Of a DNA stretch of 64,000 nucleotides, positions 1 to 64,000 are shown piece by piece. The DNA is taken from positions 7,872,255 to 7,936,254 of the forward strand of contig CM051512.1 of NCBI GenBank assembly GCA_028015205.1. Reading direction: 5' to 3'. A model generated the notes under the pieces. It was not told the DNA's origin. It searched no databases and was given only the letters and a program-made list of their open reading frames with translations. The DNA is from Mytilisepta virgata. Lineage: Eukaryota; Mollusca; Bivalvia; Mytilida; Mytilidae. Both the position numbers and the translations under genes were made by a program. The first letter of the stretch is position 1; each line of letters opens with the position of its first letter.

Positions 1-61
1 TGTATATATTTCTATTACATAATCAGGAAAAGAGAGATTGAAAAATCAAACAAATTCTACT

Positions 62-240
62 TATTTCGTCAACAAAGAAATATAAAATTGAAAGCTGATT
101 ACGATAATGTTTATCAAAGACTGAAATCAGGATGCAAATAGAAACAGACAGTAAAACTTCCAGTTTATTGTGAAACTTTATTATCCACAATTTCCCCTGA
201 AGGTAATTAAAGTCAATGATTATTGTTTCAATTGTAAGAT
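62..240. repeat. Dispersed repeat, copy 1 of 3
   Basis: A segment with the words 'ttatcaaagactgaaa', 'aatagaaa' and 'cagtttattg' in the same order recurs at 3300-3480 and, shorter, at 3838-3912. The copies are diverged, so this is an old interspersed or duplicated sequence. I see no gene in 1-330. Confidence 0.5.
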
Positions 241-329
241 AGTAAGGCAATAACTAAAAATCAAAGGAATGCAATATCATTGTACTATTACAAATTACAT
301 GTATAACGTTCCCAGATATCAATCGAATT

Positions 330-1370
330 ATTTATAGGTATAATATCCAATTCAAAGGCTGAACTCTTTAAAAGTAGCAAAAGATAAAGGAGCAAGCAAT
401 GTAGCGGTAGTTTGATTATAGTCACTATAATGGTCCAAGATATCAATCCGGTGTTTTATTGATATTATGCCCAGTACAAAGGAGGATCTATTTAAAAGTA
501 ACAAAAAATAAAGCAGCAAGCAATGGAGCGGTAGTTTGACTATAGTCAGTATAATGGTCCAAGATATCAATCCGGTGTTTTATTGATATTATGCCCAGAA
601 CAAAGGAGAATCTATTTAAAAGTAGCAAAAAATAAAGCAGCAAGCAATGGAGCGGTAGTTTGACTATAGTCAGTATAATGGTCCAAGATGTCAATCCGAT
701 GTTTTATTGATATTATCCTCAGTACAAAGGAGGATCTATTTAAAAGCAGCACAAAATAAAGGAGCATGCAATGGAACGGTAGTTTGATTATAGTCAGTAT
801 AATGGTCCAAGATATCAATCCGGTGTTTTATTGATATTATCCTCAGTACAAAGGAGGATCTATCTAAAACCAGCAACCAATAAAGGAGAATGCAATGGAG
901 CGGTAGTTTGATTATAGTCAGTAGAATGGTCCATGATGTCAATCCGGTGTTTTATTGATATTATCCTCAGTACAAAGGAGGATCTATTTAAAAGCAGCAC
1001 AAAATAAAGGAGCATGCAATGGAACGGTAGTTTGATTATAGTCAGTATAATGGTCCAAGATGTCAATCCGGTGTTTTATTGATATTATCCTCAGTACAAA
1101 GGAGAATCTATTTAAAAGTAGCAAAAGATAAAGCAGCAAGCAATGGAGCGGTAGTTTGATTATAGTCAGTATAATGGTCCAAGATATCAATCCGGTGTTT
1201 TATTGATATTATGCCCAGTACAAAGGAGGATCTATTTAAAACCAGCAACCAATAAAGGAGCATGCAATGAAACGGTAGTTTGATTATAGTCAGTATAATG
1301 GTCCAAGATGTCAATCGGGTGTTTTATTGGTATCATCTTCAGTACAAAGGAGGATCTATTCAAAGCTTGA
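330..1370. repeat. 124-bp tandem repeat array (about 8 copies)
   Basis: Eight head-to-tail units of 124 bp each carry 'ggagcggtagtttgattat', 'agtataatggtccaagat' and 'gttttattgatattat'. Variants are shared among non-adjacent units (for example 'accagcaaccaataaagg' and 'agcagcacaaaataaagg'). That points to unequal exchange within the array. A ~68-codon open frame on the minus strand recurs in every unit, but 124 is not divisible by three, so the frame is a by-product and not a repeat protein. Confidence 0.93.
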
Positions 1371-2270
1371 TGGATAATCAGTAACTTTGTGGAAAACTCC
1401 CAATATTACTTTTCTTCAAAAATTTATAAAAAGATCCTGTTTCATCTTGGAAATGGAATTTTATCAAGTATCGGTCTAACAGACAAAAGCTTGTTGAACA
1501 AGGGAACAGATTGACCGGTTTCATATGTTTTTTTTTCTGGTTAACACCATTTTAAGGATGCTCTAACTGGCTACAATGTATATTAAAAGGGTCAGTTATA
1601 TTGATGGATAAAGCCAGAATACCAAGAGAGAATCAACGTGACCAATGACCTTCGAAAAGAAATAACAAGTCCTTGCCATATAAGATATAGACAGAATTAT
1701 TTCAATGAGCAGTTTGATTATCATATTCTTGACAAGGTAGTCACCATTAATAGTCACGTCATTCAGACAGTGAGGCCCCGGGACCCTATGATTCTATTAT
1801 TTCATAAAATTGTCTACGAATTACATACCTAGTTGTGTATATGTTTTTTACCTGTTCGAAATGCCAAGAAATACCAGAACAATTAGTTGTTTTTCTAAAC
1901 CATAGTTAAAAATAAAATGGTTGCAGTATTGTTTTAAAATTAAATAATTGGCGCCTGAACAACTTTATATTTGCGGTGTTTTAATTTGTTTATAAGATTT
2001 ACCGAATACACTAGAGGTTTACATTAAATAAGCATCCTTACTGGTTAACTGTTAACTGTAATTGGATTTTTATTGTTATTCGCGTTTTGATTGTTCAGGA
2101 TAAGATATTATTTTAACATCATGTTTTCAGGCATTCGTGCATCGGTTTGAAAACAATTTGTTCAGCTCTGTTCAAAGTTATTATATGCATTTGTCTTATT
2201 TTATATTTCTCTGAACTATTCAAGAAATAACATTTTAAATATCTGTTTAATGCTGAAAAACTCCAATTGA
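1371..2270. other. No gene seen
   Basis: AT-rich sequence. A 64-codon open frame at 1638-1832 shows no recognisable motif and no flanking splice signals that I trust. Confidence 0.5.
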
Positions 2271-2274
2271 TTGA

Positions 2275-2600
2275 TGGATTAGATGTTGCTTAAAGTCAAA
2301 TGTCAAATATTTCAGGACGGAAAAAGTTCAATTTATCAAACAATTCAAAAAGGTGTGGGACAGGACACAAATGGGAACCAATTTTGACTACCTCTGTAAA
2401 AGGAGGGTGATTGGTAGGGTCTGATAATTTAGCCTTCTGTAGCGGCATTAGCCTACTCTTTTACGAACACTACAGAAGGGATCTTTAGCCTACAAGGAGT
2501 TTGGCATCCTCCAAACACGTTAACCACTATGTGCCGAGGTCATACTTTCCGTATAATGACCTGACAACCCCCAAGGAGAGGAATTCTAAATAACCTTTTC
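2275..2600 (+). repeat. Mussel-type interspersed repeat, copy
   Basis: Contains the chain 'gggacaggacacaaatggg', 'ttagccttctgtagcgg', 'cctactcttttacgaacac', 'gggatctttagcctac' and 'cataatgacctgacaacc'-like text. The same chain recurs at 2765-3140 (plus), 23355-23725 (minus), 33410-33770 (minus) and 40155-40425 (minus). I recognise it as a common mussel interspersed repeat from familiarity, not from a search. Confidence 0.75.
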
Positions 2601-2764
2601 TAAGTTACCCTCGTATTTCAAAATCTCTTGTACAAGATGCATATTTCTGTACTAACGTTCATGAGATACACTTGTGACCCTCGGAAGCCAAATTATTATG
2701 AGCAATAGAACCAAAATGGCCTAAACAATTTAGCCAAAATCCGGATAAAGTAAACATTTTATGA

Positions 2765-3140
2765 AGGATTTGATTGGTTGCCTGTTGTTTGCTTAAGGTT
2801 CAGTAGCAAATATATCGTTCTTCTTCAGTGTATCAAACATGGTTCAGACAGGGTTGGGATAGGACACAAAGGGGAACCAAATTTGACTACCACTGTAAAA
2901 AGGTTGGATGGCTGGGTATGGTTGGATAATTTAGCCTTCTGTAGTGGTCATTATCCTCTTCCTTTTCGACTATAGATGGGGTCTTTAGCGTGCAGGGACT
3001 ATGGTCTGCAATCAGGCCTTCTGTATTATCACAATACAACCCACCGAGTGTCTCCCCTATCCGCCACCTGGGGACGCGCTAGGCAGCCCTATTGGGTTAG
3101 CTCTCACGATCCATCACAGGTTTCCAGTCATTGAGAGCCT
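2765..3140 (+). repeat. Mussel-type interspersed repeat, copy
   Basis: Second copy of the family at 2275-2600. It starts with a 'tgtttgcttaaggttcagtag' variant of the usual '..taacgtccagtggcaaat' and runs through 'ttagccttctgtagtgg' and 'ggggtctttagcgtgcaggg'. Short frames at 2778 and 3001 lie wholly inside it and are not genes. Confidence 0.75.
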
Positions 3141-3299
3141 GCTTTTAAGAAAATGTCAAAATTTTCATCTGAAAATTTCAACACAAGTATTTAAATTTTT
3201 TACTATTTTTTACTGATATTTTATTTGTCCATGTGTTGTCTGTTTTTGTTATATTATTCACGCGGTTACTATCATATCAATAACACATTTTCTTCCTAT

Positions 3300-3480
3300 T
3301 TGTCAATTAAATCAATGAAGCAACCTAATAAGAAAATAGCATGAAACTGAAAACGAATAGAGATAACATTTATCAAAGTCTATAATTAGTATAGAAATAG
3401 AAAACATTTATGAAAAATTCAGTTTATTGCAAAATCGAAGACAAATTCAACATTTACAATATCATCCCGAGTAATCCATT
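3300..3480. repeat. Dispersed repeat, copy 2 of 3
   Basis: Diverged copy of 62-240, with 'acatttatcaaagtctat' and 'cagtttattgcaaaat' in the same order. Confidence 0.45.
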
Positions 3481-3524
3481 ATGATTTCAAATCGCAAGGA
3501 CCATTATGAAAAAATATATACTTG

Positions 3525-3570
3525 TTGACTGGGTATGAAGGGAATAGTAATTTTATTGACCCCGAATTCG
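3525..3570. repeat. Fragment of 'gggaatagtaa' palindromic repeat
   Basis: 'gactgggtatgaagggaat' followed by 'attttattgaccccg' matches one arm of the large hairpin at 14206-14325. The rest of 3481-3837 shows nothing recognisable. Confidence 0.45.
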
Positions 3571-3837
3571 CAGAAAAATGCATAATGTTTAAAATTTCGC
3601 GAAAGAATATCATATAGCCGGTCCAACATTTTTTTTTATATCGACTTACTTTAACAGAAAAAATTTAAATTGTATGAACAATAGCAATTTTTAATATCTG
3701 TAATTTGTTTTTAATAAAACTAAATTACACTGGGGTATAATAAGTAAAGATCATAAGGATGCGATATTATTTAAATGAAATATACCACTATTTACATACA
3801 AAATAGAAATTACAAAAATCAATGAAGAAAACAAATA

Positions 3838-3912
3838 AAGAAACGTAAGATTGAAAACAAGATAACGTTTGTCAAAGACTGAAACCATGATTCCCATAAG
3901 AACAATACCTTA
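3838..3912. repeat. Dispersed repeat, copy 3 of 3
   Basis: Short copy of the 62-240 repeat ('gataacgtttgtcaaagac', 'tgaaaccatgat'). Sequence from 3913 to 4740 has no supported gene; the 81-codon frame at 3915-4160 has no recognised motif. Confidence 0.4.
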
Positions 3913-4744
3913 TTATGCACAGTGTTTACACTCCTGTTTATCATTATAAACTTATCTTGATTCTTATCTTGAACAAGCGATTAAGACAATTTTGTCTAAT
4001 TAAATTTTCAATACAGCATATTTTATGTTATCAGAGGCCTACAATTTATATTCAAGGCATTGTTTGTCCAAATGCCAAAATGACCGAAAAGTTAAAGCCT
4101 ACCCCATCTATGGGCAGAGATTTGCACAAGAAAGGCGCCCTTTACGTTCCAAAAAAGTAAATAAATAACATTTTATAACAGAAAATTTATATTTTTTTTT
4201 AATATCACAACAGTGATATCCTCGGGCACTAGTATGCAACTATCAGAGTTATCAAATACTTGATGCTCTGAATTACCCAGGAATTGAACATCGATTCAGT
4301 GTAAACAGACAAGAAAGAATCATTCTTAAGGATGATCGCTGGTCTAATAGGAAATAAATAGGATTTGAAATAGGTGTTTAAGTTTGAGAGAACATATGAA
4401 TAGTAAACAAATAAGCAAGAAAAAAATATATGTTCATGTGCTCATTTTAGAGCTATAAGGCCTTGAAAATTTGCAGGATTTTTCATTGTCTTTGCATTGA
4501 CAACTTCAGTCTCTCAAAGATGTATGAAAAAATAAAAAGGATTTCATAAAATTTTGTCAAATACCATTGTAAGGTATATATGATTGAATTATAAAAGAAA
4601 AAGTGGGGGTTCATTGGAAAAAAATAAATGTTTAAGAAATGGATAAAACCCGAGGATTCTGAAAATCTGACAACAAGACCAAAACATGACCTGCGAGCAT
4701 CCTTTGAAAAAGGTCCTCAATAATAAATACTACGTTGGTTTGAA

Positions 4745-4962
4745 ACACACAAAATTCGATGGATGGATTATTGTTTAACGTCCAGTAGCAATTATTATAT
4801 GCATATCGGTCGAGAAAAATAAGAAAACTTCGATTTGCTTATATTGAATGTCTTGTATACAATAGAAAATAAATGAAAACAGCGCTCTTGCTTTTACTAT
4901 TCCACCACCTAATGAGTCTGGATTCATACTTGAATAAAAAAAAAAAAAAAAAAAAAAAAAAA
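4745..4962 (-). repeat. Mussel repeat 3' end (minus) with poly(A) run
   Basis: 'tggatggattattgtttaac' followed by 'gtccagtagcaa' is the reverse of the common 3' end seen at 9330-9385. A 27-base A run closes the block at 4936-4962. Confidence 0.55.
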
Positions 4963-6206
4963 CATACATACACGGACAAAATAATTGTGTAATAGCAGGT
5001 CAGTTTAATTGAGAAACTGTTCTGCTGTATAAAACGTATTATAAAATAAACTATGTTTTAAATATATATTACTGTAAACAAAAGAATGTCTGCCTAAAAG
5101 TCGCATGTAAATTAGCATCATTTGTTTAATAAAAGCTTTTTAACATTTAAAGTGACGTTTTAAAAGCTGTATGATTATTTTAAATCTTTCTAATGAATAC
5201 ATTAGACAGAACAATTGTATACCGATCTAAAGATGTGACATTGAAACATGTTAGGTTGTAGGAAAGGTATACATCATTCAAATGGACGTTTTAAAAGCAT
5301 CATTCTTGGCTAATGTAACAGGAAAGGTCATCAATGAAATACCAAACAATCACACCACGGACAAAAAAATAACATAAAAGAACAATAAACACAACAGAGA
5401 GTCGGGTTAGTCTGAATTGGTGCAGACGATGTACAGTATATGGGTTAAACCGTATAATTACCAGGTATCCAAACCATTCCCTTATCTGTCGTGTATAAAA
5501 CATGCTATAAAAACAAATATATACATTATGATTACCAACAAGGTGGCCATTTGCTAGAACTGCAAAAAAAAATTACGAAACATAATTTAGACAGCAGGAT
5601 CAGAATGTGCTGTTTATCTGAAAAACTAGCCGTTGGTCGGATATTGTTGCTCCATTAACCGAAAAACCAAGAAATAACACTACACTACTAAAGGGTTAAC
5701 TACAACCTCGTCATACAGTCCAATAGAAATCAGCAATATTCGTGAGAGGCCAGTATAAATTTAACGTCTCCAAGTCAGTACAAGAAAGAGATATATTTAC
5801 AGAATTTAATATTTGTAGCCCTGTTAAATGTTAATTAACGTTCCAGTTTCTGTAAGTTGTTGGCGAGACTTTTGCATTTATTCACCACATTACAATAGAA
5901 ACGAAAACTGGGAAAATCAGTTCATGATAAGTCCTTTTCTGGATATCGGGTACTTAACTTAAAGTTGTCGATAGCTGTTAAAGTATTGAGCAACCTGTAA
6001 AAACTATAACCGTGTAATAGATGTTTTTTTGTATTCTTTGTGATCTACTTTCCGTGAAGAGTTGAAACTCTACTTACAACGTATCAACTGGAAATTTCAA
6101 CACATTTCGGAGATTTTCGTTTTGTTGAAATTTTATGTTAAAAATGTATGGCATACATGCATTAAATCAACAATAACTTTTTGTCAGGAATCAACATTTT
6201 ATTTAA
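4963..6206. other. Non-coding; contains a diverged duplicate of 25560-25880
   Basis: Between about 5330 and 5640 the words 'gtataaaacatgctataaaa', 'gattacca' and 'cataatttagacagcaggat' match 25720-25870 ('gtataaagcatgctataaaa', 'gattacca', 'cataatgtagataacaggg'). I see no coding sequence. The 67-codon minus frame at 5300-5503 is inside this repeat. Confidence 0.5.
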
Positions 6207-8706
6207 TTATCTGGCATCTCCTGTACAAGCGAACCAGTAATTTCCTAATTTAGTTTTCTCGGTTACAGGAATCCACTGGTTTCCATCTGTTGCGGAGCAT
6301 GGATCGTAGGAACAGTAGTAAACTGCGTCGCAGTCCAATGGATTTTGCTTCAACCCACAAAGAGCAAAGGCGGCGACACGCAGAGAATTGTATAATTCAT
6401 CCGTTTTTCCATTCCAGGCACTTTTCCATAGTGCGTCGTCTTCTGGGTTGTCCAAGGTGACGAACTGGTGGTCATTTCAGTATCTGTGGTACACAACACC
6501 CTTTAGAGATTCTGGAAAAGCATCATGGTACATTCTGTTTATCACAACATAAGCTATACCCAACCGATCTATGTCCAATGTTTCATGTCCTTCTCCAAAT
6601 AAAATGCGTCCTACTGTGACAATATTTACCCACTGGCTATAATAAGAGTATTTATGTTTAGTTTGGCATATTATACACAGTCCCGACATTTTAATATTTT
6701 TTCAAACTGAATTTTACATCTTATGGTGATGTCCCTAAAATAAAACCCAATTTCAAAGCTTTGGTCTGAAGTTATTTTTTTTGTCCCACTTAAATGAAAC
6801 TTGTATTAGTAAGCGTAGAAATGTAATTTTTCGCTTTTAATGTATACTATTGAAATATTTTACATTATATAAAAAAAAAAAATAATAATAAAAAGATATT
6901 TTTTTGTTGTTGTAAAAATGCATAAAATCGTATTTGGGTTTATTGAATGATTTCGAAAGGAAACAAAAATCAAAAGAACTTTTTATTATTTCTGTGATTG
7001 ACGGTACAAAGGTCACAATATTAGAATAATGTATAACAACAGGACAGTATTTAAATAGAACGTACTTTAATGTATAGGGAATTTACTAGTGGGAACTACT
7101 GCTTTTGGTCAACAAGTGTATTATTAGGTCGATAAGGTCGATATTGTTTTGTAACAATATGTTTGCTTTTGTCCTTACGGCTCAAATGATGCATGGAATA
7201 AGCATGTATATATACAGGCAACAGAATATCTGAGCGACCAAATGGCACAAAGAAATACAAACTCAGCGGCAATTCGAAGAGAATTAGAACAAAGAAGTAC
7301 GCAAACTGAAACACCAGCAACGGGAGCTATAAAGATTAGGATAAACATATCTTAATTTGTGACATTGCAAAAGATGAAATTCCGGAATATTCTTTTTTTT
7401 TTTTTATAATAATCTGATTTTTTAAATATCATGTCAGCATTACAATATGTACTCACATTTCTATAATTTGCCTAACTTAACACATTTTATTTTGAAAATC
7501 AATGTTAAATTATATGCTTTTTCTTCTAATTTATTACCAAAACAGAAACACAATGTACCGTAAGTACGAATGATAACTTCCATGATTAGTACAGTATTCA
7601 TAATATATGAACATGATGAAATGTGTTTAGCGTAAGAATATTTTCTGTCAGTAAAATGGATTGCAGATGGTTGTAAAATTAGAAATTTAGTTTGATAAAA
7701 TAAAATGAGCTTAAGATCGTGACAAGGTATGCGCTTGTTAGGTTGACAAAATCCTCCCAATCCACGTTCGTTCCTACAAACCCCTGACATCACACATTCA
7801 TATTTAGCGGGTCGAACGTATCGCCGCCTAACAAATTCTACCTACGACGCAAATGGATTCTCTTCTGACCTAGAAAAGTAACCAATGAAAATCGTTTACT
7901 TCCAACCCGTTAAATATGAATGTGATGTCAGGGGTTTGTAGGAACGAACGTGGATACAAAACCCTGACTTGGGAGGATGAGTTGACAATTTGGCGTGAAA
8001 CACTTACATATTAAGGCTCTCTAGATTTTCATAGGTTTTGTGAACTGAGTTCATTAGAATTTTTTTTTAATCATACGTAAATAAATACTTTTTTACCAGT
8101 ATGCATTGAAATTACAAAAACAAATACCATTGTGAGTTTGCAAAAAAAAACATTGAATCTACGAATTTTTTAAAATCAGAGGAGTCCGAAATCAGATAAA
8201 AACTGAAAGATAACCAAATCGTTTTTCTCAAATAATAACAAGTCGAAAATATGTCCAGCGAATATCCCTCAGTAACAATGGAGTTTCCCGTTAGAATTTC
8301 GGAAGTCGTTTTAAAGTGCTGATTAAAATATTCTGATTTAAATTGTACAACCTTTGAAAACAAAGGATTTCTTATTATCGCTTTGAAGTATAACACTGTC
8401 AGTTTAGTTTGTTTCTTTATTAGTTATTGTTAAAAATAAAATGAAATTTCTTAAGACCAAATATTCCAACAAATAGAAAATTATAGACGATATGTCCTTC
8501 GTGCATAGAAACCTGATCTTATAAGTTGATTTAAATGTTAACATTCATATGCAATACAATAGACACAATTGTGTATACCTTCGGTAAACTAAATATGAAG
8601 AAAGGTCGCCCTAATTTTGTATCTCTGTGTCTACTTACCACAAACTAGATTCTGTAAGCGTATAAATCTGTAAAAGTGTAATCAGAACAGCACAAAAGTA
8701 TTTCAT
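6207..8706 (-). CDS. Secreted SleB-like (Hydrolase_2) cell-wall hydrolase, two exons, in-frame TGA
   Basis: Two exons on the minus strand are inferred. Exon 1 (8706-8639) encodes a 22-residue hydrophobic signal peptide (MKYFCAVLITLLQIYTL...) and ends at a strong donor, TG|GTAAGT. Exon 2 (6636-6207) begins after the acceptor TTATTATAG. The donor leaves two bases and the acceptor supplies one, so they join in phase (TG+C). Exon 2 reads GRILFGEGHETLD, then AYVVINRMY, then LKGVVYH, QFVTLD, and ends with YYCSYDP and KLGNYWFA. This order matches the SleB/Hydrolase_2 pattern: a YGEA(R)-like motif, the V.(L/V)NR helix, GVVY..QF, a YYNP-like segment and IGNH.F. Known members cleave spore-cortex or cell-wall peptidoglycan in bacteria. 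A secreted animal copy suggests a defence or digestive role (inference). The frame has one TGA at 6477-6479, between GVVYHRY and NDHQF, so this allele may be null. Without the stop the product would be about 165 residues, the size of a single hydrolase domain. An intron of about 2 kb separates the exons and contains a foldback element. Confidence 0.68.
6637..8638 (-). other. Intron of the SleB-like gene
   Basis: Bounded by GTAAGT (8638-8633) and TATTATAG (to 6637) on the minus strand. It contains the foldback element at 7750-7980. Open frames at 7096-7320, 7461-7793 and 8112-8396 are in AT-rich sequence and lack recognisable motifs. Confidence 0.5.
7750..7980. mobile_element. Foldback/MITE element with 8-bp target duplication
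   Basis: Arms at ~7750-7812 and ~7903-7980 are inverted repeats ('cacgttcgttcctacaaacc', 'cctgacatcaca', 'cattcatattta'). The right arm carries a small extra segment, 'caaaaccctgacttg'. The unit is flanked by a perfect 8-bp direct repeat, GTTGACAA (7742-7749 and 7981-7988). A non-autonomous DNA transposon of 231 bp fits. The 8-bp duplication fits hAT-, P- or similar-type transposases; I cannot assign one. Confidence 0.82.
8639..8706 (-). other. Signal-peptide exon of the SleB-like gene
   Basis: The ATG at 8706-8704 opens a typical N-region/hydrophobic core (MKYFCAVLITLLQIY) ending at the consensus donor GTAAGTAG (8638-8631). A longer open frame runs upstream to 8868, but the downstream ATG directly precedes the hydrophobic core and is the better start. 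Only a weak TATA-like 'TTTTTTATAG' lies upstream, near 8880. Confidence 0.6.
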
Positions 8707-9125
8707 GGTTAATTTACCAACAGCAGGATTGTGAAATTGCAACTTCTTCAGATCTTGACCTCCAAATTGTATTGTATTGTATTCCATACATTCCTCAGAA
8801 TGACACATGTGTGGCTCCCTGTGGTATAATAAACTCATAGTTGTGTCAAACTCGATCAATTTGGTCATGGATTAACAGGCTATAAAAAATTAAGCTGACA
8901 AACATCTATTTAAAATTCATTATTATGTTGATTTTTTTAAATGCTTTAACATTTAATTATAAGAGAAAAATGTGGTGTATTTTCAAATAATATATGATTT
9001 AACTGAATATAACGTTTTTTTAACTTTTGAAAAGAAAGGGAAAAAAGTTAATAAGATTATTTGGAATCTTCGCTGACTTTGAAACTCAGATTTATCAGCA
9101 CAGTCTATACAATATGAATATACTG
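8707..9125. other. Upstream region of the SleB-like gene; nothing else seen
   Basis: AT-rich, with no repeat or coding signal that I can support. Confidence 0.4.
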
Positions 9126-9127
9126 TA

Positions 9128-9385
9128 GAATCGCCTTGGTGGTCTCATGGTAGCATGTTCGCATAAAATTGGTATTTGTTGCTTCTCCGCCAAGCACGCG
9201 GCATCTAAGAGTAAGAGCAAAGGACTGGTCGGCTCCGAGTCAGTATTATGTATCCGGATGGGGCGATGTGTCAAAAGTACAAAAGCAGGGTGTCTTATTC
9301 ATATCATATCAACATGTTCTCGTCTAGATATGCACTTAATGATTGCTACTGGACATTAAACCATAATTCATCCATCCATCAATAT
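9128..9385 (+). repeat. tRNA-headed SINE-like repeat
   Basis: The start 'cgccttggtggtctcatggt' resembles the A-box end of a tRNA-derived promoter. The unit ends 'tgctactggacattaaacca' and then 'tccatccatc', the common mussel 3' end. No clear B box remains, so the copy is degraded or composite. The 70-codon frame at 9147-9359 lies inside it. Confidence 0.5.
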
Positions 9386-9750
9386 ACTTTTAACTAATGT
9401 ACGGAAAACACGTGGCCTTGTTCTAGGTATCATCCCTCGGATACATCATGCGCTATTATGACAGGGAAAGAGTTTTCGTTATATTCCCCAAGTTAAAAAA
9501 CACACACTTTCTATCTGATCTGCAGAACAGTCATTAATCTTAAGAAACAAACATAATGTCATACATTTTCTATCTTGGGTTACATAAAGCGTGCCGTTTT
9601 TTACATAATGCATTTCATAAACGAAAGATGCACAAAAATAAGTTCCTTTGAACGTCAGATTTATTCCATATAACGTTGATGGTTAATTTATTGTTTAATA
9701 GTTGAACAATTAACAAATAGTAGAAAAATAGACTTGGATACCATAATGAC

Positions 9751-9783
<33 letters not shown>

Positions 9784-10490
9784 CAAAAACAGTGTAATCA
9801 CAGAACTCTCTATGAGAAAGTCCTGAATTTCCAATATAACCATGGTAACAGGTTAATCGAATTTATATCCTACCAACAGCGACAACGTAAAGTTAAATGT
9901 ATGCATAATTGAGAGACTCTTTACTTATAAAACTAGAAAGACAGTTAATGTTCGGAAAACAATTGCAAGGCCTTTCTCATGTGGAAACATGTAGGGAAAT
10001 GTATCCAAGAACATATCATTAATGTGAGTGGGGATATTGGTTGTAGTCCAGCTTTGTAATTCCAAATTTTAAATCATTAAGAACGACAAACATTGAAATG
10101 ATTCAGTGAGATAATATTTGACAATTATATTTTCCTTCGTATACTATACAAAAGTAAATCATATTCCAGAAAGCATGACTTGAATGCACTTAAACCTCGC
10201 GTTGTTAATTAAAAGTGCCACGTGTAACCGCTATCATGTCTGAAAAAAAATAAATGTTTTATTTCTTTAGATGGTATGATATACAATAAACTTGTATTTT
10301 TGTTGATTTATCACCTTACTTACTAAACATGAATAATACATCATTGCGCAGTATGCATGCATGTATAAAAATTACAAAACAAGTATGAAATATAAAGTAT
10401 GCTTGTCTCGTGGTCAGTGCTGTTGTATTATTAGATATACATATTATGTATCTTTTGAAATTTTGTTAGCTTTTGTTAGTTGAAAGTTAA
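9386..10490. other. Non-coding; long poly(A) at ~9750-9779
   Basis: AT-rich sequence with a ~30-base A run. I see no gene or recognisable element. Confidence 0.4.
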
Positions 10491-10499
10491 TTGATGAAT

Positions 10500-10805
10500 T
10501 ATGAACCATGCTCTTTGCTGCTCACCGCTTGCTCCGTGTTGCTCATTACTTCTCAGAACCCTGCTCTCGTTCTCATTTCGGTTTTTGAGGAGGAGAAGGA
10601 GGAGGAGGAGGAGGAATGTTCTTGGTCTGTGTTGTCATCATGTAGACCTCGATAGTTTGAAGTCTCCTTGTATCGTCGGGGATGATTCTCTTCACTGCTG
10701 AAGGCATAATTCCGCTGCTCCATGCTGCTCTGCACTATACTCATTCTGCTCTTCTCTTGCTCCATGTTGCTCATAGCTGCTCTTCTCTTGCTCTGCGCTG
10801 CAAAC
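10500..10805. repeat. GCTGCTC-rich low-complexity block
   Basis: Scattered 'gctgctc', 'ttgctcc' and 'gctcttctcttgctc' units (for example 10733-10800) surround a GGA-rich run at ~10588-10616. Frames on both strands here are low-complexity by-products. Confidence 0.65.
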
Positions 10806-11580
10806 CAGAATATGGCTTTTGGGGACAGTTTTAAAACAGATTTGTCACATTAACGTCTTCAAGACACTCAGAACCAAAATAATTTTTTTTATGCTGTAAG
10901 TGAGTTTTTGTATGTCATTTTATATGACAATAGAATAGATTGGGTTCTGAATTTCCTTCTTAGCAATATTCCAACAAGTGTTACAAATTGACCCAAAATG
11001 GCCTTCATACACGACCTTTGCGGGTGGAAAAATGTGACCTTCTTAATGATTTAGCATAAGCTTTCGGTTTGTTAACATAAAAATGCATTGCAAACCATCG
11101 TTCACAATAGAAATTATGTTAATATTTAAGATTAAGAAATCTATGGTTATGAGTGAAACAAATACAGGGTAAAGTTGCTCTGCTCCTTTACCAGTTTTTA
11201 TAAATACAACAATGTACAAATCAGATATGCATGACTCTCTACGATTTATTTTATATTACATACCTTTTACCCATAATTTTATGTGAGGATATATACTACT
11301 AGAAATCAATTAATAACTTGTAAACGGGTTTCTATAGAAATAAAAAATAACATCAATGTCATATTTATAGTACACGTAATTTTCACAAACTATGGCCGAC
11401 TATATGTAGTTATAATTATACACTTGTTTTCTTCACCAACTAAACATTTCTTTAATAAACAACAACCACGCGGGTTTCTATAGAATAACTTATATATCTA
11501 GAGGAGCATGTCTTATTTCGAATCCCGTATTATCCTTCTGAGATTACGTAGTTAACGGAACACGATATGCCTTCCATTCT
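10806..11580. other. No gene seen
   Basis: AT-rich with no recognisable feature. Confidence 0.4.
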
Positions 11581-11584
11581 TGAC

Positions 11585-11720
11585 CACCCGATGCCGCTCC
11601 CGTTTTTTTGTTTTTTTTTTTTTTTTTTGGTGGGAGTTCACACTACTAGTGATTTTAGTTTTTTATAAATGTAGAGTGTAATTATGTTTAGTTTGCCTAT
11701 GTTTTTTTTTTCTTTTTGTA
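11585..11720 (+). repeat. Fragment of 'tggtgggagttca' dispersed repeat
   Basis: 'ggtgggagttcacactac' and 'tagtgattttagtttt' resemble 26110-26150 and the family at 18470-18690, 19845-20010 and 37145-37400. Confidence 0.4.
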
Positions 11721-11759
11721 TTGTAGACTTTGTCCATGGCTTCAGACAGTATTTATACA

Positions 11760-11935
11760 TTCATAAATACGAAAGCCCAAAAGGATCATACGAGTACGAA
11801 AGCCCAGAAGGATCATACGAGATTGGAAATACGAACTTCGAGATTCAATATCCAAAGTTCGAAATACGAAATCCAAGCTCGGTTTTCGCATTTCGAATCT
11901 CGGATGACACTTGTGGGCTTTCGTACATGAATGAC
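11760..11935. repeat. Short tandem 'tacgaaagcccaRaaggatc' and 'ttcgaaat' palindromic words
   Basis: Two adjacent ~27-bp units ('tacgaaagcccaaaaggatc', 'tacgaaagcccagaaggatc') are followed by several 'cgaaatacgaa', 'ttcgagattc' and 'tttcgaatctcgg' words on both strands. The small open frames here are not supported as genes. Confidence 0.5.
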
Positions 11936-11950
11936 ATATTTAGGACGTGA

Positions 11951-12885
11951 TCTTCTAAATGTTAATGTGCGAATCCACAGATGTTTTACTGCTTATGCAA
12001 TAAGAAGAAAAAAATCAGTTATCTATATTCAAGAGAAAAATAATTATATATGACAGATTTGCACTTTAATTACAATTAAAATACATTTGATCAAATTGAA
12101 TCATGGAAGATTTTCGTGATTAAAAGCTTTTAAGGGCTGTGTTTTCGATAATTACGACATAAGTCATTTTAGTTAAATGTCATGATCGCATTTATATGAT
12201 CATATATGTTCATATTTCACAAAGTAATATTCTTTTGAGAACATTTTGACACGTTTTGTAGCATTAAATAATCTTGATAAATGTCATGCTTAATTGCATT
12301 GTTTCATAAGCTCGATTATCAGAATTCAAGTACTTGACAATGGCGGAAATTTTGACGTAGAAAAATATAGACATTTACTCAGACTTGCGATATTGAAAAT
12401 AGGGGAATTGAATATAATATTGCAAAAAAGTGGCTTGAAACGTTTATGATAACAAGATAAGTACAATGAAAAGTTACTTGAACCTTCGTCGCCCCTTTAG
12501 GTTAAATTAATTTCACATAATATTTGTAGTTTGATAAGGGGCATATATCCAAATACTTTCTTGGACCTTATTCACAATGCATCCCCAAATTCCGCAAAGT
12601 TGACGGATATGTACGGCCTTCCATGCAGGAAAGACCGGTAAACTTTGCCGATGTCCGAAAGGAATTAGGTGGCACTGTATGGTAAATAGTAAGTTTGCTT
12701 TATAGTGTGTATCATAGTAGTAAATAGATGAACACACTTTGCTATGCGAGGGGCGATAATAATATACATTTGATGACTGGTCATGAGGGGAACGGTCAAT
12801 TTATTATAATGAATAAACAAAAAGGTTTCATTGAAACACATTCAGTAGAATTTATAATTAACTGTGCATTCATAGTGACTGGTGA
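11951..12885. other. No gene seen
   Basis: AT-rich. A 74-codon minus frame at 12513-12737 has no recognised motif. Confidence 0.4.
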
Positions 12886-12889
12886 ATTT

Positions 12890-13060
12890 TTTTAAAAGAA
12901 AAAAAACCGCGAAAACTTAATCCGGTACTGTTCCCCCAGTGAACAGTACATAAACCTGATGACCCATAGCCAATGAGTTTAAGGGAAAAAAACCGCGAAA
13001 TATGAATACATTACTGTTCCCCCGGTGAACAGTACATATCAACCTGACCGGTGAAATAGA
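12890..13060. repeat. Two ~86-bp tandem units with a palindromic core
   Basis: Both units contain 'aaaaccgcgaaa' and a palindrome-like core, 'tactgttcccccRgtgaaca', followed by 'gtacat'. The core can fold on itself. Confidence 0.7.
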
Positions 13061-13604
13061 ACAAACAAGGACTTTTGGATGAATAAGTTGAAATGTTACA
13101 CTTGATTTACTATAGGAAAAAAATACTGAAGTGTAATAAAAACTGCTGATGACTCCCATTTCGCTGTGATTGTATTTCATTTTTGTGTATTATTACTTTC
13201 AGTGAAGGAGAAGTTCTATTTATAAGTCTCGCACGGTTACGGAAATTTGATATCACATCGTTTACAGTGTAATATCAACTAGTGATATTAAAAATCTGCC
13301 CATTTCATTGGTCAACGCTTGATTGTGTAGGACAATTCGTATATTTAGATTGTCAACAATTCTGCTACACAATAGCGCGCCATATTTGAAAGCCATCATT
13401 TGATATCACAGAAATATAAACGTTCATATTTCTCGCGACCCAGACATCGAATCACAAACAAACAAATATGTTCCCAAAGAATCATAATAGAATTAGGTTT
13501 AACGACTCGTAAAAATTAGAAAATCGCTTAATTTTACACATGTGGTGTTTTTCCTGTTTTCTCATTGGTTAGTTTGGTCATACGATTACCAGAATATTTC
13601 ATGT

Positions 13605-13735
13605 AATGACCTCTTGTAAAAGCATATTGACTCCGTAAAAGTATATTGACTCTGTAAAAGCAAATTGACCCCGTAAAAAGATATTGATTTCGTAAAATAA
13701 TATTGACTCAGTAAAAGTACATATACATGTACTCC
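13605..13735. repeat. ~19-bp minisatellite
   Basis: About six imperfect units of 'tattgactccgtaaaagta' (gactccgtaaaag, gactctgtaaaag, gaccccgtaaaaag, gatttcgtaaaat, gactcagtaaaag). 13061-13604 and 13736-14075 show nothing else. Confidence 0.75.
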
Positions 13736-14079
13736 GTATTATTAAAATTAGATCCGGATTCGTTCGTAAAATTTCTCAACATTGTCAAAATGTTGATTTT
13801 TTAAAATTTTTGTTTGAATAAATCTGCGTAACCTTATTTTTTATTGTCTGCCTGTTATACGGAAGGTTGAGAAATATCAGAATGCACATTTGCTTATTTT
13901 GGCTTGAAAGTGCCCATATGTCATGTATGTAATATAACAATTAGGGGAATGCATGACTGCATGCTTCATGATACAAACTTGAAACACAGCTATATTTAGG
14001 TGTATTATACCTCAGTGTATTAGTTTCAAATTACAGGTAATAAAAATACTGTTTTTCTTATAATTTCCATTGTATCTGT

Positions 14080-14330
14080 CTAAGTACTATCGACCGGTCA
14101 ATAGTACTTTCATGAAAAAACTATATGATATTCTTCGCGGAATTTTTAAACATTACGCATTTTCCCGCGAAATTTCCTTCAGTATAATAAAACACTTATT
14201 GACTGCATATTCGGGGAATAGTAAGTGTATTGTCCCCTCGATACCAACTATTGCCCCTTGGGCACGCCGCGGGGCAATAGTTGTCTCGGGGACAGTAAAC
14301 TTCCTATTCCCCACATACCCAGTATAAGTT
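14080..14330. repeat. Long hairpin / foldback element
   Basis: 'ggggaatagtaagtgtattg', 'tcccctcgataccaactatt' and 'gcccc' at 14216-14260 are inverted at ~14274-14318 as 'ggggcaatagttgtctcggg', 'gacagtaaacttcctattcc'. The stem is ~45 bp and the loop ~13 bp. A smaller palindrome, AGTACTAT...ATAGTACT, lies at 14082-14109. Arm fragments recur near 3528 and 23995. Confidence 0.8.
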
Positions 14331-14391
14331 TATACCCAACTCTAATCAATAACAGGAAAATAACAAATCAGAAAATTATTATATGAACAGC

Positions 14392-14408
14392 ACCCCCCCC
14401 CCCCCCTC
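14392..14408. repeat. Poly(C) run
   Basis: An uninterrupted C run of about 15 bases, then 'tcccc'. 14410-15540 holds nothing recognisable. Confidence 0.8.
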
Positions 14409-15571
14409 CCCTAGGCCAGAAAACAGAGATAAAAAAGTTAAACTCCTATAGTTCACTGTCCACAAAGTCGCTGATTTATGACCTCACTCACTCACAATCG
14501 TGTCATCATCGATGTAGAAAAGAAAAAGTCTAGATTCACAGAGAAATTAACAGAAATACTCATTTCGGTTTATCAATGGAAGATCTCAGATAATTTCAGA
14601 TAGGTTTTGGGATGTTTTCTCCGGTTCTAGGAAGAAAGAATCCTGGGGTAAAATTGCAAGGGAGGTAAATGCAGTTTAATATACGGTAGTGGGATGATGT
14701 ATAAATAGAGGAACAAAAATGCGAGCATCCGCTGTACAAAAAAGATCAAGTAAAGACTAACATTAGGCAAACTTACAATCTTATTTACGCACCAAAATGT
14801 ATACATATATAATGGCATCTGTAGTTACCTTCTTCTACTTCGGGCCGAATACTATAATCAATAGGACAGCCTTCCACATACTAAAAAAAGATGGACAATA
14901 TGATCTATTTCCCGAAAATTGTATTCAACCTTGAGATTCTTTATGGCTAAATATAACCTGTTTTGTAATATACAATAATAAACAAACTCTTTCATTTTCG
15001 TTTTATTATGAATCAAAGCTTTCTCGTCCTACACATGAGATTTCTGCACATATCAAACCATTTTTTATATGTTAACTAAAACTTAAAAAAATAAGCACAC
15101 TTGTGGTATAATTCTTTATATCCTTGATTCCAGAGTACCTGTTTTACAAACACACAAATCATCAAATCGGCCAGGTCGAGATTTGAATAAATTTGTTTAA
15201 ATTGTACTGGAAAGTCATATTCTTATTTATTTAATAGCAAAGTTATGTTATATGTAGAACGTAATAAAAACTTAGCGAGTAAAACATGTATTTATAGATT
15301 GATGCCTGACCTAATCAATATTGGACCAGGTATAGTCCGACACTCCCACATCAGACCGAGGACTTGATGGACGTTTTTTCTCTACACTTTCCAAACCGAG
15401 CGATTATGGCATTTCAACTAATGAAATGATATTCAGCAAGTGTAGAATTCACGATTTAAGCATTCTTCAATTCTAAATAGCAAGTATGATAAATTATTCT
15501 TTGTAGGGTAAAACTGGATCACGCTAAAATTTATAATTTTTTCAGGTACATGTATCTATGTGTAACTGAAA

Positions 15572-15990
15572 AACAGAGGAAATTAAGGAAGACATCCCTG
15601 AAATGAAAAACCTATTAAGTCAGCAATCAGAAGTAACATACATGGTCAGCCAAAAGAGAAAAATGAAAGGTAATGTTAACCTTAGTTCTAAATATAATGG
15701 TGCTAATGTTATAATATAATGTTTGGCGTTGATATAAATAGTTTTGACCTGTAATTACAGTCGTTAGTTAACTTGCAATATCTGACCCAAAGGGGACAAA
15801 AATTCGACATGAGTTTTATGACGTGTCTACCAAGACTCTAGTGCATTTTTGCCCCATAAAAAATCCGGATCAGTTTCTGAACCTGTATTGGTTTTCTTTC
15901 TTTTATTTTAGACGTCATTAACATCGCAAGCATGGAACGCAATGAGTACAAACTTGTACAAAAAAGAATGGTTAAGTATTCAATGATCTA
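15572..15990 (+). other. Candidate pair of small exons of an unknown gene
   Basis: An open stretch (~15572-15669) reads EEIKEDIPEMKNLLSQQSE and on to a donor, AAAG|GTAATG. A second stretch starts after a good acceptor, TTTTATTTTAG (to 15910), and reads VINIASMERNEYKLVQKR before a TAG near 15989. Donor and acceptor are phase-compatible (G|AC). No domain is recognisable, the first acceptor is weak, and no further exons were found. It could equally be a non-coding transcript or chance. Confidence 0.22.
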
Positions 15991-17095
15991 GTTGTTGGTT
16001 TTAAAAGCGAAGGAAATGTTCCGTATCAACCGATGTTTGCTTTTTACACATACCAGTTCCAGTACTGCTCAAGACAGGTGATAAATGATTTTGAAGATAA
16101 TATTGGTCACTATATATATAATTTGTCACACTGCAAGTATGAAAAAAGCTGATATAGATCCTTAGAGCCTTCGGCTATATTAGGATCGATATGGAAAAAG
16201 GGTGTAATAAATATAGATTATCAAAATAAAACTTCTTGATAAGACAATGAGGAACATAAGACAGAAACACACAGACAAAACAAATTCGTGAGAACAGTAA
16301 CACAGCAACCAATACTACAAACACATATCTTAACAGAATAAATAAAAACAAACTTATCAAAGTAAACACAATTCCAGTAAATAGTACCAGCAAGTGGGAT
16401 GTATATACATGTACCACAGTAGCTTCATCTTCACAGGATTTTATTTTATTTTATTTTATTTTGGGGAGGGGGAGGGGTATTGGACGTTGACGAATCAGTT
16501 TAAGTTTTATCGTTTTATCGACATCTTGTCATTTGACTTTTATTTCGCAATTTTCTATATCTTGTACTATTAGACGTATCTTTCTTCTTACCAGTTCACA
16601 CTAACAGAACGGATTTGTGATGAAGACACTATTGTCATAGAAACTCAATTCTCCATAACTTGTATAAATCTTACACTAAGCAGCTGCAAACCATATATAA
16701 TGACAACTTACTCAAAAATTAAATACTTCTGAAATATAATTAACTTTTGGTTAAATGCACCTGCTACTGGTGTGATCTTTGCTGTTTTCCTAGAAATTTA
16801 TCACGTTTCACAGTATAGTGCTGCGATACTTGATTTGTAACTTAATTAAATAGCAAGGAATTGGTTTATAGCTGTGCTGTTCGAGAGAAAATATGGAGAT
16901 TTATTTTTATCATAGAACAATGATAGCTTGTATTGCTAATAACACATTCTGTATAAAGTTTTGCTAATGTAGGGATGGTAAGAGGGTGTACGCTTTAAAA
17001 ACTGCAACATTATTTTTGTTTCAGTTTTCTTTTTTATTATCAATTCAATCGCAGGAGAAATTCATTTCCTTTAATAGTGCGACAATTTCAGATTT
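15991..17095. other. Non-coding; (TTTTA)n at 16437-16463
   Basis: A pentanucleotide run ('ttttattttattttatttta') abuts a 'gggga'-rich stretch. The hydrophobic 80-codon minus frame at 16175-16417 is read from A-rich sequence and is not supported as a gene. Confidence 0.45.
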
Positions 17096-17099
17096 TTCA

Positions 17100-17245
17100 T
17101 CCTATAGAATAGAGAATGGAAATAGGGAATGTGTCAGAGAGACAACCACCCGACAAAAGAGCAGAAAACAGCTCAAGGCTACCAATGGCCTTCAACGCAG
17201 CCTGAAAATCCCGCACACGGGCCTCAACAATAATGCAGACTAGTT
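17100..17245 (+). repeat. Common mussel interspersed repeat
   Basis: 'gagaatggaaatagggaatg', 'tgtcagagagacaaccaccc' and 'gacaaaagagcagaaaacag' form a block that I recognise as a very common mussel repeat (familiarity, no search). The open frame at 16986-17243 ends in it and is not a gene. Confidence 0.6.
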
Positions 17246-18465
17246 CAGCGAAATGCACACTTCAAAGATATAGAACGTAATAAAAATGTCGACATAAGAA
17301 ATGCCGCTTAGCTCTTTGTTAAAACATACTAAAATTACAGCAATTGTATCACTGTAGTTCTAAAAATTAATTAATAAGTTGTCGATAGATATATATAAAA
17401 CATATATATATGTACAATGTCAGAAAATATAAATTTTAATTGTACGAGCCTCAGAAACTGATAGAAAGGCGAGGTCTACCGACTATTGTTCGACCGTTTC
17501 GCGGCGAGTACAAATAATATTGTATTTATCCTGCAACACTAAATTGTTATCTGTTTGAGCGAAAAGGCATGAAAATGGAAAATTTATGGTTTGAGAAGGG
17601 GCCCTTTTGGTGCATAATTTGGGGAAACACTACGTCATAAACACTGTAAACCAGAATGCAATGCAAAATACCGTTGAGTGTGAGGACAAGGGTACAGGAG
17701 ACTAAATTGGGCTACTGGCTCAATATCGAAAACAATATTAGGTCAGCTAAAGGCGTTGTTGGAGGATAAATTTGTATATGATGTACTCTTCAAAAGCTAA
17801 TGTTAAAAAATATATTAATTGTCGACAATGTAGTATTGTTAATATAACTGTGGTTACCTTCTCTCATATCAATCCTCGTATGATAAAAGTTATAAGGAAA
17901 GAACAACCACTGAATTCTCGATGTTTTACTGAACACTTAACATGCTTAATGAAAATCAATCTCTGAATTTTAATCAACAGTCGAAATAAAGCAGCTGTCT
18001 TTGTTAAAACATTTAAATTCATCATTTATATTACAATTGTTCCTGCTCTGTTACATAAGGTCTGGATGCTCTAATTACAGCATACATGCATACATGCTCT
18101 AATTTTGGTCTATGTTTTACAAAAGAACCAAATACACATGTATGCATGTTTCCTGTTCCCTCATGTTAATTATAATATTGTTATAAAATCAAATAAACAA
18201 TCACCTATGTTTCATGTGTCGAATGATATAACGGCTGAAATTTATAGAAAAATCTGTATTTTCGTAACGGGAATCACGTAATTCTTATTCTTTTGACTGA
18301 ATTTTGTCAGTATAAAATTCCAATTAGATTTAACATGTCGATCACACTAAATTAAGAAGACAAAGTTCATGAGAGGTGGAGGAATTAAAAAATATATGCC
18401 CAAATAATTTGATCCAGTGGATGATAAATAATATAATGTGTAAATGCTCCATTTTCTGTGCATTT
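17246..18465. other. No gene seen
   Basis: AT-rich with no supported feature. Confidence 0.4.
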
Positions 18466-18469
18466 TTTC

Positions 18470-18690
18470 AAAGATGGCAGGGGCAGGACATGCCTACCTT
18501 TCCGGAGCACATGGTGTCATTCCAGGTTGTTTTTTTTTTGTCAGAGTTCATTTGCAAGTGCTTTAGTTTTTTGTGGTATCATGTTCAGATTTCCTTTGAG
18601 TCTCGTGTCTTTGGTAGAATTTGCGCCTTTGGTTGGGTCTTTGTTACATTTGAACTCCATCGTATTTCTTCCTTATTCTGTTCCCAATAT
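18470..18690 (+). repeat. Dispersed repeat ('tttccggagcac' family), plus copy
   Basis: 'cctacctttccggagcacat' followed by a T run and 'gtctttggtagaatttg..' has the same layout as the inverted copies at 19845-20010 and 37145-37400. The overlapping open frames at 18376-18751 are inside it. Confidence 0.5.
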
Positions 18691-19844
18691 TCATCTAAAA
18701 AACAGAACATTTCTTAAAATTGTTAAGTGCTCAGAGATGAGATTGATTTAAAGTTTTTTTTTTTTTTAAATTAAAGAGCGTAATATGGGGTTATATGGAA
18801 TTTTGTTTTATACAAAGGGACATAATTGTATGTCTAATACATGTGATGGCGATCTGTTAAAAGGTGGCAAACAGTTTTGGAGCTGATTGTTTTCATTTGC
18901 AGATTTTTTTTGTTCAGGCAAATTCTACCTTTACCACATTCTAATTATTGTATTCTTATATATAATTTGCTTGTTCTTACTTTTGAGTACAAATAAAGGA
19001 AACATAATTACGACTTGATCATAGAATTCCAATTCGCTTACGTAACTTTAATTATCTAAGAACAGCTGCGACTCGTTTGATATTATACTATTAGATTATA
19101 TTATAAATCAGAAATTATCATGGATCTTCAGAAGTGTAAAACTTCAAAGTTATTAAAAGTACACAGGACAAGTCCAAATAATCCATTATAATCTTGAACC
19201 TATTGATAAAAAAGATCTATCTGATCCTATTAATTCGATGCTTATTACATGTCATGACATGTACAAGTACACAAATTTTAAGTTTGTTGGAGGAAAAATG
19301 TTGATAGCCAAAAAGAAGAAAGTGTCCAAATAAAGTATGAATAAAATTATAATTCACAGGGGGCTACAAGAAAGAGGACAAATATACCTAAGGAGCAAAT
19401 TAAATAAAAACGTAATCCATTGGACAGACAACCCCGGGAAGACAAATGAACAACCACAAGTACAACAAATAAACACTGAAAACTCAAAAAAAAATACAAA
19501 AACAAAAACCAACCAAGAAACCAACTCCCCTTATAAAAAGATATTTTGTTACGGAAAATCATCTTTTAACTGAGCCTTATGATAATTAACGGATTCGAGT
19601 AAAAAAAAAACCGAGATCATATGACAATGAGACAAAAAATCCTACTACATGTACATCCAAGTGATTAGTTTAGATCTTCACATACAAGAATCTAATTTTT
19701 TGTCACATATTATCTTTTAGTTTATTGAATAAATGCACAATTATAGTGTAATACGTCTTTCTGATATTGGTGATGCTTGATTCCTGTTCATGTTGTATTC
19801 ACTATGCCCTCTGCCGGATCATTATTTGTAATTTATAATTAATC
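18691..19844. other. No gene seen; A-rich block at 19440-19545
   Basis: AT-rich. The paired frames at 19337-19573 (both strands) are low-complexity A-rich sequence related to the neighbouring dispersed repeat. Confidence 0.4.
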
Positions 19845-20010
19845 AAGTAAAGTCAAGAAATACCAAAGGGATATTCGAAGGAGAGAAAAATCGTAACAAC
19901 TGACAAACTCCGGACAACAACGAAGACAAGACCAAAACAATACATGCACTACAATTGAAAACTAAAAACATATGAACAACATGGACCCCACCAAAAACCC
20001 TAGCTTTCAA
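19845..20010 (-). repeat. Dispersed repeat, minus copy
   Basis: 'taaagtcaagaaatacca', 'gacaaactccgga', 'caacgaagacaagaccaaaa' and 'catatgaacaacatggaccc' are nearly identical to 37145-37305 in the same order. Confidence 0.85.
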
Positions 20011-20089
20011 AACGTCAAATATAGAATGAAACTGATGTACAAAAATACATTTTCTAATGGAATAAAAAATTATTAAAGTGTATAAATAC

Positions 20090-20235
20090 AGTCAAACCTG
20101 CTTTAAAGGGCACCATGTTATGTACAAAGCTTGTAAAATTAACCTCTGTATAAAGGGCACCTGCTCATAAAAGTAACTTTTTTAAAGGTCCCGTGGGCAC
20201 CCTTAATTAACACAAGTTTGTTTGTGTACGACCAT
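20090..20235. repeat. 'gtcaaacctgctttaaaggg' marine-invertebrate repeat fragment
   Basis: Contains 'agtcaaacctgctttaaagg', 'cctctgtataaagggcacc' and 'ggtcccgtgggcaccc', a pattern familiar from many marine invertebrate genomes. 20236-21290 shows no supported gene. Confidence 0.5.
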
Positions 20236-21294
20236 CGCAATGTGACAGGTATCACCAAACCATCCCAAACATACCCGTAAATCACCCATTGTCTTTTGTC
20301 ATAAGCATCCACTCAATTTAGTTTAGCCTTTGGTGTATTACTTTAGAACCTCTAAGTTTTGGTTCATAATGATCTAGTCGAACATTCAAGTCCTTACCGC
20401 TAAATTATAAAACATAAAATAGAAATATTCTATGAATTAAGACATTTATTGTGTGTCCAAGGTATACTTTGTATAGTCTTGTTTATTTTATTCATCATGC
20501 TTACCAAACATATTTCAGCGGTGTAAAATGTCTGTTTATTGCGAATTTATTGATCTAGATTTTTCTAATTAGATCTAAAATAGTACCAACGGAAGATATT
20601 GTCGCGTAACAGAAATATGGGATTGCCAAATTGCAAGATTATTACTATATACAAAGTAAGACAGCTAAATTAATAGAAAAAAACTAAACCATGGAAGCAT
20701 GGTTTTCTTTCGAAAATCGGTCAGATACAGTGTAATTTGGTTATACTGTTATGTAATCGTTCCTTTGAATTAAACGTTTCAGGTTGCTAAGTAAATGAGA
20801 ACATGTCAGTCATATTGCGGAAATAGAATGATGACAAAGTTTTCGTAACGATATAAATTGTTATCTTCTAATTTAAATATGCTACTGAAAGTACTGTCAT
20901 AACAAAATTTAGATAAAATAACCTCCTAGTTAACTTGTACAGATTATGACCGCCCTCTGTGATATTTATCTCTGCTACAAAGCACAAACATCGTCGTAAG
21001 ATTGGGACCCAGGTCTGGAACCGCGTCTGGTTTCGTGCTCTGGGCCGTGTTTGTGCCCTTTGTTTGTACATTTGCCGTTCTAAGAAATAAATCTGTTTCC
21101 TCTATTTTCATTAGGACGATACACAATTTACCAAATTTGAAAAAAAAATATATATATACATAAAAGTGGGACGCATTGGTCGATACAAATATTTAAACGT
21201 TATTTAAAGTCCACACACTGCAAGAATCATTTCCGTTATCTACATGTGTATAAATCAAATACTCATATACCACGTTGCTTTTTCTCTGAAGCGC

Positions 21295-21565
21295 TTTCCC
21301 GGCCGAGTAGTCTAGGTACATTGTTTGTAGTTCTTCATTAATACTAATGATCACTAGCCTGTCAACACTGAGGTTGTGAGTTCGAATCTCACCTGTGGCG
21401 GGATGTGTTCGACTCTTAAATTGACAAGGATTGTCAATTTTCCTACCGAATGTCGGTAGTTCTGTCCGGGTACTCCGGTTTCCTCCACCAATAAAAACTG
21501 GCTGCTGCGAAAAAGCCAAGTGTGCTGAAAACGGCGTAAAACCCCAAACAAACGAACACAATTCT
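21295..21565 (+). repeat. tRNA-derived SINE with mollusc-type 3' domain
   Basis: The head 'ccggccgagtagtctaggta' resembles the D-arm/A box of a Leu/Ser-type tRNA. 'gttgtgagttcgaatctcac' contains a near-perfect B box (GTTCGAATC). The body has 'ccgggtactccggtttcctc', and the tail 'aacggcgtaaaacccc' is followed by (AAACAAAC)n. This layout matches the widespread metazoan SINEs described in molluscs (Meta-domain/RUDI-like), named from memory. Open frames on both strands at 21193-21666 are products of this repeat. Confidence 0.85.
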
Positions 21566-23350
21566 CTGATAATATATACAAGCTTCAACACTTTTATACA
21601 AATACAGGATTGAATATTTCTAGATATCAAATTGGTCTGGATTTTTAAAAAGGCACACTCAAACATACAGGGAAAATATGGGCTAAATGTATGTTCGGGG
21701 AAAACATCTATGTTTACTTAGTTCGTTGCCTCATAAAAATTCAATGGCCGTGATTTAACGCATATCAATGTTAGCAGATTCCACGCAAGGTTTACATACA
21801 TAGTTGTAGTTGAGCTTTGTCAATGTTTCCGTTTAAAGGTTAGACTATGCATTGGATATACCCCTATATAACATGGGTATGTATAATCTAAGAAGTGTAA
21901 ATAATAGGTGTTAGACATTTAGAATGGGGGGTCTTTCATGAATTTCACGCAAAGATAAAATATGATAAATGCAGGATATCTGGTTACATTTTATGGCATC
22001 ATGATATAAATGGTGATGTGAAGACGGTGTGTTTCAAACAAATCAATTCCAATTGGCCACAATAAATGAAATCTGAACAAATATCCAGCTTTATATTTTT
22101 TTAGTAATAGTGCACTAGTTGATTCTGTTATTAATTATAGTATATTGTCAACTGCTAAAAACAGAAAATCAAATTACTTTATTGAGAAAAAACAGATAGG
22201 TTTCTTTCAAGAATTGGTTTCTAAAATACATCAAATAAAAGATTCCAACTAAGACTAAATTGAAATTTATGATTACAAATCAATAGCACTAAGATGTCAA
22301 AGACGAAAGACAAAAGATCATTAAACAAACATACTGCAAAGACGAAAAAAAAGGGAACATTAAACAGATATACTGCAAAGGCTGTCTGTAGTGCCATATT
22401 GTGTCAGTACGCAATTTACTTAAAGTCATCCGCGTGATACAGACCGTCATTCTTTAAAGGTCACGCGTTAAATGTCCTTATTAAGCACGTTGCATTTATG
22501 AACACCATGGCTAAAACATTTTCCAAATGTATATCGATTCTGACGCAAGTTTCTTCAAATAACGATTAATCAGTTCGAAAATGTTGAAGGCCAATATTTC
22601 GCACAAATATCTTTCTTAACAAAATGTAAAAACATGCATTTCCTTACAGGCGACTACCCAGGGCTAATTACTTAGTACTGCTATTTTTTTTTTTTTTTTT
22701 TTTTTGGTGTTTGATATCATAGATGTAATTGAACCTTTTGCTCCGTGACCTGTGTACTGGGATTTTGTTTCCCCTTTATTGATGCCCAGACACTAACCTG
22801 TAAAGTTATCAATTTTAGCGGCAATGATTCCACGCCTTTTAACCTCATATATTACCCAGACATCTGAAGTTTGTGTTACCCTGTGTTATATATATATATT
22901 TTCGAAGACTAACGTTTTCTGAATTATTCAATACTAGCCAGAATTGGTGAGAAGAATAGATCTGGTGGGTAAATTCCTGACGCAAAATTCAAGCATTTAC
23001 TGATAAAACTTCACAGGAAATACATTTATTGTTCTTCACCATAAAAATACATATTATTAATAGATTCTGTTTGGAAGTTGTCTGATTGACGCAAAAGCCA
23101 TGTCGTATTTTTTTATATGTTGTATTGTCTTCAGATGAATAAACATATTGGTTTGGAGATGTTTATTAACATTCCAGAAGCGACAAGACATTTAATCAAT
23201 GATGTTTTGTTTGATAACATGAGTGATTAATCTTCTTTGGTAGCAATAGAAATTGATAACATTTGTTCATTGATAAAGCTTAAATGACAGAATTATCACT
23301 CTTGCTGTTAAATCTGACACCATGATGCTATATCTGTCATAAAACGATAG
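21566..23350. other. Non-coding; poly(T) at 22684-22706
   Basis: AT-rich with a ~23-base T run and a short (TA)n near 22890. No gene seen. Confidence 0.45.
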
Positions 23351-23354
23351 AAGG

Positions 23355-23725
23355 ATTTCGGTAAGTTGTCAGCTTCATATACCAGGGGTGACCCCGGCTC
23401 TCGTTAACAGATTGTCAGGTCCTAATACGGAAAACATGACCGCGGACCATAGTGGGTAAAGTGCTTGGAGTATGCTACACACCCTGCACGTTGCAGACCC
23501 TTTCTGTCGTTTTCGAAAAAGAGTAGGCTGATGACCGCTAAAGAAGGATAAATTATCCAAACTTACCCAATCATCCCCCTTATACAGCGGCAGTCAAATT
23601 GGTTCCCATCTGTGTCCCGCCCCATCCCTATTTGAATTGTTTGGTGAATTGTTGAACTGGTTCTCGTCCTGAAGAAGTATGAAATATTTTCCACAGGACG
23701 TTAAGCAATCAACAATCAATATACT
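23355..23725 (-). repeat. Mussel-type interspersed repeat, minus copy
   Basis: Reverse copy of the 2275-2600 / 2765-3140 family: 'ataccaggggtgaccccgg', 'ttgtcaggtcctaatacgg', 'aaaacatgaccgcggacca' and 'gaaaaagagtaggctgatg', ending 'ccacaggacgttaagcaat'. Confidence 0.85.
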
Positions 23726-24580
23726 CATTACTAGCTTAAGTCTGTTTTTTTTTTCATTATAAATCTTTTCTACAACATTGTTCGTAATAATTTCGATTTT
23801 TAATATTTGTAGATTATTTTTATGTGTTTTTTTTTATTGTAATAATGTTTTTCGTTTTAATGAGTTCCTGTGTCATATGTAAGTTTGGATAACTTGGTAA
23901 ATTTGAGGTGAATGGATCACTTAAATTTCGATAAAAACAAGGATATTTATTCCTTAATGCCAGCCATACGACTGTAAATATAATGATGGGGAACTATGGA
24001 TATAGGGAATAATTATTGACACAGAATATATGAATGCATGAAAAAAGTCCAAGCAATGCAACTGCTTTCTCCCCCTGTTATTCATCCTAAAAGCACATTA
24101 AACACTTATATAGAGAAAAACGTCTCACCTCATTAATTGCAAATTCAAGACGCACATTGCATCAGTTTGGGAGGAAATCTTTCCTAAACGACCACAATTC
24201 AATGCTTTTCACTGTCTATTAAGACAACTGTGAAATGTAAGACGCCGGAAAGTCACGTTTCATAAAGTTACGATCAAAGGAGTTTTTGTTCGATTTTCTA
24301 GAATTTATTTTTCTTATAAATTACTGTTTTTAGCTATACATTACAATTTACATGTATGTTGCGTATGTGTTACATTTAATAGCGATATTGCATGTTCGGG
24401 AACAATTCATCAAATCCAAGTTTTACAAGACTGCAGGATGTACCCATTAGTATTTCGGAAAACCATGTCTAATGGCCTGATTGTATTACATATTTCTTCT
24501 ACAAACATTTCTTAGTTTAAACTTATTTATTTATAGTTGATTGGAAATCAAGTTATACCAACTTATACTAATCCCTCTCT
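23726..24580. other. No gene seen
   Basis: AT-rich. A short 'tagggaataattattgacac' near 23998 recalls the 14206-14325 hairpin family. Confidence 0.4.
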
Positions 24581-24589
24581 ATTTGCGAG

Positions 24590-24750
24590 GAAGCTAGTCC
24601 GCCGGATGAGGACGAACAATTGCTGTACCGTGTTAAAGGAGAGTGACACCCATAGCACGTTAAAGACGAGAGCGGCCCTTTAGCGACATTTCAGCCTACT
24701 CTTTTTCGACATCTACAGAGGAGTCTATATCGTGCTAAGGGTGTTACTCA
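24590..24750 (+). repeat. Degraded interspersed repeat with inverted ends
   Basis: 'gagtgacacccatagcacgt' near 24643 is partly inverted at 24730 ('cgtgctaagggtgttactc'). Between them is the 'cagcctactctttttcgac' word of the mussel-type repeat. Confidence 0.5.
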
Positions 24751-26380
24751 CCTTATTTCCTTGTGTATATGAAAAACGGATAAAATCACCAATATCCGCA
24801 GTATTAACCTATATTATAATTTACTTATTGAATCGGAATGTTTAAAGGCATGACGGGTACTGCATGGAATAAATAAATACTAAATTTTTACATATGTTCT
24901 AAATAAGGGTTGATAATGGGCAAGACCGCCCTGTGCAGTATATGTACATGCTATGTGCTGACGATTGGACCTCTCTGTTAATTTTGGATTTTCATGATAG
25001 GTGATTCATCTTATTTCCAGGAAATGATTACATTAATATTCAACCATACATTTGTTATTCTTATGTTTTCATATTTTGTCGACTTACATCTCATCAGTGA
25101 TACTAAAATCCGAAAATATTGAAAGTCGAGACGATAACCAAATAGTCTAAAGAGGAACTCAAATGCAAAGAATACTTAAAGAGTGAAGTCAAAACCTTGT
25201 ATGGACAGGATTTGTTGGAGTTCGTATTGCCCAAGCTTTAGTTTTCAGTTTTCTTTGTTCGTATGTCTCTCTCTTTGTCTGTTTATTTGCCAGTCGTGTT
25301 CCTTTTTTGGTTTGTCTCGTTCGGGTATTGTCTCGTGGATATGAATTAGGATTTCTATTCTGGTATTGTTGGTTCGGTATCTTCTACACTTGATTCACAG
25401 TAAATAAAATTATTTTGAAGTATTACTTTGGAATTGAAAAACCAGAAACTAAGGCGATATTCTCGGTGACAATGTGGAATCTATAAAAAATATTCACAAA
25501 CACCGGAAATACAAATAAACGAATACAAATCGCACATAATACATACAAACATGCACCAATTGGTTTTAATGTCTAAATAAACAACATAATGGTTAACAAG
25601 AAAGCTCAACAATGACATAACAACCAATCAACGCCTTCATTCCGACAGAAACCCGACGAAAAACCTAAACGACCACAAACATAAACACGCCAGAAAGATT
25701 GGAGTTAAATCTCTGCCTTATCTATCCTGAAACTTGCATGTATAAAGCATGCTATAAAAGCCAATAAGTATGATTTAGATTACCACTTGCTGGAATAACA
25801 AAAATTGGCTGGACGGTACATAATGTAGATAACAGGGTCAAATGTGCTAGATTGCTGTCAAATAAACTTCTAAGATAGGGTTATGTTCAGTCTTTGTTAA
25901 TGTCATCATTCCAAAAATGTTACCGTTGCCAACACGATTGAATACGAAGTTTCTATTTCAGGTATTAGACTACATATCTTCGGTTAGATTTCACGACCTT
26001 CTTGAACAGACACCTCACCGAACTTGACACTTCACTGGGTTTTACTCACTGGCGTGTGCCCGTTATCGTAGCCGAACATGCTTACCCTTCTGCAATATCT
26101 GGTTTCACTCCCGATTTTTAGTGAGAGTTCACATTCCTAGTGCTCGAGTTTGTTTCTGTGCTACACCTAAATGCACTGAGACTTAGCGTTTGACCATACA
26201 ATCAAAACACAGGTGTTTGTATTGAACAAATAAAAATGTGTCGCTCGATTTTATTGGCCGAAAACAAATGAACACAACAATAAAGACATTGATTTGTTTT
26301 ATCAATGAACTCATCTGACAAGAAAAAAAATTAATGTAGAACTAACCACTGCTACTATGAAATAAAAAAAACCTGTGTCA
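24751..26380. other. Non-coding with repeat fragments
   Basis: Holds a plus copy of the 'tttccggagcac'-related family (25180-25400, 'tagttttcagttttctttgt', 'tgtctgtttatttgcc') and the segment at 25560-25880 that matches 5330-5640. No supported gene. Confidence 0.4.
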
Positions 26381-26394
26381 AACACTGAAATATT

Positions 26395-26900
26395 CAGTAT
26401 GCCTGTAAAATCCAATAATATCGGACTGGCTTATTTCCTTAGCTGCTTTGATTATTTCCAATTTAAGATTTTGGGAAACAAGTTCCTTAAATCTTTCTTG
26501 TTTAATAATAGTTTCCCATGTTGAAAAGCACATTTCAACGGGTTAAAAACAGGGGAGTATACCGGAACCGGAAGAAAACCACACTCAATACTTGCATTTG
26601 AAAGAAATTGATGAGGATTCTTCCAGCTTGGTTGTGTTGGAAAGCGCAATTACTAAATTGCATGAAAAAAAAGGTTGTTCGACCTTAACAATCATAGCCT
26701 CATGCAAAACCTTGAGATATCTCATCCATGAACTATATTTGATATGGCCTTCAAAGTCTCTCTGCACGAAAAAAAGGTCGTCCCCTTATTTGGAAATGTG
26801 GCGTTTGATAACTTCTAACAAATACATAACGATGTTGATTGTATTTAAACAGTGTTGCACAAAATATACACATTCCCGATTTAGAATTTGTCGCTAGATA
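26395..26900 (-). pseudogene. DDE transposase remnant (Tc1/mariner/IS630-like C-terminus)
   Basis: On the minus strand, 'PVPVYSPVFNPLK' matches the 'LPpYSPdlNPIE' block of the DDE_3/IS630-Tc1 family. One frame later the sequence continues FSTWETIIKQERF, then KAAKEISQSDIIGFYRH, as expected for the tail of such a transposase ('FskwK...gWfrH'). A frameshift inside NPLK/EMCFSTW breaks the frame. Further upstream RGRPFF and AERL may belong to the same ORF. The first catalytic acidic residues are not visible, so this is a fragment. Confidence 0.6.
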
Positions 26901-26905
26901 ATATT

Positions 26906-27855
26906 TGTTTATTTAATTATTTAAAAATCTCTAATATTTTATTTGGGCCAATGACTTAGACACAGACATAATCAAACAATGAAAAATACGTAATAGATAC
27001 AGTACAATGAGAACAAAAGAAAGGTCCTTTTTAAGATACTTTTTATCCACGAGTACCCAGGTAGCCGAGGTCCCTGATCGGGTACGCGTGCATAAACAGT
27101 ATTCACTTTCATCTTATTAAGGAAACTTCTTTTGATCTCATTGTACTCATGAAACAACAACTATCAGTTGTACAGCATAGCGTTCTGTATATTTTCCGGG
27201 TACCTTAAACGTAAATAAAATATAGGGGAAATATTCTCCAAAAAGACTTAACATGGCACATATAAATATACTCGATATATCAGTATTAATAAAACTTAAA
27301 TAAAATATTATAACGTTTACTCTGCAACCATATCGCAAGTATGAGAAATTATCTCACAAACGCATGTTTGTTTCCCCTAAGAAACGGACATTTTTTGTTA
27401 GGGTGTTCATTCCACAGACAAACAAACGGAAAGAAATGGATCTTTACCACTGTGTAATAGATAGTGAAGGGATGCATTTGTCTATTAATAGAGTGAAACT
27501 GTTTGTCTCATTCCCCAGAAAGTCTAATTGACTACATCTTGTATTATGGAACTAATAGTAATATGAATACCACACCGTTATTAAAATGTCCTTAAAGAAA
27601 CCACAGTAAACCGTTTTCAACCTACGGATCTCTCGTATGCTATCATTTGCCCATTACTGCCAGACTGAAGCCATGAATAGTTCAGTCATTGTTTTGATTA
27701 ATATTTTTTTTAGGTTGATTAAAGAAACGGCCAACAACATACCACACAAATACCTGTTCAATTCTGTTAAACCTGTAGAAGCTAATATAAAAAATGTTAA
27801 TAACTGTATTTGATACAATTTATTCAGGGTTAGTACAGGACCACCTCGCTAAACA
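26906..27855. other. No gene seen
   Basis: AT-rich with no recognised feature. Confidence 0.4.
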
Positions 27856-27899
27856 ATAGGTAAGATTAGAACTTCCCTATCTCAAACGTGTTAAGATCA

Positions 27900-29095
27900 A
27901 AGGGAGATAATTCAAACAAAGATATTGGCAATATTGTACAAGATATCAAAATATCAGCATTGTTTAAATCAGTGAAGAAAAGTGAATGGAAAATACAACA
28001 ACAAAATTGGTGAAAGTCAAAATATAAAACATACATCACCCCCACAGGACAGTATCTTTGTAAATAAGGAACTGAAGATGAAAAAGGAAATGAAAATGAC
28101 ATAGACAAAGATAAGAATTAACACATATTGAAAAGGATGAAAATATAAATAACGTAGCTAAAAGTTTTGGAAAAATGATGGGTAAAATGAAAGAAATGGA
28201 ACAAATAATATTTGAAGTTATAAATTTAAACAAAAGTGTTGAAAAAAATTGATACAAATATGAAGAAATATAACAAGAACACAGTAAACAATGAAATGAG
28301 TGATTTAGGAGTTGTAGTTCCATAAATTAAACAGAGTGTACTTAGACATTAAAACAACAACAGGAGTTAACTTTAAAACCTTTGATAAAATCAATGAGGT
28401 AAAGAAAGACTGTGCAGAGTGATTACAAGTTGAAGTCAGATAGAAAAAAAATAACAATTCAAAGGGAAAAATAACCACAATTTACATATATAAAACAGTC
28501 ATAATGAAATGCTGTATGTAAAGGATCCAGAGAAAACAAGTGCTAAGCAAAGGAAAGTTAATGAACAAAAATCACTACTAGTTGATGTATGGATAATAAG
28601 ATATTCTATTGTGAAAGACTTGCAATGTAAAAAAACATGTACACAAACAAAAGTGTTTTAAAAATCACAACCTTGAGGAATAAAACAGTAGAAGGTGCAC
28701 TTGACCTTATCAAAGCAGGAAGGGGAAATGATAAGAAAATATTTTTACAAATAGGTTACAATGATTTGGGATAAAAAAAACCCTGATGATGTATTGAGGA
28801 AGCTGAAGTGTTGTACACTACTATAAGGTCCAAACATCGAGAGTCAATGATTGTTTTTGGAGAGTTATTACCTAGATTTAATAGGGACAAATATCAAACT
28901 GATGAATACAATAGTAAGTGTTGTACATGTAACTGTATTTTAAGACTTTTGTCAAGATTCTATATGTTAATTTTGAAAATAAGTCTGAGTCTGATTTTTA
29001 TGACGGTATTCACCTTCATGATCAAGGTATAAGGTTTATTGTCAGGAGTATTAAAGAATTGGTCAATGAACTGTTACATGTAAGTGTAAGGTATG
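27900..29095 (+). pseudogene. Broken SGNH-hydrolase-type ORF, probably from a retroelement
   Basis: Read in three frames, the strand gives RYSIVKDLQ (a degraded GDS block) near 28600, then ALDLIKAGRG, then KKIFLQIGYNDLG (the GxND block) near 28735-28770, ELLPRFNR near 28862, and FYDGIHLHDQGIRFIV (the DxxH block) near 28997-29045. Spacing and order fit an SGNH esterase. The 600 bases before it are Lys/Glu/Asn-rich, like a coiled coil. Several frameshifts and stops separate the blocks. Such domains occur in ORF1 of some non-LTR retrotransposons (CR1-like, from general knowledge). No reverse transcriptase follows here. Confidence 0.55.
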
Positions 29096-29260
29096 ACAAA
29101 AGTAATACAAAAAAGGTTTCATTAAGCACAACAAGTACAACTTAGATCAGTATCAAAATGATGTGAACAAGTGTAATCAAGTTAGAAATGTACCTATATA
29201 TGAGAAAAGGTACCACTACAATAACAGGTGTAATTACACAAACTCACTTACTTTTAGAAT

Positions 29261-30385
29261 TATATAGAAATAATGTGTTTTAAGTTAGTCCATATTTTGT
29301 GATATTGCGCAGTAACAGTGATATTGCACGGTACTGTTTTCAGAAACAGGTGGTTTCCGACTCATGCTCATTTAAGTGAAATGTGATAAAACAACTAAAG
29401 CACTAATAATAACCAAGAGGGTCGTTCTTCGATTTGATAGAAGTGAGCAGTGTGATTCTATAAGCACGGAAAACAATATCTTGACAGCTAAGATAAATTT
29501 AATTTTTTATCTCTGCAGTTATTCTTACGCAGTATCTTCAAGTGCTTAATGATATTGTTGTCTTAGGATGGTCTTAATTCATCCCAACCAGGTCCTTCTA
29601 CCGTCAAAATGGCTTTGATCGACTGTTTAAGGTTTTAAATCAAACAGAAATATCGTCAAATCATGCACAGAACAAAAATTTAATATCGTCATATTGTTCA
29701 AGCTAAGTGTATAATTACTGGGGATTTACAGCAAATCAAACCTGCTGGAATTTAATTAAGGCTCACTTGAATGCAGCTGCTATTTGTTACTATACAGTTA
29801 TAATAAGTTTATCACGTCTCGGAAGATCGTTGTAATTCGTGCTAATTTAACATGTATTGTATGGTGCTATACTGTTATGTATGTGTCAATAATAAACGGC
29901 AGTAGTTTTGGTATAACAAAAGAAATGTCTTTTATTGATCTGGCCCCATGATGAGAGATGAATTTAAAAATTTTAAATTCTAGGTTAAAATTTGCACTTT
30001 TTGGATGTGTTCATTTACATAAACTGTCTCTGCATTTCAGAAATGTCTTATTTTTGTAAATATATAACTTGATTCATAAAATATGAAATAAAAATCTGTG
30101 TGTAGTCTTATTTTTCAAACTAAAAATGGTTTACTTCAAAGGAGTTCATCCTCAGTTACCGTCAGATAAAACAGGATACTGATATGTCATTGCTGTGCGC
30201 ATGCTTATACTTTATTGTAATCTGTATTTCGTCTTTCAGGCGTTATGGAAGAAAATGCTAAAAAAAGGTCATATTTTTCACTAAGAGATAAATTTCAAAT
30301 ATGTTAAACTGAAAAATAATCTCTTGATGTTTAAATTAGAACATAGAGAAGGACGCATTGACATTATGTTCAGGAATCAAAACGA
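29261..30385. other. No gene seen
   Basis: AT-rich. A small 'gtgatattgcRc' doublet at ~29298-29330 is the only local pattern. Confidence 0.4.
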
Positions 30386-30389
30386 TTAA

Positions 30390-30610
30390 TTTTTTTCTTC
30401 CATATAATAAACTGTGTCACAAAATACCGAAATAAATATGGCCATCTCGTTGACTGACAACTCATCAGCATTGGTCGAGATCAAAATGTTGTGAAACCGG
30501 TTAAAGATATAATGATGAATTAATAAGCACAACCATCAAAAACACGCACAAAAAAAAATAAACAAACAGGAATCCAAACTCATCTAAGGGTTACCTCTGC
30601 ATCAAAAGAT
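30390..30610 (+). repeat. Dispersed repeat B, copy
   Basis: 'tgtgtcacaaaataccgaaa', 'gagatcaaaatgttgtga', 'aaccggttaaagatataatg' and 'aggaatccaaactcatctaa' are the reverse complement of text at 56530-56700. The middle also matches 38020-38115. Confidence 0.8.
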
Positions 30611-30799
30611 ATAAGTAGATAAGTATTTTCACTTATTAAGCTTACACGTTCAGTAAAATTCAAAACTTCATACTATTGGTAATTGTAGTGAGTTACGAGT
30701 AGCTGATGTCATTTTATTGCAGACAAGTTTGTTTCGTTTGACATTGTTTGTCAGATAAAAAGTTTTTTTATTAATGAATTTTTCCATAAATACCTATGA

Positions 30800-31140
30800 T
30801 TCACTAAGGTTGACAATTGCGACCATCTTGGTTTGTGGTCATGGACATCATAGATACTTTCGATTAGGAATTTAACAAAGTTTGGTCTCCAGTGGCCTAG
30901 CAGTACTAGAGGAAAAGACTTCAAGACATTTTTCCCATAGGTCCTATGTTAAACTAAGATCGAATATGGCGGCTATCTGGGTTCTCGAGACAGGTCAACG
31001 GATATAATTTTGAAAGTGAATCACTAAAGACCCCTTCTACCACACTTTAGTCTCAATTCGCGCAGTGGTTTCAGAGAAGACCTTCAAATAATTTTCCTAT
31101 GTTTAACTAACCTTGGCAGTCATCTTGGATGAGAATCCGA
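30800..31140. repeat. Dimer of a ~170-bp unit
   Basis: 'gaccatcttggtttgtggtc' ... 'gaatttaacaaagtttggtc' ... 'cctatgttaaactaa' is followed by a second version ('ggcggctatctgggttctcg', 'taccacactttagtctcaat', 'cctatgtttaactaacctt'). This is a typical inner unit of the 'gatacaggctc' elements. Confidence 0.5.
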
Positions 31141-31390
31141 GTCATTGATTTGATTAGTTTGTTGTTTGTTTAACGTCCAGTGGCAAATACATACTCTTTT
31201 ACAGTGAAAGTCAAAATCTGTTCCCCTTTGTGTTTCATAAATTGTTGAATTCGTTCTTGTACTGAAGAAGCACGAAAAATTTGTCACTCGAAGTTAAGCA
31301 AACAACAGTCAATAAAATTTAGTACCACATGTGGAAATTCACTTTAAAAGCATCTTGGACAGCTTTGGTACTTCGGTGCTTTAAAAGGAA
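31140..31390 (+). repeat. Interspersed repeat, directly duplicated at 33604-33825
   Basis: 'actcttttacagtgaaagtc', 'ttcttgtactgaagaagcac', 'ccacatgtggaaattcactt' and 'ttggacagctttggtacttc' recur with few changes at 33604-33825. It begins with the common 'gtttgtttaacgtccagtgg'. Confidence 0.85.
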
Positions 31391-31407
31391 AAGTATGTAA
31401 AAAAAAT

Positions 31408-31680
31408 AACTATAGGTTCCAAGGAGCCTGTATCGCTCACCTGAATACAATTTGCCAATAAAAGCACCGAACTAATATATTTGGGTATATCGTACTCGGG
31501 AAGAAGTTCAGCCAGTCAGAAATTAGAATAGGCTCTGGTGGCCATTTTTCTTGACCTTAAAAGAAACAAATGTTACCAAAGTGCCAAGTTTGGTCAAATT
31601 ATGTAAAAGTGGATCTAAAGAAGATCAAAATTTGAGAGGTTAATGGACGACACACGCGATGTGATGGTAGCTCACACTGG
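31408..31680 (-). mobile_element. 'TAGCTCACC...gatacaggctc...CTAG' element, short copy (minus)
   Basis: On the minus strand the copy starts 'gtagctcacactggtg' (near 31680), continues 'cgtgtgtcgtccattaacc' and ends 'gatacaggctccttggaac' then 'ctatag' (31408). The same two ends bound the 1.56-kb element at 41388-42946. The end folds into a hairpin just inside a CTAG-like tetranucleotide. Confidence 0.7.
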
Positions 31681-33400
31681 TGTTTAGTCAGGTGTGTAGT
31701 GGTTGCATTACACCGGTTTTACCAAAAACCTCCACATATATATCCCGACTCTCAGGTGACAAAAAACAACAATAAAAGCCAGTAGGGTATGGTAACAGCA
31801 GGATAATCTGCTAGCCAGACGTGTTAAAATTAATTGGTCCGTTTGGCTAAAAGGTTTTAAAAGACAAATTTGGAGGAACAAAAGAACGTTCTAATAAACT
31901 CCGTTTTCACTGTTTTCTGTTTTGTGTAATTCTGTAAATATTGCTCTTTCTCCCAGACTTGAAGATTTTCATTTTATACTGGCCTCTCAAGAATACTGCC
32001 AATTTTTATTGAAATTCATGAGAGATACCATTAAATCCTTTATTGAAGTGTTATTGCAATAGAACGACAATATACAAACTGCAGCTATGAGAGCTTTACC
32101 CAGTTTTACAGTTAAAAGGAACATACTTCGACCATACCACCGTCCAACCAATTTAACATTACTGTAGTTACCATACTGAATTGGCTTTTATCGTGTATCT
32201 AATCCTGATGCAATGGACGTATATCTTCAGGTCCACATTATTATTTATTCCGCAAATGTTTTATCCTGTTATCCTCAATTATAACATAAGACAGATTTCA
32301 CTATTTTCAGTTCGCTTTACAGAAGTCTATATATCAACCGTCTACCGTCTTTCAACACAAAATAACATTATGGTACAATGTTCTTCTGACTAGACAATGT
32401 TGAATGATACAGTATCTTCAATACCTAATAGGAATGCAGAGGAAGATAAAAAGCCATTCATAAAGTTCAGATCCATTAAGCAGAAAGATTATTTAATTTC
32501 ACATATTGGGATATTCCATAAATCATATAATACTTCCCTGGAGACGTCGGATTGTTAATAGCACAAATTTTAGAAGTGTCACTACTTATGATTTGAACTT
32601 AAGTGACTCGTTTTAATAGTACATTAAAATGGGTGAATAGGAACTCTATTTATTCCATCGAATGTTGTACATTAGGGCACAATTATTCCTACGTATTTAA
32701 AATGTAAAGTATTGTAAGTTATATTTATTCAAACAGTATATCAATTTACATCCTAGGTCCTTAGTATAATATGGGGACAGGCAAAGACGTATTTGAGGAG
32801 TTGCCGGATATTTCGTCAACAGGAAATAACATCACAGCACCGAAATCGGAGGTCCACGTGACCGGAATCGGAGGTAGCCGGAAGTCGGTTGTGCTCACGC
32901 GTAAATGGAAGTGATATATTTCCCGCCATTTTACCATGTTTTGCTTACAGAAGTGACTCGTAGGTTTGTTGTATGCATGCTGGAAGTTTTCATGGTTTGC
33001 TTACGAAGTGACGTGCCCGGATCAGGAAGTGTTGACTGAGCATCTGTAGGTGGAACATTATGGTCATTAGATGGTCTTCTTTCAGAATTATGGCCGAAGA
33101 ACCGAATGTCCGATAGTCAACTAAGTTTGGCTGGTTTAAAAAAGGAATCTATGAAAAAAATCATTTATAGATATTCTTGGAACCACTTGGCCATCAAAGA
33201 TCCTTAGGTGGTCCATTCTAAGAAATATCTCCAATTATCCGGACGGTTGAATACGATGGCCACAACAGCCAAACTCAGATCAACATAGGTCCTTAGTCAA
33301 TTGTACCAATGTTAGCAGCAATGGTTTTTAGGTCTTCCTCTTTAAGATATGTGTCTGATAACATGAAATGATAACAAAGATGACCATTACAGCAGTTATT
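31681..33400. other. No gene seen
   Basis: Includes a more GC-balanced block at 32790-33020 without open frames. The 70-codon frame at 32181-32393 has no motif. Confidence 0.4.
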
Positions 33401-33409
33401 TTTAAGATA

Positions 33410-33825
33410 GGTTAGGCACCTATGATTGATCACGGTATCTCAACCCAGATTTGCCTAGCGCGTCTCCAGGAGGCGGACATCGGAGACTCTATCGTTGGGA
33501 GGGTTGTAGATCATAATAATACCGCGAACCATACTGGGACCACTTTTTTTTGTTTGAGAAAAAAGTATGTTAATAGCCCCACAGAATGCTAATTTATCCG
33601 ACCCTACTCTTTTACAGTGAAAGTCAAAATTTGTTCCTCTTTATGTCGCCTTCCACCTCTATTTGAATTGTGTTTCATAAATTGTTGATTTCGTTCTTGT
33701 ACTGAAGAAGCACGAAAAGTTTGCCAGACGTTAAGCAAACAACAGTCAATTAAAGATAGAACCACGTGTGGAATTCACTTTAAAACCTTCTTGGACAGCT
33801 TTGGTCCTTCGGTATTTTTATTGGC
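33410..33825 (-). repeat. Mussel-type interspersed repeat plus duplicate of 31193-31383
   Basis: 'tgcctagcgcgtctccagga' and 'ataccgcgaaccatactgg' belong to the reverse of the 2765-3140 family. From 33604 on, the segment is a direct copy of 31193-31383. Confidence 0.75.
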
Positions 33826-33829
33826 AGAT

Positions 33830-33870
33830 TGTATCCCGGTGAGCAATACAGGCTCCTCGGAGCCTCTAGT
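33830..33870 (+). mobile_element. Solo 3' end of the 'gatacaggctc...CTAG' element
   Basis: 'ggtgagcaatacaggctcct' followed by 'cggagcctctag|tt' forms a GGCTC/GAGCC hairpin followed by CTAG and T. It is the inverted counterpart of the end at 31408. Confidence 0.7.
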
Positions 33871-33884
33871 TATTTTTAGGTCTT

Positions 33885-35762
33885 TCCACTTTTCGTGGAA
33901 AGACCTTTTGTTTTTCTCCTGATTATTTTGTTTTTCTTCTTACAACATATCGAATGGATTTTTGGCCAATGATGTTGTACAGTAATGGGGGTTTCAAAAC
34001 TCACCCTGTGTGACCGGACACTTATTCTTATAGGAGTTATCTCCCCGCGTCCCCTTTTTCTTGTTATCGCTATATCTCTAAAACCGTAAAAGATATCGAC
34101 CCAAAATCTTTTGCAATGTCTTCAGTGTATCTGTGCGCAACTTTGTTCCATTGGTCAAAAAGGATCTGACGACATTTCATAGGAGTTATTTCCCTTCAAA
34201 CGACTTTCACTTTTGGTGTATCATACAAATTGTTATTTAGAGTTGAGATATCAACATGAAACTTCGTATTTAGGGTCCATGACCCCTAACAAGTAAAATG
34301 AGGTCAAGGTCAAGTTCTAAATTTTGACTTTTGCTTGTTATCGCTTCTCCTCTGAAACGGTAAAAAATAGCTGATAAAATTTAATGGAGAAAATGTTAAG
34401 GACGTTGAGACCTAGCTTAGTTACATTTTGCATAAAAGTTGTATGACGTCATTTTATAGGCGTAATTGCCGTTAGAACGTTTAAATTTGCGGTTTTTCGT
34501 TTATTTCTCAACAATGGTACATGATAAAGGCATGGGGTCTTTTGTATTGACATCAAGGATTGATAACCTTCAAATTTGCATCAAGGTCAAAGGTCAAGGT
34601 CAAGTTCTAAATTTTGACTTTTGCTTGTTATATCGCTTCTCCCCTGAAACGGTAAAAGATAGCTGATAAAATGTAAAGGAGAAAATGTTAAGGACGTTAC
34701 AACCTAGCTTTGTTACATTTGAGAAAAAGTTGTATGACGTCATTTTATAGGCGTAATTGCCCCTAGAACGTTTAAATTTTCGTTTTTCGTTTATTTCTCA
34801 ACAATGGTACATGATAAAGGCATGGGGTCTTTTGTTTTAACATCAGGGATTGATAACCTTCAAATTGGCATCAAGGTCAAAGGTCATGGTCAATTTCTAT
34901 TATTTGACATTTGCTTGTTATCACTACTCCTCTGAAATGGTTGTAGATAGCCAAGGAAATGTAAGGTGGAAATGTTTAGGACATTGATGAGCAACTTTGT
35001 TACATTTGAGTTAAAGTTGTATGACGTCATCTTTTGAGATTAATTGCGCCTAGAACGTTCAAACTTAAGGTTTTTCGTTTATAACTTGACAATGGTACAT
35101 AATAATGGCATGGGGTCTTCTAAAATGACCTCAACGACCAATGACCTTGAAAAAGGTCACAAGGTCAAAGGTCAAGGTCATGACCTATATTACGTATTTT
35201 GCATTTGTTCACACTTTATAAGTTTTTTTCAGATTTTTAAAGCAATTAAAGCTATTGAAAGCGTGAAATTCAGGCACTACTTTTGATGACGTCATTTCTG
35301 GCAACGTTATTATTTCTGTAGACGTTTTTAGACATTTTGGATATATTGGAATGTTAATTAATGTGACAATGTTACAACCCATGAAAACGTCTAAAATTGT
35401 CAATTTATAAGGTCACATTAATGACGTTTTTGATGTTTATAGTGCAAAACAGTATAATTCATCACAAACATTTAGTTAACCAGAAATAAACATTTTTCTT
35501 AGTTATCCAAACTAGCAGTCCATATATTTTTTTAACAATTGTGAAATTACCTATCATATCAAACCAGAAGTGATATTTGTAATACGGGAAGTAGCATAAT
35601 ACCTCCCTTATTTCAGTACATAGAACCATATATCTTTGAAATCACTGAAAGTTTAGCTATGCTCTAAAACCAACAATTACATTTTAAACCTCATTTTTTT
35701 TATCAAAAAATCTGCAATTGAGGTGGAAAGACCTTCAATTGTTCTCTGAACAATTGGTTTTT
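33885..35762 (+). mobile_element. Hairpin-ended element with ~290-bp internal tandem units
   Basis: The left end is a perfect hairpin ('aggtctttccacttttcg' with 'tggaaagacct'). The right end repeats 'ggtggaaagacc' and closes with another hairpin, CAATTGTTC-TCT-GAACAATTG. Inside, about four units carry 'gttgtatgacgtcattttat', 'caatggtacatgataaagg' and 'aaggtcaaaggtcaaggtca' (marker gacgtcat at ~34445, 34737, 35025, 35288). Open frames at 34466 and 35044 are parallel by-products of the units. It is non-coding and non-autonomous. Confidence 0.75.
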
Positions 35763-37140
35763 AATTTTTATTGCATACTGTTCCTCTTGTGATGTCACTA
35801 GACATTTGTCTTTGATATAAATGCGCGAACTAATTAAGAAAATTTATAAAAATAGAAAAAAGGAGCATGAAGAAATGTAGAAAGTCAGGTGATTGTATCC
35901 AAGCAGTTGTTGAAAAAGGAAAAGTAAAAAAAGAGAGGAGAATGTACAGAAATGTACAACAACATCTTCAGTTTCCAACAAGAAAATGTAAGACAAATCT
36001 GAGAGAGTTTAATTAAAAAGGTTTAAAACAATTCACAATTTGAACGTCTTCAAACATGGGATGTTTTCTTCTTCGTCTTAATCCTATTTTTCTCTAGTTT
36101 CGTTTTCCTACAAGAAGTATAACTTTTTTCCAACAGCAAAATATACTTTTTTTTAACATTGTATGCATAATTTCTCCTATTATTCGCGTGTTTAATCGGT
36201 GGGATAAAAATACATATATTTTTCACCACTTCCGGTGATTAAATTTCTACGTGGGAATTACCGCCGTTTTTTTCTACAGTTATTGGAACGATCAACTAGA
36301 TAAGTCCCGAAATGACTTCTATGTAAACAAACTACATGGCAACGACATTTTCTTGACGATTTCTTCGAAAATCATAGGAGAAATAGGTTATGGAATGTCT
36401 CCACTCTCAGTATTTCAATTTTAGATTTTAACACTTTCGCATAAGCCCGCGTGTTGAAAATTGAAAATTTAACTATCTCGGGTGGAGTAATTCAATAACT
36501 CACTCGTACCTGAAGGACAATCTATATGTAATTTGGCAATATCTAAATGTTACATCAGTTGACCAAAAGATATAAATTTCCTCAAAATCTATCACACGTC
36601 CTACCTCCAATTTTAGTTTACTTGATGAATTTTCACCTACATAGTTCCTGTCCTAACGATGCATGCAACATTTACAACTAGACGTAAAGCAAATAACAAT
36701 CAACCTTTTCAAAAGAAATATTTGTATCTCCATATTGAGAAACAATCTAATTTTATCTTATGTTTCATGATTTCGTAAAAGGAAGTTGTTTATTAAAATT
36801 AATTTAAAAACCTCAAGTAAAACAAGGATGTTTCAAGACGAAAGGTTACTAGCTGCGCTCGTTAATTATACCGCTGTTCCTTTAGTAATTACGTGTCTAC
36901 ATAAAGAACATGGTTTTGTAAAACAGCTGCCTACGGTCGTCATGTTTATATTTGTAAAAGACAATCATTAGTTATTACATACAGAGGAAGTGTTATTTTT
37001 AACCTTGTAGTACAACAGAAACGTTTATATTGTTACTTTGGCTTTGTAGGGCTAATGGTGGGGGGTGGGGTGCCCCAAACATGGAGGAAAAACAAGAAAA
37101 TTTATCTTGTACAAAGTCTAAATATCTTCTATATTTTAAT
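35763..37140. other. No gene seen
   Basis: AT-rich. The 61-codon frame at 36786-36971 has no recognised motif. Confidence 0.4.
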
Positions 37141-37144
37141 TTTT

Positions 37145-37400
37145 TATCACTAAGTAAAGTCAAGAAATACCAAAGGGATATTCGGAGGGAAAAATCGTAA
37201 CAGCTGACAAACTCCGGAGAACAACGAAGACAAGACCAAAACAATACATACACTACAATTAAAAACTAAAAACATATGAACAACATGGACCCCGCCAAAA
37301 AACCGGGGGTAGACTCAGGTGCTCCGGAAGAGTAAGCAGTCTTCCTGCAGGGCAACCGCCATGCTGTCCATGTCAAATCCGGTGTGAGGAAGGGATAATA
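37145..37400 (-). repeat. Dispersed repeat, minus copy
   Basis: Near-identical to 19845-20010 for its first ~160 bp. It then extends through 'gactcaggtgctccggaaga' and 'agtcttcctgcagggcaacc'. Confidence 0.85.
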
Positions 37401-37529
37401 TCAATGGAACAGGTATATTTTCATTTGTAAAACAAAGTAAGTATTGATTAAAGTTCATCTTTGCAATGAGTGAGAGGGATAGATACATTTAAATGTGTCG
37501 AAAATCTAATAAATAATTCTTAATTTGAT

Positions 37530-38115
37530 GGTCATCATGCTGCTGATGAGAGGTAACTCCTTGAAATCCGTCGTATACAATATAGTATAAATTTACTATA
37601 TCTAATATTAGTATCTTTGGATTGTTATTTTGAAACTCCTGGGATGATGCCTCTGCTGGTGGACCCTAGGTCCCCCAGGGTATTCGCCAACCCAGTCGTC
37701 AGATTTGTCTGACATGATTATTCATTGATTTGTTACAGAAATTACCAGTATTTAGCAAAATTCAAAAATAATAGAAATACTAAGGGTTCATTCCTTGTAT
37801 TGCACATGTTAGATCTCCTTAGCTGAAATTTGGCTTCCTATTTCGGTATTTTTGGTTGAGTACTTCTTGTTTAATATAAGTTTGGTTTTTGGTCTTCCAA
37901 ATGTTTCGGTTTTAATGCTGCTGATGAGAGGTAACTCCTTGAAATCCGGCGTATACAGCATAGTATAAATTTTCATATCTAATATTAGTATCTTTGGATT
38001 GTTATTTTGTATTAAACTGTATCACTAAATACCGAAATAAATTTGATGCACTGTATGGCTCATCAGCAGTGCACGAGATCAAACTGTTGGAAATCCGGTT
38101 AAATATATAATGATG
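37530..38115 (+). repeat. Dispersed repeat B, composite copy
   Basis: 'ctgatgagaggtaactcctt' occurs twice (~37543, ~37922). Between are 'ctgctggtggaccctagg', 'gtcgtcagatttgtctgac' and 'ctaagggttcattccttgta'. The same text is present inverted at 62205-62575. The 128-codon minus frame at 38002-38388 starts upstream and runs into this repeat and is not supported. Confidence 0.85.
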
Positions 38116-38550
38116 AATTTGTAAGACATTCCCTATCTTACCAGTGTTCAAAGACGAAAATGTGGAAATTTGAAGAAGTACGAAAACAATGAAGAACAGA
38201 TCCGAATGCCTGAACAACCAAGAACGATACACACAAAACCATCTGAGGACAGCTAGGCAGAGATAGTCCATTGTCTGTGACAATTTCTCAAAATAATGCA
38301 AATTAATCATGATAACACTCTGTTTTTTTTCACATGTACGAGAATAAAAGCACGTTTTCAATTTTGTTATTCGACGTTTCAGCAACATTTCTCATGCCTT
38401 TCTTACCAACTTAAAATTATTTTTGTTGCATTGTAACTAAAAAAAATCACAACATATTTTTCCAATTAATAATTGATTAAAATATATCTTTTTTTTAAAG
38501 TTAATTTTGAATGTTCAGTTTTAGTTAATTATCAAAAAGACAACCATTAT
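38116..38550. other. No gene seen
   Basis: AT-rich spacer. Confidence 0.4.
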
Positions 38551-38552
38551 CA

Positions 38553-38690
38553 TTCATCTACGTTAAAAGCCGTGGGCATTGAGATTGTACAACCGAAAGT
38601 ACCTCTGTGCAGCCTAAGGCGGAACCGAAGGCTGTAAAGTGGTGCTGAAGGGTAGTTCAATCTCAATTCCACGGATATAAACGTAGATAA
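38553..38690. repeat. Foldback element with nested palindromes
   Basis: 'catctacgtt', 'ccgtggg' and 'cattgagattg' at 38555-38590 are inverted at ~38655-38690 ('caatctcaatt', 'ccacgg', 'aacgtagata'). An inner pair, 'cagcct'...'aggctg', surrounds 'aaggcggaaccga'. No clear target duplication. Confidence 0.7.
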
Positions 38691-40150
38691 CGGATTTATC
38701 CTCGGTTTGACCTTTTCTGTGGTACGAATATATGACCGCCGGTCAAAAATCAAAGAAAAATGCGGCGTAAATTTCGTTACGCATTTAAACAGCTTTCAAA
38801 TGTATGCATAAAATGCCCTCCTTTCCTAGTCGAGGATGTTACCTATGGTTACAACCTCGGATATTTGTAATTTTTATTTAATCTTTATTACTAATTGGGT
38901 CGTACGGCGTTTTTTCATTTTTTCCCTGAAATGGTACGTTTATCGTTATAATCTCTGTGACGTCACTGGAAAACGATTTGTCTCCTCTGTCTTGGCAAAA
39001 TAATGTTAAACTGTATAAATATGTATTTAATAAAGCATAGATAATACAAACAAGACATTTTATTGTGGTAACCTGCGTCCTTAACGACTAGACGGGGACA
39101 TTGGTTTTTAACCGATGTCACGTTAGCTAATGAACAGCCGACATTTATTTCAAGCCGGGGATAATTAAGATGATTCTAATATGAGGTCCTACATATCGTC
39201 AAATGATACATTACCCGGTATATCTACTTTCACGACATATAGATGCTTTTATTTAAACGCGAATTATGTGAAACGTGTTTTATTCATTTTTCTTGTGTAA
39301 ATGATGAATTATATAATTTTGACTATGCAAATGCTTATCTTATGGAAATAATTTTATTCCAAATATGCTCTTAAAAGGATAGATTGCGGAATATTAAACG
39401 CAAGAGAAATGTAAAGGTCAACCAAAGTTAAATACATATAGGACAACTCAAATGAGCAAAATTAGCATATTTGACCTATTAGAATGGAAATAATTTATGG
39501 AGTTATAGAGTTTTATTTATTAGCATTCGAATATAAAGGCCACGCCCATTTGTCAATGAACTCTATAACCCCATGAATGTTTTCTTAAGTATAAATGCAT
39601 GTATTTTATGTTTTGTTTAATAACGTGAAAATTGGTAAAAACATTTTTTACATAAACGTTCGACTCTTATTTTACCAATGTATTTTATCGTTAAAAATGT
39701 AATAAAAAAAAACCAAATTCATCACGTCCACAAATAATCCAGACAATTTTACATTTCATAAGATTCATCTCTGAAACCTAGCCTTGTAATTCATTAAGTC
39801 AGTTAAACAGTTTTAACTTGTTAGGCATCTGTTTTTTTTAATGGCGTTTTGTGGATATAGTTTTTCATTTCAAGCTAACCAAGTGTCACCATGAAGAAAT
39901 TAAATCACGTGTCCTTTGGTTTTTGCTTATGTAACTGACCAAGTTAGTGCAGAGAAGTCTACACGAAACGTAAAATATTGTCAATTTTGTCGAATAAAAC
40001 AGGAACGCGTTCTATTATGCAGATTCGAGAAAAACTGGTATCCATTGCAATGTATAATGATTAACAAGGAACCATTATCATGTTGAATGTAGCTGTACGA
40101 TTCATATAGTCAAAACACCATCCATATTCTAAATTATACTTCATTGTTTT
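38691..40150. other. No gene seen
   Basis: AT-rich with no recognised repeat or coding signal. Confidence 0.4.
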
Positions 40151-40154
40151 GTTC

Positions 40155-40425
40155 TAGGCAGCTCAACCCAAAGAGCTACCTAGCATGCATATGACTCCGA
40201 TTTCGTCGGGAGTTTTCAGGTCATAATACAGAAAGCCTCACCGCGGACCATACTGTTAACGTGTTTTGAGAATCCCATACTCTCTGCACGCTAAAGACAT
40301 CTTTAATAGTTTTCAAAAAAAAGTAGGCTAATGGCCGATACAGTAGACTACATTATTCATCCCTACCCAGCCATCCACCCTTTTATAGTCGCAGTTAAAA
40401 TAGTTCCCCTGTGTGTGCTGTCACA
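40155..40425 (-). repeat. Mussel-type interspersed repeat, minus copy
   Basis: 'aggtcataatacagaaagcc', 'caccgcggaccatactg', 'aaaaaaagtaggctaatggc' and 'ctacccagccatccaccc' mirror the 2765-3140 family. The frame at 40331-40516 lies on it. Confidence 0.75.
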
Positions 40426-41035
40426 CTCTTATTCACGCCCATGTATTTCTCTTATTCATAACAACTGTTGGTTGTGGCTAACTTTTTGCAAAATGCTGAG
40501 TCATTTCGAAATCTGAGGTATGAGATTCGATGAAATAATTCCCGCTTTATACGTGTGTATTGCCCCAGTTAGATACATACAACTATTGTTGAAAAATTGT
40601 TCCGAAGTAATATTGGCTATGAAAGGGATTGAGAATTAGTTTAGAGCGAATTAAACACTGTAACGGTCAATCAATTCGTAATGACGTGATGACATCAACT
40701 TATCCCTGATAAAACCCTGGTTAAGAAGCTTTTGTGACAGCATAGAATGGTTGGCTGAGAGTCAGGCTGTTTGTTCTAGTGGGTTAACATGTCCTTATGC
40801 GGACTATTACCTTGTGTGCTAGCATATTAAAAATCAGGTTAACCTTGTCGGTAAAGTACAAAGCATCCTTCATATCGTTAACTCAGGTGGTAAAAATGGG
40901 TAAACAGTACTTGCATCTTATAAGATGTTATTTCAAGTGATACAACATATATCTCTTAACAAATTTTATTTTGTAATTTTTGCACATGTATGGAAATAAA
41001 ATGTGTATTTAAAAAAAATTATATTTCTATATTAT

Positions 41036-41147
41036 TAGTTACAGAGTGTGTAGTTGACCTAATACGGTATATACGTGGTTATTAAATTACAAAATTTACT
41101 TACCCCGTATATACCACATTAGGTCAACTAAACACTCTGTAACGAAT
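41036..41147. repeat. Foldback (short-arm palindromic) element
   Basis: 'ttacagagtgtgtagttgac' plus 'ctaatacggtatatacg' at 41038-41075 is inverted at 41106-41145 ('cgtatataccacattagg', 'tcaactaaacactctgtaa'). The arms are ~38 bp and the loop ~30 bp. 40426-41035 and 41148-41385 are otherwise featureless. Confidence 0.82.
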
Positions 41148-41387
41148 ATATCTTGCCGACTGCCCTTTTTAAAACCATAATAACCCTTTGCTAAGCCCTC
41201 TTCAAAAAAACTATATAACTTCCCTTTAATGTATCTGCATGACCATTGTACAACGAGAAATAATACATGATTTAAGATTTATATGTATGCTTTTCCTAAC
41301 CCTTGGACAAAGCACCTCCGCCATTTTCGGAGGGCGAGATATTTGTTCCATGTAAAGCAGTCTGCGGAAAAAAAACATGATATTGTT

Positions 41388-42946
41388 TTTAGCTCACCTG
41401 GCCAAAAGCCATGTGAACTTTTGTCATCATTTGGCTTCCGTCGTCCATCCGTCCGTCCGTTAACTTTTCGCATTTTAATCTTCTCCGCTGAAACCGGTGG
41501 GCCAAATAGAATTAAACTTAACAGGAAGCATCTATGTAAGGTCCTTTATAAAATTTGCTCATTTCGTTCCGATCGGACTACAAATATGACCGCAATGGGC
41601 AATTGTTGTTTCTGATAGGCTGATATAAAAAATATTCTCCTCTGAGATCGCTTGGCCAAATGGAACAAAACATGACAGGAAGCATATATGGGGGGGGGGG
41701 TTGTCCTTTATAAAGTTTCCTCATTTCGTTCTGATGATACTACAAATATGGTCGCAATTGGCAGTTTTTGTTTCTGATTGGCTGATATAAAGAATTATTC
41801 TCCTTTGAAATCGCTTCGCCAAATTGAACTAAACTTAACAGGAAGTATCTGTGGGAAGTTCTTTACAAAGTTTCCTCATTTTCCCCTGATCACACTACAA
41901 ATATGGCCACCATGGGCAGTTTTTTGTTTCTGATTGACTGATATAACAAACTCTTCTTCTCTAGAACTGCTTGGCCTACTGGAACGAAACTTGATAGGAA
42001 GCATATATGGGAGGTCCTTTATACAGTTTCCTCATTTCGTCCCAATCGGACTAAAAATGTGACCGCCATGGGGGCAGTTCTTGTTTCTGATTGGCTGATA
42101 TAAAAAAATATTATCTGAAATCATCTGGCCAAATGGAACGAAACTTGACAGTAAGCATCTATGGGAGGTTCTTCAAAAAGTGTCCTCATTTCGTCCCCAT
42201 CAAGCAACTAGCATGGCCGTCATGGGCAATTCTTGTTTCCAATTGGTTGAATAAAAAAACATTTTTTCTCTGGAACTGCTTGGCCAAAACAGTCGAAGAG
42301 AAATCATCTTTGGAAATTTTTTTATGAAATTATCGTCCTGGTTGGACAACAAGCATGGCAATTCTTGTTTCTGATTGGCTGGTTTAAACAAATATTCTTC
42401 TCTGAAACAGCTTGGCCAAATGGAACGAAACTAGACAGGAAGGATCTGTGAGATGGCTTTTGCAAAGTTTCCTCATTTTGTCAAGATTAGGTGACAAACA
42501 TGGCTACCATGGGCTATTATCGTTTCTGATAGGTTGATTTAAAAAAAAACAATTCTCTGAAACTGCTTAGTGGCCAAATAGAGTTTGTATATAACAAAAA
42601 TGTACAGAACTGCAGTATTGCTTGAAACCAAACATGACCTGAATGTTTCTCATGAGGTGCTGACCAAGTGTTGATACATTGGTGGCAATCCCTCATTCAA
42701 GATGGCCACCAGCAGATAACTTAGGTTAACATAAGACCCTCTGGGAAATACATGCAAAAAGAACCTCCAAATTTTAAAATATGCTGACCTGTAAGTAGAA
42801 GGACCTTGATGAAGAAAATTTTGGTTCCTTCAAGGCTTACTACACTTCATAATGATAGGGAGACGTGATTTTCCTCTGAGGTATAACAGTAAAAACGGCT
42901 TTCATGCCAGGTGAGTGATACAGGCTCAGACCTCTGAGCTTCTAGT
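41388..42946 (+). mobile_element. 1.56-kb 'TAGCTCACCTGG...CTAG' element with ~157-bp tandem units
   Basis: Starts 'ttagctcacctggccaaaa' with the usual 'ccgtccgtccgttaac' start block. It ends 'ccaggtgagtgatacaggct' and a hairpin, GCTCAGA-CC-TCTGAGC, then 'ttctag|tttt'. Inside are about eight units of ~157 bp with 'gcttggccaaatggaacgaa', 'ggtcctttataaagtttcct' and 'tgtttctgattggctgatat'. The hairpin next to CTAG followed by T resembles a Helitron 3' end, but no 5' TC start or Rep/helicase is visible. Frames at 41283-41615, 42091-42327 and 42200-42391 are products of the units. Confidence 0.72.
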
Positions 42947-43235
42947 TTTATATATACTACTTTGTTGTTACTAAGACTTGTCTTTTCCCTATAACGATTA
43001 TCATTTATTGTTACCAATGCTACTTTAATTCCCTTCAAAATAAAAAAAGTATCTTGTTATGTGCTTGTCGTATCTATATTAAGTGTGTCCGTTTTAAAAG
43101 CTCACTCAAACTTATGATTCCATGTTTTATTTAGAGTTTTCTTATATAATTGTTCCATTATTAGTCCTCTGTGTAAAAATATTCAGCGCATGGTCTATAT
43201 GTTATTTTCTTACCTTCTCATTGTTTATATAAAAA

Positions 43236-44326
43236 AATAACAAGAGTGGACACACAAAAATGTCTCGCCTGTCGTGTATTTCTAATGAAAGTAAATGCTA
43301 TCAGACACATTGCATACAGTATTCGAAAAACAGGCCAAAACACAAAAACTTAACTATAACCACTGAACCATGAAAATGAGGTCAAGGTCAGATGACACCT
43401 GCCAGTTGAACATGTACACCTTACAATCCTTCCATACACCAAATATAGTAGACCTATTGCATACAGTATTCAAAAAACAGGTCAAAACACAAAAACTTAA
43501 CTATAACCACTGAACCATGAAAATGAGGTCAAGGTCAGATGACACCTGCCAGTTGAACATGTACACCTTACAATCCTTCCATACACCAAATATAGTAGAC
43601 CTATTGCATACAGTATTCGAAAAACAGGCCAAAACACAAAAAGTTAACAATAACCACTGAACCATGAAAATGAGGTCAAGGTCAGATGACACCTGCCAGT
43701 TGGACATGTACACCTTACAATCCTTCCATACATAAATATACTAGAACTATTGCATACAGTATTCGAAAAACAGGCCAAAACACAAAAACTTAACTATAAC
43801 CACTGAACCATGAAAATGAGGTCAAGGTCAGATGACACCTACCAGTTGGACATGTACACCTTACAATCCTTCCATACACCAAATATAGTAGACCTATTGC
43901 TTATAGTATCTGAGATATGGACTTGACCACCAAAACTTAACCTTGTTCACTGATCCTTGAAATTGGGTCGAGGTCAATTGAAAACTGTCTGACGGGGATG
44001 AGGACCTTGTAAGGTACGCACATACCAAATATAGTTATCCTATTACTCATAATAAGAGAGAAATTAACATTACAAAAAATCTGAATTTTTTTTTCAAGTA
44101 GTCACTGAACCATGAAAATGAGGTCAAGGACAATGTACATATGACAGACGGAAACTTCGTAACATAAGGCATCTATATACAAAGTATAAAGCATCCAGGT
44201 CTTCTACCTTCTAAAATATAAAGCTTTTAAGAAGTGAGTTAACGCCGCCGCCGCCGCCGCCACCGCCGCCGGATCACTATCCCTATGTCGAGCTTTCTGC
44301 GACTAAAGTCGCAGGCTCGACAAAAA
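43236..44326 (+). mobile_element. 1.1-kb element with ~147-bp tandem units and terminal hairpin
   Basis: Starts 'aacaagagtggacacac' and 'atgtctcgcctgtcg'. Four near-identical 147-bp units follow ('cactgaaccatgaaaatgag', 'gtcaaggtcagatgacacct', 'caccttacaatccttccata') at 43361, 43508, 43655 and 43801, then two degenerate units. The 3' end has (CCG)n at 44244-44273 and a nested hairpin, GTCGAGC...CTGCGAC-TAAA-GTCGCAG...GCTCGAC. It matches a mussel repeat that I know well from familiarity. It carries no coding capacity. Confidence 0.8.
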
Positions 44327-45055
44327 CCACCCGCTCTTTCAATAAGTAGAAGTGAAAGTACTTTATTAATAACTTAATTCATCTGAGGTATAATTACTAC
44401 AATGTACGCGTACGGCTTCCTCTGGTCACCTTATAGCTGAAACTATGCCTAAAACGGAAGTGGAGACGAAAGACGAAACATGGAAACATGTCGGATTGGT
44501 TCGGATCGTGTTAAATTATCGATAATTCAAGCATTTAAAGAAACGTATCGACCTAATAGTGTGAAATTCTCAGACAACAAATTTATCCTCAATCGGTCAA
44601 ATTCCGAATTGAATTGTGCCTATTGCTGTTGTTAAATGAAGACGGCTCAATAAAATCGAGCCCTTAATTTTAGTAGTATAGATAAACACTATAAAAGAGA
44701 GATAACTCTAGCGGACACCATGTATTAAAGAAACAAGAGGTCCACTGGCCCATATTAAATATGCGGGGTTTTCACGTGTACTCGTTTAACCAATCATATC
44801 CTTGCAAATTAGCAGGGTGGAGGATATATAAATATACTGTATGATATTACATAATTATAGACATATCTGCGTTCCATCATATTGCAAAGGACTCCACGGA
44901 GTAAACTTTGGGGAGATAAGTCTAGGATCGCTTGAATTAATTTAGAGTATACATTTTTGGGCCGTTCCTTATTATTCAGATATTAAAAAAAAACAAAAAC
45001 AAAATACCATTTAAACTCCAAATATGAAAGAACCTACAAATTTGTTTAATAAATG
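44327..45055. other. No gene seen
   Basis: AT-rich with no recognised feature. Confidence 0.4.
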
Positions 45056-45059
45056 TTTA

Positions 45060-45728
45060 AGAATAAGCATGGTATTGTCCTCGTACCCATTTCCTAGGCA
45101 CATGTATTTTATCATAAAAAAAGACAAAAATAAAACAACTCATTGTATATTCCACCGACCTACTTCTTGTTTTAGTATGTTAATGTTATAATGTCAATTT
45201 TTTTAGAGATAAGTTTTGAACTTTCTAATTTACAAAATAGGAAATATTAACATAAACGTACGTTCTATTCACAACGCGCCGTGATATGGCTTAAATGTCG
45301 CCCACACGGCGTAAAATAATATTGAATCAATCAATCTATCACCAACGCTTCCATTCGTTGTCTGCTAATAATCATTCCGAATTCTCGGCGTATGCCGTTA
45401 CTGTACAATAAAACCAGAATTCTTCGGAATAAATCACTACATTGTACGTGGAATTGTTTCCTGCCATGAGTCTATTTACAAATCATTGTGATTTTATGCG
45501 TAATTCTATTTAATTAAGATTTTGTTTGCTATATAATAATTGAAAAAAATATCAATATTATTTTAATTAACTATTATCAACACGCGATTCGACTTGTTTC
45601 CCTTTGATGTGAAGAGACAAATGGCTGTTATATTTTTAAAATAAGAAGATAAAAGTTGTCATAATGGCAAATGGTATAGAGCAACTAACAATTAATCACG
45701 TCTCATAAAGTCTCATAAAACATGGAAT
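45060..45728. repeat. Diverged duplicate segment, left copy (pair of 61030-61600)
   Basis: Collinear words link it to 61030-61600: 'attgtcctcgtacccattt'/'attgtcctcatgcccattt', 'caacgcttccattcgtt'/'caacgcttttattcgtt', 'gccgttactgtacaataaaa'/'gcgttacagtacaacaaaa', and 'ataatggcaaatggtataga'/'atgatggttaatgacatcga'. A SINE tail ('cgcgccgtgatatggctta', 'cacacggcgtaaaat', 45268-45340) is present only in this copy. Both copies end at a similar ATG, which suggests duplicated promoter/first-exon DNA (inference). Confidence 0.72.
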
Positions 45729-46806
45729 AATGAAGCATTTAGTTTTATGGCGTTTGACACCGGGTAATGGTGGATTCCAAGTGGTGTTTAACAGACAACT
45801 GGTAGGATTGTAGGAGATCTTCCATGCTTCGTTCCTTCATAGTTTGATTAAAATTAGTTGAAGACTCAATAAAAGAATAAGGAGGGAAATATATGGAATA
45901 TGACGACATATGTCATGTGATGGTTTTCATTCATTAGAATCTAAATGACAGAGGGTTGCAGGCGACTTCCATATATCATTCTTGGGAAGTTTGGTTAAAC
46001 TGGGTCAGAAAGTTACATTCAATGGAATCTGTATTTAATGTTGTCAGTACTGGTTGAGTAATCAATCCTGTGTTCTCTGACCATAGGTAATGACAAATCC
46101 CAAGAAATAACACATAAAATGGAACAGAGAACCACATATTATAAGGTAAAATATGTGTATGTACCTACACAAACATTGTAAGTCACATGTTTGTCCATCT
46201 CTTTTGAGCTTGCCACTTTGTTTGTGTGTCGTAAGACCGTGTCACGTGACTTGTGTTATCCATGTTTATATTGTGCTGTCCACGTTTATATTTATCAAAG
46301 ATGTCCGAGATAAATTTCGTCATTAATGATAATGATGACCATTTGTTAAAAACATTTTTTAAGATAGGTCACATAACAAATAATTTAAAAATAGATAATG
46401 GTTGGTTTTATCACTTTGTGGAAGATAAACATCCGAGATATCCAAAAAAAAAAAAAAAAAAAAAAAAACAACTAAGTTAGGAATTCCTCTGAAGTTTACC
46501 TTAATTCTTCATAATCTTTAAAGTTCATAACATTAATTAACTCTCCACTCGAAGGAGAATTTTTTTAATTTGTTTTATTCTTCTTCCGTAATTTCAAACA
46601 GAAATGCATTTAAAATATGTGCATACTTGTTTATTTAAAACAATGTGTTAAAATGATGCATTCGAGAACCGTCTAAGGGATATGTTGGGAGAATTCATAT
46701 CGGAAAAGTGCATACAAATCCCATTTGCACATAAACAAAACTGCAGTTTAAATTTATAAATGCAGATTGTTAAATCGGATAATAACCTTTATAATCTGAA
46801 CCATAC
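45729..46806. other. No supported gene; poly(A) at ~46443-46468
   Basis: A short frame from ATG 46301 (MSEINFVINDNDDHLLKTFF and so on) runs straight into a 26-base A run. It could be a first exon or a retroposed fragment, but nothing recognisable supports either. Confidence 0.35.
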
Positions 46807-46814
46807 ATCGTTTA
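46807..46814. repeat. Target site duplication, left
   Basis: ATCGTTTA directly precedes the transposon end CACAGGCGC. An identical octamer follows the other end at 55897-55904. Eight base pairs is the length made by P elements. Confidence 0.93.
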
Positions 46815-47119
46815 CACAGGCGCTTGTCTCAGAAAAAAAAAAAAAAACTATATATGCCAAGAGAAAAGAAAAGGTCCCCAACTCGGGCAACACAATTTTA
46901 CGTGCCTGCTTCGATTTCCAATGAATTATCGCTTCCACCTTTCGGTATCGCTCAAAACGTTTGGATCAATAAAAAAAATATTAATTTATCAACACAATGA
47001 TGTATGACACGCCTACCTTACTTTCAAATCAACAGCGCTATATCCATATGAAATCGGTCAAACGTACATTCTTGATCACAACTACAATAAATTGCAAATT
47101 TGCAGACAAGAACAAAATG
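46815..47119 (+). repeat. Left terminal inverted repeat
   Basis: Starts CACAGGCGCTTGTCTCAG followed by an A run. It continues through 'atgccaagagaaaagaaaag', 'gtccccaactcgggcaacac' and 'cgcttccacctttcggtatc' to 'ctacaataaattgcaaattt'. Matches 55592-55896 inverted. Confidence 0.95.
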
Positions 47120-47267
47120 AATTGCTGCCTTCTGATTGGCTAACTCGGTGTGCTAAAATTAAAACGGGAAACTAGAGTATTAATTTAGTAACAGAAAATG
47201 GCAAAGCTGAATCGGTGAATGTGAAGTCGTTTGTATCGATTCTTCGGACTTTAATATCAAGTTTATG
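47120..47267 (+). promoter_or_regulatory. Promoter / 5' UTR exon of the helicase gene
   Basis: Sequence just inside the left inverted repeat ends at a consensus donor, ATG|GTGAGT (47265-47273). The matching acceptor TATTTTCTTTAG is at 48160. This predicts a non-coding first exon and transcription starting in or near the repeat. A short upstream ORF begins with ATG near 47199. Confidence 0.5.
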
Positions 47268-48160
47268 GTGAGTGACACTTAATTGAACTTTCAGTATTGG
47301 ATTCAGAGATCATTCTAATTTTGTTTTATATTAAATAATCAGCGATTTATGTTACAAACACATTTACAGATCATTGTTTACAATTTACGGTTGCGACAGA
47401 TCAACTTGTATAACCCACAGGCTCTTGTCATTAACAATTTGCCATACACATATTATTCAAGGGTTACACAAATTGCTGATATAGAATACAACATGGTGAT
47501 GAGAAGCATTTTAAAAATGAGGGGGGGGGGGGGGGGGGGGGGGGGGCTGTCACTGAGGGATAAAAGGAAGGTTGGGAGGGGGGGGGGGGGGGTGACAAAA
47601 AATGCTATATATTTTGAGTCAAACTTTTAGCCAATTTATCATTATTTCCTGGGTCTACCTATGGACGTGGGAACTTAATTAAAGACAGTTTCATTTATTT
47701 TATTCAACAGTTCCATCTTCAGGAGATAACTTTTATTATTTAAAAAAATATATAACTAAACATGTACATGTAAGGTTTACATGGTATATGTATAGACTAG
47801 CCATGACACAGTCACACAGGCTCTTGTCCCAAGAACAAAAAATATTGTTTAGTATTTTTATGCCCCACCACGAATATGGCTGGGGCATATAGATTTACCC
47901 TTGTCCGTACGTCTGTACGTACGTCCTAATTTGGTTAAGTTTTGACGTTTAGGTCCATTTCTCAGAAACCTATAGTAATATATCAATGATATTTCACCAC
48001 TACAGTCCTCTTGTATAGTACAACGCCGTTCAGCAACACCTATATTGTTTTTAGGACGGGGCATCCGTGTCTTATAGACACATTTTCTAGTTTTATCTGA
48101 AAAAGAGCCTGTGCACATGAGTCACTTCATTTTAATTGGTATATTAACTATTTTCTTTAG
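47268..48160 (+). other. Intron of the helicase gene with nested repeats
   Basis: Lies between GTGAGT (47268) and TTTCTTTAG (48160). It contains a 26-base G run (47521-47546), a 15-base G run (47578-47592) and the small element at 47815-48113. The 93-codon frame at 47349-47630 reads through the G run and is not a gene. Confidence 0.55.
47815..48113. mobile_element. 299-bp nested element with transposon-like ends
   Basis: Begins CACAGGCTCTTGTCCCAAG and ends AAGAGCCTGTG, the same 5-prime heptamer as the host transposon ends. Inside it is the common mollusc repeat 'atgccccaccacgaatatgg' and 'ctggggcatatag'. Flanks 'cacagtca' and 'cacatgag' share only CACA, so no clean target duplication is seen. 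It could be a mini-derivative of a related element. Confidence 0.5.
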
Positions 48161-48170
48161 ATTACACGTC

Positions 48171-51100
48171 ATGGAGGGTAAACAAGCAGAAGCTCTAAAA
48201 GTTACCTTACAGGGGCATAATTTATTATTATTAGGACAAAGTGGAACTGGCAAGAGTTATGTGGTTGGAGAAATTTGCAAGAAACTAAAGAAGAGGGGTA
48301 AATCTGTGAGCATAACAGGATCAACAGGGGTGGCGTCACTAAATGTTGAAGGGAAAACGATTCACACATGGTCAGGAATAAGAGATGGCAGATTTTCAAA
48401 TGAAGAACTTATTCGAAAAATATCTGTTGATGAACACTTTCAGAAATATAAATTTAATATACAAAGTACTGATTGCCTCATTATAGATGAAATATCTATG
48501 CTTTCAGCCAAATTGTTTGGTCAAATTGAATTTATTTGCAGAAAAATTAAAAACAATGACTTGTACTTTGGTGGCATTCAAGTGGTAGCTTCAGGTGATT
48601 TTATTCAACTACCCCCTGTTCCTGATAATTTAAAAGAAGATCCTGGTGAATTTTGTTTCAAGTGTCCGGTATTCTCATGTGTCTTTAAACACAGAATTGT
48701 TCTTGATAATGTAATGAGACAAGATGAACCTGACTTTGTCAAAGCTATTAATGACATATCAAAAGGAGATCTACCGGAAGATACATTAAATTTATTAAAA
48801 AGATTGCAAAGGACTCTTCCCCAAGGAGAAAAACCAGTTCGTCTATTTGCCCGAAACTTTGATCGTGAAGTGTACAATGCTACATGTTTAATGGATTCAG
48901 ACCGGGAAATGAAAATATATGACGCGCTTGATGAAGGGGACTCCGGAATGTTAGAAAAACTTTCTGTATCAAAACAATTACATTTAAAATTAAATAGTCC
49001 TGTTATGCTTATAAAGAATTTAAGCTCAAATCTTGTAAATGGTCTACAGGGGGTGGTTGTTGCCATGGAGAATGATACCGTTACTGTTAAATTAAAAACA
49101 ATTACTGCTGAATAGAAAAGAGAAACTTTTACTGTCTATAGCTCAATTGAGAATAAGGTTGTTGCTAGCAGACATCAAATACCTTTAGTTTTGGCTTATG
49201 GGATGACAATACACAAAGCGCAAGGTCTGACAATGGATAGATTGGTAGTTGACTGCTCCAATATTTTTAAACCAGGCCAACTTGGTGTTGCTGTCGGGCG
49301 TGCAAGAAAGAAGATCGGATTGCAGTTAATTAATTTTAAACCCAGTGCAGTTATTAAACATGACAAGTCAATGTTTGAATTTTATGACCAACAATCCTTC
49401 CCATTTTGTGATAATTTGTTAGATTGTTGTAAAATTTCCTATTCAGTAATTAATGAATTATGTGAAGAGATGCAAGAGACTGGCAGTGATTCAGAAATGT
49501 CAGATTTCAGCTGTGCAGAGTTGGAAAGAATTGACATGATGTTGGATACATGTACATTAAGTAATGAAGGTGTATCAAGTTTAGTTTCTACCATAGTTGA
49601 AACAGAAATTGAGACAGATGATATATCAGAATTTCCATTAACTGTAAATGACATTAAATGCTGTATACCTGAACTTCTAATTACTCAGGAACAAAAGATG
49701 ATTCATGACAAGCGCAATAATTTAATATCACAGTATGAATATCTTTTTAAAGAACCTTTTTCAAACTATGTCAGAATTATTTGTCAAATATTGTGGTGAC
49801 ATTGAAAGTAAACATACTGATTCAAAAACTTGGACAAAATACTACACTGAACTGTACAAATTTTCTGGATCTAAAGAATATATTGCTTTCATTGAAAGAT
49901 GTTTGAACATAACACCAGAAGAAAATGATTTTACTGTTTTCAGTAAAATATTTGACTTTGTTTCACTTTTTGTATTGCAAAAGAAAACAGATCACTTAAA
50001 AGGCAAAAGTACAAAACATCAAGAAAAATATCCAACTACTGATGCAGCAGGGCTAGGGAAGTTGAGGTATATTGCAGGCAGATGTGTAGCTAAATCAAAA
50101 TTTCATTTTATGCAGATAGGTAGGAACAACATGTACCACAAAAAGAAATTGAAACTTGTTTCAGAATGCTTTTTGAAGGTGAGAATTTTAGACCATTTCA
50201 CTTCTAGTTATGCAGACTTGTGCGAAAACAGCAAATGTAAAGAAAAGTTAGAGGAAACTAAAAGAAAACAAAATCTGACACAAGGTTTAACAAACATTAA
50301 AGACAATGTGCTAGATTTTTTTGTAGAACTGGACAAATGCCGGTCATTAGTTGAAAATGAAAAAAACGTTTCATCTGCAAGGATCAAATACTTTGAATTT
50401 TGTTCGAGATCATCTTTTGTGTAGTGTACCTCTTTATCAACAGTTCAAATCTTTAATGGAACATTTTGACCTCAGTGTAATGTATGTCAGAGTTGATGAG
50501 GCTTTAGCACAGAGCTGCTTAAGAGAATTGTTTGCTGATCTAATTCTGAGATTCTGTCGTGTTGCGGACAACCAATTTAGAAAAGATCTTATTAGATCAT
50601 TTGGATTATCAAAATCTGAAGCGCTCAGAAAAAGGGTAGTTGATACAAAAAGTAAGAAGGACAGTACACAACAAAAACTTAATATGTCATATATTTTGAA
50701 AGACAGCTCTAGTAATAAAATAAGTTCTCATTTAAAACTGAAATCCAATATTTGTGATTGTGGTATATCAGCATTTGATAATTTCACCAAGAAGCAACTT
50801 GTGATTCTTTGTAAAGCATACAATGTACAAATTGTAAATCGAGATGTCAAAAAAGTTATTTGTGAAAAGTTACAATCAGTTATTCAATCAATGTCTTTGA
50901 TTCCAAATGTTAAAGAGTTACTTCAAGAAGATGAACTTTCAGAAATTAACCTATCATCAGATCAACAACCATCAACATCAAGAACATGTAGTGTGTCTGT
51001 AGTCCAGATGGAAAGAGGTTTGTCTGAAGAATCCAAAACTGTACAGAAAAACAAAGCTCCTGCTAAAAGAAAAAGAAGGAAATATTTAGTAAGCTGTAAA

Positions 51101-51307
51101 AGAAGAAAAAAAAGTAAAACTACTGTTCAGTCTAAAGAGGAAGATGACACAGTTTGCACAAAATGCAATAGAAAAAGTGATGACGATGATTGGATACAGT
51201 GTGATATTTGTGATAAGTGGTATCACAGAGCATGTCAGAACATTAATTAAGAAACTTATGCAAATTTTGGAGAGGAAGACTGGTATTGCCTGGATTGTTG
51301 TGAATGA
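48171..51307 (+). pseudogene. PIF1-like helicase with SAP-like and PHD parts, frame disrupted
   Basis: The start is ATG 48171, ten bases after a good splice acceptor. Motifs in order: Walker A GQSGTGKS (residues 22-29), the PIF1 block STGVASLNVEGKTIHTWSGI (51-70), DEISM (106-110), SGDFIQLPPV (141-150), VMRQDEPDF (181-189) and SPVMLIKNLS (276-285). A TAG follows (49113-49115). The same frame continues with LAYGMTIHKAQGLTMDRL and GQLGVAVGRARK, the last SF1B motifs. The frame then shifts between 49735 and 49799 and again between 50351 and 50424, both next to A/T runs. The C-terminal part has a SAP-like helix pair (FTKKQLVILCKAYNVQ), a Lys/Arg-rich stretch and a PHD finger (CTKC...CDIC..WYHRAC), cut by TAA (51248-51250). 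It resumes in frame with EEDWYCLDCC to TGA 51305. The helicase would unwind DNA, and the PHD may bind chromatin (inference). Both stops could be CAG/CAA to T changes. Confidence 0.88.
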
Positions 51308-51985
51308 TGTAAGCAAATTGGTAACTACTGGTAAATTCATCATAAATAGTAGAACCTATTTTTTGGGACCACTTATCGCAGGCTCTTTCTTTTCTCAGTA
51401 AAAAAAAAATTACTACATGTATACTCTGTGACAAAAGAAAGGATACACTTTTTTGTTTTAATTGACTACATTGGAAGATTAAATTTACTTTAGAATTTTT
51501 CTGCAGTGTAACAATAATCTGTTTTTTAATTTCCTGAATCCTTTTTTTCGTTTCTTAAAGTTTCAAGAATTTCACCACTGCTTAAAAGGAGATTTAATGT
51601 TTTCTCTGGTCAGAAAATTGAGGTTAGAGCTATAGCATTGAATTTTTGTCAAATCTTATGTTAAAATATGCTGAAAAAATTAAGAAATTCACATTTACTT
51701 GAAAACAGGGGAAAATATACAGTATGTACTTTAAAAAATATAATTGTCCGAGATTGTATCCTTTCTTTCGTCGCCCAGTATACATTTAGTATTTAGTATT
51801 TTTTACTGGGATTTCGCAAATCCAAGAAACCAATCTTATTAGTGAGAAATTGGGTTTGAATTGTGACCTTTGACCTTTAGATATTCAACAAACCAAAATT
51901 AAATTACTACATGGTTTTATCTTTTTTTTATTAAAATGATTTTTTAAACGATGAGTTTTTTTTACCATACTATACATCTTGGAAT
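51308..51985. other. Spacer between the convergent transposon genes
   Basis: AT-rich shared 3' region of the helicase (plus) and transposase (minus) genes. No coding signal seen. Confidence 0.5.
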
Positions 51986-53624
51986 TTATAATCTTAATTT
52001 CTTTTGTGGAACATCGGCAACAAATGGTCTTGCACCTTTTCCTCCTGAGTTGCACTTTCTTGATATTGTTGCTTCTCCTAAAATTACACTATTAATGCCA
52101 GTCCTGTAAGAATTGTATGTTGGATTTGTTGCAGCACCGTGATAAAGTCCACGTTGTTGGCAGAATACGTTTTCAATTATATCACTATTGAGACGTGTAG
52201 GAACAATTTCAGTATGTAGGTCTTCAATGCACATTTTAGTTAGGGACATGAAACCATGGTACATAAAATCTAGGTCCTCTCTTGTCTCCATTGTCATAAG
52301 ACTTTTGTAACGCTTACTAATAGTGTTTGATTGGCAAGTTTGTTTCTCCCATGATTTAAACCAGTTGTAACATAGTGTTAATTTTTTCAGTCTTTCATCA
52401 CACATTTCTTTTACTGGTCTCTCATCTGTATAAAATGAAACAAGGAAACTAGTATGCTCAAGAAGTTGGATAACTGCAGTTAAAGCCTGTTGTCCAGCTT
52501 CACCAAGGGATTTCTGGTAAGTTTTCATCAGATGTAACATATCAACATTTAATGTATCAAAAGCCAGTTTGTTTCTCATTTTTTGAGCATTGTTCGGAAA
52601 TAGGTGTTCATCTGTCAGTTTATTATGAATTGGAAAGGAATGACAGCTTCTGTCCCATTGATATGCATCAACCCACATTTGCCAATTAATAGTATAGTTA
52701 TCTACAGTTAGAAGTCTTTGATGGTGTTCTTTAATTCCACTACTAAGCAAGCTGTTGCGTATTTTTTTAATGAGGTGGCATGGGTCCATTATGAAAATTA
52801 GTTTCCTAAATGGGTTCCTGTAATGTGAAGCAACCATGTTTGTACATAAGGGATCATCTTCAGGAAAGTGCATTTTCAAAAATGCTCTGTTGTTACTGGA
52901 CCCATCAACACAACAGTATATTGGTTTAAAGTTCCACTCGAATAAAGCATCAACACACTTCCATGTGGATACAAAAATATCAGCAGGAGCAGCCTGCGTG
53001 TTTGGATAATTGGCAAAAGGCCAACGAAAGCCAGTTAAACCGTGAAATACATATTGTAATACATGATCTGCCAGTTTATTTGTACAATTCCCCTCATTTG
53101 CGTTGTGCATAATCATTATATCTGGCTCACAATCAACAAGCCCAACTAAAATACTATCTTTCCCATTATTAACTATTTGTATATCCTCCTGGATAGACAT
53201 CTCATCAAGTATCAATCCTCCATAAAACCCTTTTTCACAAACTTTTTGTCGAATTGCTTCTTGGTGCATCCATGACATCATATCAGGAATTATACCAGGC
53301 TTTTGTTTTATAGCATTTTTATATAAATACAGAAGACCCTCTGATGGAAGATTTAGCCAGGCATTCTTTGTTATATCCCTATATGCTGAAGGGTTCCTAT
53401 TGTAAAGTGTCAACGTCATGCGAATTACTTCCTTTGGCCATCTCATACCTTTTGATTTACATTCTGAAGCTTTTATTTGAGAAGCTATTAGAGTGAACTG
53501 ATTTTCGTTTAAATTTGGAGCGATTTTTTTCAAATTTTCTGCAATGTCTAATTTTGTGGACATACATGGATTTATATTCTCTTTTTCAGGATTTACATGG
53601 TGGTTTTTGTGCTTATTTGACTTC
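51986..53624 (-). CDS. P-element/THAP9-type transposase, main exon
   Basis: An open frame of 525 codons from ATG 53563, open further upstream to a likely acceptor, CGCTTTAG (exon start ~53624). The N-terminal part has the family's helical block (MTLTLYNRNPSAYRDI, residues 49-64), then the first RNase H strand GLILDEMSIQEDI with candidate catalytic D120. CCVDGSSNNRAF (D220) and FIMDPCHLIKKIRN (D260) follow, and LNSDIIENVFCQQRG supplies candidate E464. The stretch between is long enough for the GTP-binding insertion known in P and THAP9. I do not assign the second catalytic Asp between D220 and D260. The frame is undamaged to its stop, in contrast to the neighbouring helicase. It would cut and join the element ends in the nucleus. 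Confidence 0.88.
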
Positions 53625-53728
53625 CTAAAGCGTTATGGTTCGAACATTGTTTACAAGAAGAGGAAATTGAATTCATTTGAAGAACTCTAAAGCACTCAAT
53701 ATGTCTGATGACAGTCTTTTTTCAGTAC

Positions 53729-54338
53729 CTATGGAACATTTATTTCGTTTACACATTTTTGTCCATAAGAGTAAATATCTTTTTCTGATGATTCAAGTAC
53801 ACTGCCATGGCAGAGGGATAGTGTTTTTAAGCAGCGGAAAAGTGCAGAAAGTGATGTCTTGTTAAATCGTACTTTTGTACAGATGAGATATTTAGAAATG
53901 TCCACTTGTTTTCCAGCCACAAATACTTGAATTGACCCACAATTAACAATGTTTAACTGAGTTAGTACCGAGTTACAATTAAATTTTTCTGCAGATAAAC
54001 TGCCTAAGCTTATTACTTTGTCAGATTTCTCCAAAACATTCCATTCAGGGGGAATCCATTTAGGAATGTCTATAAAATTTATGTCAAATTCAGGCATAAT
54101 TGTCATTGATTCAATTTTAAGTCCTTTCACAGATTTTTTATATGACCCGTTTTCCTTTATCTGTGATTTTTTCACTAGTGGAAACATTTTTTGGAGCATC
54201 TTAAATAAACTGCTTTGACTGCATATTTTCTCAACATTTGGAAACAGTCCTGAGGCCTTTTGATATATGCTTTCAAAAGAAATATTGGTTCCATAAAGGG
54301 ATGCAAAATATTTATCTTCAGTGATATTTTCTGATAAC
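53729..54338 (-). CDS. Upstream exon of the transposase gene (N-terminal region, no recognised domain)
   Basis: After a strong acceptor (TGTTTTGTTGTTGCAG, to 54339) an open frame of about 200 codons begins LSENITEDKYFASLYG and ends at a TAG near 53729. It contains KWIPPEWNVLEK and VFVAGKQVDISKYL but no THAP zinc-finger pattern (C-x2-4-C...C-x2-H). I could not find an in-phase donor to the main exon (acceptor phase needs two leftover bases). So either the junction is elsewhere, a base was lost, or this is a separate small protein. Frames on the opposite strand here are shadows. Confidence 0.5.
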
Positions 54339-55591
54339 CTGCAACAACAAAACATTGAGATCATTGAGCAATTTCAACACTTAAGAACAATTATAATCTT
54401 TAATCCAAAATATAATTGTCCAACCTTCATCTCTTAAGCACGAAGTATTTACTTTCCGGGGTTTTTTTTTTTTGGGGGGGGGGTTGTTGGGATTTTTTTT
54501 GAAAAAAATATTCTGATTCCTATTTTTGCTGAAAAAAATTTTTTTTATTTCCAACTGTGCAGTAAAAAAATAAAATATCCCCGCACTCTGACATTGCAAC
54601 AATTTTTTTCATTCGTTTAAATTAGAAAAAAAAAATATTGAGCTCGGACCTGATACGAAAAAAAAATTCGCAGAGAGCGTGAAAAAAAATTCTGTTCAGA
54701 CCAAAAATCCCAGGCCCACCCCTGATAAGAAAATGGTCTGTGCCTAAAAGTTGTCAAGTTTTCTTTTATTGGTAAATATTTTTTCCTTTAAAAAATTTGT
54801 TTAATTTTGGGCAAAACATGACCCCCTTTTGTGTTGAAAATGACCCTTTTGCACATTTTTTCGATTGAGATTTGCAGATCTTTAATTATTAATAGCGCAT
54901 TCCAAGATGCTTCCTGCTTTTTGGCTAAGCATGTACCATTTAGGAGATATTGTCATGGAGTCGGAATAATGTACATGGGTGACAAAAAATCATGACTTGT
55001 CTAACTGCAGACAGTTACTTCAATGTGCTAGCACTATAAAGATATAATCTATCATGTTGGTCAAGTACAAAGCAAACATAAGAAATCATACATATAAGTG
55101 TTGTAGCAGCCATGATATAGCTGAACATTTTCTCATTTTTTTTTTTTTTTCTGATACAAGCGCCTGTGCTTTTGCATTTAAACAACATACACTCACTCAT
55201 TTGCAAGATAATATGATTATTTTGCTGTAAATGATCGTTATTGTATTTACCATGTGCAGAAAGGAGTTTCCACAGACGTATGATGTTCATCCATTGTCAA
55301 TACTTGAAGAAAGTAACCTGTTTTGGTTTACAAAAGAAACGTTTAATATTCAAAATTTCCCGGGAAAACACATTTGGACTCTTAAATGAAAAGTCCAGAA
55401 AACTTCCGAAAAGCTGGATTTTTTTCGTTCTATAAATAGAACTCCATCAACTCATCAAATAAAATGAATTTATTTATCAGCAGCGATTTATTATTACTTC
55501 TTCATACCATTGTTTATCAATTAATTAATCATGACAAAAGAACAAAGAAAGAATTTTTTTAAACAGTTCATTTTCTTTATTTTAATTTTTT
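54339..55591. other. Upstream part of the transposase side; repeats, no clear first exon
   Basis: Contains T/A/G-rich low-complexity sequence (54460-54560), the words 'caaaaatcccaggcccaccc' of a common mussel repeat, and an inner terminus-like motif at 55151-55168. A THAP or other DNA-binding first exon was looked for on the minus strand and not found. Confidence 0.4.
55151..55168 (-). repeat. Inner copy of the transposon terminus motif
   Basis: CTGATACAAGCGCCTGTG differs from the outer end (CTGAGACAAGCGCCTGTG) at one base and is likewise preceded by a T run. It may be a transposase binding site or the end of a second, nested element. The octamer CTTTTGCA after it (55169-55176) also occurs at 54846-54853. 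Confidence 0.7.
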
Positions 55592-55896
55592 TATTTGCTC
55601 CTTGTCTTCAAATTTGCAGTTTATTGTAGTTGTGATCAAGAATGTACGTTTGACCGATTTCATATGGATATAGCGCTGTTGATTTGAAAGTAAAGTAGGC
55701 GTGTCATACATCATTGTGTTGATAAATTAATATTTTTTTTATTGATCCAAACGTTTTGAGCGATACCGAAAGGTGGAAGCGATAATTCATTGGAAATCGA
55801 AGCAGGCACGTAAAATTGTGTTGCCCGAGTTGGGGACCTTTTCTTTTCTCTTGGCATATATAGTTTTTTTTTTTTTTTCTGAGACAAGCGCCTGTG
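55592..55896 (-). repeat. Right terminal inverted repeat
   Basis: Inverted match to 46815-47119. Differences seen are A-run length and a few substitutions near the inner end. Ends ...CTGAGACAAGCGCCTGTG. Confidence 0.95.
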
Positions 55897-55904
55897 ATCG
55901 TTTA
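55897..55904. repeat. Target site duplication, right
   Basis: ATCGTTTA, identical to 46807-46814. Confidence 0.93.
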
Positions 55905-56265
55905 TTTTTAACCACGCGTTTTGCCGCCTATTCGGCTAATTCGTAAATTTAGTATTATTGATACCTCTTTAGGAAATATACTCTTTTTGGGGCAGCTGAT
56001 AAAATCCAGGGGGTAAGGGGTATGACGCTTTTTCCCAACAATATTTCCATAAGCCATTTGAAAATGAACATAAAACCCATACAAGTTTACAGTTAATACT
56101 GCATGTAAATTATAATAACAATGCTTTCGAGATGGGGAAAAAACAACTTTTTACTTCTGCCCCCATCAACGTTACAAATAACTGTACCCGTAAGAATTTA
56201 TTCTGATCAATTATAATTATGACTAAAGTCAAATATCTGATTGTCTCTTGACCGTTCAGGCAACG
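55905..56265. other. No gene seen
   Basis: AT-rich spacer. Confidence 0.4.
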
Positions 56266-56269
56266 AAAT

Positions 56270-56870
56270 GGCCATACAGTGCATCAAATGTATTCGGTAT
56301 TTTGTGATACATTTTATAAGTACCATTAGGTCTATGTCACTGCAGGTGGAATGCAAGTCCCCGGGGACATTATCAGCCCAGTAGCCAGAATTTCTATGTC
56401 ACTGCAGGTGGAATGCAAGTCCCCGGGGACATTATCAGCCCAGTAGCCAGAATTTTTTCCTGGCATGATTCATTACATAAATACCTTTAAATTTTCCGTT
56501 AAAAATTTGACAAAAATTTAATCATAAATTTCTAAGGCTCTTCCTTTTGATGCAGAGGAAACACTTATATGAGTTTGGATTCCTGTTTGTTTTAATGGTT
56601 TTGGGTTTCGATGGTTGTGCTTATTAATTCATCATTATATCTTTAACCGGATTTCCAAAGTGTATCAAATTTATTCGGTATTTTGTGATACATTTTATTA
56701 GTACCAATGGGTCTTTGTCACTGCTGGTGGACTGCAAGTCCTCGAGGACATTATCAGCCCTGTAGCCAGAATTTCTTATTTGGCATGATTCATCAACGAA
56801 ATGGCCATACAGTGCATCAGATTTATTCGGTATTTTGTGATACTGTTTTATTAGATCTTTTTGATAAAAC
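56270..56870 (-). repeat. Dispersed repeat B, rearranged copies
   Basis: 'tattcggtattttgtgatac' occurs three times (~56291, ~56670, ~56824). 'ggacattatcagccc' occurs three times, and the ~56530-56700 part is the reverse complement of 30390-30610. The block looks like several insertions or duplications of one family. Confidence 0.8.
56331..56454. repeat. Perfect 62-bp tandem duplication
   Basis: 'tctatgtcactgcaggtgga' through 'cagtagccagaattt' is repeated directly with no visible change, so the duplication is recent. Confidence 0.9.
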
Positions 56871-57259
56871 AGTAATTCCAATGTTGACTTATGGATCAGA
56901 GCTATGGTGGTATGAAAATATTGATATTTTGGGAAAGCTACACGTGAAATTTTGCAAGTTATTATTAAATCTTAAAACCGCCACTCCGAACTTTATGATA
57001 TATGTAACATGTAAAATAGATCAGTTATAGGATAATATTAGCGATTCCAAAAAGGACCCAGAATGACATTGATAATTTATATGACAATTTTGTAAGTATT
57101 ATTAAAGATGAAATGGAGAATAAATTATCAAAGAAAACCGTTAAACTTCGGGATGATATAAGTAATAAATTAAGGAGGCGACGAATCGAACGGTGGAATC
57201 CAGAACTCGCTGAACTTTGGAATAACTTATGCGAGGCAGAAGATAACAGGTTAAAATAG
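56848..57259 (+). pseudogene. Scrambled non-LTR retrotransposon ORF2 fragments
   Basis: 56848-57030 reads LFDKTVIPMLTYGSELWWYE then LHVKFCKLLLNLKTATPNFM. That is the typical end of a non-LTR reverse transcriptase domain ('vl.YGsE.W'), closed by a TAG. 57065-57259 reads DIDNLYDNFVSIIKDEM then RWNPELAELWNNLCEAED, typical of the linker between endonuclease and reverse transcriptase, which normally lies upstream. The order is therefore inverted relative to an intact ORF. No catalytic YADD box is present. The minus frames at 57025-57335 are shadows. Confidence 0.68.
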
Positions 57260-57260
57260 A

Positions 57261-58135
57261 CCAGAAGGGATAGGGTGATATGATAATATGAGGCCAACAC
57301 CAAAAGTTAAAACATAAATTACTGATTTTAAACATCCTATAAGATTATTAGGACAAACGAAAAAGACTCTCACGTATCGAATGCCACAGTATTATGGACT
57401 TTAAATGTCTGCATACCAGCAAGAGGTTATATTATTTTACAAATGATGAAGTGTCAGTGAGCTGTCAAATATCTAAAAGTAAATAAAAATCACCCAAAAA
57501 ATAAAATTTTATTTACAACTTCAAACTTTAACTTTGAATTTACATATCAAAATTTTAATGCAAAATTATGAAAAGTCAGGTCATACTCTTTTTTTTTTTC
57601 ATTTGAAAGAAAAAACATATACCTCAGCTCATTATGTTTGGACCTGGAAAAAGGATTCTTGTTCAGTTTTTATGAATTTCAAAACTTTTAGTCCCTTTTA
57701 ATGGATAAATTTAAAATGTCCATGCATGCATTGTTTGTCAAGACACGTACAGTCAGTGGCCATTAATGAGTCGGAACAAGGACATTTTCCTATATATTAC
57801 ATACAAAACCACATTTTTGTTTGACATTTTGTCATGAAGTTATTTCAACTGTATCATGCCGTCATGTTCCCTATGGTCCTCCGTGTCCGAATTCATTCAC
57901 CTCTTTTTAGATAATGACAGATTTCCAGTTAGAAATCAAAATCCGCGGACCTTTTTTCAAACTTGTATACGAAAATTACGCCAACAAACTGGCCGAAAAA
58001 ATGGATAATTAAAATATAGATAACTTACAAGGAATTCATCACATTTATTGGGTTCGATCTTATTGTGTTTTTAATTTCATTTCAATTTACTGATTTTCCA
58101 GGTAATACATGGTTTTGGTCGGTTTCTGGAGGTTA
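57261..58135. other. No gene seen
   Basis: AT-rich spacer. Confidence 0.4.
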
Positions 58136-58139
58136 ATTT

Positions 58140-58310
58140 GACAAGAATATATATGTGTTTTACAGGAAAGTACGGCCGGTGTTCGGAATTCAGAGGGTCC
58201 GGTTTTCAGAGGTTTTTTTTTACTTGAATATATAGGCAAAAATTCCGGACCGAAAGTAAATTTCGGTTTTCAGGGGGCCGGTTTTCGGGGATTCCACTGT
58301 ATAGAGCTTA
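58140..58310. repeat. 'ggttttcagaggt...gggattccactgta' repeat
   Basis: 'gtgttcggaattcagagggt' and 'cggttttcagggggccggtt' followed by 'gattccactgta' are familiar from a common marine invertebrate repeat. 58311-59105 shows no gene. Confidence 0.5.
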
Positions 58311-59109
58311 AAAGCGAGTTTTGAAGTTAAATCTCTTCAGATCTCTTTAGTGTTTGAAATTGAGGGAGTCATCACATTCCTTAAGTTTTTATTTATCCTT
58401 GAGATTTTGAGGACGTTGACACATTCCTTTAGTTTTAATAACTGACACACCTATTATATGTCTGCAGTGTAATACATGTATATTTATAATTTTGTTTGGT
58501 GGGCTTTGTTGGCAAATTGCGTTTTTGTTGCCATAGTAATTGTTCTTTGAAATGGTGCTTTCTCTGTCTAATCATTATTCCGCCAAATCAATAGGAGCCT
58601 CTGGAGGGTAACACACTTATATTTACTCCCTAATAATAAAAAGAATTATCTAGGGCTCTGTATTATGAATTTTTTCATTAATGCAGGTAGAACCTTAAAG
58701 AAACAACAATTTGTAAATTTTGAAAACAACTTTGAATTAAATTTAACAAATTATTGTAATACTGAACAATAAAAGTGTTCGAAAAACCATTTCCAATATC
58801 GTTCGTGCCAACATACAATTAACACATGACTGACATGAGAAAAAAATACATTTTTCTTGTAAAAAGTGGAAGAAAAGTAGATAAGTTACAACCACTTTTA
58901 AATTCTATTGAAAATAACATACCTAAGCTGAACGAATAAAAAAATCCTATCATTTGCTAATTAATTTTACCACGTTTTGAATTTTCATAAACAAATTTCA
59001 ACATACATGACATAAGAATATTTCATTTTTTATTGTAAACATATCTCGACGATTTTAAGTTCCGTGAAAACTCGCATATATATAGAAGTAAAGGTGTTTA
59101 TGTCTCAAC

Positions 59110-60735
59110 TGTTTTGTGATTACCAAGCTTGAGTACCTTATGACATGCAGTCCACAATCATTGAGAACATTAGGACATGGAGTTCACCAAGACTGGTTAC
59201 CTTAAGACTTGGAGTCAACCATCACTAAGTGCCTTAGGACATGGAGTCCACAAGCACTGGGTACATTAAGACATGAAGTCCACCAGCACTGAGTACATTA
59301 ATACTTGGAGTCCACCAGTACTGAGTACCTTAAGACAAGAAGCTCACCAGCACTGAGTACATTAAGACTTGGAGTCCACCTGCACTGAGTAAATTAAGAC
59401 ATGGAGTTTACCAGCACTGAGTTCCTTAAGACATGGAGTTCACTTGCAAGGAGTGCATTAACACATGGAGTCCACTGGTACTGAGTACCTTAAGACATAA
59501 AATCAAACAACACTGAGTACCATAGGGTATGGGGTTCACCAGCACTGAGTACCTTTAAACTTGGAGTCCACCAACACTGATAACCTTAAGACTTGGAGTT
59601 CACCAGGACTGAGTACCTCAAGACGTCTGGTTCACCAGCACAGAGTACCTTGAGACTTGGTGTCCAGCAGCACTGAGTACCTTAAGACAAGGAGCTCACC
59701 CGCAATGAGTACATTAAGAAATGAAGTCCACCAGCACTGAGTACCTTAATACTTGGAGTCCACTAGCACTGAGTACCTTAAGACAAGGAGCTCACCAGCA
59801 CTGAGTACATTAAGACTTGAAGTCCACCAGCACTGAGTACATTAAGACTTGGAGTCCACCAGCACTGAGTAAATTAAGACTTGGAGTCCACCTGCACTGA
59901 ATATATTAAGACATGGAGTTTACCAGCACTGAGTAACTTAAGACATGGAGTTCACCTGCAAGGAGTGCATTAACACATGGAGTCCACTGGTACTGAGTAC
60001 CTTGAGACATAAAATCCAACAACACTGAGTACCATAGGGTATGGGGTTCACCAGCACTGAGTACCTTTAAACTTTGAGTCCACCAACACTGATAACCTTA
60101 GGACTTCGAGTTCACCAGCATTGAGTACCTAAAGACGTGTTGTTCACCAGCACAGAGTACCTTAAGACTTGGTATACAGCAGCACTGAGTACCTAAGGAC
60201 ATGGAGTCCACCAGCACTGAGTACCTTAAGACATGGAGTCCACTGGTACTGAGTACCTTAAGACATAAAATCCAACAACACTGAGTACCATAGGGTATGG
60301 GGTTCACCAGCACTGAGTACCTTTAAACTTGGAGTCCACCAACACTGATAACCTTAAGACTTGGAGTTCACCAGGACTGAGTACCTCAAGACGTCTGGTT
60401 CACCAGCACAGAGTACCTTGAGACTTGGTGTCCAGCAGCAATGACTACCTAAGGACATGGAGTTCACAGCATTGAGTACCTAAGGACATGGAGTCCACAG
60501 CACTGGTTATGTTAGACATGGAATCCACCAGCACTGAGTATCTTATGATATGGAGTTCACCATCACTGAGTATCTAAAAACATGGGGTCCAGCAGTACTG
60601 TGTACTTGGGATATGGAATCAACCAGCACTAAGTACCTTAGACTTGGAGTGCACCAGCATTGAGTACTTTACGATATGTAGTTCACCAGTACTGAGTACC
60701 TTAGACTTGGAGTCCACCATCACTGACATATGGAG
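59110..60735. repeat. 32-bp minisatellite, about 50 units, with higher-order structure
   Basis: Consensus 'ggagtccaccagcactgagt' + 'accttaagacat', period 32. A recognisable multi-unit block ('ctggtactgagtacctt', 'agacataaaatc', 'ccatagggtatggggttcac', 'cctttaaacttggagtc') recurs with 'ggta' at 59477, 59989 and 60245. The spacings are exactly 512 and 256 bp (16 and 8 units). The 71-codon minus frame at 60098-60313 is a by-product. Confidence 0.95.
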
Positions 60736-61025
60736 TAATGTTAGACTTGAAATTTTCCGAAAATCGGAGCGGCGACATCCAAAGAACTAAAAATCAATTT
60801 GGTGTGGCCTCAGTAACTGAGATCTGAAATATTAACTTGACATCAAACTGTGGCTTTACCTAGTTTTAATTCTAAAATATATTACATTTTAAATATGAAA
60901 AAAATCGATAGTACGCAATTTCAAAACAGCAATTATATAAAAACAAAGCAATATATGAATGTAGTATTATGTACATATTGAATGCAAAGTAGGTCAAAAG
61001 CAAGTTTATTGTTCCCCGAGGTACC
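60736..61025. other. No gene seen
   Basis: AT-rich spacer. Confidence 0.4.
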
Positions 61026-61029
61026 AGCT

Positions 61030-61605
61030 CTTTCCAAAGGCGAAGCAATTGTCCTCATGCCCATTTCATAAGCATTTTATTATACCAAAGACAATCATAA
61101 AACATATTGTATATTCAACTGATATGCGCCTTTTATCAATTCCCATTTTATCAATTAGAAATTTGTTCAAGATACGTTTTATAATTTAAGGAAGCATAAC
61201 ATTAACATAGGAATGTCCCCTTCCCAACGCTTTTATTCGTTATTCTGATAAATAAGCATTCCACATTCTCCGCGTCTGGCGTTACAGTACAACAAAATCA
61301 GTGTCCTTTGTGATGTATGCTGCAATGAGTCATTTTATAAGCAATTGGAATGTTGGAAAATAGTGATTTTAATTGTAATTTTATTTAATGTAGATTGTAT
61401 ATACTGAAATATAATCATTAATACAAAATATGATAAAACATCAATATAAATTGACTTATATCAGCATCAACTGTTTTTCCATTTGATGTGAACTGACTGC
61501 CATATTTTTAAAAAAATAAACGTTATGTTCAGATGTCGTTATGATGGTTAATGACATCGAGCAAGAAAAAAATAATCATTTAAAGAATAAAAAACCTAAA
61601 GTCAG
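61030..61605. repeat. Diverged duplicate segment, right copy (pair of 45060-45728)
   Basis: Collinear with 45060-45728, see that entry. It lacks the SINE tail. Its end runs into an open frame from ATG 61541 (MMVNDIEQEKNN..) with Lys-rich content, parallel to MANGIEQ in the other copy. The frame has no known domain and ends in an A-rich run, so I do not call it a gene. Confidence 0.72.
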
Positions 61606-62120
61606 GTTTAAAAAGCATAAGTGGCGTAAATGTAATAACAGAATTGATTGGAATTTTGTCCGCCAAACACAAAAAAAAAAAAACAAAAAAACAAAAAACA
61701 AAAAAGAATTGTGGATTTTAGCGACGTTATGGGGTGATTTACCAGTTTCTGGTTAGCCTGTATCGCCTCGGGTTTTAGGATTAAGGTATCCGGACCATAA
61801 ATGACCACGTGATTATTCAAAAGTTTCCGGATGTTCCATACAACCCAATTGAAATGACCTCGGTAATTATCGGCAAACTTCGGAAATGCCAATATAACTA
61901 ACTTATTTTTACAGACTCTGCATGTAAGCAACAATGTGTGTTTCAACTTGAGTAAATTTATATACAAAATTCCTGCTTTAATTTTTTTGGTTCACCCATT
62001 CACGGTCAAAAAGAGATACAATTTTCGATCATGATCTATTATGGTCCGGATACCTTAAACTTATTTTGTAGCCTCCAAATAAAGTCAAGTACATGTCAAA
62101 CAGTATCATGTAGATGTTTT
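61606..62120. other. No supported gene
   Basis: A-rich run at ~61670-61705. The 119-codon minus frame at 61608-61967 includes low-complexity residues from it and is not supported. Confidence 0.4.
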
Positions 62121-62124
62121 TGTA

Positions 62125-62800
62125 ATTTCGTATTATATCAAAGCTTAACCTTAAAATTAACATTAAATATACATTGATGTTCAAAGAAATAAAAACATAA
62201 CAATCCAAAGATACTTATATTAGATATAGTAAATTTATACTTTGCTGTATACGACGCATTTCAAGGAGTTACCTCTCATCAGCAGCATTAAAACCGAAAC
62301 ATTTGGAAGACCAAAAACCAACTTATTTTAAACAAGAAGTACTCATAACCAAAAATACCGAAATAGGAAACCAATTTTCAGCTAAGCAGATCTACCATGT
62401 GCAATACAAGGAATGAACCCTTAGTATTTCTATTATTTTTGAATTTCGCTAAATACGGGTAATTTCTGTAAAAAAATCAATGAATAATCATGTCAGACAA
62501 GTCTGACGACTGGGTTTGCGAATACCCTCGGGGACCTAGGGTCCACCATGCAGAGGCATCGTCCCAAGAGTTTCATTAAGAGGTTGAGAGAATATCTATT
62601 TTTCGTGTCTTGCATACAAGCTTAACCTTAAAATTAACACTAAATATACATTGATGTTCAATGAAATAATTATCATGAAGAGGTTGAGAAAATATTTATT
62701 TTATCGTAATTTCGTGTCTTGCATCACAGTTAACCTTAAAATTAGCATTAAACAGATATTGATGTTCAATGAAATAATTTTGTCGGATGGCGGATATCTT
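62125..62800. repeat. ~100-bp repeat units split by an inserted repeat B
   Basis: 'aagcttaaccttaaaattaa' + 'cattgatgttcaaagaaata' at ~62140-62195 recurs at ~62620-62670 and, more diverged, at ~62730-62780, with 'aagaggttgaga' and 'tttcgtgtcttgcatac' words. The first and second units are separated by the repeat B copy at 62205-62575. Confidence 0.7.
62205..62575 (-). repeat. Dispersed repeat B, minus copy
   Basis: Reverse complement of 37600-37990: 'aaggagttacctctcatcag', 'caaggaatgaacccttagta', 'gtcagacaagtctgacgact' and 'gggacctagggtccacca'. Confidence 0.88.
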
Positions 62801-62881
62801 ATTCTTATTGGTTTTGATATTCATTTTAATTTATTGTTTTGTTTATATATTCTATTTTATTTATTTTGTTTACTTTTTTAG

Positions 62882-62914
62882 TGTTTGTGTGTGTGTGTGT
62901 GGGGGGGGGGGGGT
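62882..62914. repeat. (GT)n followed by poly(G)
   Basis: 'gtttgtgtgtgtgtgtgtgt' leads directly into 14 G. The frame at 62651-62881 is AT-rich repeat sequence, not a gene. Confidence 0.8.
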
Positions 62915-62999
62915 TCCAAATCTTGGAATATACTGACATATTATTTAAAAACTCACTGACACATAAGTTTAGTATAAATGTCAGTTAACAGAATAAAGG

Positions 63000-64000
63000 T
63001 TACAGTCTTGTGGTGGCTTTGTTTGGCAGGTATGCATTTGACCTGCATGTATTTGCACTATCGGATTGGGTACAAATTGAACGTAAATATTTGACTACAC
63101 GTCTCGTCGTCAGGTTAGCAAACGCAATAAAGAAACCTTGTAAGCTGCACAAACACACAAAACTGTAATTTAAAATGTCTGAATTAAGGCTTGATCCCAG
63201 AATACCAGTGATCCAAAATACACCTGTTACGGTGGAAATACGTAAATATATTTTTATTTGTTGCATAGAATTCCCTTTTCTTATTTGCGTTGATTTTCTT
63301 TCTCTTATAGCAAGGTAGATAACTAAGTCTACCAGACATATAAAATTCAGGGAAATTGAAAATATTATCGGTGTAGATACGAAAATAACGTTGGCTGGAT
63401 ATGCTGTCGGAAAGCAGATGACGCCACCATAGTGAGGAGCAACTTCCGGTGCGTTAACATTGTCTAGTATAATAGAAGGAAGCAAGATAAATAGGGGAGT
63501 GCCAAAACCAATGGCGGAAAAAAGGCATTTGGATTTAAAAGACACATTACTAACTGGGCTGATTCTTTGAACATGGTAAACTAAATATACGACTGAAATA
63601 GACATAAAACTGAATGTCGACAACCAGAGGTAATGCAGTCCGATACCAATCACCTCACACAAGATATGACTATCGTTAAACCCTATACCACCCACGAACA
63701 ATACATTTGATAATACTAATGAAATCGATAATTTTTCAAAGTTTGATCCAGGTACAGTATTTGAAAAGTCACATTTTCTGCAGACAATAATAGATAACAA
63801 CAGAGAAACAATGGATATACCCGTTCCTATATACGTTACATATATCAAAGATATTTGCAAGTTATCAATCGTCCTAACGACATCGGAAAAATCTGAGTCC
63901 GATTTAATACATGTCGTATTTTGTATTTGTAGAATTGGTACTCCACCAGAGTCGTTTAAAATACTGTTGATGATAATAATTTTGCAGTAAAGCACTCCGA
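63000..64000 (-). CDS. Adhesion-type (class B2-like) seven-transmembrane receptor, 3' part
   Basis: An open frame of 331 codons that stays open to the window edge; the real start is off-window or in an upstream exon. Seven hydrophobic helices lie at about 48-71, 87-105, 113-141, 157-178, 203-230, 249-268 and 276-295. Family marks are ISLIYVTYIGTGISIVSLLL (helix 1), C113 with HYLWLSTFSFM (helix 3), C194 in the second extracellular loop (likely disulfide with C113), GVFWITGIL (helix 6) and the typical SLQGFFIAFAN of helix 7. The ~40 residues before helix 1 lack a GPS cleavage motif. The usual helix-4 Trp is not obvious. The intracellular tail is short (about 35 residues, Ser/Asn-rich). It would be a plasma-membrane G-protein-coupled receptor with unknown ligand. 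The exon has no interruption, and bivalves have large expansions of such receptors (general knowledge). Stop TAA at 63002-63000. Confidence 0.85.
   Translation of the reverse strand, partial: GVLYCKIIIINSILNDSGGVPILQIQNTTCIKSDSDFSDVVRTIDNLQISLIYVTYIGTGISIVSLLLSIIVCRKCDFSNTVPGSNFEKLSISLVLSNVLFVGGIGFNDSHILCEVIGIGLHYLWLSTFSFMSISVVYLVYHVQRISPVSNVSFKSKCLFSAIGFGTPLFILLPSIILDNVNAPEVAPHYGGVICFPTAYPANVIFVSTPIIFSISLNFICLVDLVIYLAIRERKSTQIRKGNSMQQIKIYLRISTVTGVFWITGILGSSLNSDILNYSFVCLCSLQGFFIAFANLTTRRVVKYLRSICTQSDSANTCRSNAYLPNKATTRL

Follow-up and report, generated by a model that had tools for sequence, protein, structure and literature searches.

Whether a helicase gene carried by a P-type transposon is a working part of that element or a passenger is the question raised by a locus in the mussel Mytilisepta virgata. 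The window, a stretch of 64,000 nucleotides of contig CM051512.1, holds an element with a transposase gene and a PIF1 helicase gene between long terminal repeats. The preliminary description of this DNA reported near-identical inverted repeats of about 305 bp, CA...TG ends, an 8-bp duplication, and two convergent genes, and all four are confirmed below. From its sequence, the element is, with high probability, a dead member of a two-gene cut-and-paste lineage that combines a P-core transposase with a convergent PIF1-PHD helicase.

Anatomy of the window element

Self-comparison places the terminal inverted repeats, each of 307 nt, at 46815-47121 and 55590-55896. The two are 98% identical, with 7 mismatches over 307 nt, and judged by such length and identity they cannot have arisen by chance. 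The outermost bases are CACAGG...CCTGTG. Immediately outside them, at 46807-46814 and 55897-55904, is the target site duplication ATCGTTTA. A 14-nt terminal motif is matched 6 times in the window with at most 2 mismatches, both ends counted, against 0.54 expected; the motif scan places one internal copy at 47416-47429 on the + strand. At 55136-55168, on the - strand, is an internal copy (32/33) of the terminal repeat's outer 33 nt. A piece at 47815-48113 has terminal-motif-like ends in opposite orientation (47815-47828, + strand; 48100-48113, - strand). It was considered as a nested element and rejected, its flanks being without a duplication by eye.

The helicase and transposase genes are convergent. 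The PIF1 helicase-PHD gene is on the + strand at 48171-51307. Pfam identifies the PIF1 helicase part at 48171-49760 (E 2.4e-31) and a PHD finger at 51155-51301 (E 1.3e-6), and a similarity search delimits a middle region at 49729-50364. In this broken gene, a TAG stops the frame at 49113, the frame changes near 49729-49760 and again near 50351-50364, and the PHD finger is interrupted by a TAA at 51248. The P-type transposase gene, of ~790 codons, is on the - strand at 51986-54373. Its open part (51986-53632) contains the catalytic D, D, and E motifs (DEMSIQ, DGSSNNR, and NSDIIEN), and Pfam recognizes the P-type RNase H core (PF21787, E 3.8e-8). The N-terminal domain, at 54089-54340, is an RFX-type winged helix by family profile. 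Between 53633 and 53731 the frame is disturbed by five in-frame stops. Because both genes are broken, the window copy is a dead member of a real transposon family.

Copies, pairing, and co-divergence

Further copies were sought in the window's own genome (1.034 Gb, 109 contigs). The genome searches scored the best 40 of 553, 44 of 625, 82 of 104, and 65 of 422 candidates, and absences in them carry little weight. The 553 are candidate places for the terminal repeat, and the best 40 of these are 91-100% identical. Six terminal-repeat loci outside the window were excised; five are 824-825-bp non-autonomous elements, and the sixth has one repeat only. All five paired copies have perfect 8-bp duplications, each different from the others. 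The 824-bp copies have the same ends, are high-copy, and by analogy look like ordinary non-autonomous derivatives.

Ten helicase loci were picked from the stronger matches, and 20 stretches around them were extracted. A convergent P-type transposase is present at all 10. Both ends, which is what defines a complete element here, and perfect duplications were found at 7 of the 10: C13a (GTAACATT, 8720 bp), C10a (GTGTGTAC, 7710 bp), C10b (AGTAGAAC, 7704 bp), C11a (GATGTAAA, 7192 bp), C13b (GTTTCCGG, 9361 bp), C13c (TCTATGAA, 9362 bp), and C11b (GTCAATTT, 9820 bp). Their terminal repeats measure ~495-551 nt and are 98.8-100% identical. With the window copy there are eight complete two-gene elements of 7.2-9.8 kb, with eight different perfect 8-bp duplications. 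Only C13a among the eight has both frames open (888 and 1087 codons). C64 has a terminal-repeat pair and has lost its left outer bases; neither C5b nor C5c, both truncated, retains ends. C13b and C13c are 99.97% identical and have unrelated flanks and different duplications, which points to recent movement. The helicase gene of both is interrupted by a common insert of ~620 bp. The preliminary description proposed a search for full copies with both genes and varied 8-bp duplications, and these eight are such copies. It also named two contrary outcomes, that the helicase is absent from other copies with these ends or that the ends are linked to another transposase type. Neither was seen for full copies; the 824-bp copies lack both genes. 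No relatives were confirmed in IMG/VR and GTDB contigs, where the terminal sequence was also unmatched.

Pairing of the two genes extends beyond the extracted loci. Among the matches listed, a transposase match lies within 10 kb at 21 of 23 non-Helitron PIF1 loci versus 0 of 39 Helitron-like PIF1 loci (Fisher p 1.4e-14), with ~0.001 expected per locus. The 23 loci are the merged helicase matches of two genome searches, with coordinates transcribed by hand. "Helitron-like" denotes a manual sorting (an open frame of at least 700 codons and a match confined to query positions 16-411), for which 1 of the 39 was checked; this control, L041, has Helitron_like_N, PIF1, OTU, and endonuclease domains. 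The unpaired helicase loci, C3:24562268 and C10:68555676, have no transposase among the matches listed. Conversely, a helicase is listed at 22 of 52 transposase loci, including all 14 of the strongest. The 30 transposase-like loci without a listed helicase are mostly short or weak matches. C16:1469017 has a longer transposase frame and no helicase within 7 kb. Two of the loci without a listed helicase were extracted: L039 has helicase fragments (E 7e-6 and 7e-7), and L040 has no helicase in 7 kb and C2H2 fingers by eye. The helicase would thus mark one lineage and not all P-type transposases.

The transposase and helicase also diverge together, as the preliminary description suggested should be examined. 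For 10 linked pairs, with the pieces of broken copies joined, the two distance matrices agree with a rho of 0.92, a value reached by 0 of 5000 shuffles. With one pair per family, rho is 0.96, and only the true order of 120 reaches it (1/120). The transposase distance of C5c (0.25-0.30 to other members of its family) probably reflects a frame artefact, and the one-per-family test is without C5c. Protein-database pairs, chosen by species, source, or equal-sized contigs, give a rho of 0.68 (2/20000) that host relationships may inflate. The transposase and helicase trees agree in outline and differ in the placement of Pinctada. A Saccostrea helicase falls in the close clade, and no Saccostrea transposase is listed in that clade.

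Substitutions between copies bear on the function of each gene. For the helicase, dN/dS is 0.115 between C10a and C10b (25 synonymous and 11 non-synonymous; binomial p 7e-10) and 0.25 between C13a and C13b (11 and 11; p 0.0016). For the transposase, it is 0.15 between C13a and C13b (8 synonymous and 5 non-synonymous) and 0.58 between C10a and C10b (3 synonymous and 7 non-synonymous), where constraint is not clear. By these counts, the helicase is under purifying selection. The pairing, the co-divergence, and this selection together argue that the helicase is a constant, selected part of the element and not a chance capture. We therefore regard its pairing with the transposase as almost certainly an integral, selected feature of the lineage. 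The distinct lineage of large P-type elements proposed in the preliminary description is upheld, with the PIF1-PHD gene as its constant component, and the term "cargo", in the sense of a capture, is not.

Two other origins of the pairing can be weighed against this evidence. A single P element may have captured a host helicase by chance, a reading that has nothing beyond the single window copy in its favor. It was rejected because the identical convergent arrangement is shared by five families, between which 38-67% of protein positions differ, and because the constant pairing (21 of 23 loci) and co-divergence contradict it; as an explanation it is extremely improbable. Equally hard to credit is the insertion of P elements into a helicase-bearing element. 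A transposase match does lie between two parts of helicase matches at C5:31659387-31666499. However, in the eight complete elements both genes lie within one terminal-repeat pair and one duplication, which contradicts such insertion for complete copies.

The transposase and helicase proteins

The closest full-length relative of the transposase is P0001 (787 aa), with 88% identity across the open part of the window copy. PF21787 is present in 26 of 26 transposase relatives. A profile built from these 26 proteins has the Drosophila P transposase, 6p5a, as its sole PDB match (E 1.6e-11). The catalytic residues of P transposase are D230, D303, and E531, as given in the available text of PMC7776569. 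The invariant E of the family is aligned with E531 of the 6p5a chain, in a third segment that is weak alone (i-Evalue 7.8), and an aligned stretch whose last chain residue is 234 covers D230, the first catalytic D. All 8 complete elements have the D, D, and E motifs. The GTP-binding insertion domain PF21788 is detected in 7 of 26 relatives at E<=0.1 (best 6.9e-7), and in the window copy at 8.3e-4, below the curated cut-off. The predicted transposase structure has a mean pLDDT of 84.

The N-terminus separates this transposase from the "P/THAP9-type" label of the preliminary description, of which the P-type core stands (PF21787, 6p5a) and the THAP9 part does not. A THAP domain is stated for all known P proteins in the accessible portion of PMC1562414. 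Pfam scans of the transposases of the window, the relatives, and the other copies found none. A further exon may lie upstream of the window transposase frame, since this frame begins after a splice-like CAG. C2CH spacing occurs in only 3 of 120 relatives, at residue 145 of 478, 64 of 402, and 98 of 783. A profile from 13 transposase N-termini matches RFX5 (3e-7) and RFX1 (2e-5), and Pfam RFX is matched at E<=1 by 7 of the 13 (best 4.7e-9). The N-terminus of the window copy alone has no Pfam RFX match. In its domain order, the transposase has an RFX-like winged-helix domain ahead of a catalytic core of the P-element type.

The closest relative of the helicase is P0247 (1047 aa), with 74, 79, and 64% identity over three pieces of the window gene. 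A query covering the region from behind the helicase core to the PHD finger returned 16 proteins, all of this helicase family. PIF1 is also present in fifteen of them; for the remaining one, P0243 (578 aa), PHD is the only family listed. This search misses relatives without shared words; for example, P0136 has the region and was not returned. The named matches to the region are from Mytilus and Tegillarca, and a separate search found helicase relatives also in Saccostrea, Pinctada, and others. The middle region of the window helicase is matched by 21 of 120 listed helicases and the last third by 11 of 120. At 27.8 bits the PHD finger of C13a passes the Pfam cut-off of 24, and that of C10a, at 22.8, falls below it. 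In Mytilus edulis, P0008 and P0246 are on equal-sized contigs (3052682 each), a linkage that is suggestive only. Two Tegillarca pairs and one Pinctada pair on equal-length chromosomes are non-adjacent or of unproven adjacency.

Relation to known elements and role of the helicase

The family shares with Drosophila P and zebrafish Pdre2/THAP9 its 8-bp duplications, a P-type RNase H core with D/D/E, and small non-autonomous derivatives (PMC7776569, PMC1562414, and PMC10983969, in the parts available). As described in the same partial texts, P and Pdre2 have terminal repeats of 13-31 nt, whereas those here are ~300-550 nt. Their subterminal repeats are 11-12 bp; here, terminal-motif copies occur in the window element and C13a-c and in none of the four others. 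Drosophila P is 2.9 kb and Anopheles elements reach 7.5 kb (PMC1562414), compared with 7.2-9.8 kb here. The N-terminus is THAP in P/THAP9 and RFX-like here, and the PIF1-PHD protein is a second gene that Drosophila P and Pdre2/THAP9, as there described, do not have. The THAP domain and the single transposase gene, both canonical P/THAP9 features, were tested; no THAP domain was found and the second gene is constant. On these features, the family is a P-type sister lineage and not a canonical P element.

Helicases and PHD proteins accompany other DDE transposases. In the available parts of their descriptions, KolobokH is a DDE-type transposon with a RecQ helicase (PMC9587614) and AcademH is one with a helicase and duplications of 9-10 bp (PMC10045372). 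Both carry helicases as here but belong to other transposase superfamilies. TransibSU and RAG1L-RAG2L likewise pair a DDE transposase with a PHD-finger partner in two genes. The partner in TransibSU is a Kelch-PHD protein, with 13-bp terminal repeats, 5-bp duplications, and a different transposase superfamily (PMC4411706, accessible portion), whereas here it is PIF1-PHD and duplications are 8 bp. Together with RAG-like elements, the present family would make two cases in which a transposase has a PHD protein as its partner, and it connects an RFX-type DNA-binding domain with transposases of the P type. Helitrons and Helentrons commonly have a PIF1-type helicase. They differ from the family in having a Rep domain with the helicase, as the Helitron_like_N of L041 illustrates, and in lacking terminal inverted repeats; here terminal inverted repeats and target duplications are present. 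The Pfam families listed (up to 25 rows) include no Rep-type domain (Helitron_like_N), either for the genes of the element or for their relatives. With the helicase profile, a PIF1 structure reaches 412 bits and Helraiser 121 bits. On the last two grounds, a relation to Helitrons was rejected. None of the open-access titles and abstract openings listed by literature searches, one of which gave 12 of 620, describes a P-type element that carries a PIF1 helicase or an RFX domain; with subscription papers and Repbase outside this scope, earlier cataloguing of the family is possible.

P elements are a textbook system, and the repair of their donor breaks is thought, in the available text of PMC7776569, to use host pathways that include the Bloom helicase homologue. 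In the mechanism proposed for this family, the transposase would bind both the long terminal repeats and the motif copies inside the element, cut at the CA/TG ends, and join them to 8-bp staggered targets. The helicase, which would be able to act in trans, would probably open D-loops or the hairpins formed by single-stranded inverted repeats of 300-550 nt. The opened structures would let DNA synthesis finish, whether in repairing the excision gap or at the site of insertion, and the PHD finger would probably hold the protein on histone tails. Among the activities of PIF1 enzymes are the promotion of D-loop synthesis and the unwinding of structured DNA. Given these activities, the Bloom-type repair by the host, and the folding of inverted repeats in single strands, our first choice, put forward tentatively, is that the helicase assists DNA synthesis or repair connected with transposition. 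On this view, a cut-and-paste element may carry with it a helper for DNA repair or copying, and a selected PIF1 helicase of this kind lets transposon control of excision-gap repair be tested. A fuller version is more doubtful: a DDE lineage with its own replication-restart helicase, a chromatin reader, and, where P elements have THAP, an RFX-type domain that binds the ends; such a lineage would turn excision gaps into templated copying and raise copy number.

Alternatively, an integral helicase might have no role in the transposition reaction and instead help the element to persist, for example by targeting chromatin, controlling expression, or countering host silencing; the PHD finger would then be the part that matters most. 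The PHD finger is C-terminal, in intact copies as well, and transposition went on in C13b and C13c despite the interrupted helicase gene. The movement of these copies shows that an element can do without a helicase of its own in cis. Supply in trans, in the way that non-autonomous copies borrow a transposase, may explain this, as may a helicase that insertion does not require. Selection on the gene disfavors dispensability in the long term. Strong selection across the helicase frame also speaks against persistence as its role, as does the greater conservation of the PIF1 part over the PHD-bearing last third (54% versus 38% identity with P0241, and 74% versus 64% with P0247), and we consider this reading rather unlikely. 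Less likely still is that the helicase makes the element replicative in a Helitron-like manner, with one strand peeled off or the whole element copied. PIF1-type helicases are common to Helitrons, and the same genome contains the Helitron-like L041 with PIF1. However, this reading is opposed by the lack of a Rep-type domain among the families listed and by the higher score with PIF1 structures than with Helraiser, and the terminal inverted repeats and 8-bp duplications fit cut-and-paste transposition.

Copies and relatives of the window element

The terminal repeat of the window's two-gene element is shared with a high-copy, non-autonomous family of 824-825 bp found genome-wide in M. virgata, and a search of the whole genome with this repeat returned 553 candidate places. 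Complete non-autonomous copies with differing 8-bp duplications were present at five of the six loci cut out beyond the window (L003-L008). The helicase genes of C13b and C13c, two complete two-gene copies, are interrupted by the same insert of ~620 bp (L027/L029), whose ends appear by eye to be inverted-repeat-like. On C5 (31659387-31666499), the helicase matches in two parts with a transposase match in between, an arrangement that may represent a nested insertion or a rearrangement.

A distant transposase relative and a Mytilus-like helicase piece

The P-type transposase at L040 (C16:1466500-1473499) is less closely related (about 30%), and this 7-kb stretch holds no helicase. C2H2 zinc-finger-like sequence, recognized by eye, adjoins this transposase; N-terminal DNA-binding domains seem to be exchanged among P-type cores. 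The helicase piece L026 (C11:61536961-61538061) shares 99.7% protein identity with P0159 of Mytilus coruscus, whereas the Mytilus copies are only about 72% alike to the window's own transposase family. L026 is a candidate for horizontal transfer, or its identity may reflect closeness of the host.

Helitron-type proteins and tandem arrays

L041 (C14:107320000-107328999) contains a 2766-codon open frame encoding a Helitron-type protein with Helitron_like_N, PIF1, OTU, and endonuclease domains. Among the scored PIF1 matches, sorting by open frame (at least 700 codons, match confined to query 16-411) gave 39 Helitron-like places in all, L041 included. Tandem arrays occupy window positions 353-1364, 34301-35180, 41477-42288, 43309-43909, and 59130-60726; in the largest, a 32-bp unit is repeated about 50 times.
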